A program made the position numbers and the translations under genes. Under the pieces are notes generated by a model. It worked only from the letters and a program-made list of their open reading frames with translations. It was not told the DNA's origin and did not search any database. A stretch of DNA of 64,000 nt from Roseivirga sp. E12 (GTDB lineage Bacteria > Bacteroidota > Bacteroidia > Cytophagales > Cyclobacteriaceae), in the NCBI RefSeq assembly GCF_017592825.1, contig NZ_JAGFMD010000001.1, positions 682,001 to 746,000 of the forward strand, written 5' to 3'. Shown piece after piece: positions 1 through 64,000 of the stretch; the stretch's first letter is position 1, and every line of letters begins with the position of its first letter.

Positions 1-1593
1 ACCCGGACTGGAGCTGATGAGTTCAAAGTGACCATTAATAAAACCAAGAGTAGCTCAGCGGCAGGACAAATTGGTGCCAGTGTAGGTATCCAATTTGCAG
101 ACCCAGAAACGCTCGAAACTCAATTGAATGAGATTGTAGATAAAATCATCGCTTCGGTCACTGATTATGCGGGGAATGTTGCTGAACTGATCCAAAAGTT
201 TCAAACAAACAGTCTTTCTCCCAATGAGAAAGAGTTTCTAGATAAGATATTGAAGAGGCTAAAACTTGATGCTCTAGCTGACCCTGTGAATTCACTTGAT
301 GAACTGATCAAAAACATTGAGGAAAAAGCCAAGAGTACTACCAAAGCAATTGCCAGTGCGAGCGCTTCTGTTTCTTTCAGCTACGAATACAGCAGAATCA
401 GCGAAAATCAAGAACTACTCTCCGCTACTATTACTGAAGGGCTATTACAAGAGTTGCACCCGAAACTAGTGGGATTCAATGCGGATCAATTACTGACAGA
501 GTTTCAAAATGGCACAGATGAAATTACACTGGACCACTACCTAAATCAGAAAACCCTAACTATTAAGAAGAGCTGGGGCTTTGGCCTGTCTTTTATGGGA
601 AAACCTGTCTTTTCAGGAAAAACTATTCGTAAGACGGTGTCATCCACACAGACAAATGCTGCCAGTGAAAAACAGCTTTCCCTTGATCAAGTAATTGGTT
701 ACCAAAGACAATGGATGGGTGAAGAAACGGATTGGGTAACTGATTTTAATGTCAAAATGCCCAACTTTTCGGCTGCACCTAGCTTGGATGAGTTTGACTA
801 TAGCTTGTATGTTCAGATGACTTCTGGCATGAAGGTCAAGAAAGTCAAGCACCTCAAACAACTATTAGACCTGGGTATAATGTGGGGAGCGATTGACGAA
901 GGTGAAGTCCCAAGACTCGTTGAGAAATACCTTGACACCTTTCACCGGCAGGTAATTACCGCAGATGCTCAACTTACCTTCAAACCAACGGCTATGCTAG
1001 CTTTAACTCAGCAGCTTGGACAACTCGGTTGGAACAATGTAACTATTGGATTGATGGCAAAAGCAATGGCATCCTCGATGAGTTATTGGAATAACTACCC
1101 GCTTAGACAATCGGTCTCGAAGCGGACTGCAGCGTATAGTCCCACTTGGCAAAACTATCTTAGCAACCCTAGTCAATCTTTGAGCAGCATTGCCTCTAGG
1201 TCTCAGGACAACCTATCTGCTTATGGAGGTGTATCTACAATGCTAATTGACAAAGAAGGTCAAGCAGGTCATGATTCATCTGATGATTTTGTCGCTAACA
1301 TCATATATCAGAACAATGGTATAGCACGAGACGCACAGTCATTTGTCAATGGACTCGTGAAGTTGAAACAGGGCATCGATGGAAAAGACAGCTTTGATTC
1401 AGACTTTAATGTTATTTACGCTGAAATGAAGTCGTTTTTTGGCGAGTCTTTTTATGTAAGAACTCTCGGCTGTTTATTGAACGAATTTGCTAACATCAAT
1501 CCTGCACTTGATGGGGTGGTGGAACGAGTATTCACACTCAGTTGGGGCGAGGGCGATGATGAACAAACAGTGAGTTTGGCTTCTAAGAACTAA
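1..1593 (+). CDS. Unknown protein, 3' part of a gene open at the window edge
   Basis: I do not recognise this protein. The reading frame is open from base 1 to a TAA at 1591-1593; a GTG at base 28 could be a start, but the nine codons before it are also open, so the gene most likely begins outside the window. The visible 530 residues have no clear membrane segment. The first ~110 residues are rich in charged, probably helical sequence with short Ser/Ala-rich stretches, and the middle part is Trp/Tyr-rich. The GIY-YIG gene starts 12 bp downstream, but its link to a repeat array suggests later arrival there rather than a shared function. No domain can be named. Confidence 0.7.
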   Translation, partial: TRTGADEFKVTINKTKSSSAAGQIGASVGIQFADPETLETQLNEIVDKIIASVTDYAGNVAELIQKFQTNSLSPNEKEFLDKILKRLKLDALADPVNSLDELIKNIEEKAKSTTKAIASASASVSFSYEYSRISENQELLSATITEGLLQELHPKLVGFNADQLLTEFQNGTDEITLDHYLNQKTLTIKKSWGFGLSFMGKPVFSGKTIRKTVSSTQTNAASEKQLSLDQVIGYQRQWMGEETDWVTDFNVKMPNFSAAPSLDEFDYSLYVQMTSGMKVKKVKHLKQLLDLGIMWGAIDEGEVPRLVEKYLDTFHRQVITADAQLTFKPTAMLALTQQLGQLGWNNVTIGLMAKAMASSMSYWNNYPLRQSVSKRTAAYSPTWQNYLSNPSQSLSSIASRSQDNLSAYGGVSTMLIDKEGQAGHDSSDDFVANIIYQNNGIARDAQSFVNGLVKLKQGIDGKDSFDSDFNVIYAEMKSFFGESFYVRTLGCLLNEFANINPALDGVVERVFTLSWGEGDDEQTVSLASKN

Positions 1594-1605
1594 GAAGCTT
1601 ATTCC

Positions 1606-1941
1606 ATGACTGACACTGGATTTCATGTATATATACTCACCAACTCCACGAAGAAGGTCTTATATACTGGGATTACAAATGACCTGAGTTCTAGGCTAGT
1701 GGAACATTACTTAGAAAGAGGAAACAAGAAAACCTTCACAGGTAGATACTATTGTCATTACCTCCTTCATTATGAATACCATCATACAGCAATTGGTGCA
1801 ATTGAAAGAGAAAAAGAAATCAAGGGCTGGAGAAGGGCAAAGAAAGAAGAACTCATCAATAGTCAGAATCCTAAATGGGAATTCCTCAATCATGAAGTCA
1901 CTACCTGGCCGCCAGAACCTGGGGCTGGGCGTCAGTATTGA
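1606..1941 (+). CDS. GIY-YIG single-domain nuclease
   Basis: A 111-residue protein of the small GIY-YIG nuclease superfamily, a metal-dependent endonuclease fold. The GIY half is VYI at residues 8-10 and the YIG half is YTG at 20-22, followed by the conserved Arg30, the Glu in the EREKEIK helix at 68-73, and Asn88-Pro before Trp91, so all core positions are present. The C-terminal tail after residue 97 (Pro/Gly-rich) is not part of the fold, and its TGA stop lies inside a truncated copy of the palindromic repeat that follows. Position immediately ahead of a palindromic repeat array recalls REP-associated transposases, which are also orphan nucleases beside hairpin repeats; that comparison is inference. 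A housekeeping structure-specific nuclease role is the alternative. Confidence 0.9.
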   Translation: MTDTGFHVYILTNSTKKVLYTGITNDLSSRLVEHYLERGNKKTFTGRYYCHYLLHYEYHHTAIGAIEREKEIKGWRRAKKEELINSQNPKWEFLNHEVTTWPPEPGAGRQY

Positions 1942-1980
1942 CTTTCAATGGGGTAAAGATCCCTCCTTTGTCGGGATGAC
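1938..1980 (+). repeat. Truncated palindromic element overlapping the nuclease stop codon
   Basis: These 43 bases match the second half of the unit at 2387-2471 with only two differences, but the left arm is missing. The match begins at the base before the TGA stop (1939-1941) of the GIY-YIG gene, so the repeat provides the end of that reading frame. It looks like an element broken at, or joined to, the gene's 3' end. Confidence 0.85.
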
Positions 1981-2018
1981 TAAAGAATTAAGGGTTAAGA
2001 CAAGAAAAAAGTTAGAAC

Positions 2019-2721
2019 GTCATTCCGAGGTACAAGGAATCCCAACCATTAACACAGATCGGGATTTGCTATGCGCAGAAGACCCCTCAATTTTTCGAGA
2101 TGACTAAAGAATTAAGGGCTAAGGCAAGAACAAAATTAGAACGCCATTCCGAGGTACAAGGAATCTTAACCATTAACACAGGTCAGGATTTGCTATGCGT
2201 AGAAGATCCCTCAATTCTTCGGGATGACTAAAGAATTAAGGGCTAAGACAAGAACAAAATTAGAACGCCATTCCGAGGTACAAGGAATCTTAACCATTAA
2301 CACAGATCAGGACTTGCTATGCGTAGAAGATCCCTGAATTCTTCGGGATGACCAAGAAATAGAGTTTCGAAAAACTAAATTAAAACTTCATTCCGAGGCA
2401 CAAGGAGTCTTTACCACTAACGCAGGTTTTGACTTTCTATGGGGTAAGGATCCCTCCTTTGTCGGGATGACTAAAGAATTAGGATCTAGAGCAAGAACAA
2501 AATTAGAACGTCATTCCGAGGTACAAGGAATCTTAACCATCCATAGGGAGAGGAATTTTCTGTGAGGATAGGATCCCTCATTCTTCGGGATGACTAATGA
2601 TATTGAATTAGTAGGAAAAATTCTAACTAGAACGTCATTCCGAGGTACGAGGAATCTTAACCATTCCTGCAAGTCCATATTATCTGAAATACACAGAAGG
2701 CCCCTCCCTTGTCGGGATGAC
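2019..2721 (+). repeat. Array of six ~86 bp palindromic elements
   Basis: Six full units lie at 2019-2104, 2143-2228, 2267-2352, 2387-2471, 2510-2594 and 2634-2721. Each opens with an arm like GTCATTCCGAGG and closes with an arm like CTTCGGGATGAC, giving a 12-pair outer stem, a further inner stem (GGAATC against GATCCC) and a ~40-base loop. Units are separated by ~38-base linkers that are themselves similar, so the first three units form a tandem of period 124; spacing becomes 120-124 later. Loops fall into at least two types: units 1-3 share one, while unit 4 and the truncated copy share another. Similar 'cattccgag...cgggatgac' palindromes are, to my knowledge, dispersed in many Bacteroidetes genomes. 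No coding function is evident; this fills the 854 bp between genes. Confidence 0.93.
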
Positions 2722-2740
2722 CTATTGATAGTTTCGGATG

Positions 2741-2773
2741 CCTAAAGAAAAAGCCCCTATGGGTCGGGGCTTT
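2741..2773 (-). terminator. Rho-independent terminator of the SnoaL-like gene
   Basis: AAAGCCCC and GGGGCTTT pair around an 8-base loop at 2750-2773. Read on the minus strand, the hairpin is followed by a T-rich run (complement of 2741-2750), 22 bp past the stop of the gene at 2796-3149. Confidence 0.85.
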
Positions 2774-2795
2774 AATTCTTTCGTTTCGGCAAAGA

Positions 2796-3149
2796 TTATC
2801 CGTTGTAATAAAATCTTTCGTGCACGATATGGTCACCTTCCCATTTCTGTACACCAACTTGCTCCATTTGAGCTCTATTGCCGTCTTGGAAAGTAACGTC
2901 CATCATTGTTTCGTGCATTACAACACCATTGGCTTCATCTGAAGTAATACTCTTGACTTCAAGGTTATGAAACTCCTTGACGAAGTTTAGGAATTCTACT
3001 TCATGCGCTCTACATGCTTCTTTACCTTCCCAAGTTCCTCTTGGTTCTGTCATTACTACGTTTGGTGCATAGTATTTGTCAAATGCCTCGAGCAATTGAC
3101 CTTGGCCTAGCATGTTATAGATCTCTTCTGTTCTTTCTTTGTATGTCAT
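2796..3149 (-). CDS. SnoaL-like / NTF2-like fold protein
   Basis: A 117-residue soluble protein of the SnoaL-like (NTF2-like) superfamily: an N-terminal helix with EEIYNMLGQGQLLEAFDKYY, then the 'Ap' strand with VVMTEPRGTWEGKEA, and a C-terminal Glu/Val-rich sheet ending in HERFYYNG. Members include small polyketide cyclases, isomerases and many uncharacterised proteins, so no substrate can be named. The sequence is full length for the family. It has its own downstream hairpin terminator, and a short palindrome (TATGTACATA at about 3167-3176) lies just upstream of the start, so it is probably a single-gene unit separate from the operon upstream. Confidence 0.8.
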   Translation of the reverse strand: MTYKERTEEIYNMLGQGQLLEAFDKYYAPNVVMTEPRGTWEGKEACRAHEVEFLNFVKEFHNLEVKSITSDEANGVVMHETMMDVTFQDGNRAQMEQVGVQKWEGDHIVHERFYYNG

Positions 3150-3212
3150 GATGATTTAAGTTTATATATGTACATACATACTTTTGTAATCAAAAGTTCA
3201 AAGCACGAAAAT

Positions 3213-3872
3213 TTATTTTAAGATAAATATTGAAGGATCCGGACAGTTTCTTAGATAAACCTCTCTTTCTGAAACCTTTGCCACTCCTGGGTAATCTCCT
3301 TCATAACCTTGCATATCCCACAATAATTGAAAATGCAGGTGTGGTGGCCAATGATAATTTTCGGCATACTCTCCCATTGTTCCCACCTGATGGCCTGCCT
3401 TAACCTCCTTACCCCGATGCAAACCTTCTAAGGACGACAGGCTTAAGTGACCATAGAGCGTATGAAAGACCTTGCCATCCACTGTATGCTCAAGAATAAT
3501 AACCGGGCCATAGTCCCCATGTACATCTCTATTGGCATAAGAATGAACACGTCCCTCCAAAGGGGCATAAATCTTAGTTCCTGCCTTTGACCACACGTCA
3601 ACACCTAGATGTATCGTTCTAGGTTCTTCTCCCTCGAACAAGTCAATTCGACTATAGAGCGATCTCTCTTCGGCATAGCCCCCTATTCCAACGGTCTTGC
3701 CATTTTTTTGAAGTAACGTGAAAATATAATCCGTGAATGACGACTCACTGTTCAAGTCAATCTTAGATAGCTCAGTATTATCTTTGCTTAAGTCAAGGGG
3801 CTGGTATTCATCGAATCGAACCACCTGAGAGTATTTCACTCCCGAGTCTTTGATGAACTGCTCAAAGCTCAT
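3213..3872 (-). CDS. M23-family metallopeptidase domain protein without signal peptide
   Basis: A 219-residue protein with an M23 (LytM/lysostaphin-type) domain in its C-terminal two thirds. The zinc motif HLGVD is present around residue 88, YGHLS follows at about 140, and HLHFQ near 178 supplies the last ligand, so the active site looks intact. M23 enzymes normally cut peptidoglycan cross-bridges in the periplasm, but no signal peptide or membrane anchor is visible here, and the first 65 residues are polar. M23 domains of this leaderless kind also occur fused to aminotransferase and phosphotransferase domains. The ATG lies one base after the stop of the ArgE-like gene, so it is the last gene of that operon. 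A cytoplasmic metabolic role fits better than wall lysis, but this is inference. Confidence 0.85.
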   Translation of the reverse strand: MSFEQFIKDSGVKYSQVVRFDEYQPLDLSKDNTELSKIDLNSESSFTDYIFTLLQKNGKTVGIGGYAEERSLYSRIDLFEGEEPRTIHLGVDVWSKAGTKIYAPLEGRVHSYANRDVHGDYGPVIILEHTVDGKVFHTLYGHLSLSSLEGLHRGKEVKAGHQVGTMGEYAENYHWPPHLHFQLLWDMQGYEGDYPGVAKVSEREVYLRNCPDPSIFILK

Positions 3873-3873
3873 C

Positions 3874-5025
3874 TTAGGACAATTCTTTAATCAGGTTATT
3901 CATAAACCTCACTCCCCAATCTAACTGCTCTTTCGACACAAATTCATCTGCTCTATGCGCTTGTGCAATATCTCCAGGGCCGCAGATAATTGCCTCAAAA
4001 CCGCCCTCAGCAAACTGACCGGCTTCTGCGGCATAGGAAACCGCATCCAGATCATCACACTCGGCAAGTCGTTGAGTCAACCCAACAATCGCTTGATCTT
4101 GATGTGTATCTAAACCAGGTACGGCCGGATGAATATTAGAAGTTGTAATGCTGAATCCCGGATAAACCTTTCTGAGTTCAGCTTCTCTTTCTCTACAATA
4201 CTGTTCAAATTCTTCGAAAACCTCTTGAGGAGTTTCCGATGGAATGGTTCTAACGTCCCAAGTGAAATTGCATTCCTGAGCTATCACATTAGGGGCGATC
4301 CCCCCTTCAATTCTACCAATATGTATTGAAGTATGATTGGGGGTAAAACGATCGTCTGTACGACCTGCGCCAATCAGGCTGTCCATTTTATTCTCTAACC
4401 AGAGGATCAGCCTCATAGATTCGTGTATAGCGCTGACTTCTTGCTTAATTCTGCTACTGTGTCCCTCTGACCCAGTGACCCTAGTTTCGAATAAGCAAAT
4501 CCCTTTTTGGCCGATGGTCGGAATCATCATTGAAGGCTCTCCAATAATGGCAAACTGAGGTTTTTCTTGATAGTAGTCATTGATTGCCTTTACCAAGTCG
4601 GGGGCCGCTAAACAACCAATCTCTTCATCGTACGAGAAGGCAAAATAAATAGGCTTCTTCAAATCGGCTTTCACCATGTCTGGCAAGGCCTCCAGGCAGC
4701 AAGCTGCAAATCCCTTCATGTCGCATGAACCACGAGCATACAACAGGCCATCCTGTTTATCAGTCAGAGTAAAGGGTTCGCTTGTCCATTCCTGACCTTC
4801 CACAGGCACAACATCCGTGTGACCCGACAGAATAACGCCTCCATCTACAGCTGGGCCAATCCTGCAATGCAAAGAAGCTTTTGTACCCTCTTCATTTGGA
4901 ACAAGTACTCCCTCTACGCCATGTTCTGCCAGATAATCTTTAATCCAATGGATGATTGTCAGGTTACTCTCCCCTCCCAACACTGGGAATGACACCAGCT
5001 TGGCCAATATTTCTTCAGCATTCAT
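3874..5025 (-). CDS. argE: Acetylornithine deacetylase-type M20 metallohydrolase
   Basis: Zn-dependent amidohydrolase of the M20/ArgE family, which frees ornithine (or a related amino acid) from its N-acetyl form in the cytoplasm. Visible motifs are GHTDVVP (first metal His and catalytic Asp), ARGSCDMKG (bridging Asp), YDEEIGC (catalytic Glu pair) and a late GPGDIAQAHRADEFV segment with the last His. I chose the ATG at 5025, giving 383 residues; an upstream in-frame TTG at 5067 has a good AGGAAGG before it and would add 14 residues. No other arginine genes are nearby; instead it sits between a YfcC-type carrier and an M23 protein, so release of acylated amino acids taken up by the carrier is equally possible. 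Confidence 0.87.
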   Translation of the reverse strand: MNAEEILAKLVSFPVLGGESNLTIIHWIKDYLAEHGVEGVLVPNEEGTKASLHCRIGPAVDGGVILSGHTDVVPVEGQEWTSEPFTLTDKQDGLLYARGSCDMKGFAACCLEALPDMVKADLKKPIYFAFSYDEEIGCLAAPDLVKAINDYYQEKPQFAIIGEPSMMIPTIGQKGICLFETRVTGSEGHSSRIKQEVSAIHESMRLILWLENKMDSLIGAGRTDDRFTPNHTSIHIGRIEGGIAPNVIAQECNFTWDVRTIPSETPQEVFEEFEQYCREREAELRKVYPGFSITTSNIHPAVPGLDTHQDQAIVGLTQRLAECDDLDAVSYAAEAGQFAEGGFEAIICGPGDIAQAHRADEFVSKEQLDWGVRFMNNLIKELS

Positions 5026-5137
5026 TAATTCTAAGGTTAAATTGTTAATTGTGAATTTTAAATTCAAATGCCTTCCTCAAGTATGTTGCATCAAGATTAT
5101 AATCATTCATCCTTCAAAATTCGTAATTCAATATTCA

Positions 5138-6541
5138 CTAAGCAGGTCCCCAGTTAATTGATACCGTAATCAGCAATATCGTCCATGAAATCAGCAGGAC
5201 TAAACCAACTACCGGAATGATAAACCTTAGCCATCGATCGAAGGGAATTCTACACATGGCTAACATCGCGATCAAACCACCAAGTGTGGGATTAAATAAG
5301 TTTGTGACACCATCGCCTATTTGGTAGGCCAAGATAGTTGTCTGACGTGTAAGGCCTAATAAATCACCCAAAGGAATCATTATGGGTAATGTGGCCAAAG
5401 CCTGACCACTTCCAGAAGGGATGAAGAAGTTGATTACAGACTGTGCCCCTGACATGGCAACTGCCGAAGCATACAAAGGCAGTTGAGATAGGCCTTGGGA
5501 CAGATAATAGGCAATACTATCAGAGATATTACCCATTTCCATTGCCACCTTAATGGAAGTGGCAAAGCCCACCATAAAAGCTCCAGGGGCCACAACAGAA
5601 ACAGATTTCAAGGCAGTTTCACTTATCGTTCGACCACTCATTCCTCCAGCGAGGCCTGCGGCTATCGAGATCATTAGAAAGATGGCCGATATTTCGTTGA
5701 TGTACCAATGGTATTCAAAAACACCAAACAGCATAATGCCCATTCCGCCTACGAAAATTGCCATGATCAACCAGTTATTGGCTGTCATCTGATAAGTTTC
5801 TAATGGTTTGGAGAGTTCAAACCCCTTTGTGTCAATGCCCAATGAAAGACTACTCTGAGGGTTTTTAAGAATACGTTTAAAGTACCTAATGTTGAAATAG
5901 GCCAAAAGAGATAATGCGCTCAGGCACAAGATAGATCTGATAAGCCAACCTGAATACATTGGCATCTCGGCAATCGTATGGCCTGTACCCACGGTATAAG
6001 GATTAAATGGCGATAAGCCGAAGCCCACAGTCACACCTCCTACTGAAATGGCTGCTGCCAGCATCAAATCCCCACCTATTGCCAAACTGGTTATAGCAGC
6101 GATAGGAATCAGCGCGATATTATTCTCATAACCGACAAATACTCCTAGCATGCCGAAGATAAAAGTCATAAGCACTACTACAAGGTATCGCCTTTCTAAC
6201 CCCAGCTTCTTCATAAAAGTACCCACAGCGTTTTCGATCATCCCTGAACGTTCGAGGATGCCAAACATGATCCCACTAGAAAGCACAACAAAGATGATGG
6301 CGATGGCGGAGGCAAAACCGCCAGGAATAGCTAAAAAAGTGTCTAGAAACGAAAGTGGAGTCTGTTCAATGGCCTTATAAGAGTCTGGAATTACTCTTTG
6401 TCGGCCATCAACAAGCTCTCGATCAAAGCTTCCTGCTGGAATGATGTGACTCAATACGGCAGTAAGCACAATGATCGCGAAGAGCATCACAATAGGATGC
6501 GGAATTCGCTGATACCACTTTTTAGAAATCAATTCTGACAC
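5138..6541 (-). CDS. YfcC-family membrane transporter
   Basis: A 467-residue integral membrane protein with about 12 hydrophobic segments, matching the YfcC/AbgT-related family of secondary carriers, several of which are thought to move amino acids, dipeptides or C4-dicarboxylates. The N-terminus (WYQRIPHPIVMLFAIIVL, then HIIPAGSF) is typical, as is the conserved FFIPSGSGQALATLPIM loop and the late DGVTNLFNPT segment. The GTG start overlaps the TAG stop of the BNR-repeat gene by one base (TAGTG), indicating translational coupling. The ArgE-like gene follows after ~110 bp. The context suggests import of an amino acid derivative for cleavage by the M20 enzyme; substrate not known. Confidence 0.88.
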   Translation of the reverse strand: MSELISKKWYQRIPHPIVMLFAIIVLTAVLSHIIPAGSFDRELVDGRQRVIPDSYKAIEQTPLSFLDTFLAIPGGFASAIAIIFVVLSSGIMFGILERSGMIENAVGTFMKKLGLERRYLVVVLMTFIFGMLGVFVGYENNIALIPIAAITSLAIGGDLMLAAAISVGGVTVGFGLSPFNPYTVGTGHTIAEMPMYSGWLIRSILCLSALSLLAYFNIRYFKRILKNPQSSLSLGIDTKGFELSKPLETYQMTANNWLIMAIFVGGMGIMLFGVFEYHWYINEISAIFLMISIAAGLAGGMSGRTISETALKSVSVVAPGAFMVGFATSIKVAMEMGNISDSIAYYLSQGLSQLPLYASAVAMSGAQSVINFFIPSGSGQALATLPIMIPLGDLLGLTRQTTILAYQIGDGVTNLFNPTLGGLIAMLAMCRIPFDRWLRFIIPVVGLVLLISWTILLITVSINWGPA

Positions 6542-9500
6542 TAATCTTCCTTAAGTGCTTCGAATTCTTTCTTGATCTCTTGAAACTTAGACTTCAACTC
6601 TTCGAACCTGTCATAAGCATCCTTGCCAGGCTGTTGATCAGCTCGGCCGATCATGCTATTCAGGTAACCAGTTTGAGCACTAAGCATCGGTTGCATATAT
6701 GTACCTGGGGGTGTCACTAGTTGATAGTACACCGCATCTAGGGCTTCCTTCTTTCTTTGATCCCTTTTACTCGCTCTTTCTTGATTAAGAGAGTTCTCAA
6801 GGGCCTTTCTTTCTTCGCCTACTGTTTTTATCAGCTTGGCAACCTCTCCTTGAAAATCTCTTACTGCTAAGGCTAATGCTTCTTGCATTTTAACATCAGC
6901 ATCATTTACTAAAGTTGCACGAGGGTCTAACCTTACGTTAAACTCCTTTTCGAGTACCTGACCTCCAATGGTCAAACGTGCCTTGTATGTTCCTGTAGAT
7001 ACCATAGGGCCATTGCCTAGATAAGAACGATTAGGGTTTGCACTCCACCCTCCGTGATGCCTCATATTCCAGTTAAATCGATTGATTCCAGCTTTATTTG
7101 ACAGCCCACCAGAAGCTGGAGCATTACTGAAACCAGTAGCCATATCCACCTCAGTGTCTACTGCTGGTTCTGACTTACCACTAACAAATGATCTCACCAC
7201 TCTTCCTGAATTGGTCAGAATATCGAGTCTCACATCTTGCTTAGTATCTGCTATATAGTACTCTAGGTTTGCACCTGGTTGTGGGCTTTGACGACTATTC
7301 ATTCTGAACCTAACCGCATCTTTCGGATTGAAGAAGTAGGCAGTTTCCTGTACAGCTTCCGTCAGGCTTCGAATGCTAGAAATATTGTCAAGTATCCAGA
7401 AACCTCTACCCATAGTAGACATCACCAAATCGTCTTGATGAATCTTCATATCCGTTATTGGTGTAACCGGTAAGTTATTGTTAAACTCATTCCATGTTTC
7501 CCCATCATTCAAAGAGATAAAGAGTCCAAACTCGGTACCAGCATAAAGGACGCCTTCCTTATTGGGGTCTTCTCTGATTACTCGAGTTGGATAGTCAGCA
7601 GGCAAGCCGTTGTCTCCAGTGGTGATTAGCTCCCAAGTCTTTCCATAATCCTCTGTTTTATAGATATATGGAGCATAATCGTTCAATTGATATCTTAATA
7701 TTGCCACATAAGCTTTGGCAGGGTTGTGTACGGATGGTTCTACCGCATCTACTCGACCGCCAATTGGCATATCTGGAGTCACTCTTTCCCAATTGGCACC
7801 ACCATCTTTTGTCACATGAACAGGGCCATCGTTAGCTCCAACCCAAATCAGGCCTTCTTGAATTTTTGATTCCTGAATAGCATAAATGGTACTGAAGTAT
7901 TCTTCACCTGTAACGTCTCTAGTGATTGGCGCTCCTGGCACAACCTGATACTCATCTTCAAAGGCAGTCAGGTCTGGAGAAATAATTTGCCATGTCTTTC
8001 CGTCATCCATGGTTTTATGGACATACTGAGAAGTATGATACACTACATTAGGATTGTGAGGAGAAATATGGATTGGTGCCACTCGCTGGAACCTAAATTT
8101 CAGGTCCTTAGGGTTGTGACCATAAATATTACTTGCACCGACATAGTACTGCATTTCCTGACCAGTACGCTTGTCAAAGGTTCCGAATCGACCCTTGCAA
8201 TTTGAGTACACAACGTCCGAATTACCCGGTTTAGGCACTGCAGGACCTGTTTCACAACCCCCTACTCCGAAAATAGTAGAGCGCGCAGCTCCAGTCTGCT
8301 TACTCGGCACGGCCATAGTTGAATTATCTTGCTGACCTGCATAAAGCCAATAAGGCGTTTGGTCATCCACATCTACCTGATACAATTCTGCCGTTGGCTG
8401 GTTAGACTGAGTAGACCATGACTTGCCATTATTCAATGTCACGTTGGCACCACCATCATTTGCCTGAATCCAAATAGATGTATCATTTGGGTTAATCCAA
8501 ATATCATGATTGTCACCATGAGGAGTTCTTAGAGCCTTCCATGATTTACCACCATTCTCAGATTTCAGAAACCTTAATGCACTGTTATACAGCACGTTTT
8601 CATTCCTTGGGTTAGCATATATATTCGTATAGTAGAAAGGTCTATTGGTTAAGTTCGAGTTATCAGAAACAAACTCCCAATTCGCTCCACGATCGTCCGA
8701 CCTGTAAAGCCCTCCTTGGTTTTCTGAAGCCTCAATGTTAGCGTAAACCACATTTGGATTGGCAGGTGACACGGCAAAATCAATCTTACCAATTAAGGCC
8801 GTAGGCAAACCATTAGTCAGTTTCACCCAATTGACGCCACCATCAGTAGACTTATAAACGCCACCTTCACTTGATCCACTAATAATGGTCCATGGCTTGC
8901 GCTCTCCTCTCCAGGCTCCAGCATATATCGTATTTGGGTCGTCTGGGGCAAGTTCAAGGTCTGAGAACCCAACACTATCTGAGTGATAGAGGATTTTGTT
9001 CCAAGAAGCTCCACCATCGGTAGTCTTGTAAATCCCACGATCCTCATTTTTGCCAAATGCCTGGCCAATTGCCGCTACATACACGACATCTGGATTATCA
9101 GGGTGAATCTCAACGGCTCCAATTTGACCGGTATTCTTCAATCCTACAAACTCCCATTTCTTTCCAGCATTGATCGACTTATAGACACCTTTACCAGTGA
9201 TCACATTGGATCTGATACCGTCCGAACCTGTACCCACATAAAGGATATCTGGTTGCTTTTGATAAACAGCTATCGCACCAATTGAAGGAGTTGGAAAGTA
9301 GCCATCAGAGATGTTTTTCCAGGAGATTCCGTAATCATCAGTTTTCCAAACACCTCCACCAGTGGCACCCATATAGAATACGGAGGGTTGGGTTTCAACG
9401 CCCATAACGGCTGTTACTCGACCACCACGGTTGGGCCCGACAGTCCTGAATTTGTATGACTTTAGTAATTCACTTACATCCTGTCCAAGTACAGGAATGC

Positions 9501-9546
9501 TCAAAAGCGTAAATAGGGCTATTTGAAGAAGGCTTCTTTTTGACAT
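6541..9546 (-). CDS. Exported BNR/Asp-box beta-propeller protein
   Basis: A 1001-residue protein with a Sec signal peptide (SLLQIALFTLLSIPVLGQ) and at least ten Asp-box motifs of the S/T-x-D-x-G-x-x-W kind, for example KTTDGGASW, KSTDGGVNW, KTMDDGKTW and KTEDYGKTW. These fill roughly residues 50-680 and predict one or two seven-bladed propellers of the sortilin/VPS10-like or xyloglucanase-like type. The last ~100 residues are highly charged and probably coiled coil. Such proteins are often labelled glycosyl hydrolase, but no catalytic residues can be assigned. It is the first gene of the operon leading into the YfcC carrier, so a substrate-binding or periplasmic processing role linked to that carrier is possible. 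Confidence 0.88.
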   Translation of the reverse strand: MSKRSLLQIALFTLLSIPVLGQDVSELLKSYKFRTVGPNRGGRVTAVMGVETQPSVFYMGATGGGVWKTDDYGISWKNISDGYFPTPSIGAIAVYQKQPDILYVGTGSDGIRSNVITGKGVYKSINAGKKWEFVGLKNTGQIGAVEIHPDNPDVVYVAAIGQAFGKNEDRGIYKTTDGGASWNKILYHSDSVGFSDLELAPDDPNTIYAGAWRGERKPWTIISGSSEGGVYKSTDGGVNWVKLTNGLPTALIGKIDFAVSPANPNVVYANIEASENQGGLYRSDDRGANWEFVSDNSNLTNRPFYYTNIYANPRNENVLYNSALRFLKSENGGKSWKALRTPHGDNHDIWINPNDTSIWIQANDGGANVTLNNGKSWSTQSNQPTAELYQVDVDDQTPYWLYAGQQDNSTMAVPSKQTGAARSTIFGVGGCETGPAVPKPGNSDVVYSNCKGRFGTFDKRTGQEMQYYVGASNIYGHNPKDLKFRFQRVAPIHISPHNPNVVYHTSQYVHKTMDDGKTWQIISPDLTAFEDEYQVVPGAPITRDVTGEEYFSTIYAIQESKIQEGLIWVGANDGPVHVTKDGGANWERVTPDMPIGGRVDAVEPSVHNPAKAYVAILRYQLNDYAPYIYKTEDYGKTWELITTGDNGLPADYPTRVIREDPNKEGVLYAGTEFGLFISLNDGETWNEFNNNLPVTPITDMKIHQDDLVMSTMGRGFWILDNISSIRSLTEAVQETAYFFNPKDAVRFRMNSRQSPQPGANLEYYIADTKQDVRLDILTNSGRVVRSFVSGKSEPAVDTEVDMATGFSNAPASGGLSNKAGINRFNWNMRHHGGWSANPNRSYLGNGPMVSTGTYKARLTIGGQVLEKEFNVRLDPRATLVNDADVKMQEALALAVRDFQGEVAKLIKTVGEERKALENSLNQERASKRDQRKKEALDAVYYQLVTPPGTYMQPMLSAQTGYLNSMIGRADQQPGKDAYDRFEELKSKFQEIKKEFEALKED

Positions 9547-9636
9547 TGGAATGAGTTCTGGTTTATCTACAGTTAGGCGGAAGATACTACAAAAGCGGTA
9601 AAAAATCTTGTGGGATTTCCTTGAATGGAAAGAGAC

Positions 9637-10854
9637 TTATCCAACCGACTTACCAGCAATGAATCCGGTAGTCCAAGCGGCTTGAAAATTAAAGCCTCCT
9701 GTAACCCCATCAATATCTAAAACCTCGCCTGCAAAATACAAGCCTGGACAGACTCGACTTTCCATTGTCTTAAAGTCTACATTTGCCAGGCTTACCCCTC
9801 CACAGGTAACGAATTCCTCTTTAAATGTGGTTTTTCCAGATACTGTATACTGATCGTTCAACAATAGGTTTAGGAGCTTATTCACTCCCTTTTTTCCCAA
9901 CTCGGACCATAGTTTTTCAAGTGGTAAATCAACCTTATGTACAAGGTGTTCCCAAAGGCGCTGAGGCATTTCAAATGGATTATGATTGCGCAACATGCGC
10001 TTACCAAAGGAATTCATCACGTCCTGGAGTATATCTCTCAGTTCTTGCTCTTTGACCTGCCCCAGCCAATTCACATGAATATTGAATTGATACCCCATAT
10101 CATTGAGTACTCTGGCACCCCAAGCTGAGGTTTTCAAAACTGCCGGGCCACTCATACCCCAATGTGTAATAAGCAGAGGACCGGATTGTATCAGTTTGGT
10201 ACTCTGAACACGAACACTGGCATTAGTCACAGAAAGCCCCATAAGAGATTTGATTGATTCTTTTGGCATGTTGAAAGTAAAGAGTGACGGCACTGGTGGA
10301 ATGATATCATGACCTAATTCCTTTAGCCATAGAAACCCTTCCTCTTTTGGACTACCACCACTGGCAACAATCACCTTATCAAAAACTTCAATCCCGTTCT
10401 TTAGCGTAAGTTCAAATCCGCTTGAGCTGCTTTTGATTTTAATCACAGGAGAGCTTAGTGAAATATGAACATTGAGCTTTCTGGCTTCAGACATCAGGCA
10501 ATCCACAATTGTTTGTGAATCATCCGTTGTAGGAAACATCCGATTATCTGACTCGGTTTTCAATGCGACTCTCCTAGCCTCGAACCAATTGACTGTGTCT
10601 TCAGAATTAAACTGATCAAAGGCTTTTCTGATTTGCTTGCTACCCCTTGGATAAAACTTGGCCAGTTCTGAATTCTGGAAGCAAGCATGGGTCACATTAC
10701 ATCTTCCGCCACCGGAAACCTTTACTTTCGCTAAAAGCTTAGTGGATTTTTCAAGAATAGTCACTTCACTCTTTGGGAAATGCTTCTTAGCGGAAAGAGC
10801 TGCAAAGAAACCCGCAGCACCACCTCCTATAATGGCCACTTTTTTTATTGACAC
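9637..10854 (-). CDS. HI0933/BaiN-family NAD(P)/FAD-dependent oxidoreductase
   Basis: A 405-residue flavoprotein. An N-terminal Rossmann motif (AIIGGGAAGFFAALSAKK) binds the FAD ADP moiety, followed by the family hallmark SGGGRCNVTH near residue 47. The C-terminal segment GLYFAGEVLDIDGVTGGFN closes the FAD site, as in the HI0933/YhiN family. Length is normal. Members are widespread cytosolic flavoproteins of poorly defined substrate; BaiN reduces bile-acid intermediates in gut bacteria, but that should not be carried over here. The start is GTG at 10854. A 7 bp inverted repeat lies just upstream at 10864-10885. Not obviously tied to either neighbour. Confidence 0.9.
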   Translation of the reverse strand: MSIKKVAIIGGGAAGFFAALSAKKHFPKSEVTILEKSTKLLAKVKVSGGGRCNVTHACFQNSELAKFYPRGSKQIRKAFDQFNSEDTVNWFEARRVALKTESDNRMFPTTDDSQTIVDCLMSEARKLNVHISLSSPVIKIKSSSSGFELTLKNGIEVFDKVIVASGGSPKEEGFLWLKELGHDIIPPVPSLFTFNMPKESIKSLMGLSVTNASVRVQSTKLIQSGPLLITHWGMSGPAVLKTSAWGARVLNDMGYQFNIHVNWLGQVKEQELRDILQDVMNSFGKRMLRNHNPFEMPQRLWEHLVHKVDLPLEKLWSELGKKGVNKLLNLLLNDQYTVSGKTTFKEEFVTCGGVSLANVDFKTMESRVCPGLYFAGEVLDIDGVTGGFNFQAAWTTGFIAGKSVG

Positions 10855-10905
10855 TCGCTGATCTTTACACGCTTCAAGGTGTAAAAATGCATTAAAATAT
10901 TTTAG

Positions 10906-12069
10906 CTATTTGGCCTTATGAAAAAGTAGTTTATCCGGCCCTCGAAATCCACAAATGAAAATATCCAACTCCCCATCTCCATTATAATCGGCAATCTGAA
11001 AATCAAATGGGTACATATTTAGGCTGGGAAAATATTGGTCTGTCGTATCTACAAAACCTCTACCTGATTGATTGATCAGCACTATCTGTTCAGGTCCGTT
11101 AAACCTGTTCCCCGTGAGTATATCTAGGAACCCATCGTTGTTTAAGTCAACGAAATCTGCGTCTACTGTCCTGAAATCACTCACTGGAAGTAACTCTGTG
11201 GCTTCGCTAAAAATTCCATTACCATCATTTCGCAAAAGTCGATTTTGTGGATTTCCAAAACCGCCAAAGTCCACATTAGAAAAGTGAATATCAAGATCTC
11301 CGTCATTGTCAATATCGCCCAACTCAACCTCTCGTGTCTGATCTTCGAGTTGTGGAAGTCTTGATTTAGTTTGATCTTCAAAAAACCCGTTACCATCATT
11401 GATCAAAATCCTGTTGTGTGCTTCGTTAGCCTCAAGAATATCCATATCACCATCGTTGTCAATATCAGCCAGTTCAACGTCTTGGGTGGTATATGTATTA
11501 GCATCTAACCTCTCTGCCGTTTCATCAATAAAGACATTCCCTGATTGATTAATGAGCAGGAAATTTTGACCGGCATTGGCTATCAGTAAGTCTGTGTACC
11601 CATCATTGTTGAAATCATAGGCCTCCACAGCGTTAGAGGTTCCTCTGAATCTGTCCAAAATACTTATCGCCTTAAACTGAGCATTGCCTACGTTTTGGTA
11701 AAACTCATTGACCTGATCATCCTCACTGACAAAAACGATATCGAGATCTCCATCATTATCAAAATCCGCTATGGCAATGTCTTCGGAATCATGCCTGGCG
11801 GAAGGGAATCTGTCCTCGCTTTCATCAATGAGCTTACCTGTGCCATCATTAATCAAAATTTTATTCATCTGAAATTCCATGGCAAGGACTATGTCTATGT
11901 CTCCATCTCCATCGATATCAATGCTATGGCCGTCCATAGTGTTTCCAGTAGATTTACTTATGAGGTGAGTGTTGGTTACATCTCTGTAAGGGCTTGGAGA
12001 CAGATATGTATTTGTGGTTAATAATTGGCCAGCGAGTAGGAACCCTGAAACGAATAGGAGGTTTTTCAT
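10906..12069 (-). CDS. Exported VCBS/FG-GAP repeat protein
   Basis: A 387-residue exported protein with an N-terminal signal sequence (LLFVSGFLLAGQLL) and seven calcium-loop repeats of DxDxDGxxD type: DIDGDGDIDI, DFDNDGDLDI, DFNNDGYTDL, DIDNDGDMDI, DIDNDGDLDI, DLNNDGFLDI and DYNGDGELDI, one about every 50 residues. Between them run Asn-rich strands such as RILINDGNG. This predicts a seven-bladed FG-GAP/VCBS propeller with a bound calcium in each blade, as in integrin-like and PQQ-independent surface proteins. No catalytic domain and no C-terminal sorting domain are visible. A 17 bp palindrome abuts its start codon. Function unknown; cell-surface or secreted binding is likely. Confidence 0.88.
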   Translation of the reverse strand: MKNLLFVSGFLLAGQLLTTNTYLSPSPYRDVTNTHLISKSTGNTMDGHSIDIDGDGDIDIVLAMEFQMNKILINDGTGKLIDESEDRFPSARHDSEDIAIADFDNDGDLDIVFVSEDDQVNEFYQNVGNAQFKAISILDRFRGTSNAVEAYDFNNDGYTDLLIANAGQNFLLINQSGNVFIDETAERLDANTYTTQDVELADIDNDGDMDILEANEAHNRILINDGNGFFEDQTKSRLPQLEDQTREVELGDIDNDGDLDIHFSNVDFGGFGNPQNRLLRNDGNGIFSEATELLPVSDFRTVDADFVDLNNDGFLDILTGNRFNGPEQIVLINQSGRGFVDTTDQYFPSLNMYPFDFQIADYNGDGELDIFICGFRGPDKLLFHKAK

Positions 12070-12086
12070 AGCATTAAACTAATGCT
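12070..12086 (-). promoter_or_regulatory. Palindrome abutting the start codon of the VCBS protein
   Basis: AGCATTA and TAATGCT pair perfectly around a 3-base spacer, and the right end of the hairpin in the transcript touches the ATG at 12069. It could be an operator or a structure limiting ribosome access. Confidence 0.4.
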
Positions 12087-12208
12087 CTTAACCTATTTAA
12101 TAAGACATAAAAGGGAGCAGTATGATGCCAAATGCAAGAATTGTTGTGAGTAACAAGTGACTTTGGCCATCAACCATTCTATTCCTTGTATTTTGATTAA
12201 TTTGGAAT

Positions 12209-13270
12209 GTGGAAAGCAAAAGCCCAATAAGCTATTGGCAAGCTCTTTTAGGAGGTTTACTCATTGTACTGACCCTAACCGTTGAGTCGAGCGACTATGT
12301 TGATGGTCAATTCCTGATAAACTCAAACCGAACCATCCTTCTTCTTATCAATTACATTATTTGGCCATTGTCTATTCAATGGATCTATACCGCTCTGGTT
12401 AAAATTGACCTGAACTATTCAAGCTTCTTCAAAACTTTCCTACCCAGGTTTTTAGCTTTCGTCATTGCTCAGCTTATTGTTTCCAATGCCATATTTTCAC
12501 TGTTAAAGCTCATCCTCATTGATCAGTCAATTGCGAGCAGTATGGGTGGTCTTAGGGCAGTTTTGCCTCAGGCCATTACCAGTCGCATTATCGATTTGAG
12601 TGTAATTGTGGGTGTCCTCAAAGTAGTTGCCGGACAAAAACGCATTGCTGCTCAAAAGCTTGAAATGTCGAACCTCCAAAATCAGTTGACACAAACTAAA
12701 TTGGACATGCTGCAAATGCAATTGAATCCTCACTTTCTCTTTAATGCATTACACGCTATTCATTCCTTGATTGGTTATGATAATGAGAAATCGAAGAAGC
12801 TACTTTTGAATATTAGCCGCCTACTTCGAAAAATTTTAGAGCTGGGTAATCAGCAAATGATTCCCTTGAACGAAGAGTTAGAATTCTTTAAAACCTACCT
12901 ATCCATTGAAGAAGAAAGGTTTCATGATCGGTTGAGCACAGATTATAATATATCGCCTGAAAGTTTGGACTGCTTTGTCCCAAGCCTCCTCCTTCAACCT
13001 CTATTAGAAAATGCTTTAAAGCATGGTATTGCTTTGCTTGAGGACCCAGGAAGGATTCAGTTAAAGACCTTCTTGGGTGACGATGTTTTGAATATTGAAC
13101 TCAGTAATTCAATCAGTTCGGAAAATTCCGCTGAAGTCTCCATGGGGATTGGACTCAAAAATGTCAAAAATAGACTGCAGACCTTATTCCCAGACAATCA
13201 TGAGTTCAGTGCTCAGAAAGTAGAAGACGATTTTGTTGTAAAAATAATTATCCCAAAACATGATATATAG
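12209..13270 (+). CDS. LytS-type sensor histidine kinase
   Basis: A 353-residue membrane histidine kinase of the LytS/YehU class (His_kinase plus HATPase_c). The N-terminal ~140 residues hold four hydrophobic segments with no extra sensor domain. The phosphoacceptor motif is LQMQLNPHFLFNALHAIHSL near residue 175, and the ATPase part has LLLQPLLENALKHGI (N box) and MGIGLKNVKNRL (G box). The start is GTG at 12209. It overlaps the following LytTR regulator gene by 11 bp, so the two form a two-component pair that senses an unknown signal at the inner membrane. Confidence 0.92.
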   Translation: MESKSPISYWQALLGGLLIVLTLTVESSDYVDGQFLINSNRTILLLINYIIWPLSIQWIYTALVKIDLNYSSFFKTFLPRFLAFVIAQLIVSNAIFSLLKLILIDQSIASSMGGLRAVLPQAITSRIIDLSVIVGVLKVVAGQKRIAAQKLEMSNLQNQLTQTKLDMLQMQLNPHFLFNALHAIHSLIGYDNEKSKKLLLNISRLLRKILELGNQQMIPLNEELEFFKTYLSIEEERFHDRLSTDYNISPESLDCFVPSLLLQPLLENALKHGIALLEDPGRIQLKTFLGDDVLNIELSNSISSENSAEVSMGIGLKNVKNRLQTLFPDNHEFSAQKVEDDFVVKIIIPKHDI

Positions 13271-14036
13271 TGCAATCATTGTGGATGATGAGCCACATGC
13301 AAGAAGGTATCTATCAGAGCTGATAGCTAAAGACCCGGAAATTAAGTTGGCCGGAGAGTTTAGAAATGGTAAAGAAGCGCTTAACTACCTATCGAGCAAC
13401 AAAGTAGACATTGTATTTTTAGATATTGAGATGCCAAATGTCAACGGTTTGGAGGTGGCAAACGGATTAACAGAAGGTGCAAATCAAAATGCAGTCATCA
13501 TTTTTACTACTGCTTATAATCAGTATGCCATTACGGCTTTCGAGGCTCAAGCACTGGATTATTTACTCAAACCCTTTGATGAGCTTAGATTTACAAAAGC
13601 CCTTAACAGAGCCAAAACACAAGTAGATCTACAGGGACAAGATCTGCTTCACCATAAGATTGCTGACTTGTATGATAACTTCAAAAAATCGAAATCACCC
13701 CAAATACATGAATTTGTCATTAAGGAAAAGGGCTTGGAGTTTAGCATCAATACTTCCAAGATCATTGCAATCGAAGCAAGTGGTGTCTATGCAATATTGA
13801 TCACAAAGCAAAAGGGTCATTTATATCGAATCGCCCTTAATGACCTTGAATCTAATTTACCTTCGAGTTTTCTTCGTATTCACCGATCGTCAATTGTCAA
13901 CCTTGATCACTTAAGCAAGTTTAAATACCTCAACAACTCTACCTTCGAATTCAGCATGGACAATGAAAAAGTCTATGTATCTGGCAGAAGTTATCAGAGT
14001 AGAATCAAGTCTGTTTTAAGTGAAAAAGGGCTGTAA
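13260..14036 (+). CDS. LytTR-family response regulator
   Basis: A 258-residue regulator: a receiver domain (VDDEPHARR acidic pair near residues 9-10, phospho-acceptor Asp55 in FLDIEMP, switch Thr in IFTTAYNQY, Lys in LLKPFD) followed by a LytTR DNA-binding domain with FLRIHRSSIVNLDHL and VSGRSYQSRIK. It overlaps the kinase gene by 11 bp. LytTR proteins bind direct repeats with a conserved A/T-rich pattern, and none was recognised near the pair. The target genes are unknown. Confidence 0.93.
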   Translation: MIYSAIIVDDEPHARRYLSELIAKDPEIKLAGEFRNGKEALNYLSSNKVDIVFLDIEMPNVNGLEVANGLTEGANQNAVIIFTTAYNQYAITAFEAQALDYLLKPFDELRFTKALNRAKTQVDLQGQDLLHHKIADLYDNFKKSKSPQIHEFVIKEKGLEFSINTSKIIAIEASGVYAILITKQKGHLYRIALNDLESNLPSSFLRIHRSSIVNLDHLSKFKYLNNSTFEFSMDNEKVYVSGRSYQSRIKSVLSEKGL

Positions 14037-14074
14037 TCTTAGACCACAACCCTTTTAATGAAACGACTAGTAAT

Positions 14075-14605
14075 CTACAAAAACCAACTTGTCGATTTCG
14101 CTGGTGCAATACCGTTCATTCTCATCATAACAATGATCTTACCATGCTCTCTGTGCATGTGGTGTTCCCCCTGAAGAAGCATCTCAAGTCTCGATACTTC
14201 ATTACCAAAGGCATTAATCACTTCATCCCAATTTTCTACCTTCTTGATGGAAGCAATGGCAAAATCAAAGGCTTCCTCTAAATCCTTGATGATTTCTTCC
14301 TTAGACTTCAGTTGGTTTGTTTTAGCATTCAATTCCTGAATCTCTTGATTTCTCCCCGCCAGAGAACCTGTGAAAAACCTCGTAGAGGTACTTACATGCT
14401 TCACCATATCACCAAAGGCCAAAATTTTGTCGTTAATAACAAAATCCCATTTATCCTCTGGCAAGGCCTTAGCAGTGTTAACTACCATGTTTTTCATATT
14501 ACTCCAGGCAAAGACCATTCTGTCTACCTTTAAATTTTGGGCCGTAGCCAGGTTGATAGACATAAGACCTACCAACATCATTAAATAGTACTTCTTGTTT
14601 TTCAT
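14075..14605 (-). CDS. Exported DinB-like four-helix protein
   Basis: A 176-residue protein with a signal peptide (YYLMMLVGLMSINLATAQ) followed by a DinB/YfiT-like helical bundle. Visible DinB features are the W-x-F-V segment of helix 1 and 2, GDMVKHVSTSTRFF where a metal-binding His falls, and GEHHMHREHGKIIVMMRMNGIAP at the end, which resembles the HxxxH...MRMxGIxPP ending of DinB proteins. DinB proteins bind a divalent metal; bacillithiol- or mycothiol-dependent transferases are known relatives. An exported form is unusual but common in Bacteroidetes. The next gene on the other strand encodes a second exported DinB protein; the pair share a 170 bp divergent promoter region with a TGACA-AA-TGTCA dyad at 14687-14698. 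Confidence 0.72.
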   Translation of the reverse strand: MKNKKYYLMMLVGLMSINLATAQNLKVDRMVFAWSNMKNMVVNTAKALPEDKWDFVINDKILAFGDMVKHVSTSTRFFTGSLAGRNQEIQELNAKTNQLKSKEEIIKDLEEAFDFAIASIKKVENWDEVINAFGNEVSRLEMLLQGEHHMHREHGKIIVMMRMNGIAPAKSTSWFL

Positions 14606-14775
14606 ATCGAATCATTTTGCCCCTATCAACGCCCATTATTCTGAAGTGACTGGCATACTGCAGTCAATGACAACGGTTGTTGCAAATGACAAATGTCAGT
14701 TCAACATTGAAGTCGGTTTACGTTTTTCTCAACTCACCTAGTCTTCATTTTAGAACTTCCTGAATAAAACTACGT

Positions 14776-15366
14776 ATGGTTATGAAACACTTTTTAATGA
14801 AAACCATGAAAACCATCTCAAAAACACTTTTAGTGCTTGCGGTAATCGTATTTACCTCAGCCAACTTATTGATCACAGGTGATTCTAAATTGGAGTCAGA
14901 CACCAAGGCAGCCTTAGTTGCAGATTGGGAAAGGGCAAAAGCATTCAGTTTAGAATACATTGATGCCATGCCTGAAGACGGCATGAGTTACAAGCCAAAT
15001 GAGTCAGTCAGATCTTTTGCAGCGCAATTTCTGCACATTGCACAAGGCAACATTGGCCTAGTTGCTAACGGAACTGGTGCAGAGCGCATTCACACTGATG
15101 TACCGAACTTTGAAGCAGCAGAGAAATTTCAGAGTAAAACAGCTCTAAGAGCTTTGACTGTCGAAGTGTATGATTGGTGCATCGAAGGCATCAAGAATAT
15201 GGACATGAGCAAAGCTGATGAGGTAGTTGGTCCCAACGAGCAATTTTCATTTCCAAGAATGGAATGGATCAAAAAGGGCTTTGAGCACCAGACACATCAT
15301 AGAGGTCAAACATCTATTTACCTAAGAATGAAAGGTATCGCTCCCCCCGCAGCGAAGCTATTCTAA
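14776..15366 (+). CDS. Exported DinB-family protein
   Basis: A 196-residue protein with an N-terminal hydrophobic signal or anchor (TLLVLAVIVFTSANLL) and a DinB domain. The metal-binding pattern is well preserved: SFAAQFLHIAQG (first His) and FEHQTHHRGQTSIYLRMKGIAPP (the HxxHHRGQ signature of DinB). Several in-frame ATGs lie at the N-terminus (14776, 14782, 14797, 14806); the third or fourth gives the most normal signal peptide. Divergent from the other DinB-like gene. A strong terminator follows 20 bp after the stop, so it is a single-gene unit. Substrate unknown. Confidence 0.85.
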   Translation: MVMKHFLMKTMKTISKTLLVLAVIVFTSANLLITGDSKLESDTKAALVADWERAKAFSLEYIDAMPEDGMSYKPNESVRSFAAQFLHIAQGNIGLVANGTGAERIHTDVPNFEAAEKFQSKTALRALTVEVYDWCIEGIKNMDMSKADEVVGPNEQFSFPRMEWIKKGFEHQTHHRGQTSIYLRMKGIAPPAAKLF

Positions 15367-15385
15367 GAGATTTAATTCTCCTTTT

Positions 15386-15418
15386 AAAGCCAATTGCGAT
15401 TCGTAGTTGGCTTTTTTT
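15386..15418 (+). terminator. Rho-independent terminator after the DinB gene
   Basis: AAAGCCAA pairs with TTGGCTTT around a 13-base loop and is followed by a run of seven Ts including the stem's last bases. Confidence 0.88.
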
Positions 15419-15538
15419 AACCCCCCTTTCCCAAATTGGTTCTCCATCTACGAAGTGAAAAATCGTTGCTGACCCACCATAATTCAGAAACTTATTATAG
15501 TCTACGGATTTGATTATTATTGTCTATAGAAAATAAAC

Positions 15539-16348
15539 ATGGACAGTAATAAACGAATAGCATTTTTCAGTGGGGCTGGTCTTGGCTTGACAGTCGGATT
15601 GTTTATGGGACTGACAGTCTCTCCTGTTGTTGGTGTAGTCATTGGAGCCATCGCATCATCACTAGCCATTTTTCTAGGCTTTGGTGATGGAGAGCACACA
15701 CAGATAAAGAGTATAAGGATTGGAGCTTTCGGCTTAATTGCCGCTTTAAGCGCCCTTTTAGGATTGTACATTAGAGCCAACAACCTTCTTGCCCCTTCCC
15801 TTCAGCAACTCAAAGCGGAATATATAGAAGTAGGTTTTAGTGAAGAAGAAGCACTTTCATTTCTAAAGTTTAAAGAATTTGGAATCATCGATGAATCATG
15901 GCGAATGGCAGGTGGAGATTCCGCGGCCATATCTACTGTTCAAGCAGGTACATCTCTGTTGTTCAATGCCAGCCGAGTCTCAAAAGAGAAATGTGACAAG
16001 TTCGAGTTTGACGAGTTCACCCCTCTAAAAATAATTATCAATAACCTTACTTTCTTAGATGATGAATGGAAGATCATGACAGAAGAGGTCATCAAAAACT
16101 TTCCTGATGAAAAAGACCAAAGGGATATTCTCATCTTTCTCTCAGATTACATTTGTGATGATCGATTGAATGGTGCCGAATGTTCTGCTTTGAATAGCAT
16201 TAATGACCAATCTGATCTTCCAACAGTTCAGCAAGCATTCAGATCCATCGGTGAAGTCGGAAATGAAATAGTGAACAGATCCTCGGAGCTGACGCGTCCG
16301 ATGGAAATTCTTATGCTACTAAAAAACACACTCTGCGATGATAAATAA
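15539..16348 (+). CDS. Membrane protein of unknown function coupled to a protease gene
   Basis: A 269-residue protein I cannot place in a family. Residues 8-47 hold two closely packed Gly/Val-rich hydrophobic helices and a third lies at about 57-77; the remaining ~190 residues are soluble, acidic and mostly helical, with four Cys (CDKFEFDEF, YICDDRLNGAEC, NTLCDDK at the end). The gene overlaps the following exported protease gene by 11 bp, so the two are almost certainly cotranscribed and coupled in translation. The topology would put a cysteine-containing domain on one side of the inner membrane; a role as partner or regulator of the protease is possible, but nothing in the sequence proves it. 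Confidence 0.8.
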   Translation: MDSNKRIAFFSGAGLGLTVGLFMGLTVSPVVGVVIGAIASSLAIFLGFGDGEHTQIKSIRIGAFGLIAALSALLGLYIRANNLLAPSLQQLKAEYIEVGFSEEEALSFLKFKEFGIIDESWRMAGGDSAAISTVQAGTSLLFNASRVSKEKCDKFEFDEFTPLKIIINNLTFLDDEWKIMTEEVIKNFPDEKDQRDILIFLSDYICDDRLNGAECSALNSINDQSDLPTVQQAFRSIGEVGNEIVNRSSELTRPMEILMLLKNTLCDDK

Positions 16349-18212
16349 GCGCACAATACTAATCGTCACCTCTGTTCTGTTCATTCAACTTGCTTCCATA
16401 AATGGGCAGATTGACAGAAAGTTCATCAGCAATTCCGTAATGAAAGTAATTGTTGACTATGGTAATGGCGAAGAAACGGCTACAGGGTTTCTATGGAAAG
16501 ATAAAACCACACTTGTCACCTCTTATCATGTCGTAAAAGCAGGGTATAAATCGATCACCATTCAGGATGTTTTTGGTTGGAAAGCAAGAGCAGAAATTTC
16601 AAAAGTGTACAAACCAGCAGATCTCATGCTTTTGGAGATCACATCTACTCCGGGAGATGACTGGGTTCCTTTTACCCAGATTGACCCTTCTGTAGCCGAA
16701 GGAGAAAAGACCAAGGCATATGGCTACAATGGTAGTGCAGCGGGTATTGTACCCATCACACTTGAAAAAACAGATCCAATCCCAGGAGGAACATTATACT
16801 ATGCCATCCCTAAAGAAGATAGAGAAGCCATAAAAGCACTGGGATTCCCAAGTTTAAAATTGCCCATCATGTACCTACTTGGTGGGCTTCTACCAGGGTA
16901 TTCCGGAAGTCCTATTCTTAACAACCAAGGAGAACTTGTTGCCATTGGTGATGGAGGACTAAACAAAGGAACGACAAATTCTAGTTGGGGAATTCCAGTA
17001 GAAAACCTCTCAAAACTCTCCAGTGCCAATTTAGACTTAGCTTCTTCGGGTTCCGGAAGGCTCTTTTCTTCAGGGCAATCTTCTTCAGAAAAGAAGAAGT
17101 CTGAGGAGGCAGAGTTTAGGCTGGAAGGTGGTGAGGACTTCTTTTATACCAAAACGGTAAAGCTGATTGACATTCTCGAGAATTCAGATGATCCTCAAAT
17201 GCTGCGGGGTATCCTCGGAGCTTACGAGGATTTTGGCTTTGATCTTGAAGGAATTGAGTTCGAAGTCTACCAAGAAGTAACGTCTAACTATGTAATTGTT
17301 ATTCCCAGAGGATCAAAAATTGAAACCAAGGGTAATTACTTTGAAATCACAGCTTTTGATCAGAACCTATGGGCGACTTTCACGCCTCGAGGGCTTGTGA
17401 AAAATTCACTTAACGAATTTGCTGAATGGACCATGACCACATCCAATGAAAAGGTAGATAATCAACCTTTCTCTAAGGAAGAGTTCCAAACCACCTCTGA
17501 TGGAATTATGCGTATGGTTCAATTCCTTGAATACAATTCCGAAACAAACACGCTAGATAAGCTTTGGGCAAAAAAGGGACTCAAAGTCCATGATAATACC
17601 GCGTTCATTCAAGCAAGAACATGGTTGAAGGACGTTGATGCAGAAGAGTTTATAGCCTGCTATACATCGGAGTCTGGTTCAGAGTGTAATACCAAAGTCA
17701 AAGAAAGAGTTAAGGTGGCGGTTATCATGAACATTATGATGAACCTAATGACCATTGCCAATACTCAAGTGCTCTACATTGAACCTTTGCGTGAGGTTTA
17801 TTGGGAAGAACAAGACAATCTGCATGTCTCCTTTCCAGAATCGTTGACAATTACTGAGGTTTCTAATTCGAAGCTAAAAGCAAGTACCCCAGAATTCAAT
17901 ATGTCTCTTTCCGCAGAAGAACTTGAAGAAGCAAACAACTTTAATTCTCTTTCAAGTTTTATGGATGCCTGGGCAGGTGCATTGCCACAATGGAAAGTGA
18001 TCGAAGAAAGTGTGTCTGATGATATACAGAAAGTAAATGGCTTTAATGCAGTTTTCGGGTTTTATGAAACTGATCAGGAAGGGCTAAATGCCTTGCTATT
18101 TACGGCCTACAAGCCCGAAGCACCTAGAACAAGGTATAACTGGATTGTGATATTCGAAGATGATAAATTCGACACGGTAAATGAGATGATAAAGAAATTT
18201 GGAAGAAAGTAA
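16338..18212 (+). CDS. Exported trypsin-like serine protease with long unknown C-terminus
   Basis: A 624-residue protein with a Sec signal peptide ending near INGQ (residues 21-24) and an N-terminal chymotrypsin-fold protease domain. The triad is visible: His64 in TSYHVV, Asp95 in ADLMLLE and Ser189 in GYSGSP. A GNGEETATGFLW strand precedes the His, as in HtrA/DegP-like enzymes, but no PDZ domain follows. Instead, ~360 residues after about 260 show no family I can name, with a hydrophobic Met-rich stretch (VAVIMNIMMNLMTIA) around residue 460. The gene overlaps the upstream membrane-protein gene by 11 bp. Probably a periplasmic protease; substrate unknown. Confidence 0.88.
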   Translation: MINKRTILIVTSVLFIQLASINGQIDRKFISNSVMKVIVDYGNGEETATGFLWKDKTTLVTSYHVVKAGYKSITIQDVFGWKARAEISKVYKPADLMLLEITSTPGDDWVPFTQIDPSVAEGEKTKAYGYNGSAAGIVPITLEKTDPIPGGTLYYAIPKEDREAIKALGFPSLKLPIMYLLGGLLPGYSGSPILNNQGELVAIGDGGLNKGTTNSSWGIPVENLSKLSSANLDLASSGSGRLFSSGQSSSEKKKSEEAEFRLEGGEDFFYTKTVKLIDILENSDDPQMLRGILGAYEDFGFDLEGIEFEVYQEVTSNYVIVIPRGSKIETKGNYFEITAFDQNLWATFTPRGLVKNSLNEFAEWTMTTSNEKVDNQPFSKEEFQTTSDGIMRMVQFLEYNSETNTLDKLWAKKGLKVHDNTAFIQARTWLKDVDAEEFIACYTSESGSECNTKVKERVKVAVIMNIMMNLMTIANTQVLYIEPLREVYWEEQDNLHVSFPESLTITEVSNSKLKASTPEFNMSLSAEELEEANNFNSLSSFMDAWAGALPQWKVIEESVSDDIQKVNGFNAVFGFYETDQEGLNALLFTAYKPEAPRTRYNWIVIFEDDKFDTVNEMIKKFGRK

Positions 18213-18222
18213 GCTGAAATGG

Positions 18223-18642
18223 CTAAATGGCGAGCCAAAAAATGATATCGACCCTTCGATTTCTTCTTCTTCCTTGCCAAGTCCTGTTGTCATGGATGGG
18301 GTTAAAAAGGCCGAAGTCTCTTTTTTCAATGACTTCCTTCTTTACTTTTTCATTTAATATAAGCTCTTCTATCACTGAGTCGCTACGCATTTCGCTTAAC
18401 CATTCGTTGTATTCTTTACCTCCTATATTATCGGTATGACTATGCACAGTAATAACGAAATTATGTATGTTCGGAATTGAATCTAAAACGTATTGTAGTC
18501 TTTCCGATTGGCGCGCACTAACATAGAAGCTTCCACCTCCAAAATATATACTTTGAACAAAAGAGGGTTCACCAGATGATTGGGCAGTTCCCTCGAAAGA
18601 GGTTAGCATTGAAAAGCCAATAAGAAGGATAAACAAGCGCAT
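18223..18642 (-). CDS. Small exported OmpA-like domain protein
   Basis: A 139-residue protein with a signal peptide (LFILLIGFSMLTSFEGTAQ) and a lone OmpA C-terminal domain. The peptidoglycan-binding features are the strand FVITVHSHTDNIG, then EYNEWLSEMRSDSV and the basic end RRRNRRVDIIF. Such domains bind meso-diaminopimelate in peptidoglycan from the periplasm. It lacks the beta-barrel of true OmpA and any lipobox, and at 139 residues is nearly minimal. It converges on the protease gene with only 10 bp between the stops. Confidence 0.85.
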   Translation of the reverse strand: MRLFILLIGFSMLTSFEGTAQSSGEPSFVQSIYFGGGSFYVSARQSERLQYVLDSIPNIHNFVITVHSHTDNIGGKEYNEWLSEMRSDSVIEELILNEKVKKEVIEKRDFGLFNPIHDNRTWQGRRRNRRVDIIFWLAI

Positions 18643-18737
18643 CTGGACTTAATTTACATGTTTACAACGAATTATGAATTCTACAGTTCTGTAAAAATTG
18701 AATTTAGGGCTACATTTTTTATAAATGGAATAGAGCT

Positions 18738-19232
18738 ATGCATTCTAAAAAACTAATTATCGTAATGGGAATTACCGGTTCTGGTAAATCCACTGTGGGG
18801 AAAGCACTGTCAGAAAAATTGGGAGTCCCATTCCTAGATGCAGACGACTTTCATCCGCAAGAAAACATTAAGAAAATGTCCAGATCCATTCCTTTGAACG
18901 ATGATGACCGTTGGCCCTGGCTTGGAGCGATTGTTGAATATGTCTTACAAGCACATCGAAAAGAATTCGTTTTGGCCTGTTCAGCTTTGAAACAGTCATA
19001 TAGAGATTACTTAGGACAGCGGCTCGATAACCAGTATTTGTTTTTAGATCTTAGTCAGGACGAAGCAGAAAGAAGGTTAAGCGAACGATCAAGTCATTTT
19101 ATGCCCCAGGCTCTAGTGAAATCACAGTTGACTACGCTTGAACCACCTTCAGGCGCCCTCAATCTAGGTGCAACGCTTAGCATTGATGAAATCGTGAAAG
19201 AAGCACAATCCCATTTCGCAGATTTCATATAA
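18738..19232 (+). CDS. gntK: Gluconokinase
   Basis: A 164-residue cytosolic kinase of the GntK type that phosphorylates gluconate to 6-phosphogluconate with ATP. The P-loop GITGSGKS occupies residues 11-18; FLDADDFHPQENIKKMSRSIPLNDDDRWPWL is the family signature (written here in part: DADDFHP and DDDRWPWL), and CSALKQSYRDYLG follows. Length is normal. The permease gene begins 34 bp downstream on the same strand, giving a gluconate uptake and activation unit next to gnd, whose substrate this enzyme makes. Confidence 0.95.
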   Translation: MHSKKLIIVMGITGSGKSTVGKALSEKLGVPFLDADDFHPQENIKKMSRSIPLNDDDRWPWLGAIVEYVLQAHRKEFVLACSALKQSYRDYLGQRLDNQYLFLDLSQDEAERRLSERSSHFMPQALVKSQLTTLEPPSGALNLGATLSIDEIVKEAQSHFADFI

Positions 19233-19266
19233 TTCAGTAGCTTCTGCCGGAATTTGAAACGCGCTT

Positions 19267-20610
19267 ATGAATGAACTTCAACTCATCTTTGCAATCCTCT
19301 CAGGCATTGCATTATTACTAACACTGATCATTAAGTTCAAATTGAATGCCTTCCTCAGCTTGCTCCTTGCAAGTATCTGGGTTGGACTAGTCGGAGGTTT
19401 GTCTGGCGAAGTAGTTATTGAATCTATCACTACTGGCATGGGTAGTACCCTAGCTTTCATTGCTACAATTGTTGGTCTTGGTGCCATTTTCGGAGCGCTC
19501 CTTGAACATTCTGGAGGTGCCCAAGCATTAGCAAAATTCCTGCTTAAGAAGGGTGGTGAGGCAAAATCCAGACTAGCACTGATGCTCACTGGATTCTTGG
19601 TGTCCATTCCAGTTTTCTTTGATGTGGGTATCATTATTCTATTCCCAATAGTGAAATCTTTAGCCAAGAAAAGTGGTAAGAATGTCCTTCACTATGCCCT
19701 TCCCCTGCTCACTGGACTTGCTGTCACCCATAGTTTCATTCCTCCAACACCGGGTCCAGCCGCAGTAGCAAATATTTTAGGAGTTGATCTAGGCTATGCC
19801 ATCGTGGTTGGTCTGTTCATTGGCTTACCTACCGCGATATTTTGTGGACTTTTTCTGAGCAAGTTGGTGACTCCGCAGGAGGTAAATACGATTGAGACAG
19901 CAGAATCCACAGACATCGAATTTGATCCAAAACTAGTCAAAACCATCTTCACAGTATTAGGGCTTCCGATTGCCCTTATTCTAGTTGGTTCCTTACTCAA
20001 TACATTAGCTGGAGAAGGCATTATTGAAAATGGCATTCTCATTGAAGTATTTGCTTTTATTGGACACCCATTTGTATCTCTTACCATCGGTACATTGATG
20101 GCTTTGTACTATCTGGGTACAAAGCGGGGGGCTACAAAGGAAGAGCTTTTTGATCTGGCCAACCGTTCCCTTGGCCCAGCTGGTTCTATTATTCTAATCA
20201 CTGGTGCTGGTGGTGTTTTAAAGCAAATGATGATTAATACAGGTATTGGTGATATGATTGGCAATGCCATGGAATCTGGCACTGTATCACTTGTTTTACT
20301 GGCCTACCTAGTGTCAGTACTTGTGAGAATTATGCAGGGCTCAGCTACCGTAGCCATGCTTACAGCAGCAGGTATAGTCGCGGCAGTCATACCTGGAATG
20401 GACTTGACTATGCTCGACAAAACTTTGATTATGATGGCTGTTGCGGCAGGTTCCGTTGTTCTATCTCATGTAAACGATAGTGGATTCTGGTTAGTCAATC
20501 GGTACTTAGACCATAGTGTTCAACAAACACTAAGATCATGGACCATCCAATCCAGTATGATTTCGTTATTCAGTTTTGTATTGATCTTTATAGCCTACCA
20601 GATTCTTTGA
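19267..20610 (+). CDS. Gluconate:H+ symporter, GntP family
   Basis: A 447-residue inner-membrane carrier with about 12-14 hydrophobic segments. Family signs are SIPVFFDVGIIILFPIVKSL, the HSFIPPTPGPAAVANILGVD loop and the late GSATVAMLTAAGI and SHVNDSGFW motifs, all characteristic of GntP/GntT permeases. It follows gntK, so gluconate is the likely substrate, though relatives carry fructuronate or other hydroxy acids. Its TGA stop is directly adjacent to the stop of the convergent gnd gene with no spacer. Confidence 0.95.
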   Translation: MNELQLIFAILSGIALLLTLIIKFKLNAFLSLLLASIWVGLVGGLSGEVVIESITTGMGSTLAFIATIVGLGAIFGALLEHSGGAQALAKFLLKKGGEAKSRLALMLTGFLVSIPVFFDVGIIILFPIVKSLAKKSGKNVLHYALPLLTGLAVTHSFIPPTPGPAAVANILGVDLGYAIVVGLFIGLPTAIFCGLFLSKLVTPQEVNTIETAESTDIEFDPKLVKTIFTVLGLPIALILVGSLLNTLAGEGIIENGILIEVFAFIGHPFVSLTIGTLMALYYLGTKRGATKEELFDLANRSLGPAGSIILITGAGGVLKQMMINTGIGDMIGNAMESGTVSLVLLAYLVSVLVRIMQGSATVAMLTAAGIVAAVIPGMDLTMLDKTLIMMAVAAGSVVLSHVNDSGFWLVNRYLDHSVQQTLRSWTIQSSMISLFSFVLIFIAYQIL

Positions 20611-22005
20611 TTACCACTCTGTGTGAAAGATGCCTTCGCGATCTGTACGCTCATAAGTGTGTGAGCCAAAGTGATCTCTCTGTGCTTGCACCAGATTCAT
20701 TGGCAGCCTACCAGATTTAAAAGCATTGAAGTAGTTAAGGCCTGCACTCATTGCCGAAAGCGGAATACCAGCATTTAGGCCAGAAGAAACAACTTTGGAC
20801 GTACTCCCAACAAGAGGTTTGATCTCATCTGCAAATTCTCCATCAAGTAGCAGGTTCTGGAGCTTAGCATTACGACTAAATGCTTTTCGCATTTTTTCTA
20901 ACAATCCAGACCTTATAATACAGCCGCCTCTCCAAATCTTTGAGATTACCTCTAAGTCCAGTTCATAACCATATTCTTCTGAAGCCGCAGCGAGTTGTTG
21001 CATGCCTTGTGCATAAGCCATGATAAAATTAAAGTACAAAGCCTCTTCTACCTGTTCGACAGTAGCATCACTATTAGTTGAACCAGCTCCATAGATACTT
21101 TCGGCTTCCTCTCTCATACCTTTAAGTGATGAGATCTCACGCATACTGACCGACACATCAACTGTGGGGATTGGAATACCCAAATCCATAGCATTTTGAG
21201 AGGTCCACTTACCGGTACCTTTTTGTTTTCCTTTGTCCAGAATTACATCTACCAAATCGGCACTTGTCAGTGTATCTTTCTGGGCAAAAATTTCAGAAGT
21301 TATTTCAATTAGGAACGACTGAAGCCTACCGGCATTCCATTGAGTGAATGTCTCTTGTAGTTGATCGTTAGACAAGCCAAGTCCTCTTTTCATCAGGTCA
21401 TAAGCCTCAGCGATCAATTGCATCATGCCATACTCGATACCATTGTGTACCATTTTGACATAATTGCCTGCAGATCCATTACCCAAATGTGCCACGCAAG
21501 GCTCTCCATTTACCTTGGCTGAAGCAGCTTCGAAAATCGGTTTAATGTGCTGATAAGCCTCTTTATCGCCACCAGGCATAATACTTGGCCCCTTTCTGGC
21601 TCCTTTGGCACCACCAGAAACACCGGCACCAAAAAAGTGAATATTGTCTCTGGAAAGCTCTTCAAAACGCCTGTTGGTATCTGTATAGAATGAATTACCA
21701 CCATCTATGATAATGTCACCTTCGGATAAGTGAGGCTTTAAATCATTAATAACAGCATCCACTGGTTTTCCAGCAGGTACCAAAAGCATAATTTTTCTTG
21801 GCGGTGCTAGCTTCTCAATGAATTCCAGTTTGTCTTGAGTTGCATGCACGACTCTGCCCTCACCTTCGGTCAAAAGAGACTCGACTTTCTCTGTATCAAG
21901 GTCCAGGCCGATGGCAGAGAAGTTGTTATCTGCTACATTGAGAATGAAGTTCCTTCCCATAACACCTAAACCCACTAAACCGAAGTCGTATTTTATCTCT
22001 GTCAT
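20611..22005 (-). CDS. gnd: 6-phosphogluconate dehydrogenase, decarboxylating
   Basis: A 464-residue enzyme oxidising 6-phosphogluconate to ribulose-5-phosphate and CO2 with formation of NADPH. The dinucleotide motif is GLGVMGRNF near residues 11-19; SGGAKGARKGPSIMPGG and NYVKMVHNGIEYGMMQL hold the catalytic Lys and substrate-binding residues; the C-terminal SHTYERTDREGIFHTEW is typical. Length matches the long dimeric form. The gene is divergent from zwf and convergent with the gluconate permease gene. It serves both the gluconate route and the oxidative pentose phosphate pathway, and the divergent zwf-gnd arrangement suggests shared control through the dyad between them. Confidence 0.96.
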   Translation of the reverse strand: MTEIKYDFGLVGLGVMGRNFILNVADNNFSAIGLDLDTEKVESLLTEGEGRVVHATQDKLEFIEKLAPPRKIMLLVPAGKPVDAVINDLKPHLSEGDIIIDGGNSFYTDTNRRFEELSRDNIHFFGAGVSGGAKGARKGPSIMPGGDKEAYQHIKPIFEAASAKVNGEPCVAHLGNGSAGNYVKMVHNGIEYGMMQLIAEAYDLMKRGLGLSNDQLQETFTQWNAGRLQSFLIEITSEIFAQKDTLTSADLVDVILDKGKQKGTGKWTSQNAMDLGIPIPTVDVSVSMREISSLKGMREEAESIYGAGSTNSDATVEQVEEALYFNFIMAYAQGMQQLAAASEEYGYELDLEVISKIWRGGCIIRSGLLEKMRKAFSRNAKLQNLLLDGEFADEIKPLVGSTSKVVSSGLNAGIPLSAMSAGLNYFNAFKSGRLPMNLVQAQRDHFGSHTYERTDREGIFHTEW

Positions 22006-22067
22006 TGTCTAAATTTCTTATGAAATAACCGTTTTAGGAAGAATTAGAAAGTCGTTTAAATTTAATT

Positions 22068-22103
22068 CCACCAATAAGGACTGTAGACTTCTATCATTGG
22101 TGG
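22068..22103. promoter_or_regulatory. Inverted repeat between gnd and zwf
   Basis: CCACCAAT and ATTGGTGG form a perfect 8 bp dyad separated by 20 bases, in the 185 bp region between two divergent metabolic genes. Two complete helical turns plus between half-sites would suit a dimeric or tetrameric repressor; the binding protein is unknown. Confidence 0.45.
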
Positions 22104-22190
22104 TCATTCGCTAGTTTTGGGAACTATTCGAAGCCAAACAGATTTAAGCCTGTACAAAGAAAGCAAGCTAGACCGACCGAAAAAAAATAA

Positions 22191-23720
22191 ATGAAAAAAA
22201 CTGACAATCAAGTCCTCGTCATCTTTGGAGCTTCGGGCGACTTGACAGAGCGAAAGCTCATTCCTGCAGTCTTTAACTTATACTGTGGAGGCTTTTTACC
22301 AGAGTGTTATGCAGTAATAGGTGTCAGCCGTTCGGAATACTCAGATGAAGATTACCGTGACAAAGTCGTTTTTAACAACGAGCATCTAATCAATAAAGCT
22401 TCCGCCACGCCAGAGACCCTTAAAGGATTCGCTGACCTTGTTTATTATCAATCAGTAGATACAAAAAACATTGAAGCCTACGGTAAACTAAAAAGCCGAC
22501 TTGATTTACTTGATGAACAAAATGCAACCTGCAACAACCATATCTTTTATCTGGCTACACCTCCTAGCCTGTATGAAACGATCGCCCAAGGCCTAGGTGA
22601 TGTCGGTTTGAATAGTGAGACCACAGGCTGGAGTAGGCTGATAGTAGAGAAACCCTTTGGATATAACCTGAACTCGGCTAAAAAATTAAATAAGGAGTTA
22701 CTAAAGCACTTTTCCGAAGATCAGATTTATCGAATCGACCATTACCTCGGAAAAGAGACTGTGCAAAACATGTTTGTAACGCGATTTGCAAATAGCATTT
22801 TCGAGCCGCTTTGGAACAGAAACTATATTCACCGAATTGAAGTCACCGCTGCGGAGCACGTTGGTGTTGAAAAGCGTGGCGGCTATTATGATTCATCAGG
22901 AGCTTTAAGAGATATGATACAAAACCATCTCTTTCAGTTAGTTGCACTCATTGCAATGGAACCACCTGTGAGGTCAGATGCCGAATCTATTCGAAATGAA
23001 AAACTTAAGGTATTCCAAAGCCTGCGACCTTACTCCGATGAAGATATCAAAGAGAATGTAATTCGCGGGCAGTACATGAATTCAACTGTAAGAGGAGAAG
23101 CTGTACCGGGTTACCGAGAAGAAGAAGATGTAAGCGAGCAGTCAAAAACAGAAACCTATGTGGCGATGAAGTTCTTCATAGATAATTGGAGATGGGCTGG
23201 CGTACCTTTCTATATCAGAACAGGAAAGAGAATGCCTACCCGCGTTACAGAAGTTGTCATACATTTCAAACCCAACCATCATCACCTGTTTGTCAATGAT
23301 TCCAAGCTGGCCAATCAACAGAATGTACTAGTCCTGAGAATTCAGCCTAATGAAGGAATTCTATTGAAATTTGACATGAAGATCCCTGGGGCTGGTTTTA
23401 AGACTGAGCAAGTAAATATGGACTTTCATTACGATGAACTTACTAATGTTTATGTGCCAGATGCTTATGAAAGACTCATTCTTGATTGTATGCAAGGTGA
23501 TACAACGCTCTATGCCAGAGGCGATAGTACCGAAGCTGCATGGGAGTTTATTGACCCTATTCTCAAGGCTTGGGAGCAGCAAGAAGATATCCCGGTTTTT
23601 GGTTACCCAGCAGGAACCTGGGGACCGGAACATGCGGACAAACTAATTGAAGGAGATAATATGAACTGGAGATATCCTTGCTCCAACCTAACTGATGACG
23701 GAAACTACTGCGAACTGTAG
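22191..23720 (+). CDS. zwf: Glucose-6-phosphate dehydrogenase
   Basis: A 509-residue cytosolic enzyme oxidising glucose-6-phosphate to 6-phosphogluconolactone. The dinucleotide site is FGASGDLTERK at residues 12-22, the substrate-binding signature RIDHYLGKE lies at 181-189, and YIRTGKRMP and NMDFHYDEL follow as in the family. Length is standard. pgl begins one base after the TAG stop, so product hydrolysis is coupled. No cofactor preference can be read with confidence. Confidence 0.97.
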   Translation: MKKTDNQVLVIFGASGDLTERKLIPAVFNLYCGGFLPECYAVIGVSRSEYSDEDYRDKVVFNNEHLINKASATPETLKGFADLVYYQSVDTKNIEAYGKLKSRLDLLDEQNATCNNHIFYLATPPSLYETIAQGLGDVGLNSETTGWSRLIVEKPFGYNLNSAKKLNKELLKHFSEDQIYRIDHYLGKETVQNMFVTRFANSIFEPLWNRNYIHRIEVTAAEHVGVEKRGGYYDSSGALRDMIQNHLFQLVALIAMEPPVRSDAESIRNEKLKVFQSLRPYSDEDIKENVIRGQYMNSTVRGEAVPGYREEEDVSEQSKTETYVAMKFFIDNWRWAGVPFYIRTGKRMPTRVTEVVIHFKPNHHHLFVNDSKLANQQNVLVLRIQPNEGILLKFDMKIPGAGFKTEQVNMDFHYDELTNVYVPDAYERLILDCMQGDTTLYARGDSTEAAWEFIDPILKAWEQQEDIPVFGYPAGTWGPEHADKLIEGDNMNWRYPCSNLTDDGNYCEL

Positions 23721-23721
23721 C

Positions 23722-24423
23722 ATGAAAAGAATATTCGATACTCCCAAGGATACAGCAAGAGGTTTTGCTGATCACTTCTTAAAACTTCATAAGGAAAGCG
23801 ACATGTTAAGTATTGCGCTGTCGGGAGGTTCAACACCCAAAATACTTTTCGACCTGCTGGCCGATGAATATCAAGACGAATTCGATTGGAGTAGGATTCA
23901 ACTATACTGGGGAGATGAACGTTGCGTTCCTCCTACTGATGAACAGAGTAACTACAAGATGACAGTCGATCATCTGATATCAAAGATTAATATCCCTGAA
24001 TCTAACGTTCATCGAGTGCTTGGCGAAAACGAATCTGAACAAGAAGCTATTCGATATTCTGAAGAAATCACTTCGAATTTGCCGGCTGCTAATGGATTAC
24101 CTCAATTCGACATAATGCTTTTGGGTTTAGGTGGTGATGGACACACAGCCTCAATATTTCCGCATGAAATGGAACTGCTTCAGGACGAGAGAACCTGCGC
24201 CATAGGTACAAATCCCGATTCGGGCCAAAAGCGTATTACTCTAACAGGACCGATCATCAACAATGCAAAAAGCATTTGTTTTCTTGCAACGGGCAGCGGA
24301 AAAGCAGAAAAGATAGATGAGATATTTAATAAGAGAGATCGCTATTTGGCGTATCCTGCTGCCCACATCTCCCCTGTCGATGGTGAGCTACTCTGGTTTT
24401 TGGATCAAGGTGCAAATCAATAA
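23722..24423 (+). CDS. pgl: 6-phosphogluconolactonase
   Basis: A 233-residue enzyme of the SOL/DevB type that hydrolyses 6-phosphogluconolactone to 6-phosphogluconate. Motifs are LSGGSTPKILFDLL, WGDERCVPPTDEQSNY and LGLGGDGHTASIFP, the last carrying the conserved His of the family. I prefer the ATG at 23722, one base after the zwf stop; an ATG at 23695 inside zwf is in frame and would add nine residues that are not conserved. Cotranscribed with zwf, and together with gnd it completes the oxidative branch. Confidence 0.95.
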   Translation: MKRIFDTPKDTARGFADHFLKLHKESDMLSIALSGGSTPKILFDLLADEYQDEFDWSRIQLYWGDERCVPPTDEQSNYKMTVDHLISKINIPESNVHRVLGENESEQEAIRYSEEITSNLPAANGLPQFDIMLLGLGGDGHTASIFPHEMELLQDERTCAIGTNPDSGQKRITLTGPIINNAKSICFLATGSGKAEKIDEIFNKRDRYLAYPAAHISPVDGELLWFLDQGANQ

Positions 24424-24493
24424 TTGAAACATTAACATATTATGAATTATATATTTTTACATAATTACATATTAACATTTATTAATACATAAA

Positions 24494-24967
24494 ATGAAAT
24501 TATCCGAAGTGAAATCCCAGCTCCAATCAATGGATGCACTCATATTTCAACTACCAAATGGTAATCTAGTACCGTCTCATTTTCACGTAACAGAAGTAGG
24601 CATAGTATCAAAACACTTTATCGATTGTGGCGGTACTATTCGTGATGAGAAAGTGGTTAATTTTCAATTATGGTCATCAGTCGATACAGACCACCGACTC
24701 CACCCTACCAAGCTTCAAGACATAATTTCCCTTTCAGAGAAACTATTGGACATGGGCAACTATGAAGTTGAAGTAGAATACCAAGGACCTGATACCATCT
24801 CCAAATACGGTCTGACAGCAACTGACACCCACTTTGTGCTTTCAAACAAGCAAACAGACTGCCTTGCCCCCGATAAGTGCGGTATTCCTGCCCAAAAGCC
24901 GCGCGTAAAGCTGAAAGATTTACAAATACAGGGCCAGCAGTGCGACCCAAATTCTGGTTGTTGCTAG
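24494..24967 (+). CDS. DUF6428 family protein of an arsenic-type locus
   Basis: A 157-residue soluble protein matching what I know as DUF6428, a small family found in Bacteroidetes beside arsenic-resistance genes. Its function is unestablished. The body is mixed alpha/beta with two conserved-looking segments (PSHFHVTEVG and FVLSNKQTDC), and the C-terminus ends in CDPNSGCC, a cysteine cluster at 150, 156 and 157 that could bind metal or metalloid. The ArsC-like phosphatase gene starts 10 bp downstream. The 70 bp upstream are very A/T-rich with repeated ACATATTA-like words, suitable for a repressor operator, but no arsR lies in the window. Confidence 0.75.
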   Translation: MKLSEVKSQLQSMDALIFQLPNGNLVPSHFHVTEVGIVSKHFIDCGGTIRDEKVVNFQLWSSVDTDHRLHPTKLQDIISLSEKLLDMGNYEVEVEYQGPDTISKYGLTATDTHFVLSNKQTDCLAPDKCGIPAQKPRVKLKDLQIQGQQCDPNSGCC

Positions 24968-24977
24968 GTTCAGAAAC

Positions 24978-25586
24978 ATGTTCCAATCCATCGAGAATTC
25001 ATTAGTCAAAATTCAATCTCTGCGTATTCCGGAGAGTCGGAAAAGTATACTCAATACTTTGAGAGACTACTGTCAGCAACAATTGAATGCTGGCAAGGAG
25101 CTTCAGCTTAATTTCATTTGTACTCATAACTCACGCAGAAGTCAATTTTCACAAGTATGGGCTCAAGTCGCGGCTTATTCTTACGAGATACCGCTCTCCT
25201 CTTTTTCAGGTGGTATAGAGGTAACCGCTTTCAATGAAAGAGCAATTGCCTCTCTAGCTCGATTCGGTTTCGAGATTTCGTCTGATACTAGCCCTAATCC
25301 GCAATACAGCCTATCATTTGCTAACCAGGCACCTCCGATCGCTGCTTTCTCAAAACTGTACGATGACCCTGTAAATCCATCAGAAGACTTTGCGGCAGTC
25401 ATGACCTGTTCTGATGCAGATGAGAACTGCCCATTTATCCCAGGTGCTTCCGCTAGAATACCGCTTCGATATGAAGACCCAAAGGCTTTTGACGATACTT
25501 CTCAAGAAGCCTTAATGTACGATAAGCGTTCTATGCAAATTGCTTCAGAGCTATTTTATGTGTTCAACCACCTGAAAAAGGCTTAA
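24978..25586 (+). CDS. Low-molecular-weight phosphatase / arsenate reductase-like protein
   Basis: A 202-residue cytosolic protein of the low-molecular-weight protein tyrosine phosphatase fold. The P-loop is CTHNSRRS at residues 48-55 (CxxNSxRS as in thioredoxin-coupled ArsC), and VMTCSDADENCPFIPGA carries the distal cysteines that in ArsC take part in disulfide relay. An N-terminal extension of ~40 residues is typical of the Bacteroidetes form. Arsenate reduction to arsenite is the likely reaction, given the DUF6428 partner gene; a protein phosphatase role remains possible. The last bases overlap the convergent LytTR gene by 4 bp. Confidence 0.85.
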   Translation: MFQSIENSLVKIQSLRIPESRKSILNTLRDYCQQQLNAGKELQLNFICTHNSRRSQFSQVWAQVAAYSYEIPLSSFSGGIEVTAFNERAIASLARFGFEISSDTSPNPQYSLSFANQAPPIAAFSKLYDDPVNPSEDFAAVMTCSDADENCPFIPGASARIPLRYEDPKAFDDTSQEALMYDKRSMQIASELFYVFNHLKKA

Positions 25587-26308
25587 CCCAAGATAGAAGT
25601 ATCACTATTCAGTACCTCTAGCACCTTTTCTTTATAGTTTCTACCGATAGGTAATTCGGTACCTCCAATTTCAATTACATTATTGGAAAAGGCTTCGATC
25701 TTTTTGATGGGGACAATAAACGATCGATGTATTCTAATGAAACAGTCTTCGGGAAGTTTTTGCTCCAGAAAGCTAATCTTCTGTAAGCTGATAACGTCTT
25801 TTTGAGGTAATTTGATTCTTACGTAATCCTTCAAACTTTCAATGTAAAGTATATCCTTAAGGTATACTTTGACCATCTTTCTGTCCGCCTTGAGGAAGAT
25901 ATATGGAGCATCAGAGCGCAATTCATCTATAGGAGTCAATTGCTCTTCTGATTCCTTCGAGCCGCCATTCATGGCCTTATTCACAGCCATTAAGAAACGT
26001 TGAAACGAAATGGGTTTAAGGAGGTAGTCTACCACGTTCAATTCGTAGCTTTCAATGGCGTACTCCCGATAGGCAGTTGTAAAAATGACATTGGGTATAG
26101 GATCCAAAACTTTCAAAAAGTCGATTCCATTCAGTTTTGGCATTTGAATGTCTAAGAAGATCAAGTCTACCTTTTCCTTTTTCAGTATATCGAATGCTTT
26201 AATGGCATTGTCGCAAGAAGCTAAAAGATCCAAACCGTCAATACGACCAACAAACGATTCGAGCACTTCTCTTGCCAATGGTTCATCATCTACGATGATA
26301 CAATTCAT
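25583..26308 (-). CDS. LytTR-family response regulator
   Basis: A 241-residue regulator with a receiver domain (acidic VDDEP, phospho-acceptor Asp53 in FLDIQMP, TTAYREYA, LLKPISFQRF) and a C-terminal LytTR domain (YIESLKDYVRIKL, CFIRIHRSFIVPIKKI, LPIGRNYKEK). The histidine kinase gene lies directly upstream, 11 bp away, so they form a pair. It is clearly a different protein from the first LytTR regulator of the window, not a recent duplicate. Targets unknown; the divergent DUF5916 gene is the nearest candidate. Confidence 0.93.
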   Translation of the reverse strand: MNCIIVDDEPLAREVLESFVGRIDGLDLLASCDNAIKAFDILKKEKVDLIFLDIQMPKLNGIDFLKVLDPIPNVIFTTAYREYAIESYELNVVDYLLKPISFQRFLMAVNKAMNGGSKESEEQLTPIDELRSDAPYIFLKADRKMVKVYLKDILYIESLKDYVRIKLPQKDVISLQKISFLEQKLPEDCFIRIHRSFIVPIKKIEAFSNNVIEIGGTELPIGRNYKEKVLEVLNSDTSILG

Positions 26309-26319
26309 TGTGACTGAGT

Positions 26320-27381
26320 TTAAAAATTGAGTTTTAACACTACTAAAAATGATTCAGAAGATTCGTGAATATCTAATTGATACCGCTCAGGATAAAGAAT
26401 TTCTAAACGCCTTTTGACGTTTGTTAAGCCTATTCCTTGCTTGTAATCAAAACGATCTTCGGTCACTTCCTGAATACTCTTACTGTTTTCAACCTTTAAG
26501 GTTAGGTTTTCTGTTTTCAGTGTTAAGTCTATAGAAATCCATGACTCGTCTAACTCTTCACTAACACCATGCTTAAAGGCATTTTCTATAAAGGGTAAAA
26601 TCATCAAAGGAGCAATGGCCCTTCCATTGATTTCACCAAACAGATTGAAGTTTACGTTTAATCGATCCCCGTACCTTATTTTCTCTAGCACAATATAATC
26701 CTCAACTAACCTCACTTCTTTATCCAGTGCCACTGTGTCTGCAGTGCAATCATAGAGCATATAGCTCAGCAAATCAGAAAGCTTAAGAACAACCTCAGGC
26801 GCCTCTTTGCTCTGCTTGAGTGTTAAAGCATACAGGTTGTTAAGGGTATTAAAGAGGAAATGGGGATGTACTTGGGCTTTTAAGAACTTCAGCTCAGCTT
26901 GAAGTTTTTCTTCCGCCAGTTCTTGGTTATTCTTTTGCTGTTTGTACCAGAACTTAAACCACTTTGCTACAATGGCCAAGGCGACCACAGGGTATATTTT
27001 CGAGGTATTCTTAAATATCTTTCCAAAATTCCATAATTCCGGCTCATAGTTATCACCAGCCCAGAATAAGGGGTGTTGCACCCATACATAGCAGAACCAA
27101 ATAAAGACACTGAAAATTAGAATTATGGATAGTAAGGAAATGAAAAACTGTCCAAACTTACCTTTGAAAAGAAGTTTGGGCATCAGAAAGTAAAGGACGA
27201 TATATACTGCCGGAATTTGGACTACGGCATCAATCCAAACAATTTGAAACTGTTTGCTATAGTCCTCTTCAAAAGAGCCATATACTAAGGCGAAAAAGGA
27301 GGTGTATATCACCCAAAAGATAATATGCCAAAGTACTCTGGGGCTATCAAAGATTAGTTTTTCAAAATTGACTCTCGGCAT
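26320..27381 (-). CDS. LytS-type sensor histidine kinase
   Basis: A ~353-residue membrane kinase with four hydrophobic segments in the first ~150 residues, then a short coiled coil, the phosphoacceptor motif LKAQVHPHFLFNTLNNLYAL, the N box MILPFIENAFKHGV and the G box KQGIGLTNVKRRLEILYPE. This is the domain order of the LytS/YehU class without an extra sensor domain. I use the ATG at 27381; the frame extends to a TTG at 27408. It precedes the LytTR regulator by 11 bp. Signal unknown. Confidence 0.92.
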   Translation of the reverse strand: MPRVNFEKLIFDSPRVLWHIIFWVIYTSFFALVYGSFEEDYSKQFQIVWIDAVVQIPAVYIVLYFLMPKLLFKGKFGQFFISLLSIILIFSVFIWFCYVWVQHPLFWAGDNYEPELWNFGKIFKNTSKIYPVVALAIVAKWFKFWYKQQKNNQELAEEKLQAELKFLKAQVHPHFLFNTLNNLYALTLKQSKEAPEVVLKLSDLLSYMLYDCTADTVALDKEVRLVEDYIVLEKIRYGDRLNVNFNLFGEINGRAIAPLMILPFIENAFKHGVSEELDESWISIDLTLKTENLTLKVENSKSIQEVTEDRFDYKQGIGLTNVKRRLEILYPERYQLDIHESSESFLVVLKLNF

Positions 27382-27622
27382 ATAATAGAATTGTCTCTCG
27401 AACCTCAAACTTATCTAATTAGTTGCAGACTTGTTGCTTATTAGATGTATGTTGTAAAGAATCAGACGAACGTTTTGGTTTATTCGACTAACCACCTCTA
27501 CCCTCTTAAACTGTTGTTTGTCTGGGCGTTATGCTCATTGGTCTAAAACCAAGATTAGACAGTAACCTAAACTCTTAGTCATAGTATACCTGATCATTAC
27601 TGACAGGTCAACACTCTAAACT

Positions 27623-29827
27623 ATGAAGTTTTTCATTGCATTTATTTTAAGCATGTCCTCAACCATGCTTCTTGCACAAAACGATTCTGAAACTCGAGAT
27701 CAATTTATATTCGGGCTTAATAGAACAAATCAGATAATTGATATTGATGGCTCAGAAGCCGACCCTGGTTGGATAGATGCAGCCAAGATTGATCACCTCA
27801 CGAATCATTGGCCAGTAGACACTGGCAACCCAGATGCACTTACCGAAGTCTGGGCAGTTTACGACAATGAATTCATCTATATCAAAGCTAAACTATACGA
27901 CCAAGGACAACGTGTGGTCCAATCACTTCGAAGAGACAATCGTGAGGCGCATTGGAACAGTGATAGTTTCACAGTTATAATAGACCCTTTTAATAATAAG
28001 CAAAGCGGGTTCTTCTTCGGGGTTAATGCGGGAGGTGCTCAAATGGAAGCGCTTTTGAGCTTAGATGGTGGAGATACTGAATTCGATGAGAACTGGGATA
28101 ATAAGTGGTATTCTGAAGTCAAAGCCTATGATGATCACTGGCTTGTAGAGATGGCCATCCCTTTTAAAACACTCAGGTATGGTACTCAACTGTCTGAATG
28201 GGGAATTAACTTTATCAGAGGAGATATGCAACGCAATGTATTCTCTACCTGGACACAATTTCCATTGAACTATGGCGGTATCGACCTCAACTTTATGGGT
28301 ACACTGAAGTGGGATGATCAGCCTAAAAAAGCTGAAGGAAAAGTTGTCCTGATCCCCTACCTGGCCGGTGGAACCAACAGAAACTTTGAAGACACAGAAG
28401 GACAAACAAATTATCAACAAGAGTTTGATGGAGGCCTTGATGCTAAAGTGGCAATCACTGGCTCTCTGAGTCTTGACCTAACGTTGAATCCTGATTTCTC
28501 CAATGTCGATGTAGATCAGCAGGTGACCAATCTCACACGATTCAGTATATTTTTCCCAGAAAGGCGAAATTTCTTTCTTGAGAATGGAGACATCTTCTCC
28601 AATTTCGGGAGCTGGCAAATACAACCTTTCTTTTCACGGACTATCGGGCTAAGTAAGGGGCAACAAATCCCAATTAATTATGGGGCGAGACTTACAGGTA
28701 ACCTGACACCAAACCTCAGGATTGGAGTAATGAACATTCAGACAGGTGATTTAGATGAAATTGTTGCCAACAACTATACTGTTGCTGCTGTACATCAGAG
28801 GGTTCTAAAAAGATCCGTGCTAAAAGCGCTCTTCATCAATCGACAAGCTGATGGAAATGATTTCGGAAGAAATGGCGGCATCGAATTTAACTATGTGCAT
28901 CCATCTGGACGATGGGATAATACCGTAAGATTTCATGCTGCAACAACCGATGAAGGCCTAGATAAGAATACGTTTTACGGTTTTTCAGGGGGCTATAGAG
29001 GAAGACATTTACGCTCGGGATGGAGTTTTGATGTCGTTGGTGAGAACTACATCACAGAACTAGGTTTTAACCCAAGAATTAACAATTTCGATGCAATCAC
29101 AGAGCAAACTATCAGACAAGGTTATACTAGAGTCAACCCATGGATGGTCTATCGTTTCATTCCGGAAAATGAAAACAGTAAGCTCAACCAGCATGGCATT
29201 CGGACATGGCATAACTTATGGCTCAATCCAGATAATAGTTTGAATGAACGAGGCCATGGCATTGCTTATGACTTCATCTTCAAGAATACTTCAGAACTAC
29301 GCATCAATCGTTTCTCAAGAGAAATCAACTTGCCAGTAGCCACCAATTTGATTGGAGCAGACAACCCACTACCAGTTGCTAATTATCAGTTCTCAGAGTT
29401 CTTTGTCAATTACTTAACCGACAGAAGAAAAGTATTGAGCGCTGACCTAAGGGTGAGGTATGGAGACTTTTTTAATGGTGAGCGATTAGGTGTTATCACA
29501 GGTCTCAATATTCGAGCACAACCTTGGGGTACTTTTGGCATAAACTATGAGTTTAACAAAGTAGAATTAGCTGAAGGCTTTGGAGAAACCACTTTGCACT
29601 TACTAAGAGCCAATACGGAAATCAGTTTCTCAAATACCATGTTCTGGACTACGGCCATACAGTACAATTCTCAATCAGAGAACTACAATATCTTTAGTCG
29701 ATTTCAATGGAGATTCAAGCCAATGTCTGACTTTTTCCTTGTTTACACGGACAATTACAGCACCGAAGGGCTAAATATCAAAAATCGTCAGATCGTTTTC
29801 AAGGTCACCTACTGGCTGAACATGTAG
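27623..29827 (+). CDS. DUF5916 outer-membrane protein with N-terminal CBM9-like domain
   Basis: A 734-residue exported protein with a signal peptide (FFIAFILSMSSTMLLAQ). Residues ~35-230 form a carbohydrate-binding-module-9-like domain (IDIDGSEADPGWIDAA, VWAVYDNEFIYIKAKLYD, VEMAIPFKTLRY), and the rest, with many alternating amphipathic strands and aromatic ends, fits the DUF5916 beta-barrel-like region (FSIFFPERRNFFLENGDIF is typical). The C-terminus ends in a strand with WLNM, as expected for outer-membrane insertion. Family members are abundant in Bacteroidetes and uncharacterised; transport or binding of an oligomeric substrate is a guess. Divergent from the LytS gene across 214 bp in which I found no clear operator. 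Confidence 0.88.
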   Translation: MKFFIAFILSMSSTMLLAQNDSETRDQFIFGLNRTNQIIDIDGSEADPGWIDAAKIDHLTNHWPVDTGNPDALTEVWAVYDNEFIYIKAKLYDQGQRVVQSLRRDNREAHWNSDSFTVIIDPFNNKQSGFFFGVNAGGAQMEALLSLDGGDTEFDENWDNKWYSEVKAYDDHWLVEMAIPFKTLRYGTQLSEWGINFIRGDMQRNVFSTWTQFPLNYGGIDLNFMGTLKWDDQPKKAEGKVVLIPYLAGGTNRNFEDTEGQTNYQQEFDGGLDAKVAITGSLSLDLTLNPDFSNVDVDQQVTNLTRFSIFFPERRNFFLENGDIFSNFGSWQIQPFFSRTIGLSKGQQIPINYGARLTGNLTPNLRIGVMNIQTGDLDEIVANNYTVAAVHQRVLKRSVLKALFINRQADGNDFGRNGGIEFNYVHPSGRWDNTVRFHAATTDEGLDKNTFYGFSGGYRGRHLRSGWSFDVVGENYITELGFNPRINNFDAITEQTIRQGYTRVNPWMVYRFIPENENSKLNQHGIRTWHNLWLNPDNSLNERGHGIAYDFIFKNTSELRINRFSREINLPVATNLIGADNPLPVANYQFSEFFVNYLTDRRKVLSADLRVRYGDFFNGERLGVITGLNIRAQPWGTFGINYEFNKVELAEGFGETTLHLLRANTEISFSNTMFWTTAIQYNSQSENYNIFSRFQWRFKPMSDFFLVYTDNYSTEGLNIKNRQIVFKVTYWLNM

Positions 29828-29921
29828 GGCTCAAACTGTAGTTGAAAAAACTTCAACTGGCCTAGTCAAATTCTTCATAGTGGCTTCCAATGGGAGGCCA
29901 CTAATTCAGCTATATTGGGTC

Positions 29922-30821
29922 ATGTTTCAGCCACGACAACGACAAGCATTACTCTTTGGGCTACCTGTATTAATCTGGGGCTCCACATGGTACGCCATTA
30001 CTTTTCAACTAGGTACAGTTGACCCTTTGATCTCTGTAGCCTATCGTTTCTGGGCGAGCTGTATTTTGCTATTAGGCTTTTGCCTATTGACCAAAAGATC
30101 TCTCAAGTTCAACCTTAACCAGCATTTGAGAATGGCCCTTCAGGGTGCTTTGTTGTTTGGTTTCAATTATTGGCTTGTCTACCAGGCAGAAGAACTGATC
30201 AACAGTGGATTGGTTGCCATTGGTTTTTCTACAATTATATTCTTCAACATCATCTTTGGAGTATTGCTTTTGAGACAGAAAGTAGAATCAAAAGTTATTG
30301 GAGGCGCCCTTCTTGGTCTGATTGGAACCTCCATCATTTTCTGGAATGAAATCAGTCAGTTTGAAGCTACTCAAGATGGATTTTTGGGAGTTACACTCTG
30401 CGTAGTTAGTGTTATGATTGCCAGCCTAGGTAATATTACAAGTGCGAAGAATTCTTCTCTAAAGATTCCAGTTGTTCAGGCCACGGGGTTCGGAATGATG
30501 TATGGAGCCATTATCATGACCATATTAGCGATTGTGCTTGGAAAGCCTCTTGAAATAGACACGGGCACTGGATATTTACTATCAATGGGATATTTGATTG
30601 TCTTCGGTTCAATTATCGCCTTCGTAGCCTACTTAACATTAATAAGCGAAATTGGACCAGGCAAAGCAGCCTATAGCATCGTTCTTGTACCATTGGTAGC
30701 AGTAACAATATCGACTTTTTTAGAGGACTTCCAATTCACATTCTTCACTGGGCTAGGTATGGTATTTTTAGTTTCAGGAAACTTCTTTGCCCTCAAACGG
30801 AAAAAGGCATTGGGCAAGTGA
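29922..30821 (+). CDS. EamA-family (DMT) transporter
   Basis: A ~299-residue integral membrane protein with ten predicted segments in two EamA repeats of five. The opening LPVLIWGSTWYAITFQLG and the second-half GSIIAFVAYLTLISEIGPGKAAY are characteristic of the drug/metabolite transporter superfamily, whose members export amino acids, metabolites or drugs. The substrate cannot be read. I prefer the ATG at 29922 to the GTG at 29880, which would add a polar leader not seen in the family. Confidence 0.88.
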   Translation: MFQPRQRQALLFGLPVLIWGSTWYAITFQLGTVDPLISVAYRFWASCILLLGFCLLTKRSLKFNLNQHLRMALQGALLFGFNYWLVYQAEELINSGLVAIGFSTIIFFNIIFGVLLLRQKVESKVIGGALLGLIGTSIIFWNEISQFEATQDGFLGVTLCVVSVMIASLGNITSAKNSSLKIPVVQATGFGMMYGAIIMTILAIVLGKPLEIDTGTGYLLSMGYLIVFGSIIAFVAYLTLISEIGPGKAAYSIVLVPLVAVTISTFLEDFQFTFFTGLGMVFLVSGNFFALKRKKALGK

Positions 30822-30904
30822 TTAAATCCAAGAGATTTACCTCACATCTCTGCCCATAACAGCCCATCATTAAATTCTGAGGCTTCGCAAATAAAACACC
30901 TCTA

Positions 30905-30920
30905 AAATCCTCGAGGATTT
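30905..30920. promoter_or_regulatory. Perfect 16 bp palindrome
   Basis: AAATCCTCGAGGATTT is fully symmetrical and lies 44 bp upstream of the small membrane-protein gene. No T-run follows, so it is more likely a protein-binding site than a terminator; chance is not excluded. Confidence 0.3.
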
Positions 30921-30963
30921 CATAAGTTCAACCTATACTAGTTACTCACCTAACGCACTAGTT

Positions 30964-31518
30964 TTGAACTACTCAAAAGACTCAACCTCAAGTCAGGGTC
31001 AAAAGTCGTCTCTGAAAAGAGCGCCCTATTCTGACTTTTTCGGGACCTATCGCTATTCCCTTATTGGCTTATTCTTGGCGATAATCCTGCTATTTGCTAC
31101 AATATGCTTTGATCTTGATCTCTTCGAAAAGTTAGTTGAACTGACCATCCAAATTGAATTTTTGGAGATCGATGAATTTATTTTACCCATAGTGCTTTTT
31201 CTATCCGGCTGTAGTCTCAATTTGATCCGTATTGCGCGCAAGAGATACCTGCAAAATCAACGTATCGAAGTCTATAAGAACATGATGCTAGCATCTAATC
31301 ATGTTTTAAAAACATGCATGAATCAAATGATGCTTGTAAGACTTGCTGCCGAAGAGACTCCTGATTTTGACCCGGAGATGATCAAGTTATTTGACAGAAT
31401 TGTAGCCTCTTCCAAAGACCAACTCGAGGCTCTTGGAAAAATTGAGAACCTAAGTATAGATGCTATTTGGCAATCTATCTATGACCATAGTATTACAGAA
31501 ATAGAGGTACTTGAATAA
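30964..31518 (+). CDS. Small membrane protein of unknown function
   Basis: A 184-residue protein not recognised. Two hydrophobic segments lie at about 32-50 and 76-92, followed by a cytoplasmic helical region with KNMMLASNHVLKTCMNQMMLVRLAAEE that resembles a dimerisation helix hairpin of the histidine kinase kind, but no catalytic ATPase domain follows. The only usable start in range is a TTG at 30964; no ATG occurs before the second membrane segment has passed. Converges on the sugar dehydrogenase gene with 4 bp between the stops. Confidence 0.65.
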   Translation: MNYSKDSTSSQGQKSSLKRAPYSDFFGTYRYSLIGLFLAIILLFATICFDLDLFEKLVELTIQIEFLEIDEFILPIVLFLSGCSLNLIRIARKRYLQNQRIEVYKNMMLASNHVLKTCMNQMMLVRLAAEETPDFDPEMIKLFDRIVASSKDQLEALGKIENLSIDAIWQSIYDHSITEIEVLE

Positions 31519-31522
31519 GATA

Positions 31523-32641
31523 CTAAGGCTTCAACCTATACAAGCCTTTACCTTCAACACCCACGTACAAATAGCCATCATTACCCATCTCTACATTTCT
31601 AACGCGACCAATACCCTCGGCAATCTTCTCTTCCTTAACCACTTTATTATCCTCAATGACTAGTCTTACCAAATAGGCAAACTTCAGTGAACCTACAATC
31701 AGATTACCATCCCAACCTTCATATTTCGAATTGCTTACAAAGGCCATCCCACATGGGGCAATAGATGGCACCCAATAAGTGACAGGCTGCTCCATCCCTT
31801 CTCTTGAAGTTTCATCAGTGATTTTGCTTCCGCTGTAATTAATGCCATAAGTAATTACTGGCCAACCATAGTTTTTTCCTGCTCCAATAATGTTCACCTC
31901 ATCACCACCTCTCGGTCCATGCTCATGCGTCCATATTTCGCCTGTAGTAGGGTTTTTTGCCATGCCCTGAGGGTTTCTATGCCCGTATGAATAAACTGCC
32001 TTCTTAGCACCGTCTGTATTGACAAAAGGGTTGTCTACAGGAATGCGCCCGTCATCATGCAAGCGATAGACTTTCCCTCCATCTCTGGTTAAATCCTGAG
32101 GATTATTATCTCTATTGCCTCTATCACCAATTGAAAAATAGACATAGCCTTCGTTGTCAAAGGCTATACGGCTTCCAAAGTGTTGACCGGCAGTTGTGTT
32201 GGGTGAACCCTTGTATAGTACTGTATGATTTTCAAAACTGCTACCATTCCATTGTGCTCTCGAGAGTGCTGTCATGGCTCCATTGCCCTCACCTTCGCTG
32301 CTTGAATAAGTAAAGTAAACCCATTGATTATTAGCAAAATCAGGATGAAGCTCTATGTCCAAAAGGCCTCCTTGACCTCTAGAAACACTTTGAGGTCCTC
32401 CAGTAACCGATTTATTGACAACCGAACCGTTAGAAATCTGTACGATAGAACCTGCCTTCTCCGTCACCAAAATATCTCCATTGGGTAGAAATGTCATCCC
32501 CCATGGATTATTTAGTTCATTAGTCACCAATTCAGGCGTTACACTTTCAGTTTCTGTTTGAACATCAACAATATTACCCTCTGTATCACAGGCCAAAAAG
32601 CCTAGAATACTGAGCAATGAGATAATGATTTGGACGCGCAT
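31523..32641 (-). CDS. PQQ-type sugar dehydrogenase lipoprotein
   Basis: A ~372-residue protein of the soluble glucose/aldose sugar dehydrogenase family, a six-bladed propeller that oxidises sugars with pyrroloquinoline quinone. Characteristic segments are NNPWGMTFLPNGDILVTEKAG, the catalytic-His region AGQHFGSRIAF, SYGHRNPQGM and HEHGPRGGDEVN. From the ATG at 32641 the N-terminus is a lipoprotein signal with the lipobox LGFLAC, so it would be anchored in the periplasm. The frame runs on to 32704, adding 21 polar residues that would spoil the signal. No pqq synthesis genes are in the window. Confidence 0.9.
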   Translation of the reverse strand: MRVQIIISLLSILGFLACDTEGNIVDVQTETESVTPELVTNELNNPWGMTFLPNGDILVTEKAGSIVQISNGSVVNKSVTGGPQSVSRGQGGLLDIELHPDFANNQWVYFTYSSSEGEGNGAMTALSRAQWNGSSFENHTVLYKGSPNTTAGQHFGSRIAFDNEGYVYFSIGDRGNRDNNPQDLTRDGGKVYRLHDDGRIPVDNPFVNTDGAKKAVYSYGHRNPQGMAKNPTTGEIWTHEHGPRGGDEVNIIGAGKNYGWPVITYGINYSGSKITDETSREGMEQPVTYWVPSIAPCGMAFVSNSKYEGWDGNLIVGSLKFAYLVRLVIEDNKVVKEEKIAEGIGRVRNVEMGNDGYLYVGVEGKGLYRLKP

Positions 32642-32716
32642 AGGGTTAAATTTTCGTTGTTCAATACTTCTTGTGAATCTCTTTTCTAACGGTTGTTGAG
32701 TCAAACTATTGATACA

Positions 32717-33094
32717 TCAGCAATCAATATCTTTTCCCTCAGCCCACTTCTGAGCAGCGATTTTGATAAACTCGTCAATTCTTGTCTCCGCTAGTTTTAC
32801 GGACTTTGAAAATCGAATACAGCCTTTACCTATATTAATTCCTGTTAGTAGTTCACCAGTAGGGTCCACTTTCTTAGCATCGCCCACATAAAAGCTTACA
32901 TAGCCTTTTTGAGCGTTCAAGTGAAAAGCAGCACCTCGATCATCTGCATAGCTCAACATTTTATAATTGATACCTTCAGATAAGCTTGGGGCCATTTCAT
33001 GAATGATAGTTCTTAATTGAAGAAGTTTCTCCTTTCTCCAATCATCCTCCAATTGATCGATATACTCTTTAGGGGTTTCAGCATCATAAAGCAT
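32717..33094 (-). CDS. DUF1801 family protein
   Basis: A 125-residue soluble protein with the DUF1801 (YdhG-like) fold: an N-terminal helix pair (PKEYIDQLEDDWRKEKLLQLRTII), a central AFHLNAQKGYVSFYVGD strand pair, and the late GKGCIRFSK segment. The family resembles the N-terminal domain of frataxin-like iron chaperones, but the role is not settled. It is complete and stands alone, 13 bp in front of the extended frame of the sugar dehydrogenase gene. Confidence 0.8.
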   Translation of the reverse strand: MLYDAETPKEYIDQLEDDWRKEKLLQLRTIIHEMAPSLSEGINYKMLSYADDRGAAFHLNAQKGYVSFYVGDAKKVDPTGELLTGINIGKGCIRFSKSVKLAETRIDEFIKIAAQKWAEGKDIDC

Positions 33095-33145
33095 GCTTCA
33101 ATATCGGAAATTTCTTTTAAGTCCACATTGCCTATATTGTAACTA

Positions 33146-33847
33146 ATGAAGACCTGGATAATTCTACTATGCCTAACAATTACATTCACCATGTCAGCAC
33201 AAGATGACTTTAGTATTTCCGCCTATGCCAACTTTGAGAAATACGCTGCTGATAATGAAAGGCTAGGCCTGCCGAAGGAGAATGAAAAGCGTGTTGTCTT
33301 TATGGGGAATTCAATAACTGAGGCCTGGGTGAACTTTAGTCCAAAATTCTTCTCTGATAACAACTACATAGGACGTGGTATCAGCGGACAAGTGACCCAT
33401 CAAATGCTTCTAAGGTTTAGGGCGGATGTAATCGCATTGAATCCAAAAGCTGTTGTGATACTGGCTGGGACTAATGACATTGCTCAGAATGCGGGGCCCG
33501 TATCTTTAGAAGAGATTGCAGGTAACATAAAGAGCATGGCAGAATTAGCACTTAAGAATAACATCAGAGTCGTACTCTGTTCTGTACTGCCTGCCAAAGA
33601 TTACCCTTGGAAGCCCAACATGAATCCCCTAGAAAAAATCCCAAAGTTGAATAAGATGCTCTTTGATTACACACAAAGAAAACCGAATGTATTCTATATT
33701 GACTTTTATGAAGCAATGGTCGATGATGAAGGTGGTTTGAAAGTACCCAAATACACCTCAGCTGACGACCTTGTTCATCCCAACAAAGCTGGCTATGACA
33801 TGATGGAGGCTTTAATACAAAGATTCATGCCTGTCATTGTAAATTGA
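33146..33847 (+). CDS. Exported SGNH/GDSL-type hydrolase
   Basis: A 233-residue esterase-like enzyme with a signal peptide (WIILLCLTITFTMSAQ). All four SGNH blocks are visible: GNSIT with Ser56, GRGISGQVT (Gly), LAGTNDI (Asn) and DDLVHPN near the C-terminus (Asp and His). This form is common in Bacteroidetes in polysaccharide or wall-modifying settings, acting as a carbohydrate deacetylase or lipase. There is no neighbouring pathway to fix the substrate. It converges on gltD with 6 bp between stops. Confidence 0.9.
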   Translation: MKTWIILLCLTITFTMSAQDDFSISAYANFEKYAADNERLGLPKENEKRVVFMGNSITEAWVNFSPKFFSDNNYIGRGISGQVTHQMLLRFRADVIALNPKAVVILAGTNDIAQNAGPVSLEEIAGNIKSMAELALKNNIRVVLCSVLPAKDYPWKPNMNPLEKIPKLNKMLFDYTQRKPNVFYIDFYEAMVDDEGGLKVPKYTSADDLVHPNKAGYDMMEALIQRFMPVIVN

Positions 33848-33853
33848 TACTTC

Positions 33854-35281
33854 CTAGACTTCAGCAACGTTCAATTCTAAGTATTTACAGACGGCATTGG
33901 CTGCTTTTCTACCCTCAGCTATGGCCCAAACCACCAAACTCTGCCCTCTTCGACAATCACCTGCTGCAAACACATTTTCTTCAGAGGTCTGATAATCGTT
34001 AGTATGGATATTGCCTCTAACATCTAGCTTCAGTCCGAATTGGCTGACCAATCCCTTATGTTCAGTATGGCTAAACCCTATAGCCAAAAAGGCCATATCA
34101 CATGGGATCAAATTTTCGGTACCGGGCACTTCCTCATACTGAAACTGATCTTTATCCACCCAATTAATCTTAATCGTTTCAACTCCTGTAAGCTTTCCCT
34201 TCTTTCCCACAAATCGTTTCGTTAAGATCGCCCAATCTCTGTCCACCCCCTCTTCATGAGAAGTAGATGTGGAGAGAATCATTGGCCACTCGGGCCAAGG
34301 GTTAGTCTTCAAACGCAATAGGGATGGCTTTTCCAAAAGTTCAATTTGAGTCACTTGTTCTGCGCCCTGACGGTTTGATGTTCCAACGCAATCTGCTCCG
34401 GTGTCTCCGCCACCGATCACTACCACACGCTTTCCTTTTGTATTGTATTGAGCTAAGTGTTCTTGCGTTTCTATGGCTAACAACTGATTTTGATGCTTTA
34501 GAAAGTCCATTGCATAGTGAACGCCATCTAATGTCCTACCCTCTATAGCTAAGTCCCTGGGCACGGTCGACCCTGTACATAATATTACTGAATCGTATTT
34601 CTCCTTGAGTTCTAATGCTGAAATATTCCTACCAATTTCAACCCCTGTTTTGAAGCTTATACCTACTTCTTTCATCAAAGAAACCCTTCTTTCCACAACT
34701 CGCTTCTCTAGCTTGAAGTCTGGAATTCCATACCTTAGAAGCCCTCCAGCTTCTCGATCTCGTTCGTAGATCGTTACCTTATGACCTTCCTTATTAAGTT
34801 CTTCAGCAGACGCTAAGCCAGCAGGACCTGACCCAACAACAGCCACTGCAAATCCCGAAGACTCAACCTTTTCAATTGGCTGTTCCCAACCTTCCAAGAA
34901 AGCCCTTTCGCTTATCTCCTTTTCAATATGTTCTATGTTAACAGCCTTACTATTGAGTCCTAATACACATGATGCCTCGCAGGGTGCAGGGCAGATCCGC
35001 CCGGTAAATTCAGGAAAGTTATTGGTAGACTTCAGCACTTGCCATGCTTCTTTCCATTCTCCACGATAAACGGCATCATTAAAATCTGGAATCTTATTAC
35101 CTAATGGGCAACCACTTTGGCAAAATGGAACCCCACAGTCCATGCATCTGGATGCTTGATCTTTGTACTGTCTTTCACTCCAGGGAATAGCGAATTCTTT
35201 GAAGTGGTTTACTCTAGACTCAGGGGTTTCATTTTCCTTTTTGAGTCGATCATGCTTTAGAAAACCTGTAACATCTCCCAT
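33854..35281 (-). CDS. gltD: Glutamate synthase small (beta) subunit
   Basis: A 475-residue NADPH-dependent flavoprotein subunit that passes electrons to GltB. The N-terminal cysteines CMDCGVPFCQSGCP and CPAPCEASC bind the 4Fe-4S clusters, VVGSGPAGLASAEELN and the later VIGGGDTGADCVG are the two dinucleotide motifs, and LVVWAIAEGRKAA is the FAD-domain end. Its ATG overlaps the TAA of gltB by one base (TAATG), so the subunits are translated in a coupled way. Confidence 0.97.
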   Translation of the reverse strand: MGDVTGFLKHDRLKKENETPESRVNHFKEFAIPWSERQYKDQASRCMDCGVPFCQSGCPLGNKIPDFNDAVYRGEWKEAWQVLKSTNNFPEFTGRICPAPCEASCVLGLNSKAVNIEHIEKEISERAFLEGWEQPIEKVESSGFAVAVVGSGPAGLASAEELNKEGHKVTIYERDREAGGLLRYGIPDFKLEKRVVERRVSLMKEVGISFKTGVEIGRNISALELKEKYDSVILCTGSTVPRDLAIEGRTLDGVHYAMDFLKHQNQLLAIETQEHLAQYNTKGKRVVVIGGGDTGADCVGTSNRQGAEQVTQIELLEKPSLLRLKTNPWPEWPMILSTSTSHEEGVDRDWAILTKRFVGKKGKLTGVETIKINWVDKDQFQYEEVPGTENLIPCDMAFLAIGFSHTEHKGLVSQFGLKLDVRGNIHTNDYQTSEENVFAAGDCRRGQSLVVWAIAEGRKAANAVCKYLELNVAEV

Positions 35282-38200
35282 TATCCTATGACTTTTTTGA
35301 AATTTCGCTTTTTCATCATTACACGCTTGTACTCTACTGGAATCACCTTGATAAAGTGGTGCTTAGATACTTTCCAGTCTGCTAAAATCTCAAAGGCTTT
35401 CACGCTATTGGTATAGCGTTGGTGCTTTTCCAACATCGTCCTCAGCATGCTGAAATCGTCTTCTTCAGGTTGTTCTAACAGTACCAACTCCATATTACAG
35501 CGCTGACTAAATTCGAAATCACGAGCAAATACATATGCGACACCTCCACTCATTCCTGCCGCAAAATTCTGTCCCGTTTCTCCCAAAATGACCACCTTGC
35601 CGCCTGTCATGTATTCGCAGCCATGGTCTCCCACACCTTCGACTACTGCCTGAGCTCCCGAATTTCTTACAGCAAAGCGTTCTCCTGCCTGACCATTTAC
35701 ATACAAGCGGCCTCTGGTAGCACCATACAGAGCCACATTACCAATCAAAATGTTTTCTGAAGCTTTATAAGTACTAAGAGGAGATGGATAAATGACCAGC
35801 TTACCACCAGACAAGCCTTTTGCTACATAGTCATTGGCTTCACCTTCTAGGTTGAAGGTAATTCCATGACTTAAGAAAGCACCAAAGCTTTGGCCGGCCG
35901 TACCGTTGAAATCAACCGTGACTGTACCATCAGGAAGCCCTTCAGCCCCGAATGACTTAGCAAAGACACCTGATAACATAGCACCGGTTGTTCGATTTTC
36001 ATTGGTGATTGCCTGTTCGAAACGAACACGTTCACCATGTTTGAATGTAGGTTGTGCCAGGCTGATCAAGGTATGGTCTAGTACTCCGCTAAGGCGATCT
36101 CTTTGCTGAGTAGTTTTACATTGCAGGTCATCATTTGTGGCCCATGGATTTTCTAAAAGCGGTGTCAAATCAAGATCACCAACCCTATCAGTTGCTTTTG
36201 ACTTATCGAAATGTAATAGGTCGGTTCGGCCTACCAGTTCTTCTACAGTTCTAATGCCTAGTTCTGCCATCAATTCGCGTAAACCTTCTGCCAGGAAGTT
36301 GAAAAAACTTACAATATGTTCCACTTCACCGGTAAACAGTCTTCGTAACTCTGGGTTTTGCGTGGCAATACCAACGGGACATGTATTGAGATGACACTTT
36401 CTCATCATTACACATCCCTGCACCACAAGAACCGCGGTGGCAACACCCCATTCTTCAGCTCCGAGAATTGTTGCAATTGCTAAATCTCTAGCCGTTTTAA
36501 TCTGCCCGTCAGTCTGTAGTTTAATTCGATTTCGCAGGCCATTGCGCATCAGTGTTTGGTGTGCTTCCGCTAAGCCTATTTCCCAAGGAACTCCAGCATG
36601 TTGGATCGAACTTAAAGGCGAAGCGCCTGTACCTCCATCATGTCCTGATATCAGTATGTTGTCTGCATTGGCTTTGGCAACACCGGCAGCGATTGTTCCC
36701 ACTCCTGCTTCAGCCACGAGTTTGACGTTCACTTCAGCATTTGCATTTACATTCTTGAGGTCAAAAATCAGTTGTGCAAGATCCTCAATAGAATATATGT
36801 CGTGATGCGGTGGTGGCGAAATCAAAGTGACTCCAGGAGTTGAATTCCTTATTCTGGCAATATTTTCATCGACTTTTAAGCCTGGTAATTGTCCTCCCTC
36901 ACCAGGCTTGGCCCCTTGAGCTACTTTAATTTGAATCTCGTCAGCATTCACCAAGTAGTGGGCTGTAACACCAAACCTTCCGGATGCCACCTGCTTGATT
37001 GCTGAACGTGCGAACATACCATCAGCGCCTACCGTAAAACGTGAAGCATCTTCTCCCCCTTCACCACTATTAGATTTACCACCTATAAGGTTCATGGCTT
37101 TAGCTATGAGTGTATGGGCTTCTTCTGAAATTGACCCAAAAGACATGGCTCCTGTAGCGAAACGTTTCATAATCTGAGAGGTAGGCTCTACTTCTTCGAT
37201 AGAAATTGGTGTGGTCTTCACGAAGGAAAACATACTTCTCAATGTCACATTTTTCAGCTCTTGCTGGTCTATGGCATCGCTATATGCCTTAAAGAGGTCG
37301 TAATCATTCAACCGAGTTGACTTCTGTAATAAATGAATAGTTTTAGGATTGAATAAGTGCTCTTCACCATCTGGTCGCCATTGGTAGATACCTGCATCAG
37401 ACAACCCATTTAGCCACTTACGCCTTCCATGGATCAACTCATAATTGACCAACAGGTCTTGCTCCAAGTCTTTGAAGGTTTTACCTGAAACACTGCTCAC
37501 TGTACCTTTAAAGCACAATCCTGCTACTTCGTCAGCAAGGCCTAAAATTTCGAAAATCTGGGCTGATTCGTAAGATTGCAAAGTGGAGATTCCCATCTTC
37601 GAAAGGATCTTTCTCAAACCGTAGTTTATCCCTTCGATATAATTATCGATTGCCTCGCCTACCGGAAGATCAGTGATGTTTATGATGGTATCTAAGGCTA
37701 AATAGGGACAAATAGCTGAGGCTCCATAGCCAATGAGTGTTGCAAAATGGTGCGTTTCAATTATATCCCCACCTTCAACAATTAAACTAACTCTTGACCT
37801 TATACCTCTTTCTATCAATAGGTTATGAATGGCTCCCACAATCAATAAACTCGGAATGGCTACTTTATCATCCGTGGTCTTATTAGAGATGATTAGTAAG
37901 TTGGCACCCTCTCGTACTAATTGCTCAGCCTTGTCGATTGTATTGAGGATAGCCCTTTCAAGGTCATATTCACTAGGATCATAAGAGGCTTTGAGTTCTG
38001 TACCCTTAAAGTTTTTGGCAGTATAAGTTCTAAGCGTTTCAAGTTGATTCGGTAAAAGAACAGGATGCTTCAGCGAGATTTTGCGAGATGTCGGGTCATT
38101 GTCCTCCAATAGATTGTTCGACTGTCCCAAATAGACTTCTAAGGACATAACAGCTTTTTCTCTAATCGGATCGATTGGGGGGTTACTAACCTGAGCAAAT

Positions 38201-39741
38201 AGTTGTTTGAAATAATTGGAAATATGCGCCCCCCGTTTGGCAAAAACGGCTAATGGAGAGTCTATTCCCATTGAACCAATAGGCTCAGTACCTTTCTGAC
38301 TAAAGGGGGGCAAAATGAATTTGACATCTTCCTTTGAATACCCATGAGATAGTTGTTCTGCCAGAAGTTCCTCCTCTTCTCGTGCCAACCAAGCTGGTTC
38401 AGAGATAGTCAGATCATCTATCGGTGTGATAAGACTTTTATTCCATTCTACATACGGGTGTTCTTTGCTAAGTCGTTCTTTGATTTCCTGATCTTCTTCA
38501 ACCGTGTTTTCATCTAGGTTGATTAGTAACATTTGACCTGGCTTCAGCTTACCTCGCTTCAGTACCTCAGATGGATCCAGGTTAACAATCCCCGTCTCTG
38601 AGGCGAATATCAATCGGCCATCCGTTGTCAGAGAGTAACGAGTTGGTCTTAATCCATTTCTGTCAATGCAGGCTCCAATATGAACTCCATCAGAAAAGCA
38701 AAGTGCAGCAGGACCATCCCAAGGCTCTAAAAAAGTCGCATGATAGGCATAGAACGCTTTCAATTCTTCACTTAGATATTGACTCTCCCTCCAAGCTGGC
38801 GGCACGAGCATGGCTAATACTCGGTCTAGTCTCCTACCCCCTATAACCAATAACTCCACGGCTAAATCTAGGTTAGCTGAATCAGAGAGTTCCGCTTGGC
38901 AAATAGGAAGCAATAGATCAATTTCATCTGCCGTAAAATGAGTGGACTGAAAAAGTGCCTCACGAGAAAGCATTTTATTCACATTACCCTTAATAGTGTT
39001 GATCTCTCCGTTATGGGCTATAAACCTAAAAGGCTGGGCTAAGCGCCATTCTGGTAAAGTGTTGGTCGAAAACCTTGAATGGACAATGGCATATGGCGAG
39101 GTATAGTTGAGTTGGCCTAGGTCTTTGTAATATTCCTCCAATTGCCATGTTCTTAATTCTCCCTTGTAGGTGATCGTCTTGCTGGAACATGAACTGATAT
39201 AGAATTCCTTGGCATAATTTTTATCTCTTGCCTTGAACTCTGTCAACTTTCGAAACAGATACAGCTTACGATTTAATGATTCTTCAGATAAGTTTTCTCC
39301 CGTTAAGAAATACTGTACAACCCTCGGTTCATTAGCTTGAGCAAAAGATCCAAGTTTCGAAGAATCAGTTTCTACCTTCCGTTTCCAGATACATTCTAAC
39401 CCTAGCTCTTGAGCTGATTCCATCATTATAGAATCAAAAAGGCCTCTTTTGTCTCTTTTGGGTATAAAGGTCATTGCTACTCCATAGTGACCATCAAGAG
39501 GTAACTGGATGGCATTTTTCGTGGCGATAAGCCTGAAATAATCATAAGGAACTTGAGTTAGCACTCCGGCACCATCACCCGTTTTATCATCTGCAGCTAC
39601 TCCTCCACGATGCTCCATGCGATGGAGCATTTTTAAAGCATCCTTTACTATTTTATGCGATGGCTTGTTATCTATTTGTGCAATAAAACCAATGCCACAA
39701 GCATCTTTCTCGAATTCTTCTCTGTAGAGCCCTTTTGTCAT
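35281..39741 (-). CDS. gltB: Glutamate synthase large (alpha) subunit
   Basis: A 1486-residue enzyme making two glutamates from glutamine and 2-oxoglutarate. Class II glutaminase domain begins at Cys15 in DACGIGF, implying removal of a 14-residue propeptide. The FMN/2-oxoglutarate synthase domain follows, with the iron-sulfur motif CVMMRKCHLNTCPVG at about 1107, and the C-terminal beta-helix domain has repeated G-rich turns. All family landmarks are present and length is normal. It heads the gltBD operon; a nested hairpin lies 25 bp upstream of the start and may regulate expression. Confidence 0.97.
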   Translation of the reverse strand: MTKGLYREEFEKDACGIGFIAQIDNKPSHKIVKDALKMLHRMEHRGGVAADDKTGDGAGVLTQVPYDYFRLIATKNAIQLPLDGHYGVAMTFIPKRDKRGLFDSIMMESAQELGLECIWKRKVETDSSKLGSFAQANEPRVVQYFLTGENLSEESLNRKLYLFRKLTEFKARDKNYAKEFYISSCSSKTITYKGELRTWQLEEYYKDLGQLNYTSPYAIVHSRFSTNTLPEWRLAQPFRFIAHNGEINTIKGNVNKMLSREALFQSTHFTADEIDLLLPICQAELSDSANLDLAVELLVIGGRRLDRVLAMLVPPAWRESQYLSEELKAFYAYHATFLEPWDGPAALCFSDGVHIGACIDRNGLRPTRYSLTTDGRLIFASETGIVNLDPSEVLKRGKLKPGQMLLINLDENTVEEDQEIKERLSKEHPYVEWNKSLITPIDDLTISEPAWLAREEEELLAEQLSHGYSKEDVKFILPPFSQKGTEPIGSMGIDSPLAVFAKRGAHISNYFKQLFAQVSNPPIDPIREKAVMSLEVYLGQSNNLLEDNDPTSRKISLKHPVLLPNQLETLRTYTAKNFKGTELKASYDPSEYDLERAILNTIDKAEQLVREGANLLIISNKTTDDKVAIPSLLIVGAIHNLLIERGIRSRVSLIVEGGDIIETHHFATLIGYGASAICPYLALDTIINITDLPVGEAIDNYIEGINYGLRKILSKMGISTLQSYESAQIFEILGLADEVAGLCFKGTVSSVSGKTFKDLEQDLLVNYELIHGRRKWLNGLSDAGIYQWRPDGEEHLFNPKTIHLLQKSTRLNDYDLFKAYSDAIDQQELKNVTLRSMFSFVKTTPISIEEVEPTSQIMKRFATGAMSFGSISEEAHTLIAKAMNLIGGKSNSGEGGEDASRFTVGADGMFARSAIKQVASGRFGVTAHYLVNADEIQIKVAQGAKPGEGGQLPGLKVDENIARIRNSTPGVTLISPPPHHDIYSIEDLAQLIFDLKNVNANAEVNVKLVAEAGVGTIAAGVAKANADNILISGHDGGTGASPLSSIQHAGVPWEIGLAEAHQTLMRNGLRNRIKLQTDGQIKTARDLAIATILGAEEWGVATAVLVVQGCVMMRKCHLNTCPVGIATQNPELRRLFTGEVEHIVSFFNFLAEGLRELMAELGIRTVEELVGRTDLLHFDKSKATDRVGDLDLTPLLENPWATNDDLQCKTTQQRDRLSGVLDHTLISLAQPTFKHGERVRFEQAITNENRTTGAMLSGVFAKSFGAEGLPDGTVTVDFNGTAGQSFGAFLSHGITFNLEGEANDYVAKGLSGGKLVIYPSPLSTYKASENILIGNVALYGATRGRLYVNGQAGERFAVRNSGAQAVVEGVGDHGCEYMTGGKVVILGETGQNFAAGMSGGVAYVFARDFEFSQRCNMELVLLEQPEEDDFSMLRTMLEKHQRYTNSVKAFEILADWKVSKHHFIKVIPVEYKRVMMKKRNFKKVIG

Positions 39742-39765
39742 TCTAATCTGTCCATTTTTGAAGTT

Positions 39766-39811
39766 TTGGCAATCGATTACACCGAATGTCTTCGGTTCTT
39801 AGAATTGCCAA
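39766..39811 (-). promoter_or_regulatory. Nested inverted repeat in front of gltB
   Basis: An outer dyad TTGGCAAT/ATTGCCAA (39766-39773 and 39804-39811) encloses an inner stem ACCGAA-TGTC-TTCGGT at 39781-39796. Both are perfect. It sits just upstream of the gltB ATG and could act as an operator or as structure in the 5' leader. Confidence 0.45.
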
Positions 39812-39935
39812 TTAGGAATTTATCTAATTTGACAAGATAGTCAGAGGTGAAAGCAAGTGACAATATGATGCCCAAAGCATCAAAAACTCCTCTTATATCA
39901 CTGATTATCAGAGCACTAAATGTCATTGAAGTTTT

Positions 39936-41474
39936 ATGTCCAAAACACCAAATGAGCAGTTACTTTTTGAGCTAATACACTCCTTGAGTAAATCTGAAAA
40001 GCGTGGCTTTAAACTCTTCGTTAAAAGATCTGGAGCAACTAGTGATTCTAAATTCATAAGGCTATTCGATCAAATGGAAAAGATGGCCAGCTATGATGAA
40101 GAGGTAATCAAAAAGCGGCTATCCGATATGAGTGCGAGTCAGTTCTCCAATCTAAAGTCTCACTTGTACGGCCAAATACTGGCAAGCTTAAGGATCTCTA
40201 ACTTAAAACATGATATTGACATAGAGCTTAGGGAGCAGCTCGATTACATACGCTTACTGTACAAAAAAGGACTCTATCATCAGAGTTTACGTCTATTGAA
40301 CAGAGCTAAGAATACCACTGGCAATTATAGAAAAGACCTATTTCAACTTTCTTTACTTGATTATGAAAAGCAAATCCGGTCTCAGCAGGTTTTCGACTTG
40401 GAAGAAGATTATGTGAAAGCCTTAGACGAGCAGACCGATCAAGCCATGCTTCGCTTCAGCAACGTGCAGAAATTTTTCACATTGGCCATTAAGATGAAAG
40501 CCCGATTTATTGAAAAGGGAATGGTAAAGAGTGAGAGAGAATTGAACAATCTGCGTGCTCTTTTTTATACCAATCTCCCTGACCATAAAGAGTCTGAGCT
40601 CGCTTTTAACGAGAAATTCTATCTCTACCGGGCTTCCTATTGGTTTTCATATCTCTCCCACGACTTTGCATCTTGTGTAAAATATGCGGAGAAATGGGTA
40701 AATATTTTCAAAGAAACGGGACTGGATAAAAAGAGACGTGCCGGCTTCCTCAAAGGGCTTAATCGACTGCTGCAATCAGCTTTTAGAATTGATGACTTCA
40801 ATAAATTTCAAACCTACTATGAGGAACTGACCCATTTTGAAAAGGAAGAAGGACCTACCCTGGCTAGTAATACACATGCCTTGCTCGTAAAATACAAAGC
40901 CATGCAAACCCTCAACAAGGTTTTTTTGGAAGGCAGTTTTGAAGCCAGCCAGACACAAATTGAAGAGAACATTGATCGAGTAGAGCAGCATAGATCATTT
41001 ATTGATCAGCATAACCTCACTGTAATCTACTATAAGGCTGGGGTTTACTATTTCGCCTTAGAGGATTATGATAAATCGAGATTATATCTGAACAAGCTAA
41101 TACATGACAGGGATCACTTAAGAGGAGATCTAAAGGGTTTTGCTCGCATTATTGATATCCTAGTAGACTACAATCTAGGTGAAGAGGAAGATATGGAGCA
41201 AAAGATTAAGTCAGCATTGATTTACATAAAGAAAGAAGACGGACTTGGAGAATTCCAGACCTCATTCCTGAACTTCATTGCCGAATTGGGTGATATTTTC
41301 CCTCAGGATTTAAAGGCATCATTAGTGTCATTGCGAAAGAACCTTGTTGGTATTCAGAAAAACCCACTTGCTTCGAAGCCGCTTTTGTATTTTGACTTTA
41401 TAAGTTGGGTTGATGCTCAGATAGAAGGTAAAAGTTTCGCTGATATAGTAATAGAAAAAGTCAGTCAGTCCTGA
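39936..41474 (+). CDS. Large helical protein of unknown function
   Basis: A 512-residue protein made almost wholly of predicted helix, with TPR-like pairs such as LREQLDYIRLLYKKGLYHQSLRLLNRAK and LTVIYYKAGVYYFALEDYDKSRLYLNKLI (shown here only as positions about 93-120 and 365-395). No signal peptide or membrane segment is present. I know similar proteins as conserved hypotheticals in Bacteroidetes, often near gltB, but the function is not established. It is divergent from gltB. A scaffold or adaptor role would fit the fold. Confidence 0.72.
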   Translation: MSKTPNEQLLFELIHSLSKSEKRGFKLFVKRSGATSDSKFIRLFDQMEKMASYDEEVIKKRLSDMSASQFSNLKSHLYGQILASLRISNLKHDIDIELREQLDYIRLLYKKGLYHQSLRLLNRAKNTTGNYRKDLFQLSLLDYEKQIRSQQVFDLEEDYVKALDEQTDQAMLRFSNVQKFFTLAIKMKARFIEKGMVKSERELNNLRALFYTNLPDHKESELAFNEKFYLYRASYWFSYLSHDFASCVKYAEKWVNIFKETGLDKKRRAGFLKGLNRLLQSAFRIDDFNKFQTYYEELTHFEKEEGPTLASNTHALLVKYKAMQTLNKVFLEGSFEASQTQIEENIDRVEQHRSFIDQHNLTVIYYKAGVYYFALEDYDKSRLYLNKLIHDRDHLRGDLKGFARIIDILVDYNLGEEEDMEQKIKSALIYIKKEDGLGEFQTSFLNFIAELGDIFPQDLKASLVSLRKNLVGIQKNPLASKPLLYFDFISWVDAQIEGKSFADIVIEKVSQS

Positions 41475-41476
41475 AA

Positions 41477-42604
41477 CTATTTTCGATTCACAGCATAGAT
41501 TCTAACGCCCTGCTGCTTTCCTCTTAATAACTCTTCGCCCATCAACTCAAAATCACATGCTCCATTAGAATCAAGTGCCGAATGCACATATTCTGATATC
41601 AATAAGGTCTTTTCGAAATGGTTGCACTTTTCCTGAATTCGAGCAGCGATGTTCATTGTATCACCATGATACGCTATCTCTCTTTTGATTTCTCCAACTT
41701 CGGCTGTTGTAACCTCTCCAAAGTGTAATCCAGCTTTGAATTTCGGTTGTATACCATACTTATCGAAATAAAATTTAGATCGACTTATCAACTGGTCTTC
41801 AAAGGCCCAAAAAGCATCTAGACACTTTCTGAAGTCCATTTTCTCCCTGATTCGCCAACTCAATACGACCTCATCTCCGACATATTGATATACCTCAGCG
41901 CCATACCGCTGTACTACGTGCAGGTCATAAAAACAGTCTTGTAAAAAACTGCTATAACGAATATGTCCCAGTTTTTCTGCTATACCTGTAGAGTCACGAA
42001 GATCAACAAACATGAAAACTCTATTTTCGACCCTAGGCTCATAGAAATCTCCCTTTATGAACCTCAGAAGATTTCCCCTACCCAACAAAAGGTTTAGCTG
42101 TCGAATGGCCGCCAAAACAAAACTCACTAGAATCGAATAGAAGAAAGTTAAAACTGCAGATGGATTCTGAATAAACTCAAGGAATGACACCTCTTGATCA
42201 AAGCCAACTATGTTTTTAAAAAAGCGATAGGCAAGAGCGAAGATGACCGTCATAATGAAGGCATCCGTCAACAGACCATACAAGCCCAGCCTCCATAAAG
42301 GCACTCTCCGATAGAGATACCTTTCAAGCTTTAACTGAGCTATGCCGAAAAGTATCCCCGCTAAGGTACCAAAGACTATAACCAGTCGAATATTGTGCCA
42401 GACGGTAGGTTGAGCTGGTGTATCTGGGATTACACCAACATTTCTGACTATTACCCAAAACGTCAGTGCGATAAGCCATCCAACTATGTAATCTCGGATG
42501 AGGTTTAATGACTCTTTGTTATTTGTAAAAAAGTTTCGCAACAGCTTTGAAGGTTTTAACTTGTCCCTAAATCCAAATGTAAATCCATGGAGGCCCATTA
42601 CCAA
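41477..42604 (-). CDS. Membrane-bound class III nucleotidyl cyclase
   Basis: A 375-residue protein with four hydrophobic segments between about residues 35 and 170 and a C-terminal adenylate/guanylate cyclase catalytic domain. The metal-binding strand is MFVDLRDSTGIAEKLG, the second Asp lies in QYVGDEVVLSW, and the transition-state segment is YHGDTMNIAARIQEKC, whose Asn and Arg are present. It should make a cyclic nucleotide in the cytoplasm in response to a membrane signal. Substrate specificity (ATP or GTP) is not clear. The likely start at 42604 overlaps the start region of the divergent small gene by 18 bp. Confidence 0.87.
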   Translation of the reverse strand: MVMGLHGFTFGFRDKLKPSKLLRNFFTNNKESLNLIRDYIVGWLIALTFWVIVRNVGVIPDTPAQPTVWHNIRLVIVFGTLAGILFGIAQLKLERYLYRRVPLWRLGLYGLLTDAFIMTVIFALAYRFFKNIVGFDQEVSFLEFIQNPSAVLTFFYSILVSFVLAAIRQLNLLLGRGNLLRFIKGDFYEPRVENRVFMFVDLRDSTGIAEKLGHIRYSSFLQDCFYDLHVVQRYGAEVYQYVGDEVVLSWRIREKMDFRKCLDAFWAFEDQLISRSKFYFDKYGIQPKFKAGLHFGEVTTAEVGEIKREIAYHGDTMNIAARIQEKCNHFEKTLLISEYVHSALDSNGACDFELMGEELLRGKQQGVRIYAVNRK

Positions 42605-43000
42605 TTAAGTGATACTGAATTTGAGCTAAACTTTAATAAAATGAGAATGCCCTCAAAATGGTTTACACATGAGGCGCACCTTAGGCTAGCATGGATACAC
42701 ATAAGCAAGTACGGAATTGAGACGGCAATGGATAACCTTTGTAAACAGATAAGAGATTATGCATCGTTCTTAGGCGAGTCGCAGAAGTTCAATAAAACAT
42801 TGACTGTCGCAGCAACTAGGGCAGTTTACCATTTCATGCTGAAGCATCCAGCCACCAATTTTCCAGAGCTGCTCAAGCAAGAGCCAAGGCTAAAACATAG
42901 CTTTCTTGGCTTAATCAAAGCACATTATAGCTTTGACATTTTCAATAATAAAGAGGCAGGAAAGCACTTCTTAGAACCAGATTTATTGCCCTTCGATTAG
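42587..43000 (+). CDS. Conserved small protein of unknown function
   Basis: A 137-residue soluble protein whose core is a KWFTHEAHLRLAWIHISKYG segment near residue 25, a pattern I know from an uncharacterised family found in many phyla (typically F-x-H-x-x-HLRLAW). The rest is helical. No catalytic function can be claimed; conserved His residues at 28 and 31 could bind a metal. An alternative start is the ATG at 42641. Its 5' end overlaps the divergent cyclase gene and its 3' end overlaps the convergent sigZ gene by 4 bp. Confidence 0.7.
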   Translation: MEAHYQLSDTEFELNFNKMRMPSKWFTHEAHLRLAWIHISKYGIETAMDNLCKQIRDYASFLGESQKFNKTLTVAATRAVYHFMLKHPATNFPELLKQEPRLKHSFLGLIKAHYSFDIFNNKEAGKHFLEPDLLPFD

Positions 43001-43530
43001 CAATCACTACAATCCGAACACCCTTGTTCCACCACAAGGTGTCCACAATACTCAGTAAAAAGTGCTTTGAGCATAATTCTACCTCGCTGAACTCTAGATT
43101 TCAGGCCAGACTCACTCAAACCATAGACAATCGCTAATTCCTTCTGAGGAATACCCTTGAGTTCATAATCGGCCAAAGGCCTGGCATACTTCTCGGGCAA
43201 TTTTTGAATAAGAGAGGGCACACAAGATTCAAGTTCTTCATAGAGTGCTTGGGAAGGTTCATCCACTATGTTTATATCCAGCTCCTTTTTTGTAATCTTT
43301 TGTTGTTCTCTAAAGTAGTCTGTAATAGTGTTTCTGGCGATCGTAATCAACCATGCCTCGATGTTTCTAACTCCTTCAACCTTCTCACAATTGTCGTAAA
43401 TCTTCATCATAACAAGGCTTAGCAATTCCTCGCTTTCCAGAGGGTCATTGACCCGGCTCTGGATAAACCGGGTCAGTATAGTTCTGTACTCTTGAAATAC
43501 AGGGGCAACTACTTGGCAACTGGGATTCAT
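42997..43530 (-). CDS. sigZ: ECF-type RNA polymerase sigma factor, SigZ group
   Basis: A 177-residue sigma factor with regions 2 and 4 only. Region 2 has ESEELLSLVMMKIYDN and EAWLITIARNTITDYFR; region 4 has the helix-turn-helix IPQKELAIVYGLSESGLKSRVQRGR. It resembles the SigZ group. The C-terminus ends in GCSDCSDC, with cysteines at 162, 171, 174 and 177, an unusual tail that could sense metalloid or redox state directly. Its ATG overlaps the TGA of arsI (ATGA), so it is the second gene of an arsI-sigZ operon. No anti-sigma gene follows. Confidence 0.87.
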   Translation of the reverse strand: MNPSCQVVAPVFQEYRTILTRFIQSRVNDPLESEELLSLVMMKIYDNCEKVEGVRNIEAWLITIARNTITDYFREQQKITKKELDINIVDEPSQALYEELESCVPSLIQKLPEKYARPLADYELKGIPQKELAIVYGLSESGLKSRVQRGRIMLKALFTEYCGHLVVEQGCSDCSDC

Positions 43531-43943
43531 ACGCTACAACAATTATCGTCACAACATGCCGAATCTACAATTTTGTTCACTTCAGATTCTCCATAGGTAT
43601 GGAAAATCTCCCACTCCACACCCTGTGGATCCTTAATCCATGATTTATTAGATTGAGCATAGCAACAAACTGTATCACCTTCAGGTCGGACTGTTCCTTC
43701 GGCTAAATCAATTGCCTTATACAAATCAGATAACTCAGGTTCTGTTTCCGCTTGAATACCTAGGTGTTCTATTCCAGGTTCATTATTAGTTAATGAGATA
43801 GAAAAATTTACTCTCGGATCTTCTAGCATCCATTTAGCATAATCAGGTTTCTGAACAGTTGGGTTGGCACTGAACAATGCGCTGTAGAAACCAACAGACT
43901 TATCTATGCTATCTACTCTTAAATTGACGTGTAATCTTTTCAT
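43527..43943 (-). CDS. arsI: ArsI/CadI-type vicinal oxygen chelate dioxygenase
   Basis: A 138-residue enzyme of the glyoxalase/VOC fold related to ArsI, which cleaves the carbon-arsenic bond of trivalent methyl- and aryl-arsenicals. Metal ligands correspond to His5, His60 and Glu112, and the substrate-binding vicinal cysteines to Cys93-Cys94 in TVCCYAQSNKSW. The C-terminus has a further cluster, SACCDDNCCSV. Length is a little short of studied ArsI but complete. It is coupled to sigZ. A second arsenic-type locus occurs at 24.5 kb. CadI-like cadmium-induced function is the alternative. The inverted repeat upstream touches the start codon. Confidence 0.87.
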   Translation of the reverse strand: MKRLHVNLRVDSIDKSVGFYSALFSANPTVQKPDYAKWMLEDPRVNFSISLTNNEPGIEHLGIQAETEPELSDLYKAIDLAEGTVRPEGDTVCCYAQSNKSWIKDPQGVEWEIFHTYGESEVNKIVDSACCDDNCCSV

Positions 43944-43990
43944 GTCTTTTCTTTTGATTCACCCCGTAGACGGTGAATCAAAAGAAAGAC
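43944..43990 (-). promoter_or_regulatory. Long inverted repeat abutting the arsI start codon
   Basis: Arms of 19-20 bases, of the form CTTTTGATTCACC and GGTGAATCAAAAG extended by TCTTTT/AAAGAC with one gap, pair around an 8-base spacer. Position 43944 is adjacent to the ATG at 43943. No T-run follows on either strand, so it is not a normal terminator. It occupies the place of the ribosome-binding site. Confidence 0.7.
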
Positions 43991-44008
43991 GCAAAAAACT
44001 TTAAAAAC

Positions 44009-46624
44009 CTATTCAATCCTCAATGTATCTACAGGATTAGACTTGGCAACCCTAAAGGACTGCACGCTTACCGTCAACAAAGCAATCAGCCAAGAGCCAA
44101 GCCCTACCACTAGAAAAACAATCACTCCGATGCTGATTTTATAAGTGTAACCATCTAACCATCCACTCATAAGGAAGTAAGTAACGGGAGCGGCTATTAA
44201 GAACGCTATTAGTACCAATAGTGTGAACTTCTTTGATAAAATCATGACGATTTGACCGACCGAGGCACCAAGCACTTTTCTGATCCCCATTTCTTTTAGT
44301 CTTTGACGTACGGTGAAAGATGCTAAACCGAATAACCCTAGAGAGGCTATAATTATGGCCAAGCCTGAAAGAATGCTAATGACTTTTGTCAGCTGCTGCT
44401 CAGACTGATATAGGCGGCTAAAGTGCTGATCAAGAAATTCATATTCAAATGGTCTTTGAGGAAATAGAGAAGTCCATACAGTTTCGATTTCCTGAACTGC
44501 TGTTTGCAAATTCCCTGCCTTAATCTTGACATTAACCTCACTCCAATAGTTTTCAGTAGGGCTAGTCATGAAAAGTGGCTCTACCTTAAGGTTCAGTTTA
44601 TTGTAATTGAAGTCTTTGGCAATACCTACAATTTGACCCAGCGTGTCGACTCCTCCAAAATGAAAAGGCATGCCGACAACATCATGACCATTTGCACCAA
44701 GTTCTCTTGCTAGAGTTTCATTCACCACAAAGCTTCTTCCCCTTTCATCTGCGGCAAACTCTTTGCTTAACGCTCGACCCTCAAGAATTTCCATTTTGTA
44801 GAAATCAAAGAAGTTATGATCTACTTGAACAAAAGAACTGGAGCCGGTAATTAGAGCGGTGTCAGCTCTATATTGCATTGAGGTTTGATGAAGGTTATTA
44901 CCTAGACGTTGACTTGTAGCAGTCACGTCCAAGATGTTTGATTGATTTTTGAGTTCACTTGACAGTAACTCATACTTATCATTCGTTTCTTGGTACATAT
45001 TCATCACCACCGTTAATTCCTTATCAAAGCCAAGATCAAGGTTCTGCATGTAGTTCAACTGACGTGTCGCTACAGAAGTACCGATAATAATAGCTATAGC
45101 TATGGCATATTGAAAAACCACTAAGGCATTTCTAAACCAAGATTTGCTGTTCGCGGTACCACTCCCCTTTAAAGCCATAACTGGGTTGAACCCAGACATA
45201 ACCAAGGCTGGATAAATACCGGATAGAAGCCCTATGAGAACGGTGATTGCCATTACAACAAGAAGGTTTACCGGCTGAAAAAACAGAGACATACTTAGGT
45301 CTCTATCAATAATTTGGATAAGTGAATTGATAGAAACGAAACACAGACCAAAAGCGATGAGTAAAGCTATAATGGTAAGAACAATGGACTCAGCTACAAA
45401 TTGACCCGTAATTTGTCCTTTGAAAGCCCCTACCGATTTTCGAACCCCCACTTCTCTAGACCTCGTTGCTGCTCTGGCGGTCGAAAGGTTCATGAAATTT
45501 ATACTAGCTATGAGAAGTACAAAAACAGCCAGTATTACAAAGATATTGACTGAGCTCCGGGCAAACTTTTTATGATTATTATAGTCGTGCGTAATGTCCA
45601 TTGAACCTAGATGGACATCAGAAAGCGGCTGAAGGAATAACTCATAGTAATCTAAAGCCTCTTCTCCCATAAATTTCACAAGGAAGTCATCAAACTTGGC
45701 TTCAAGTGATGCGATGTCTACACCAGGTGCTAGCTGCAAATAAGTATTGAGATAATTAGAGCCCCACCCGTTTTGTCGTTGCTCGCTATCCCAAGCTTTG
45801 GTACTCAAAAGAGCATCAAACTGAAGGTGAGAGTTATCCGGAACATCGGCCATGACAGCCGTCACCTTTAAGTTTACATCGTCATTAGGCAGTTTAAGGA
45901 GTTTTCCAATTGGATCTTCATCTCCAAACAAGCGCTCGGCAATGCTTTCGCTAATCACCAAATCAAACATCTCTTGAAATGCTTCATCGATGTTTCCTCT
46001 TACCAATTTGAAATCGAACATCTCTAAGAAGGATGTATCAACTCTGGCTATCTCTCCAATGTAGTGCTGTTGATTCTCATGCTCTACTAAGGTGCGCCCC
46101 ATAGTCCAGTACCGTGTAAAATCGACAACCTCTGGATAATCTGCCAGTAAGTTTGGCCCCATTGGATACATAGAAAGCGCAACTTTCTGCGCAGAAACAG
46201 CGCCAAAAGTTTGGACTTCATCAAGGCGATAGATATTGGCTTTCTTTTCATGAAAACCGTCAAAACTCACTTCATTATTGACAAATAATAGAATAAGTAA
46301 GCAGGAGGCCATTCCCAAGGCAAGGCCGAAAATATTGATAAATGAGTAACCCTTGTATTTCAAAAGGTTTCTGAATGCGATTTTTAAATAGTTTTTGTAC
46401 ATGACCAGTGGATTATAAAATTTGAGTTTTCTTCTTAAATAGATGTTGCGTGTGGAAAGTAGGACATCTTGTAAGTACAAGGACTTCGCTTTCCAGATGT
46501 TCGCTGTGGTTGCCCTTTCATGAAAAAGCTCCATCAAATCACCATCAATATCATCGAATAGTTCTTCTGAAATGACCCATTTCAGAAACCTTCGACTATA
46601 TTTTGGAGGATTATTCAGTCTCAA
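44009..46624 (-). CDS. FtsX/MacB-type ABC permease with N-terminal prefix domain
   Basis: An ~871-residue membrane protein. Residues ~1-70 carry the prefix NPPKYSRRFLKWV...FDDIDGDLMELFHERA found on PadR-linked permeases; the body has two MacB-type halves, each with a periplasmic domain and an FtsX domain. The FtsX signature occurs twice, as REVGVRKSVGA and KEMGIRKVLGA. ATPase domain is absent, so a separate LolD/MacB-like ATPase is needed. I chose a TTG at 46624, which gives a 4 bp TTGA overlap with padR, like the ATGA overlap in the second PadR-permease pair; the frame extends to another TTG at 46657. Substrate unknown. Confidence 0.87.
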   Translation of the reverse strand: MRLNNPPKYSRRFLKWVISEELFDDIDGDLMELFHERATTANIWKAKSLYLQDVLLSTRNIYLRRKLKFYNPLVMYKNYLKIAFRNLLKYKGYSFINIFGLALGMASCLLILLFVNNEVSFDGFHEKKANIYRLDEVQTFGAVSAQKVALSMYPMGPNLLADYPEVVDFTRYWTMGRTLVEHENQQHYIGEIARVDTSFLEMFDFKLVRGNIDEAFQEMFDLVISESIAERLFGDEDPIGKLLKLPNDDVNLKVTAVMADVPDNSHLQFDALLSTKAWDSEQRQNGWGSNYLNTYLQLAPGVDIASLEAKFDDFLVKFMGEEALDYYELFLQPLSDVHLGSMDITHDYNNHKKFARSSVNIFVILAVFVLLIASINFMNLSTARAATRSREVGVRKSVGAFKGQITGQFVAESIVLTIIALLIAFGLCFVSINSLIQIIDRDLSMSLFFQPVNLLVVMAITVLIGLLSGIYPALVMSGFNPVMALKGSGTANSKSWFRNALVVFQYAIAIAIIIGTSVATRQLNYMQNLDLGFDKELTVVMNMYQETNDKYELLSSELKNQSNILDVTATSQRLGNNLHQTSMQYRADTALITGSSSFVQVDHNFFDFYKMEILEGRALSKEFAADERGRSFVVNETLARELGANGHDVVGMPFHFGGVDTLGQIVGIAKDFNYNKLNLKVEPLFMTSPTENYWSEVNVKIKAGNLQTAVQEIETVWTSLFPQRPFEYEFLDQHFSRLYQSEQQLTKVISILSGLAIIIASLGLFGLASFTVRQRLKEMGIRKVLGASVGQIVMILSKKFTLLVLIAFLIAAPVTYFLMSGWLDGYTYKISIGVIVFLVVGLGSWLIALLTVSVQSFRVAKSNPVDTLRIE

Positions 46625-46950
46625 GATGTGGTTGATATTTGTGGTAACGTCTTCCAAAAAGACTCACGCTTCTCCTTAGACTCCTTAAGCATATTAATGC
46701 CGAAATTGGTAACCTTGAATAGCCGCTTGTTCTTTCCGCCACGCTTAGCCTCAGCTCCTCCTCTTGAGGATTCTACAAGGCCTTTGTCTTCCATACGATA
46801 AAGTGCGGTATGGACTGCAGAAATATTAGACTTGCGTCCAACCCTTTCTAACAGTTCAGACTGTATACTAACGGCATATGCATTCTCATCAAGAGAAGCA
46901 ACTGCCAGCAAGACCAGCTCTTCAAATTCACCTAGATGTATTCCTTTCAT
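46621..46950 (-). CDS. PadR-family transcriptional regulator
   Basis: A 109-residue winged-helix repressor-like protein: GEFEELVLLAVASL, then the HTH with ISAVHTALYRMEDKGLVESSRGGAEAKRGG and the wing ending in LFKVTNFGINML. It lacks the long C-terminal dimerisation helix of some PadR proteins, as is usual for this short type. It precedes and overlaps the permease gene, so probably autoregulates the pair. Candidate operators are the repeats at 46973-47020. Confidence 0.9.
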   Translation of the reverse strand: MKGIHLGEFEELVLLAVASLDENAYAVSIQSELLERVGRKSNISAVHTALYRMEDKGLVESSRGGAEAKRGGKNKRLFKVTNFGINMLKESKEKRESFWKTLPQISTTS

Positions 46951-46972
46951 AATTCAAAGAAAGCAATATTCA

Positions 46973-47020
46973 TAACAATTGTAAACATTATGGAATTCAT
47001 TTTCCTAACATTTGTAAACA
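46973..47020. promoter_or_regulatory. Paired operator-like direct repeats upstream of padR
   Basis: Two 15 bp copies, TAACAATTGTAAACA at 46973-46987 and TAACATTTGTAAACA at 47006-47020, differ at one base and start 33 bp apart, about three helical turns. They lie in the divergent region between padR and the AraC gene. Confidence 0.5.
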
Positions 47021-47100
47021 ATAGACTGAGAACTTTCTAAATCGTTACATTCATTTCGAATATTTATTGATCTTATCTTAGTGGATTCAATCTCGTTGCA

Positions 47101-47901
47101 ATGATCTACGAACATATAGCTCCTTCCCTTAGCCTATCCCGTTTCATTAAGTCCTACTGGCTTATTGATAGCGAAGGCGATGCAACACAGCACAGGCAAA
47201 AAATCATACCTGATGGCTACCCTGAGTTAATTTTTCATTATGGTGATCCTTATCGTATAAACATTGATGGCGAATGGTATACGCAGGAAAGCGAATTGAC
47301 TGCTGGCCAGATTAGAAAACACTTTTTCCTAGAAAACACCGGGAAGTCAGGAATGATTGGCATCAAGCTCATGCCTACTTCGCTGACTCAACTCTTCGGT
47401 ATAGACATGTCTCTGTTCAAGGACAATGTAAAACCAATCTCAACATTAGACATCGACTTGACTCAACATCTTCCAAAGGCTAGTCTGGAAGGCAAAGATT
47501 TATTCATAAATTCCTTCGAAGACATAGTCAAGAACCAACTATCTAATGTCTCAAAAGAGCAAAGTGCAGTAGAAGTTGCCGTATTGGAAACCCTAAATAC
47601 CAAAGGAGGAATTTCAATCTCAAAGCTTTGTCAAGAAATAGGAATTAGTGAAAGACATCTTGAAAGGCAGTTTTCTAAATATGTGGGCTTGAGTCCCAAA
47701 TTTTATGCTCGAATCGTAAGGTTTGCTCATATTTTCGAGTTGATGCAAAATCAGGATAACTCTTGGAGTGATCTTGTTTATGCCTCGGGCTTTTATGATC
47801 AATCTCACTTTATCAAAAATTTCAAAGAATTTACTGGTGAAGATCCCTCAGCCTATGGCTTTAACGAAAAGAACATGGCCAATTTTCACCTAAATCAATA
47901 G
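47101..47901 (+). CDS. AraC-family transcriptional regulator
   Basis: A 266-residue regulator. The N-terminal ~140 residues match the DUF6597-like sensor part (SRFIKSYWLIDSEGDATQHRQ, KIIPDGYPELIFHYGDPY), and the C-terminal 100 carry the two helix-turn-helix units of AraC, with ISISKLCQEIGISERHLERQF and GFYDQSHFIKNFKEFTGEDP. Divergent from padR, so the two may share regulation. The next gene encodes a DUF6265 protein and could be its target. Confidence 0.9.
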   Translation: MIYEHIAPSLSLSRFIKSYWLIDSEGDATQHRQKIIPDGYPELIFHYGDPYRINIDGEWYTQESELTAGQIRKHFFLENTGKSGMIGIKLMPTSLTQLFGIDMSLFKDNVKPISTLDIDLTQHLPKASLEGKDLFINSFEDIVKNQLSNVSKEQSAVEVAVLETLNTKGGISISKLCQEIGISERHLERQFSKYVGLSPKFYARIVRFAHIFELMQNQDNSWSDLVYASGFYDQSHFIKNFKEFTGEDPSAYGFNEKNMANFHLNQ

Positions 47902-47959
47902 ATGTCGGCTTTTTACAATACAAGGCACTGAAGAGGCCATAATTTGGGCATCAAAAACA

Positions 47960-48436
47960 ATGAAAAGAATCATCCTATCCTTTCTTTTAGTCCTTTCAAC
48001 ATACTGTTTCACATTTGCTCAATCTAAACCCAATGATTCAACAGAAAAGCAATTGCAAAAGCTCGAATGGATTCTAGGTGAATGGAACCGAACCAATGTC
48101 CGCCCATGGGTAACCGCAACAGAAACATGGAGTCGAACTTCCAAGTATGTTTTCGAAGGTATTGGCGTTAGTATGAAAGGAAGCGATACGACCTTTGTTG
48201 AAAAACTAAGGATTGAAATGAAGGATGACGCAGTTTATTATGTGGCCGATGTAAAAGAGAATGCGACCCCTACTTATTTTAAAATTACCAAGTTTAACGA
48301 CTCAGGCTTTGTCAGCGAAAACCCTGAGCATGACTTCCCGAAAATGATAAGCTACGAATTGAAAGACGGGACGCTTACTGCCATTATCTCGGACGGAGGC
48401 AATAAGAGAATGGGTTTTGTCTTTCAGAAAAACTGA
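47960..48436 (+). CDS. Exported DUF6265 family protein
   Basis: A 158-residue protein with a signal peptide (LSFLLVLSTYCFTFAQ) and a domain I know as DUF6265: LEWILGEWNRTNVRPWVTATETWSRTSKYVFEG in the N-terminal half and FVSENPEHDFPKMISYELKDG in the second half, a calycin-like barrel. Function is not established, perhaps lipocalin-like binding. It follows the AraC gene by 58 bp on the same strand and could be its target. Confidence 0.8.
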   Translation: MKRIILSFLLVLSTYCFTFAQSKPNDSTEKQLQKLEWILGEWNRTNVRPWVTATETWSRTSKYVFEGIGVSMKGSDTTFVEKLRIEMKDDAVYYVADVKENATPTYFKITKFNDSGFVSENPEHDFPKMISYELKDGTLTAIISDGGNKRMGFVFQKN

Positions 48437-48494
48437 AGTCATCTGAACCAAGATACTTCATATATACCATTAGGAAAATGGGTACCTTTGCCGG

Positions 48495-49340
48495 ATGTCT
48501 GGCGAAGTTAAAGTTGTTTCATTCTTTTCCATTGCACTTGTTGTTCTTGTCCTGGCTAATTCCAAAAAGGATGATGTAATTGAGCCAGAACAGGTCACGG
48601 TGCTGCAAACTGAAGTAAGGGAAGTAAATAACCCAACAGATATTGAGCCTATTTCATCAGGACTTGTAAAGCCAATCCTTTATACTAAGGTAACGAGCCT
48701 GCGTCCTTTGCCCCCATTTGAAGACAAGACCAGGTTTGTTCAACTCATATTACCTGCTATTCTGGTCGCTAAACATAAAATCGAAGAGGATAGATTAAGA
48801 CTGGCCGCCCTTACAAATGCTTTAGAATGGTCAGCAGCAGACAGCACTTTTCTGCAGCATTTAAGCAAAGCCTATCGCACGGATGATATCACCCTTCTTG
48901 ATAGAAGACTTCGGACCCATCCCAATAGCATTGTTTTAGCACAAGCGGCTGTTGAATCGGGATGGGGCAAATCCAGATTTTTCAAAGAAGCGAATAACTT
49001 ATTCGGTATTTGGTCTTACCGTGCCAATGAGCCGAGAATTAGAGCTAGTGTAAGCCGGCTGGACTACCAGGTTTACTTGCGGAGTTATGATAACTTATCT
49101 GAATCTATTATCGATTACTTCCAAACTATAGGTCGTGCTAAACCATATACAGCTTTCAGAAAGAAGAGAATGGAAACAAGCGATATTGATGCCCTATTAC
49201 CTCTTCTCAGTCAGTATTCCGAGCGTAAGGAAGAATACGTAAGACAACTAAGGTCAATGATCAAATTCAACGAGTTTGAACAGTATGATAACTATAGCAT
49301 AGACCCAAGTTATTTTGTTTCCAAAGTGGTAGAAGAATGA
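48495..49340 (+). CDS. Glucosaminidase-domain (Bax-like) protein
   Basis: A 281-residue protein with an N-terminal hydrophobic anchor (residues ~7-22) and a C-terminal glucosaminidase domain of the Bax type. The catalytic Glu is in LAQAAVESGWGKSRF; the ANNLFGIWSY and YQVYLRSYDNLSESIIDYF segments follow as in N-acetylglucosaminidases of the lysozyme-like fold. It is likely to cut peptidoglycan glycan strands in the periplasm. It overlaps the next gene by 4 bp, which in turn overlaps the hemerythrin-like gene by 4 bp, forming a three-gene operon. Confidence 0.87.
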   Translation: MSGEVKVVSFFSIALVVLVLANSKKDDVIEPEQVTVLQTEVREVNNPTDIEPISSGLVKPILYTKVTSLRPLPPFEDKTRFVQLILPAILVAKHKIEEDRLRLAALTNALEWSAADSTFLQHLSKAYRTDDITLLDRRLRTHPNSIVLAQAAVESGWGKSRFFKEANNLFGIWSYRANEPRIRASVSRLDYQVYLRSYDNLSESIIDYFQTIGRAKPYTAFRKKRMETSDIDALLPLLSQYSERKEEYVRQLRSMIKFNEFEQYDNYSIDPSYFVSKVVEE

Positions 49341-50362
49341 AAGGACTCATTCTTTTGCTGTGCTTCTTTTCTCAAAGTTCTCTGTGTTTCGCATTCCAAC
49401 AGGCCAATATTTCTGCCTTCGTTTACCATCGTTTTGGTGATGATCGATTTCCATCAACAAATATTGACTTAGACAAATTTGAAGAGCAACTCATATTCCT
49501 AAAAGACAATGGTTATTTGGTGCTTAGTCTTGGCGAGGCATTAATCGGATTAAAAGAACAAGATAAGGACTCTAAAATAGCAGTAATCACTATTGACGAT
49601 GCCTATAAGAGTTTCTATATCAATGGATGGCCACTTTTGAAGCAGTACGGATTCGCAGCCACTTTGTATGTAAATACGAAAACTGTCGGGGCTTCTGATT
49701 TTATGGATTGGGACGAGCTCAAAGAAGTTCAGGAAGCTGGAATAGAAATAGGCAACCATTCTCATGCTCACCCCTATTTCCTGAATGATTTTGAGATGAG
49801 AGACTTTATCAATGATTTAGACCAGAGTAATAAGGCATTCGAAAATGGTTTGAAGCATCTTCCGAAGACCTATGCTTATCCTTATGGCGAATGGAATCAA
49901 GACATGGCTAATGTTCTTGATTCTCTGGGATACACAAGTGCATCGGCACAAAATTCAGGAGTAATCTACCTGCAGTCAGATCGCTTTAGCCTACCTCGTT
50001 TCCCCATGTCAAATGACTTTGCTGATATGAAGGCTTTTAAAGAAAAGTTGAATGTGAATGCTCTTGATGTGAATGGCATTGAGGTATATAAAACAGGCAG
50101 TATGGGCTCTGAAAAGGCCCCAAGAATCATTGTTAGCTTTAATGAGGGGGATTTAGACGTCAAAAGTCTTCAGGTTTTTGTTCAAGGCAACGAGGCCAAT
50201 AAATCATTAACCGTTGGGAAAGATGGTTTGGCTAAGCTCACAATATCTCCCAAATCACCAATCGACAGAAGAAGAACTTTGTTTACCATAACTGTTCCTA
50301 ATCGCAAGGGAGAATGGTCGTGGTATAGCTACTCTTGGGTCATTCCATCTCTCAGTAAATGA
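49337..50362 (+). CDS. Exported polysaccharide deacetylase
   Basis: A 341-residue protein with a signal peptide (LILLLCFFSQSSLCFA) and a NodB-type deacetylase domain in the first ~230 residues. Metal motifs are TIDDAYKSF (Asp-Asp), GNHSHAHP (two His) and YAYPYGEWN; the catalytic set is complete. The C-terminal ~110 residues form a beta-rich, probably Ig-like domain. It should remove acetyl groups from an N-acetylated glycan. The glucosaminidase gene upstream overlaps by 4 bp, supporting a role in wall or exopolysaccharide processing. Confidence 0.9.
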   Translation: MKGLILLLCFFSQSSLCFAFQQANISAFVYHRFGDDRFPSTNIDLDKFEEQLIFLKDNGYLVLSLGEALIGLKEQDKDSKIAVITIDDAYKSFYINGWPLLKQYGFAATLYVNTKTVGASDFMDWDELKEVQEAGIEIGNHSHAHPYFLNDFEMRDFINDLDQSNKAFENGLKHLPKTYAYPYGEWNQDMANVLDSLGYTSASAQNSGVIYLQSDRFSLPRFPMSNDFADMKAFKEKLNVNALDVNGIEVYKTGSMGSEKAPRIIVSFNEGDLDVKSLQVFVQGNEANKSLTVGKDGLAKLTISPKSPIDRRRTLFTITVPNRKGEWSWYSYSWVIPSLSK

Positions 50363-50790
50363 AACGACACGATTCTCTGGTTCTGCTATCACGATTTCAT
50401 CGTTCATGCCTTTTTTTGGCACTGATTGCGAAGGAAAACTCTCCGGAGGTCAAAGGCTACCCAACAGATATCCTTGGCAAAATTGATTATGCGATTTCCT
50501 TTTATGATGGCCCTCTCAAAAAGCATTTTGAATTAGAAGAACGGCTATGGAATTATATTTCAAACCGATCAAATGAACTGAAAACCATTATTGACGAACT
50601 GACTGCCGAACGGATACAGTTACATGAATTGTTCATTGCGCTTAGTATGAATAATTCTGAATCTACACTTAACCAAATAGGGAATTTATTGGAAACACAT
50701 GTTCGTAAAGAAGAAAGAGTTCTCTTTCAGCAGATACAAAACGATCTTACCGAAAAAGAACTCTCACATATTGCTACAATCCTAAGTTAA
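50359..50790 (+). CDS. Hemerythrin-like HHE protein
   Basis: A 143-residue four-helix protein with the pattern of a hemerythrin HHE cation-binding domain: RHDSLVLLSRFHRS, GPLKKHFELEERLWNYI, ERIQLHELF and LLETHVRKEERVLFQ. The His and Glu ligands for a di-iron site are present. Members sense oxygen or handle oxidative or iron stress. It is the third gene of the glucosaminidase-deacetylase operon by a 4 bp overlap, an odd partner for wall enzymes. It converges on the next permease gene with no gap. Confidence 0.83.
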   Translation: MKRHDSLVLLSRFHRSCLFLALIAKENSPEVKGYPTDILGKIDYAISFYDGPLKKHFELEERLWNYISNRSNELKTIIDELTAERIQLHELFIALSMNNSESTLNQIGNLLETHVRKEERVLFQQIQNDLTEKELSHIATILS

Positions 50791-53472
50791 TTATTCCACT
50801 CGAAGAGCTTTAATAGGGTTAGATCTTGAGGCTCTCACTGCATGGTAGCTGATTACCAAAAACATAATAGAGAAAGAGAGCACACCACTGATTAGAAATA
50901 CCATTACCCCCACATCAACTCGGTAGGCAAAATCGCTCAACCACTGGTTCATTAGGTACCAGGTAATAGGAATAGATATTATAAAGGCTAAGATCAGTTG
51001 TTGACTGAATTGTCTTAGAAGCATACTTAAGATGGTAAAGGTTGGAGCTCCCAAAACCTTTCTAATTCCAATCTCTTTGATCTTATTATTGACTACCATT
51101 ATGGTAAGTCCCAACAATCCAAATGAAGCAATCAAAATACTGATGATGGTCGCAATACCTGCAATTTGATTTACCCTAGACTCATTCTCGTACATCAGTC
51201 TTAGTCTCTCATCGATAAAGCTAAAGCTCAATTCTTCATTGGGAAATGTACCTGCCCAAGTCTCTTCTAAAAGGCTTTGAACTCCAAGTAGGCTATTACC
51301 AGTATACTTGAAAAATACCTTTGGTATTGGACTGGAATTTATGCTAAAGTCACTTGCACCTTGTACCATTGGACGCGCATTCTGAGTAATTATTAACGGG
51401 CTTACTTCAGTGTGGAGTGATTGAAAATTGAAATCTTTTACCACACCCACTATGCGGTGCGTTCCGAAATCGTTGCCAGGCAATTGTTTTCCCAGTGGGC
51501 TTTCAGTATTAAAAAAGTATGCCGCTGCCGCTTCATTAATAATAATGGACTCTGTCTTATCAATTTCTAGTTCTGGGTCAAAATCTCTTCCCGCAACGAG
51601 CTCAATTCCAAAGCTAGAGTTATAATAGGCATCCGTAATAAGGAGAGAAAATTGTCTGAATTGACCTTGTTTATCACTAAAACCTAGACCTGTCCAGCCA
51701 GACGTACCGAACATATGATTAGCCGTACCAATGCTCTTTATATCAGGATACGTCTGCAGCTTTGACTTTAGAATCTCTGCATTTTCAAAACCGCTATTGA
51801 TTCTGTCTATGAGACCTGATGCATCCGGTTTGGAATATAAGTTTACATAAACCATGGCCTCTCTTTCGTATCCCAAATCTGAATTTTGCAGGAAATTGAG
51901 TTGGCTTCTCATCACCATTGATCCTGAAATAAGAAAAATGGTCAGCAGCAGCTGAAAAACCATTAAAGACTTTCTGAAAAAACCTGCCCCTTTGCTACTC
52001 TGAGCACCTTTAAGCACGCTAAGCAATTTGAGGTTTGATAGGACAAACGCAGGATACAGACCTGTCAATATTCCAACTGTCAGTACTATGCCTAAGAATA
52101 AAATTACATTCGAGTAATCGACAGGTATTGCAATTTGGGTTCCTGCCAACTGATTAAATGTTGGTAATAACAGATAGGCCAGTCCAAAACCAGTGAGTGC
52201 GGCAAAAGCCGTAATGAGCAAACTTTCTGACAGGTACTGCCAAACCAAACCTTTCTTTTGTGCTCCCACTACCTTACGAATACCTACTTCTTTAGCTCTC
52301 TTAATAGATTGTCCGGTTGACAAAGTAGTGTAATTCATACAGGCCATAATCAATACCAAAAGGCCGATAGTTGCCAATACGTAGACGTAATTAGGGTTGC
52401 CTACGGGCATAGCGGCCGCTGGGAAATCAGTATTCAAATGGATGTCGGTCAAAGGCTGAAGCCCCAATACATACTCGCCTTCCTGGACCTCATCAGCCAA
52501 TACTGTTCTAATCATACCTGGCAACTTAGCCTCAACGGATTCTACACTTGCATTCTCCTTCAGCAAGACGAAAGTTTCTGGCGCAATATTAAACCATGCT
52601 TGTAAAGCACGAGGACTATAGAAGCGTTCCATATCCTCATTAGACACTATCATATCGGCCTGAAAGCCAGTATTCCTTGGCATATTCTCCATTACCGCAG
52701 AAACCTGATAAGAAAGCTGCTCATCGCCTATCTGAAGTACTAGCTCCTTGCCTACAGCATCATCCGAACCGAAGTATTTCTGAGCATATTCCTCAGAAAG
52801 CACCACATCTTGTCGGCCCAAGGGCTTGGCTGCATTGCCTTTATTCAGATTAAAAGTGAAAACATCGAAGAAGTTTGGTGATACAATGGATACCAACTCA
52901 TTGATTCGGTTCTCGCCTTCTCCAACTAAAAATCGATTGTAGTCTACTCTAACCGTGGCTTCTACTTCGGGTATATTGGCCTCAAGTGCGCCCGCTAACG
53001 GCAACGGAGAAGAAGTATAGAAAAATTGTTGTCCCTCACCGTAGTCTTCCTTGGCCCAGGTTCTGTAAATACGATCGCCCTTCTCATGGAATTTATCAAA
53101 GCTTAGTTCTTGTCTAACATATAGGGAAATGAGAATAAAGCAAGCCATACCTATGGCAATACTGCCAATGTTGAGTGCTGTATTGGTCTTCTGTTTCCAA
53201 AGGACCCTTGCTGCTACCTTAAAATTGTTCCTTGTCATTGTAATGATATTTGAGTTTAACCTTTTTGATTTCTTGAGATTTGACCACTTAAAGAACCTCA
53301 GTACATCCCAGATGAACTTGGCTTTTGCCAATACTGGGGGCTGCTTATTGATTCTTGCTTCGAATAGTTCATGAACGTCTCCTTGTATTTCTTCAAGGAA
53401 TTGTTCCTTACAATAGAGCTCTAAGAAGCGATCGGCCCATTTGGGTGGTGATATGTGTGGGCGTTTATTCAA
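50791..53472 (-). CDS. FtsX/MacB-type ABC permease with N-terminal prefix domain
   Basis: An 893-residue permease of the same design as the one at 44.0 kb. The prefix SPPKWADRFLELY...FLEEIQGDVHELFEARI aligns with that protein's prefix; then two halves, each with a MacB periplasmic domain and FtsX domain, with signatures KEVGIRKVVGA and KEIGIRKVLGA. The ATG overlaps the padR TGA (ATGA). ATPase partner not in the window. The substrate is unknown; MacB/FtsX systems move lipids, lipoproteins or peptides or transmit force to periplasmic enzymes. Confidence 0.9.
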   Translation of the reverse strand: MNKRPHISPPKWADRFLELYCKEQFLEEIQGDVHELFEARINKQPPVLAKAKFIWDVLRFFKWSNLKKSKRLNSNIITMTRNNFKVAARVLWKQKTNTALNIGSIAIGMACFILISLYVRQELSFDKFHEKGDRIYRTWAKEDYGEGQQFFYTSSPLPLAGALEANIPEVEATVRVDYNRFLVGEGENRINELVSIVSPNFFDVFTFNLNKGNAAKPLGRQDVVLSEEYAQKYFGSDDAVGKELVLQIGDEQLSYQVSAVMENMPRNTGFQADMIVSNEDMERFYSPRALQAWFNIAPETFVLLKENASVESVEAKLPGMIRTVLADEVQEGEYVLGLQPLTDIHLNTDFPAAAMPVGNPNYVYVLATIGLLVLIMACMNYTTLSTGQSIKRAKEVGIRKVVGAQKKGLVWQYLSESLLITAFAALTGFGLAYLLLPTFNQLAGTQIAIPVDYSNVILFLGIVLTVGILTGLYPAFVLSNLKLLSVLKGAQSSKGAGFFRKSLMVFQLLLTIFLISGSMVMRSQLNFLQNSDLGYEREAMVYVNLYSKPDASGLIDRINSGFENAEILKSKLQTYPDIKSIGTANHMFGTSGWTGLGFSDKQGQFRQFSLLITDAYYNSSFGIELVAGRDFDPELEIDKTESIIINEAAAAYFFNTESPLGKQLPGNDFGTHRIVGVVKDFNFQSLHTEVSPLIITQNARPMVQGASDFSINSSPIPKVFFKYTGNSLLGVQSLLEETWAGTFPNEELSFSFIDERLRLMYENESRVNQIAGIATIISILIASFGLLGLTIMVVNNKIKEIGIRKVLGAPTFTILSMLLRQFSQQLILAFIISIPITWYLMNQWLSDFAYRVDVGVMVFLISGVLSFSIMFLVISYHAVRASRSNPIKALRVE

Positions 53473-53801
53473 TTTTGACCAAATGAAATGTCAGGAATTC
53501 GATTGTACAGTTTCATCCTAAGTGATTGGGCATCGTCAAGTGCCTTCTTACCAAAAGAGGTTAGTTCGAAATAACGTTTGCGTCTACCTCCTCTTTCGTT
53601 GGTAGCTCCGCCCATTTCACTTTTAACAAAGCCTTTTTCATCCAGTCGTCTTAGAGCAGAATGAATTGCACTTATATTGACCGATCGTCCCGTCTCATTC
53701 TTTATCTCATCCATGACCGCCACCCCATATGCCTCAGGGTATAATGCTCCTACCGTCAATAGGACTAGCTCTTCAAATTCACCTAAGTATGTTCCTTTCA
53801 T
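53469..53801 (-). CDS. PadR-family transcriptional regulator
   Basis: A 110-residue winged-helix protein of the same short PadR type as that at 46.6 kb: GEFEELVLLTVGAL, HSALRRLDEKGFVKSEMGGATNERGG and RRKRYFELTSFGKKAL. It overlaps the permease gene by ATGA, repeating the PadR-permease arrangement and arguing that the pair is a functional unit. A dyad lies immediately upstream of the start. Confidence 0.9.
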   Translation of the reverse strand: MKGTYLGEFEELVLLTVGALYPEAYGVAVMDEIKNETGRSVNISAIHSALRRLDEKGFVKSEMGGATNERGGRRKRYFELTSFGKKALDDAQSLRMKLYNRIPDISFGQN

Positions 53802-53805
53802 AGCC

Positions 53806-53824
53806 GTGTAATTATTAGTTACAC
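53806..53824. promoter_or_regulatory. Operator-like dyad in front of padR
   Basis: GTGTAA and TTACAC pair around seven bases (GTGTAATTATTAGTTACAC), ending five bases before the ATG of padR. PadR proteins bind dyads of this size, so autoregulation is plausible. Confidence 0.5.
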
Positions 53825-53920
53825 AAATATAAAAGAAATATATCTTTCATATATGTACAACTAATTAACAGCTATTAACAATTTCCGTGTATTCAATCGT
53901 CATAAAGCAGTATCGAACTG

Positions 53921-53950
53921 TACAAATAAAAAAGCGCCCGGGGGCGCTTT
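53921..53950 (-). terminator. Rho-independent terminator of the permease operon
   Basis: AAAGCGCCC and GGGCGCTTT form a perfect 9 bp stem at 53931-53950 with a 2-base loop as drawn (a larger loop is likely in practice). On the minus strand the stem runs into TTTTTTATTT. It is 22 bp beyond the stop of the gene starting at 56381. Confidence 0.9.
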
Positions 53951-53972
53951 GTAATTCAATATGTAATGGGAA

Positions 53973-56381
53973 TTATTCGCTTCGCAGTGAATCAACTGGG
54001 TTGGAATGTGCAGCCCTTATAGACCGGTAACTCACAGTTAGTAGAGCTACAAAAAGTGCTAGAACAGCAGATATCAAAAAGGCACCTATTCCAAGGCTTA
54101 CACGATACTGAAAGTTATCGAGCCAATTTCGTAAGAAATAGAAGGCAACTGGACTGGCTAGGAGAAAAGCTATCAACACCTGCTTCACAAACGATCCTGA
54201 CAACAAGTAGAATAGCTTCCACTCGCTAGCACCTAATACTTTGCGAATGCCGAGCTCCTTTACCCGCTTCTGAACAGTGAAGGAAGCCAGGCCGAAGAGA
54301 CCTAAACAAGCTACCAGCAGCGTCAAACCTGCTCCAATTTTGAAAATCACGTTAGCCTGCTTCTCTTGTTGATAGAAAAGCGCCAGTTGGTCGTCTAAAA
54401 AGTGGTATTCCATTACAGTACGATTGTCGAACTTCTCATGAACCAGAGTCGCCTGATCAATAATACTTGATGGATCACCACTAATCTTAAGTAAGAAATA
54501 GTCAATAGAGCCATTTACATTATTCCATGGACCAATAATAATTGGTTCAATCTCAGTATGCAGGGACTTGAAGTTGAAGTCTTCCAAAACGCCTATGACA
54601 GTGTAGTTGCCTTTTGCTCTGCCCTCCCAGCCCATATTGATGACTGAGCCTAAGGGCTGTTCCAGACCCAATGACTCTACAGCCGCTCTATTCAATAAGA
54701 TTTTCGTACTGTCAGATGAGTCATTTCCGCTGAACCAATCACCTTGTTCCACTTTCAAATTCAATGTTTCTAGCATATTCGGGTCAAAGCCCATGTAATA
54801 CATTTCAACGGTGTCTACTACACCACTTTCCATCCGGTTCACAACTTGGGTAATATTGATGTTCTTCCATTCGCCTGGAACCCTGCTAGCAACGCCCACA
54901 GATTCCACACCTGGAATTTGGCCAAGCTCATTTTGCATAGTCTTGAATACAGGTCTGACGGCTCCATTATTGATATCAATAGTGATCACATTTTCTTGAT
55001 CGAAACCGAGGTTCTTCGTTTGAATGAAATTCATCTGATCGTTCACCACCAATGTCGAAATGATCATGAATATGCCCAATACAAACTGAAGGATCACTAA
55101 GCCTTGTCTTACCTTAAACGATCCACCTGCTAATTTCTCCCCCTTTAGAACATTGACTGTCTTCAGCCTTGTCATAAAAAACGCTGGGTATACACCGGAT
55201 ATTAGTGCAACCAAAACTGTAAGTCCAAAAAGCATCGGAAGATACTCTAACAACGTAGACCAACTAAAATCGAAAGACCTACCAGTAAGATCATTGAAGA
55301 ATGGCATCGCTAAATCAATCATTCCGATAGACAAAAGCATAGCCATTGAAGTAATCAAAAGAGATTCAAGTAAAAATTGTACAACCAATTGACCCTTGAC
55401 TGCCCCTACTACTTTTCTAATACCGATCTCCTTGGCCCTAAATACTGCCTTAGAAGTTGCTAAGTTCATATAGTTGACACAAGCAATGAGGAGTAGGAAG
55501 ATGCTTATTGCAATGAAGATGTAGGTATAACTTTTATCTCCTTTGTTAACTGCTATATCACGATCAATATTCCCTGACTCAAAATGGATATCATTAAGCT
55601 CTTGGAAGAAGAATTCAACTCTTTGCTTCAATGGACCCGGTATTCTCTCTTCTAAGATTGCTTCAGCCCTGAGCTTAAAATCTTCAAAATCCACACCTTC
55701 CTTCAATAGCAAGTAAGATGAAGAGCCGAAACTACCCCATGCGGTGTTCTGTTGATTCCATCGGTCACCTGGAAATGAAGGAGAAACTAAAATATCTACT
55801 TCTAAATGAGTATCTCCAACATTATCAGCTATTACACCGGTCACCTGAAAATCTGGCAAACCATTAAACTCCAAGGTCTTACCTATTGCATCGGTAATAC
55901 CGAACAGGTTTTTGGCTTTAGAAGCCGTTAGGACAACTTGATTTGGGCCGGACAACGCGGTTTCCGAGCTACCTGCGATAAACTCAAAATCGAAAATCTC
56001 GAAAAAGCTATGCTCTGCAACGAGGTAATTTCTTTCTGTATATCGTTTATTGTCTATGCGATAGTTGAATTGTCCACCGAAAAACTGACTGACGGAAGTA
56101 TACGACTCGACATCAGCCATTTCATCAGTAAGCGTCTTGGCGAGAATGGCAGGGTTACTAGCATAGAATGTTGGCTTCTCAGCACCTAAATCCTGTACAT
56201 AAGGTCTTACGATTCTATCAGCTTTGGCGTGTTGACTTTCAAAGGCGTACTCGCTTCTTACAAAGTTTAGTAATAAGGCTGCTCCAGTAATACCAATGGC
56301 TAAGCCAAAGACATTGATCAGGGCATACGCACTATTCCTTCTAAGTGACCTGAATGCGATTTTGATATAGTTTTTTAACAT
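53973..56381 (-). CDS. FtsX/MacB-type ABC permease
   Basis: An 802-residue permease without a prefix domain. It starts with MLKNYIKIAFRSLRRN, has a first transmembrane helix, a periplasmic MacB domain, three helices with KEIGIRKVVGA, a long loop, and a second half with KELGIRKVLGA. Its ATG follows the stop of the next upstream permease by 32 bp and a terminator comes after it, so it is the last gene of a three-gene permease operon. No ATPase is nearby. Confidence 0.92.
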   Translation of the reverse strand: MLKNYIKIAFRSLRRNSAYALINVFGLAIGITGAALLLNFVRSEYAFESQHAKADRIVRPYVQDLGAEKPTFYASNPAILAKTLTDEMADVESYTSVSQFFGGQFNYRIDNKRYTERNYLVAEHSFFEIFDFEFIAGSSETALSGPNQVVLTASKAKNLFGITDAIGKTLEFNGLPDFQVTGVIADNVGDTHLEVDILVSPSFPGDRWNQQNTAWGSFGSSSYLLLKEGVDFEDFKLRAEAILEERIPGPLKQRVEFFFQELNDIHFESGNIDRDIAVNKGDKSYTYIFIAISIFLLLIACVNYMNLATSKAVFRAKEIGIRKVVGAVKGQLVVQFLLESLLITSMAMLLSIGMIDLAMPFFNDLTGRSFDFSWSTLLEYLPMLFGLTVLVALISGVYPAFFMTRLKTVNVLKGEKLAGGSFKVRQGLVILQFVLGIFMIISTLVVNDQMNFIQTKNLGFDQENVITIDINNGAVRPVFKTMQNELGQIPGVESVGVASRVPGEWKNINITQVVNRMESGVVDTVEMYYMGFDPNMLETLNLKVEQGDWFSGNDSSDSTKILLNRAAVESLGLEQPLGSVINMGWEGRAKGNYTVIGVLEDFNFKSLHTEIEPIIIGPWNNVNGSIDYFLLKISGDPSSIIDQATLVHEKFDNRTVMEYHFLDDQLALFYQQEKQANVIFKIGAGLTLLVACLGLFGLASFTVQKRVKELGIRKVLGASEWKLFYLLSGSFVKQVLIAFLLASPVAFYFLRNWLDNFQYRVSLGIGAFLISAVLALFVALLTVSYRSIRAAHSNPVDSLRSE

Positions 56382-56413
56382 AATGTTGTTGTTTTAAGCT
56401 AAATATTTGAGTG

Positions 56414-58828
56414 CTACTCTGATCTTAGTGTTTTAATTGGGTTAACCATACCTGCTCTCACAGCTTGTGTACTCACTGTCACCAGTACAATCACCAAGAC
56501 AATGAATCCGGCCAACAAGAAGCTACCAACACCAATGTTGATGCGATAGGCAAAGCCCCCCAACCATTTTTCAATGAAATAATAGACGATCGGGACTGAC
56601 ACTAAACTTGCGATTAACGCAATAGGGATAAAGCGTTGGTTTACCAACCAAACCAGTTGCTTTACTTTGGCACCAAGGACTTTTCTAATACCAATTTCCT
56701 TGATCTTTCTTTCGAGTGTAAAAGCTGTCATACCATAGAGTCCCAAACAAGCAATGAAAATACATATGAAAGCAAATGTCTTAATTGCAGTTTGGAGCCT
56801 CTCTTCCTCGCCATAATAGGCTTTTAGGTTATCTTCTAAAAACCAGTAATCCATTGGGTAATCAGGTTCTATTGAGGTGTAGACTGTTTTTATATGATCT
56901 AAGGCAGTTTTCTTATTACTGGCATCTAACTTTACAGTAAAGAACCAGTTGCTACCTCTACTTACTCGAAAAACTGCCGGTGAGACTTCAGACCTAAGCG
57001 ATCTGAAATTGAAATCCTTAACAACACCGATCACAGGGGTGTCACTATTCTGGGCAGACCACAGTTTGACATTTTTACCAACTGGGTCAATTCCTCCATA
57101 GGCCCTAACAAAGGCTTCATTGACAATAATAGCCGTACTATCTGTTCTTAGATTAGAATCAAAGCCGCGCCCCGATACTATTTCAATATCTTGAATATCG
57201 ATAAAGTCCATCCCCACAGTGAAAAAAGTAGCCACAGGTGCCTCTGAGGGTGGTGTCCCCTCCATGATCGCTGCGCCAGAATTATTAGTGTACTCAAAGC
57301 CCAATACGTCCATTCCACTAGTCACCCCTTTGATATATGGACTTTTAAGAAGCTCTGTTTTAAAGGTCTGAAGTCGTTCAGAAAGTTTCGGGGAGTTATT
57401 GGGGACAATCAGAATATCATCTTTGCTGAAACCCAGTTCCATGTTATTGACAAAGTTGCTTTGCTTGACAATCAGCAAGACAGAACTTATTAATACCATG
57501 GTGATAAAAAGTTGAACTCCGATTAAAAGTGTTCTTAGGTTGTTCCCTTTTAAAAGGCCGTTTCCTGTTGAATTCTTTAGCACATCTGACGGCTTGAAAT
57601 TGCTAAGAATCAAAGCTGGATAGCTTCCGGAAACCAGATTTACAGATAATAGTATGACTACCAGACTACTCAGATAAACAGGATTATCTAACAAGGAATA
57701 CCTCAACTCCGTCTGCATCAGATTTTCAAAAAATGGCAGTGAAATGTCAGTAGTTAACATAGACAACAAAACTGATATCAGGGATATTATAAAAGCCTCC
57801 CCCATAAACTGAATGACCAATTGCCTTCGATACGCACCAAATACCTTTCTAACACCAATCTCTTTTCCTCGGGTGATTGCCTTAGCAGTGGCTGCATTTA
57901 CATAGTTCATACATGCGATAAGGAGAATGAAGATTCCGATGGCGGCTAATAAATAGAGGTTCTGCTTGTCACCAGTTCTAAAACCATTGAAAACCATATC
58001 GCCCGACTCAAAATAGATATTGCCAATCGACTGGAACTCATAAGTCTCTCGCTCTAAACTTGTAACAACATCAGGTCTGTCTTTATAGAAATCAATGAAA
58101 TAGTCCTTGGCATTTTTTGCCGCCTCCTTAGGGTCAACACCATCGGCAAACTTGAAAAAACCATAGACAGAATTGGCAAACCCTTCTCTCATAATAATGT
58201 AGTCGTTCACCTCATCTCTTAAATCGAAATTGAATATAAATTCAAACTCCATGTGCGAGTTCTTGGGATCTTCAACAATACCTGTTACTAACCATGAGAA
58301 GTTCATGTTACCAGAGACTTTCAAGGTTTTGCCCATAGGGTCCTCCGTCCCGAAAATCTTCTTGGCGGTCGACTCTGTAAGAATTACATTATTTGGTTCG
58401 CTGAGTGCCGTAGTCTTATCTCCTCTTAAAAGTTCAAAATTGAAATAGTCGAAGAAGTCTGATTCTGAAGCAAAAAGAGATCTCGTTTTATACTTGATAT
58501 CCTTGTACTCGATCATTTGAGGGCCTGCTCCCCAATCTCTTACAAGAATTACATCTTCAATACCAGCAACATTATCAGCGATTTGATTTAGGGACTTGGC
58601 GGAAACGATGCCCAATCTTCTAGAGTCTCCATCTCCAGTTTGTTCATTAAGTAGAAATCTATAGGATTGTTCTTCATGAAAATTATCGAAGCTCAATTCG
58701 TTTTCTACATAAAGCAGGATTAATGAAAAGCACGTAATACCGATTGTCAACCCAAGTACATTCATACCTGCGTAAACTCTGTTCCTCAGAATATTCCGAA
58801 ATGCCGTCTTTAAATAGTTTTTCCACAT
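56414..58828 (-). CDS. FtsX/MacB-type ABC permease
   Basis: An 804-residue permease, second in the three-gene operon. Signatures are KEIGVRKVFGA and KEIGIRKVLGA; the start is MWKNYLKTAFRNILRN. The periplasmic domains differ clearly from the flanking permeases, so these are old paralogues rather than fresh duplicates. The next gene is 12 bp upstream. Pairing of different FtsX chains in one transporter is possible. Confidence 0.92.
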   Translation of the reverse strand: MWKNYLKTAFRNILRNRVYAGMNVLGLTIGITCFSLILLYVENELSFDNFHEEQSYRFLLNEQTGDGDSRRLGIVSAKSLNQIADNVAGIEDVILVRDWGAGPQMIEYKDIKYKTRSLFASESDFFDYFNFELLRGDKTTALSEPNNVILTESTAKKIFGTEDPMGKTLKVSGNMNFSWLVTGIVEDPKNSHMEFEFIFNFDLRDEVNDYIIMREGFANSVYGFFKFADGVDPKEAAKNAKDYFIDFYKDRPDVVTSLERETYEFQSIGNIYFESGDMVFNGFRTGDKQNLYLLAAIGIFILLIACMNYVNAATAKAITRGKEIGVRKVFGAYRRQLVIQFMGEAFIISLISVLLSMLTTDISLPFFENLMQTELRYSLLDNPVYLSSLVVILLSVNLVSGSYPALILSNFKPSDVLKNSTGNGLLKGNNLRTLLIGVQLFITMVLISSVLLIVKQSNFVNNMELGFSKDDILIVPNNSPKLSERLQTFKTELLKSPYIKGVTSGMDVLGFEYTNNSGAAIMEGTPPSEAPVATFFTVGMDFIDIQDIEIVSGRGFDSNLRTDSTAIIVNEAFVRAYGGIDPVGKNVKLWSAQNSDTPVIGVVKDFNFRSLRSEVSPAVFRVSRGSNWFFTVKLDASNKKTALDHIKTVYTSIEPDYPMDYWFLEDNLKAYYGEEERLQTAIKTFAFICIFIACLGLYGMTAFTLERKIKEIGIRKVLGAKVKQLVWLVNQRFIPIALIASLVSVPIVYYFIEKWLGGFAYRINIGVGSFLLAGFIVLVIVLVTVSTQAVRAGMVNPIKTLRSE

Positions 58829-58840
58829 AGCTTAATAATT

Positions 58841-61222
58841 TTACTCGTATCTAAGACTTTGTATTGGGTTTCTTTTTGAAGCCATTATGGCTTGTCTAAA
58901 TGTTGTCAAAAGTGCGATAACGGTCGTTAATAAGGCTGCCAACAAAAAAGGTCTAACACCCAAATCAATTCTGTAGGCAAAGTCTTCAAGCCACCTACTC
59001 ATTAAATAAAAAGACAAGGGTATGCTTACAAGAAATGACATTAAAATAAGTTTAAAAAAGTGGCCATTAATCATAAGTGAAATTCCCTTTACAGAAGCAC
59101 CCAGTACTTTTCTAATTCCAATTTCTTTCACACGCTGTTCGATGAAATAGCTTACCAAACCATAGAGTCCCAAGCAAGAAATTGAGATACAGAGTATGGA
59201 AAAAATCGTTACAATCTTCAAGAAATTCTGTTCAGCACTATACTGTCTGGCAAACCAATCATTGATAAAATAATAATCAAATGGGTACTTCTCCTCTAAA
59301 GAGGCATGGACTTCTTTAACATGGTCAATTACCGCGGAAACATCTCCAGAAATCTTGATTGCAAGATGATTTGGATACTCATTGATAAACATCACCATGG
59401 GCTCAACTGCATTAGTACTTAAAGCTCGGTAGTTAAAATCCTCTGTAAGCCCTATGATGGGTAAATCTGAAGACCCGGAAAATTGAAGAGTCTGTCCTTC
59501 GATACTTTCCCATCCTACCTGATTGAGAAAGGCTTGGTTGACAATCACCGAGCCAGCATCGGTAGCAAATTCTTTGCTAAAGCCTCTCCCCTCAATAATA
59601 TTGATCCCGTAGACATCTATAAAGTTATAGTCCACTCTGAAAAACCTGATATCCATCTCCTCGGTAAAACCTTTAGGAATAACAGTTGTGCCGAAAGTAC
59701 CTCCACCGATAGCTGCGGGGCTAGCGGACGTCATCAAAACATCAGGATGCTTTTCAACTTCTTGTCTTAGAGCGACAATCTTGGCAGACAGCTCTTCGTT
59801 CAACTCCATGATCATAACCTGCTCTGTATCAAGGCCTACATCTTTCTTCAGCAAATACTCATTTTGATCGTATACGACCAAAGCTGAGGCTACCATTAGG
59901 GTTGCCAAGAAGAACTGGAAAACGATCATTCCTTTTCTAAGTGCTCCACCTTTTAGTGAACTAATCTTACCAGATTTTAATACTGCTGCTGGTTTGAAAG
60001 CTGAAAGAAACAAGGCTGGGTAGGCTCCAGAAACGAAACTGGTAATCAGTATGATTAATAGAATCAATCCAAGAGTGGTACGCTCAAAAATCTGAGCGCT
60101 TTCTAAAAACTTGCCTGTGATACTATTGAAATATGGAATAGACAAGTCTACTATCAGCACTGCCAGAATTCCTGAGAGGGTCGTTATAAATAATGCTTCC
60201 CCCACAAACTGGCCAAAGAGTTGCCCTTTATGGGCTCCTAGTACTTTTCTTACGCCCACCTCTCTGGCCCTTCTCATGGCCTTAGAAGTACTTATATTGA
60301 TATAATTGACAGCGGCAATGAGTAACACAAATACCGCAATGAAATTGAAAATGGTAACAAATGAACTGCTTCCGAGCCTTAAATTGAAGTTGCCGACCTG
60401 AATGTCATCTGAACCTAGGTATATGTCCTTAAAATGCTGTAAGTAGAGTTTGTAATCATCAACTCTCTCTGAAAAATTAGTAGCCATCATGTCTACCATT
60501 CTGCCTTCCATTGCCACGATGTTGGCATTTGGCGTAAGCAATAAATAGGTATTGGTGACCTGGGCGAGCCAATTATTCAAAAAACTAAAGTTAAGATTCC
60601 CTTCCCCAGGCAAAGTAGAAGTCCATGAAATCAATGCATTGAATTGCATATGAGAATTTCGAGGTGAATCTTCAACGACTCCGGTAACCTGAAAAGTAGT
60701 ACTAAAAATGTCTAACTGACTACCAATGGGGTTCTCAGTTCCAAACAGCTTTTCTGAGAGGCTCTTGGTCAACACAATGGACCTTGTCTCATCGAGAACC
60801 TCAGAGGGATTTCCTAACAGCACTTCAAAATCGAAGATCTCGAAGAAAGAACTATCAGCAAAGGCAAGCTTATCTTCCTGAATGTGTTTCTCACCAAATG
60901 AAACGACCTGAGTATTAAACCATGGTTGAAAACGCGTAAAGCTTTTCACCTCGGGAAAGTCAATTGCCATTTGAGGCCCCATCATACCAGATGACTCTGC
61001 AGACTTGTTAATGACCCCTACCTCGTTTGTATAAAACTTATTGATTCTATAAATATCCTCCGCCTTTGTATGAAAGTTATCGAAGGAGTGTTCATCCATT
61101 AGAAATACCGTGGCCAGTATTGTACACGCCAACCCAAGTGAAAGGCCAAAAATGTTGACCAATAGATAGGCCTTCATCTTGAGTAAGTTTCTAAGTGTTA
61201 TTTTGAGATAATTCTTCAACAT
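58841..61222 (-). CDS. FtsX/MacB-type ABC permease
   Basis: A ~793-residue permease heading the three-gene operon. From the ATG at 61222 the protein begins MLKNYLKITLRNLLKMK, like its neighbours; the frame extends to a TTG at 61252, but those ten residues have no counterpart in the paralogues. FtsX signatures are REVGVRKVLGA and KEIGIRKVLGA. It is divergent from a sigma-54-type activator gene across ~220 bp holding a symmetrical TGCCCA dyad, which suggests that this regulator controls the operon. Confidence 0.9.
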   Translation of the reverse strand: MLKNYLKITLRNLLKMKAYLLVNIFGLSLGLACTILATVFLMDEHSFDNFHTKAEDIYRINKFYTNEVGVINKSAESSGMMGPQMAIDFPEVKSFTRFQPWFNTQVVSFGEKHIQEDKLAFADSSFFEIFDFEVLLGNPSEVLDETRSIVLTKSLSEKLFGTENPIGSQLDIFSTTFQVTGVVEDSPRNSHMQFNALISWTSTLPGEGNLNFSFLNNWLAQVTNTYLLLTPNANIVAMEGRMVDMMATNFSERVDDYKLYLQHFKDIYLGSDDIQVGNFNLRLGSSSFVTIFNFIAVFVLLIAAVNYINISTSKAMRRAREVGVRKVLGAHKGQLFGQFVGEALFITTLSGILAVLIVDLSIPYFNSITGKFLESAQIFERTTLGLILLIILITSFVSGAYPALFLSAFKPAAVLKSGKISSLKGGALRKGMIVFQFFLATLMVASALVVYDQNEYLLKKDVGLDTEQVMIMELNEELSAKIVALRQEVEKHPDVLMTSASPAAIGGGTFGTTVIPKGFTEEMDIRFFRVDYNFIDVYGINIIEGRGFSKEFATDAGSVIVNQAFLNQVGWESIEGQTLQFSGSSDLPIIGLTEDFNYRALSTNAVEPMVMFINEYPNHLAIKISGDVSAVIDHVKEVHASLEEKYPFDYYFINDWFARQYSAEQNFLKIVTIFSILCISISCLGLYGLVSYFIEQRVKEIGIRKVLGASVKGISLMINGHFFKLILMSFLVSIPLSFYLMSRWLEDFAYRIDLGVRPFLLAALLTTVIALLTTFRQAIMASKRNPIQSLRYE

Positions 61223-61346
61223 TACCTTTGGGTTTGGCCCACTATTGTCCAATTACGTACCAACTACATAAAACTCTGTTTTTCAATCAATTAGGTGAAT
61301 ATCTGAAATTCAGAATCGAGAATTTTGTCCATCTCTAAAACAGTAC

Positions 61347-61362
61347 TGCCCAAAAATGGGCA
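61347..61362. promoter_or_regulatory. Enhancer-like dyad between permease operon and regulator gene
   Basis: TGCCCA-AAAA-TGGGCA is a perfect 16 bp inverted repeat, of the TGC...GCA type bound by NtrC-family activators. It lies 125 bp upstream of the permease ATG and 80 bp upstream of the regulator gene. Confidence 0.5.
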
Positions 61363-61442
61363 CTTTTCAATAAATTCATGAGCTCAAAGCACTGATTAAA
61401 AGGACATTCTCTAATTGGTATCATAATGGAGGTATTTAAAGT

Positions 61443-62813
61443 ATGAAGGAGAACGGGAGAATTCTCATTGTAGATGATGACAACTATGTCATGCTTTCTA
61501 TCCGTATTTTGCTTGAGCAGCATTATACTGATGTCCGGGGTATCAACAACCCTTTACAGATAGAATCTGCATTCTCGGAAAACCATTATGATGTAGTCAT
61601 TTTGGATATGAACTTCAAGGCTGGTGAAACGGAAGGTCGGGATGGCCTTAGGTTTCTCAACCAAATTAAAGAGCTCTCTCCTACTACCAGCGTTATCTTC
61701 ATAACCGCTTACGGTGAAATTAACCTCGCCATTGAGGCCATTAAAGAGGGGGCATTTGACTTCCTTGTCAAGCCTTGGCAGAATGAGAAACTACTATCTA
61801 CTGTTTCGGCTGCCTTTAGACTTAATCGCTCTGCCAAGGAGATTGAGCAGTTGACTTCAAAACAGAAAGTATTGAATTCAATACTTGACGCCCCATTTTC
61901 TGACATTATTGGAGAATCGGATGCCATCAAGTCCGTACTCAGTCAAATTGAAAAAGTAGCCCAAACAGACGCCAATGTCTTAATTACTGGGGAAAACGGT
62001 ACTGGAAAGGAGTTAGTGGCGCGAGCCATTCATAGAAGCTCTCACAGAAGTCAGGAGGTATTTCTAAATGTAGATATGGGTGCTATCACTGAAACGCTTT
62101 TTGAAAGCGAGCTCTTTGGTCATGTTAAAGGCTCTTTTACTGATGCCAAAACAGACAGAACCGGGAAATTTGAAGCCGCCAATGGGGGCTCTCTCTTTTT
62201 AGATGAATTAGGTAATCTAGGCCTTCCTTTACAAGCCAAACTATTGAGGGTAATACAAGATCAGCAAGTCGTTCCTGTAGGTGCCAATGATGCCCGTGAC
62301 TACAATGCCAGACTTATCTGTGCTACCAATGCTAATTTGAGTAAGATGGTTAACGAAGGAGGTTTTCGGCAAGACTTGCTTTTTAGAATTAACACCATAG
62401 AAATCAAGCTCCCAGCCCTGAGAGAACGGCTAGAAGATATTCCACTTCTTGCAGACCACTTCCTTGCTCGTTTTAAGTCTAAGTATGGTAAGAAAGGACT
62501 CTTCATACCTGACAATATTTTTAAAAGATTGATGAAGTATGATTGGCCCGGAAACATACGAGAGTTACAGCACACTTTAGAGCGAGCCGTAATTATGAGT
62601 GACGGGAAGCAGTTACAAGTTGGAGATCTAGCCATTGGCAATACCAATCAAGCCGATAGTCCACAACTGGCTTCTCTTAACTTAGAGGAATTGGAAAAAT
62701 GGGCAATTGAGTCCGCAGTCAAAAAGCATCAGGGTAATATCAGTAATGCAGCCGCAGAACTGGGTTTAAGTCGAGGAGCCATGTACCGCAGAATGGAAAA
62801 ATATGAGCTTTAA
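61443..62813 (+). CDS. NtrC-family sigma-54-dependent response regulator
   Basis: A 456-residue three-domain activator. Receiver: VDDDN acidic pocket, Asp55 in VVILDMNF, TAYGEI, VKPWQ. AAA+ domain: Walker A GENGTGKE at 183-190, Walker B LFLDELGN at 251-258, and a sigma-54 contact loop that reads GSFTDA at 230-235 in place of the usual GAFTGA. A Fis-type HTH ends the protein (GNISNAAAELGLSRGAMYRRM). A GGAGG lies 10 bases before the ATG. It overlaps the kinase gene by 11 bp. The divergent permease operon is the likely target. Confidence 0.94.
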   Translation: MKENGRILIVDDDNYVMLSIRILLEQHYTDVRGINNPLQIESAFSENHYDVVILDMNFKAGETEGRDGLRFLNQIKELSPTTSVIFITAYGEINLAIEAIKEGAFDFLVKPWQNEKLLSTVSAAFRLNRSAKEIEQLTSKQKVLNSILDAPFSDIIGESDAIKSVLSQIEKVAQTDANVLITGENGTGKELVARAIHRSSHRSQEVFLNVDMGAITETLFESELFGHVKGSFTDAKTDRTGKFEAANGGSLFLDELGNLGLPLQAKLLRVIQDQQVVPVGANDARDYNARLICATNANLSKMVNEGGFRQDLLFRINTIEIKLPALRERLEDIPLLADHFLARFKSKYGKKGLFIPDNIFKRLMKYDWPGNIRELQHTLERAVIMSDGKQLQVGDLAIGNTNQADSPQLASLNLEELEKWAIESAVKKHQGNISNAAAELGLSRGAMYRRMEKYEL

Positions 62814-64000
62814 AAATTTCAGAGTGCAGTCTCTCATAAGACTGTTATTGATTTTTGTGAGCTTATTTGGGCTGGTCTATTATCTCTTTATAGAGGTCAA
62901 TTATATACGCGTATTCTTTCTAGGGCTCTTTTCCTTGATCATATTGATGTCGCTCTTTGCATACATTAATAGAACCAACAGGGATACGCGTTACTTTCTT
63001 GAGGCCATATTAAATAATGATTTCACCATCAAGTACAATAGCTCTAATCAAGGCAAAACCTTTCAAGAACTGTACTCCACCTTCAATAAGGTGAATGATA
63101 AGTTTATGGAGAGTACACAGTCAGATGCCTCGCAGTACCAGTATATTCTCACCCTCATCAACCAATTGCAGGTTGGTATCTTGGCTTATGATGAGAAAGA
63201 GAGAATACATCTAGCCAATAATGCTTTTGAGGAGTTATTGGGACAGTCACACATTCTCAATTTGTCGAACATTAGGGCAAAAAATGAGATTCTCTTCGAG
63301 CAGTTACAATCAATTCAAAATGGAGAGAATGTGGTCCAAAAAATTACAATTAACAATCAGGTTAGGCGACTGTCCATTTCTGCTACCACATTTCGTTTGA
63401 GGGCCAAACATTATAAGCTTATATCCTTGCAAGACATTCATGCGGAGCTAGATCAGAATGAAATGGAGGCATGGCAAAAGCTAATTAGAGTTTTAACACA
63501 CGAGATCATGAACTCTGTAGCCCCAATCACATCACTTTCGTCTACAATGAAACAAGTTGTGCAACAAGGAGACCTTCAGGGTCAACGAAAAGCCACATTG
63601 GAAGAGGGCTTAGATGCCATCGAAGCTAGAAGTCAAGGACTGATGAACTTTACTCAGGCATATAGGGCTTTGACCAGAGTTCCTTTACCAAACATCAAGG
63701 AAGTTGATGGGCCAAATTTCTTCCAAAGAATTTCATCCCTCTTCGAGCCGACACTAGCTGATACTCAAATTGTCTGGAAGCTAAGCATACCTCAAGAAGA
63801 CTTTAAGCTTTTGATAGACCCTGACCTTATCGAACAAGTGATTATAAATCTATTGAAAAATGCAAAAGAGGCGGTGGATCAAAACAGTGGTAGCATCAGT
63901 TTATCTTACCAAGAAGGCCATGGCGCAAGTCAATCGACTATTAAAATTGTCGACAATGGAAGTGGAATCTCCGATGACATTTTAGAAAAGGTATTTATTC
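62803..64000 (+). CDS. NtrY-like sensor histidine kinase, cut by the window edge
   Basis: The first 399 residues of a membrane histidine kinase. Two hydrophobic segments lie at about residues 13-25 and 38-55, then a PAS-like region (LVNQLQVGILAYDEKERI, NNAFEELLG), the H box VLTHEIMNSVAP with His233, the N box INLLKNAKEAVD and the G1 box VDNGSGI. The frame is open at base 64000, so G2 and the end lie outside. It overlaps the response regulator gene and is clearly its partner. Confidence 0.93.
   Translation, partial: MSFKNFRVQSLIRLLLIFVSLFGLVYYLFIEVNYIRVFFLGLFSLIILMSLFAYINRTNRDTRYFLEAILNNDFTIKYNSSNQGKTFQELYSTFNKVNDKFMESTQSDASQYQYILTLINQLQVGILAYDEKERIHLANNAFEELLGQSHILNLSNIRAKNEILFEQLQSIQNGENVVQKITINNQVRRLSISATTFRLRAKHYKLISLQDIHAELDQNEMEAWQKLIRVLTHEIMNSVAPITSLSSTMKQVVQQGDLQGQRKATLEEGLDAIEARSQGLMNFTQAYRALTRVPLPNIKEVDGPNFFQRISSLFEPTLADTQIVWKLSIPQEDFKLLIDPDLIEQVIINLLKNAKEAVDQNSGSISLSYQEGHGASQSTIKIVDNGSGISDDILEKVFI

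Follow-up and report, generated by a model that had tools for sequence, protein, structure and literature searches.

A clade of single-domain GIY-YIG nucleases, here called class A, makes up, with a probability of roughly 70%, the dedicated partners of CGTC-type REPs, nuclease and repeat together forming a REPtron-like mobile unit in which a GIY-YIG enzyme takes the place of the HUH one. The CGTC superfamily is one of two superfamilies of tagged REPs, the other being GTAG, and its members, with a CGTC, TGTC or CCTC tag, an 8–9 bp stem starting with AT, a 4–5 nt loop and a 3-nt tail, occur mostly as inverted dimers and rarely in clusters in Proteobacteria, Chlorobi, Bacteroidetes, Spirochaetes and Thermotogae (Di Nocera, De Gregorio, Rocco 2013; PMC3733652). 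According to the accessible text of that paper these REPs ‘apparently’ have no dedicated transposase, what moves them is left open and their occurrence with other transposase genes is limited to a few fortuitous cases; the string ‘GIY’ has 0 occurrences in the same text. The published lack of a transposase for CGTC REPs was an absence of evidence.

The window, by which we mean the whole 64-kb stretch of Roseivirga sp. E12 DNA analysed, carries on its + strand at 1606–1941 a class A gene of 111 aa, assigned by its position in the tree described below and by a match of residues 7–80 to PF01541 (GIY-YIG; E = 8e-13), the sole Pfam match of the protein. Y9, Y20, R30, E69 and N88 are invariant in an alignment of 28 sequences (the window protein and 27 relatives); these Tyr, Tyr, Arg, Glu and Asn residues, which we take to be the GIY-YIG catalytic set, place the protein together with the domain match in the GIY-YIG superfamily. 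The only solved chains matched by its sequence were PDB 1zg2 and 1ywl (E = 1e-9 and 4e-7), orphan GIY-YIG proteins of the UPF0213 group that are of similar size, the likeness being one of sequence match alone. With GIY-YIG homing endonucleases of the I-TevI type class A shares the PF01541 superfamily and, probably, the selfish spread of the nuclease gene; it differs from them in being single-domain, the window protein scoring 17.6 bits on the NCBIfam group I intron endonuclease model against a cut-off of 56.05, and in the gene-free dispersed copies read in one relative (G048), which have no common flanks. Identity as a phage or defence gene was dropped, as the window gene had no match in PHROGs or PADLOC at E 0.01 nor in the phage collection at E 1e-5. 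Comparison with its ortholog in the congener G011 gave a dN of 0.18 with saturated dS (NG86), in line with purifying selection. The window's own genome (G000) has 12 GIY-YIG genes, namely UvrC, one within a 460-aa open frame and ten orphans, of which five are class A and five class B.

On the + strand at 28–1593 lies the 3′ part of a neighbouring 753-aa ORF that extends upstream of the window to G000:C11:681332, the part within the window having no Pfam match. A counterpart of the ORF, conserved at 66% identity, lies next to the G011 nuclease, and at the same locus in the congeners G017 and G002 the ORF, nuclease and array are jointly absent. We do not claim the ORF as cargo, though the whole block is missing there, because no half-element was seen on its outer side.

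The preliminary description, that of an orphan single-domain GIY-YIG gene followed by six imperfect palindromes of ~86 bp, holds good: behind the gene the array runs from 1956 to 2721 with six units of 85–88 bp whose starts are 120–124 bp apart, and Tandem Repeats Finder returned an unstranded tandem array of period 124, with 5.8 copies and 80% matches, at 1956–2665. Each 86-bp palindrome has two parts, inverted half-elements that are each able to fold as a hairpin of their own according to the scheme 5′-GTC-ATnnn...n′n′n′AT-C, with an unpaired tag and with GA after nnn. The six REP-like dimers, likewise unstranded, lie at 2019–2104 (left half 2019–2041, right half 2081–2104), 2143–2228 (2143–2165 and 2205–2228), 2267–2352 (2267–2289 and 2329–2352), 2387–2471 (2387–2409 and 2449–2471), 2510–2594 (2510–2532 and 2572–2594) and 2634–2721 (left half 2634–2656), the right half of the sixth being imperfect and missed by the hairpin scan. 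Dimer 5 is the best match of the covariance model introduced below (E = 7e-16) and is itself among the 14 sequences of that model. A truncated seventh copy had been placed at the end of the array; the partial copy in fact comes first, being a right half-element found by the hairpin scan beside the gene at 1958–1980, which on the − strand reads AGTC-ATCCC-9 nt-GGGAT-CT. Because the orthologous gene in G011 sits inside one whole palindrome, 1958–1980 most plausibly represents what is left of the right arm of the gene-bearing palindrome. A head pattern of the element, allowed up to 3 mismatches, gave 6 matches in the window and 0 in 100 dinucleotide shuffles.

All six left halves in the window are of type TCC, whilst the right halves found, six in number, comprise five of type CCC and a deviating one (ATCTC with a G-T pair); the units are therefore heterodimers. 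The left halves are tagged CGTC (three), CGCC (two) or CTTC (one) and the right halves found AGTC (five) or GGTC (one). AT at the stem start is invariant in the six left arms and pairs with AT (one G-T) on the 3′ side, the scan itself having required CAT, and the halves have a 5-bp stem and a 9–10-nt loop. All six units are inverted dimers, yet they are clustered in tandem. The repeat was rejected as a known RNA family, since Rfam gave only two matches in the window region, both far below the cut-offs, and only two tRNAs in five relatives.

What the window repeats have in common with CGTC REPs is the AT-started stem, inverted dimers foldable as a large palindrome and, in most of the halves found, a GTC-type tag, as well as heterodimers and a range over several phyla including Bacteroidetes (both described in the accessible text of PMC3733652). 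The window copies differ in their 5-bp stem, their 9–10-nt loop and their lack of a CCA tail, in the AGTC or GGTC tags of their right halves and in their tandem clustering, which is rare in the published families; a further difference is that here a GIY-YIG gene regularly lies beside the repeats, encoding a nuclease that is at most a putative transposase. Since stem and loop are outside the published range, we file the array as a short-stem relative and not as one of the four published families.

The association of nuclease and repeat is real, wide and specific. GTDB contigs were searched by protein similarity only and the best 80 of at least 352 relatives, from many phyla, were taken; a correctly oriented motif lay within 300 bp at 54 of these best 80 loci compared with 49 of 1905 control intervals; motifs flanking on both sides were present at 34 of the 80 genes and in 1 of the 1905 intervals. 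Within 100 bp of the gene GTCAT-type motifs have a density per kb of 4.7 on the upstream and 8.1 on the downstream side, falling to 0.08–0.15 per kb at 1.6–5 kb, so that the motif is dense near GIY-YIG genes and sparse away from them rather than evenly scattered, the pattern that the preliminary description had held would speak against a link. The repeats are ~29 times as dense within 300 bp of the genes as they are beyond 1 kb at the same loci (3.30 vs 0.114 per kb). An inverted-repeat score of the flanks that makes no use of the motif pointed in the same direction more weakly, with 24 of 79 genes exceeding the 99% level of the controls and 37 exceeding the 95% level (one of the 80 loci was omitted for having too little flank).

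In a tree of 87 GIY-YIG proteins the repeat-associated ones form a clade of 68 rows with support 100/99, the inner forks being weak because there are few columns. The tree omits L081, which has a broken frame, and L074 and L078, which have <75 aa up to the first in-frame stop. A strict hairpin test, which asked for GTCAT and a perfect stem of length 5 or more no farther than 300 bp from the gene, was passed by 51 of 65 clade loci, a set that includes L074 and L078 and excludes L081, compared with 67 of 1834 control intervals and with 1 of 14 outgroup GIY-YIG genes (p = 9e-7 vs the clade). It was also passed by 16 of 26 class A loci from relatives of the window genome, one of them the window gene, and by all eight alphaproteobacterial class A loci (five new, three already in the 65), compared with 1 of 29 class B GIY-YIG loci. 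Loci at contig ends had been dropped (4 of 30 from the relatives, 1 of 9 alphaproteobacterial and 1 of 30 class B), L227, L228 and L235 were left out of the alphaproteobacterial set as belonging to other phyla, and the same genes stand in two sets as L229 and L063, L230 and L076, and L232 and L075. Among the 14 of 65 clade loci that failed, some, for example L022 and L030, visibly have palindromes; a further 10 of the 26 loci from the relatives failed as well. Inspected by eye, the gene often lies within the loop of one palindrome, as at L030, L038, L041 and L045.

Canonical CGTC REPs surround the nuclease in some Proteobacteria. The gene of Azospirillum lipoferum 4B lies amid CGTCATCCCCGCGAAGGCGGGGATCCA (stem 8, loop 4) on both sides and that of Sinorhizobium meliloti Ak57 amid CGTCATCCTCGGGCTTGACCCGAGGATCCA (stem 9, loop 5), with strict CGTCATCCTCGGGCTTGACCCGAGGATCCA copies upstream and variants downstream (by eye); both species are among those named for CGTC REPs in the accessible text of PMC3733652. 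Such canonical REPs are also found beside the gene in Neorhizobium, Shinella and Rhizobium CIAT894, and a stem of 8–9 bp with a loop of 4–5 nt occurs in all five of these as well as in A. caviae, several of the alphaproteobacterial loci sharing with the published REPs the exact combinations of stem 8 and loop 4 or stem 9 and loop 5 and the CCA tail. In the plasmid collection, where 11 of 26 matching records were examined, 8 of the 11 pass the strict test and a CGTC or TGTC tag is present in the flanks of 8 of the 11; three records fail the test, and of these Sphingobium and Sinorhizobium K101 have a variant hairpin (by eye). In Rhizobium tumorigenes the nuclease is present and the repeat was not found in its flanks. 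In a Planktothrix agardhii plasmid (L240) three pairs of REP halves lie within 300 bp of a GIY-YIG gene that is itself located between an MmeI-type restriction gene and DISARM drmA.

The stems of the half-elements covary. Half-elements were found within 800 bp of the nuclease match at 54 of 80 loci (the best 80 of at least 352), and in these near-gene halves the three variable stem positions all pair in 182 of 215 cases; after de-duplication 75 of 103 pair, whereas 2000 shuffles paired 22.2 on average and never more than 35. The 3′ arm had been set before the first ATC[TC] with complementarity not used as a criterion. Fully paired stem types include TGC, TCT, CCT, TTC, TCC, GCT, CCC, GTC and CGC. 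Pairing extends to halves beyond 800 bp (31 of 50), and the hairpin form is thus shared by copies far from the gene.

Stem type follows the nuclease lineage across phyla. On the nuclease tree the stem types of 55 labelled rows (five own-genome labels assigned by eye, the remainder by script) require 19 changes vs 31.8 when shuffled, with none of 200 shuffles as low, and type TGC, represented by 20 rows across many phyla, requires 3 vs 16.4. Within the Bacillota, TCT and TGC types go with different nuclease branches. Four three-letter stem types are represented in the flanks of the five own-genome class A paralogues; two paralogues, the window gene and L004, have TCC in common but differ in the remaining stem bases (both by eye). 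That stem type tracks the nuclease, and that paralogues in one genome differ in type, favours recognition over mere host ancestry.

The repeat also depends on the nuclease when whole genomes are compared. Among 59 genomes (the window's own and 58 relatives) class A was present at E 1e-19 or better in 34, as counted by hand, and in 35 at 1e-10. R1, a covariance model of the dimer built from 14 sequences that are mostly from Bacteroidota and include one TGC type, matched at E 0.001 in 27 of the 34 nuclease-bearing genomes vs 2 of the 25 nuclease-free ones (p = 3e-8); equal repeat numbers in genomes lacking the nuclease, the other outcome named beforehand as speaking against a link, are thus not what was found. 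By genus, again tallied by hand, the repeat occurs in 12 of 17 with the nuclease vs 2 of 23 without (p = 1e-4), and R1 matches counted on both strands number at least 382 in nuclease-bearing genomes vs at least 3 in the others, up to 74 candidates per genome having been scored, with stricter filters for over 40 genomes. In seven of the 34 nuclease-bearing genomes R1 found no repeat, a point against the partnership. Enrichment near the gene and dependence of the repeat on the nuclease support the earlier suggestion that this may be a REP-like system with a different nuclease class.

Copies away from the nuclease are expected, as they would be non-autonomous. The window repeat type gave 12 BLAST matches in its own genome, 7 of them in the window array and the remainder at three places with no nuclease nearby. 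At C11:478.3k, 602.5k and 1327k there are arrays of similar repeats with no GIY-YIG gene nearby, and in some the left half contains longer inserts. In G048, 18 dispersed copies were read that have near-constant ends (17 of 18 start with GTC) and unrelated flanks, and two families, CCT and GCA/GCC, are both dispersed. The intact class A nuclease of that genome is flanked by the GCA/GCC family and a second class A frame has an internal stop; neither frame was found flanked by the CCT family, for which no partner was seen in G048. At L092 and other loci repeat halves are translated into protein ends, for example ..CHPERSEGS.. at the C-terminus of the L092 frame, and spurious or extended annotated proteins are therefore possible.

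Whole cassettes are present in some genomes and absent from the corresponding loci of their relatives. At the window locus the G011 ortholog, 76% identical, is enclosed by a whole palindrome next to the same 753-aa ORF; where the block is missing, in G017 and G002, its two outer neighbours adjoin each other. Within the genus, two more loci vary in this way. Downstream of pruA a palindrome-borne nuclease is found in the window's own genome and in G003, and in G016 a relative split into two frames lies ~1 kb downstream; the other 12 of 15 pruA loci have no nuclease in the stretch examined, although in two of them (G002 and G011) class A is represented on the opposite side of pruA. Behind pruA in the own genome (L158, ~6000–6700) the last codons and stop of pruA occur on both sides of the palindrome, each copy followed by a terminator-like hairpin, as if the 3′ end of the target had been duplicated upon insertion. 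Upstream of an HD-domain gene nuclease and repeats are present in G000 and G001 and a lone element in G007, and the other 10 of 13 loci have no element in the 460 bp inspected (elements by eye). The clearest presence/absence case is that of A. lipoferum 4B, in which a dimer-nuclease-dimer cassette lies in the 617 bp between sufB and sufC, compared with spacers of 91, 87 and 129 bp without nuclease, and by eye without repeat, in A. ramasamyi, A. oryzae and strain B510, whose aligned flanks are 95–97% identical to those of 4B. The contrast is similar in Shinella, where WSC3-e and HZN7 have 1226 and 1237 bp vs 637–639 bp in the two annotated of three other records. No target-site duplication was identified at sufB-sufC or in Shinella, and the cassette junctions are not base-precise, because the spacers are too diverged.

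These loci bear on the main rival explanation, according to which the REPs are landing sites only and a selfish, homing-type GIY-YIG gene inserts into repeats spread by another enzyme. Such genes are often inside or between dimers, GIY-YIG homing endonucleases exist, and insertion sequences that target REPs have been described (accessible text of PMC1525189 and PMC8450116). Targets, however, should exist without their invader, and the rarity of the repeat in nuclease-free genomes (2 of 25) disfavours this explanation; moreover, the three cassette-free Azospirillum congeners have no REP in the spacer (by eye), and the few other transposase genes found with CGTC REPs were judged fortuitous (accessible text of PMC3733652). 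We consider it unlikely. More unlikely still is a nuclease that serves the host by resolving or trimming repeat cruciforms, in the manner of SbcCD or SLX1, and so polices them from next door. It would fit the purifying selection suggested by a dN/dS of about 0.03–0.13, depending on the method, in two nuclease pairs without saturation, and the structure selectivity of the GIY-YIG relative SLX1 (accessible text of PMC9071465), but several paralogues per genome with different stem types, patchy occurrence within one genus and the absence of short cassettes from close relatives are better explained by a mobile unit. That chance hairpins, ordinary terminators or regulatory hairpins happen to lie near these genes is hardly credible, common as hairpins are near short intergenic genes, given the control intervals, the covarying stems, the ~29-fold density, the outgroup (1 of 14) and class B (1 of 29) genes and the coupling of stem type to nuclease across phyla.

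A class A nuclease that mobilises REPs is therefore the reading that we prefer, and a likely one on this comparative evidence. REP/RAYT systems (TnpA-REP, REPtrons and REPINs) offer the nearest parallel: there too the hairpins are short, carry an unpaired tag and form inverted dimers, one small nuclease gene has copies of its own repeat type on either side, and other copies are dispersed without the gene. They differ in having an HUH tyrosine transposase where only GIY-YIG models match here and a GTAG tag where the tag here is GTC-type; unlike theirs, the gene here may be carried within the loop of a single dimer. TnpA-REP cleaves single-stranded REP next to the structure (accessible text of PMC8266576). 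By analogy we infer that the class A nuclease recognises, cuts and copies or moves its REPs. The unit, of ~0.5 kb and comparable to a REPtron, has the nuclease gene either enclosed by a dimer loop or flanked by dimers; upon hairpin or cruciform extrusion the nuclease would recognise its own stem type and nick at the tag ends, as an equivalent of TnpA-REP acting on GTC-tagged hairpins or cruciforms. Being hydrolytic, GIY-YIG enzymes are not known to join DNA, so host help would be needed to rejoin it. The freed or broken element might then be copied by host replication and repair into new, mostly intergenic sites, with gene-free copies spreading in trans like MITEs or REPINs and local copying giving rise to arrays such as that of the window.

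The preliminary description knew of no such role for GIY-YIG proteins, and we too found no report of one with REP repeats among the matches listed in the literature searched, which excludes most subscription journals and all bioRxiv preprints. The string ‘GIY’ is absent from the accessible text of PMC12306157, PMC6006769 and PMC8266576, as is ‘palindrom’ from that of PMC1564403, on GIY-YIG nucleases.

Class B genes, all but without CGTC-type halves under the strict test, have a different neighbourhood. The five class B orphans of the window's own genome (L005, L006, L007, L008 and L013) all lie by tRNA genes, and class B genes at E 1e-12 or better occur in 34 of the 59 genomes. At loci L194–L223 a tRNA gene, of 12 amino-acid kinds in all, is found within 300 bp at 24 of 30 and anywhere in the locus at 26 of 30 (raw counts). 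By eye, many of 15 class B loci inspected have a partial tRNA copy with a GC-rich hairpin in the anticodon region, often CCCGA..TCGGG, which takes the place of the anticodon arm, and a copied terminator alongside, and several are in tandem arrays. Class B is possibly a tRNA-targeting GIY-YIG mobile element. More broadly, and with slightly less than even confidence, we suggest that lone GIY-YIG nucleases may drive minimal mobile elements of their own, one clade moving CGTC-type REP dimers in many phyla by hairpin or cruciform cutting and host copying and a second acting similarly at tRNA genes, where it would leave hairpin-inserted tRNA fragments. This broader reading would add a mobile-element chemistry apart from that of the DDE, HUH, serine and tyrosine enzymes and would explain one of the two REP superfamilies.

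A candidate enzyme family now exists for the CGTC REPs, described in 2013 in five phyla (accessible text of PMC3733652). The stem-type code predicts which nuclease goes with which repeat, which puts the question within reach of experiments with short oligonucleotides and one small protein. If the proposed partnership is true, a second, unrelated enzyme class would have entered the REP world in convergence with the HUH RAYTs, genes annotated merely as ‘GIY-YIG nuclease family protein’ would gain a function and a common class of intergenic repeat an explanation.
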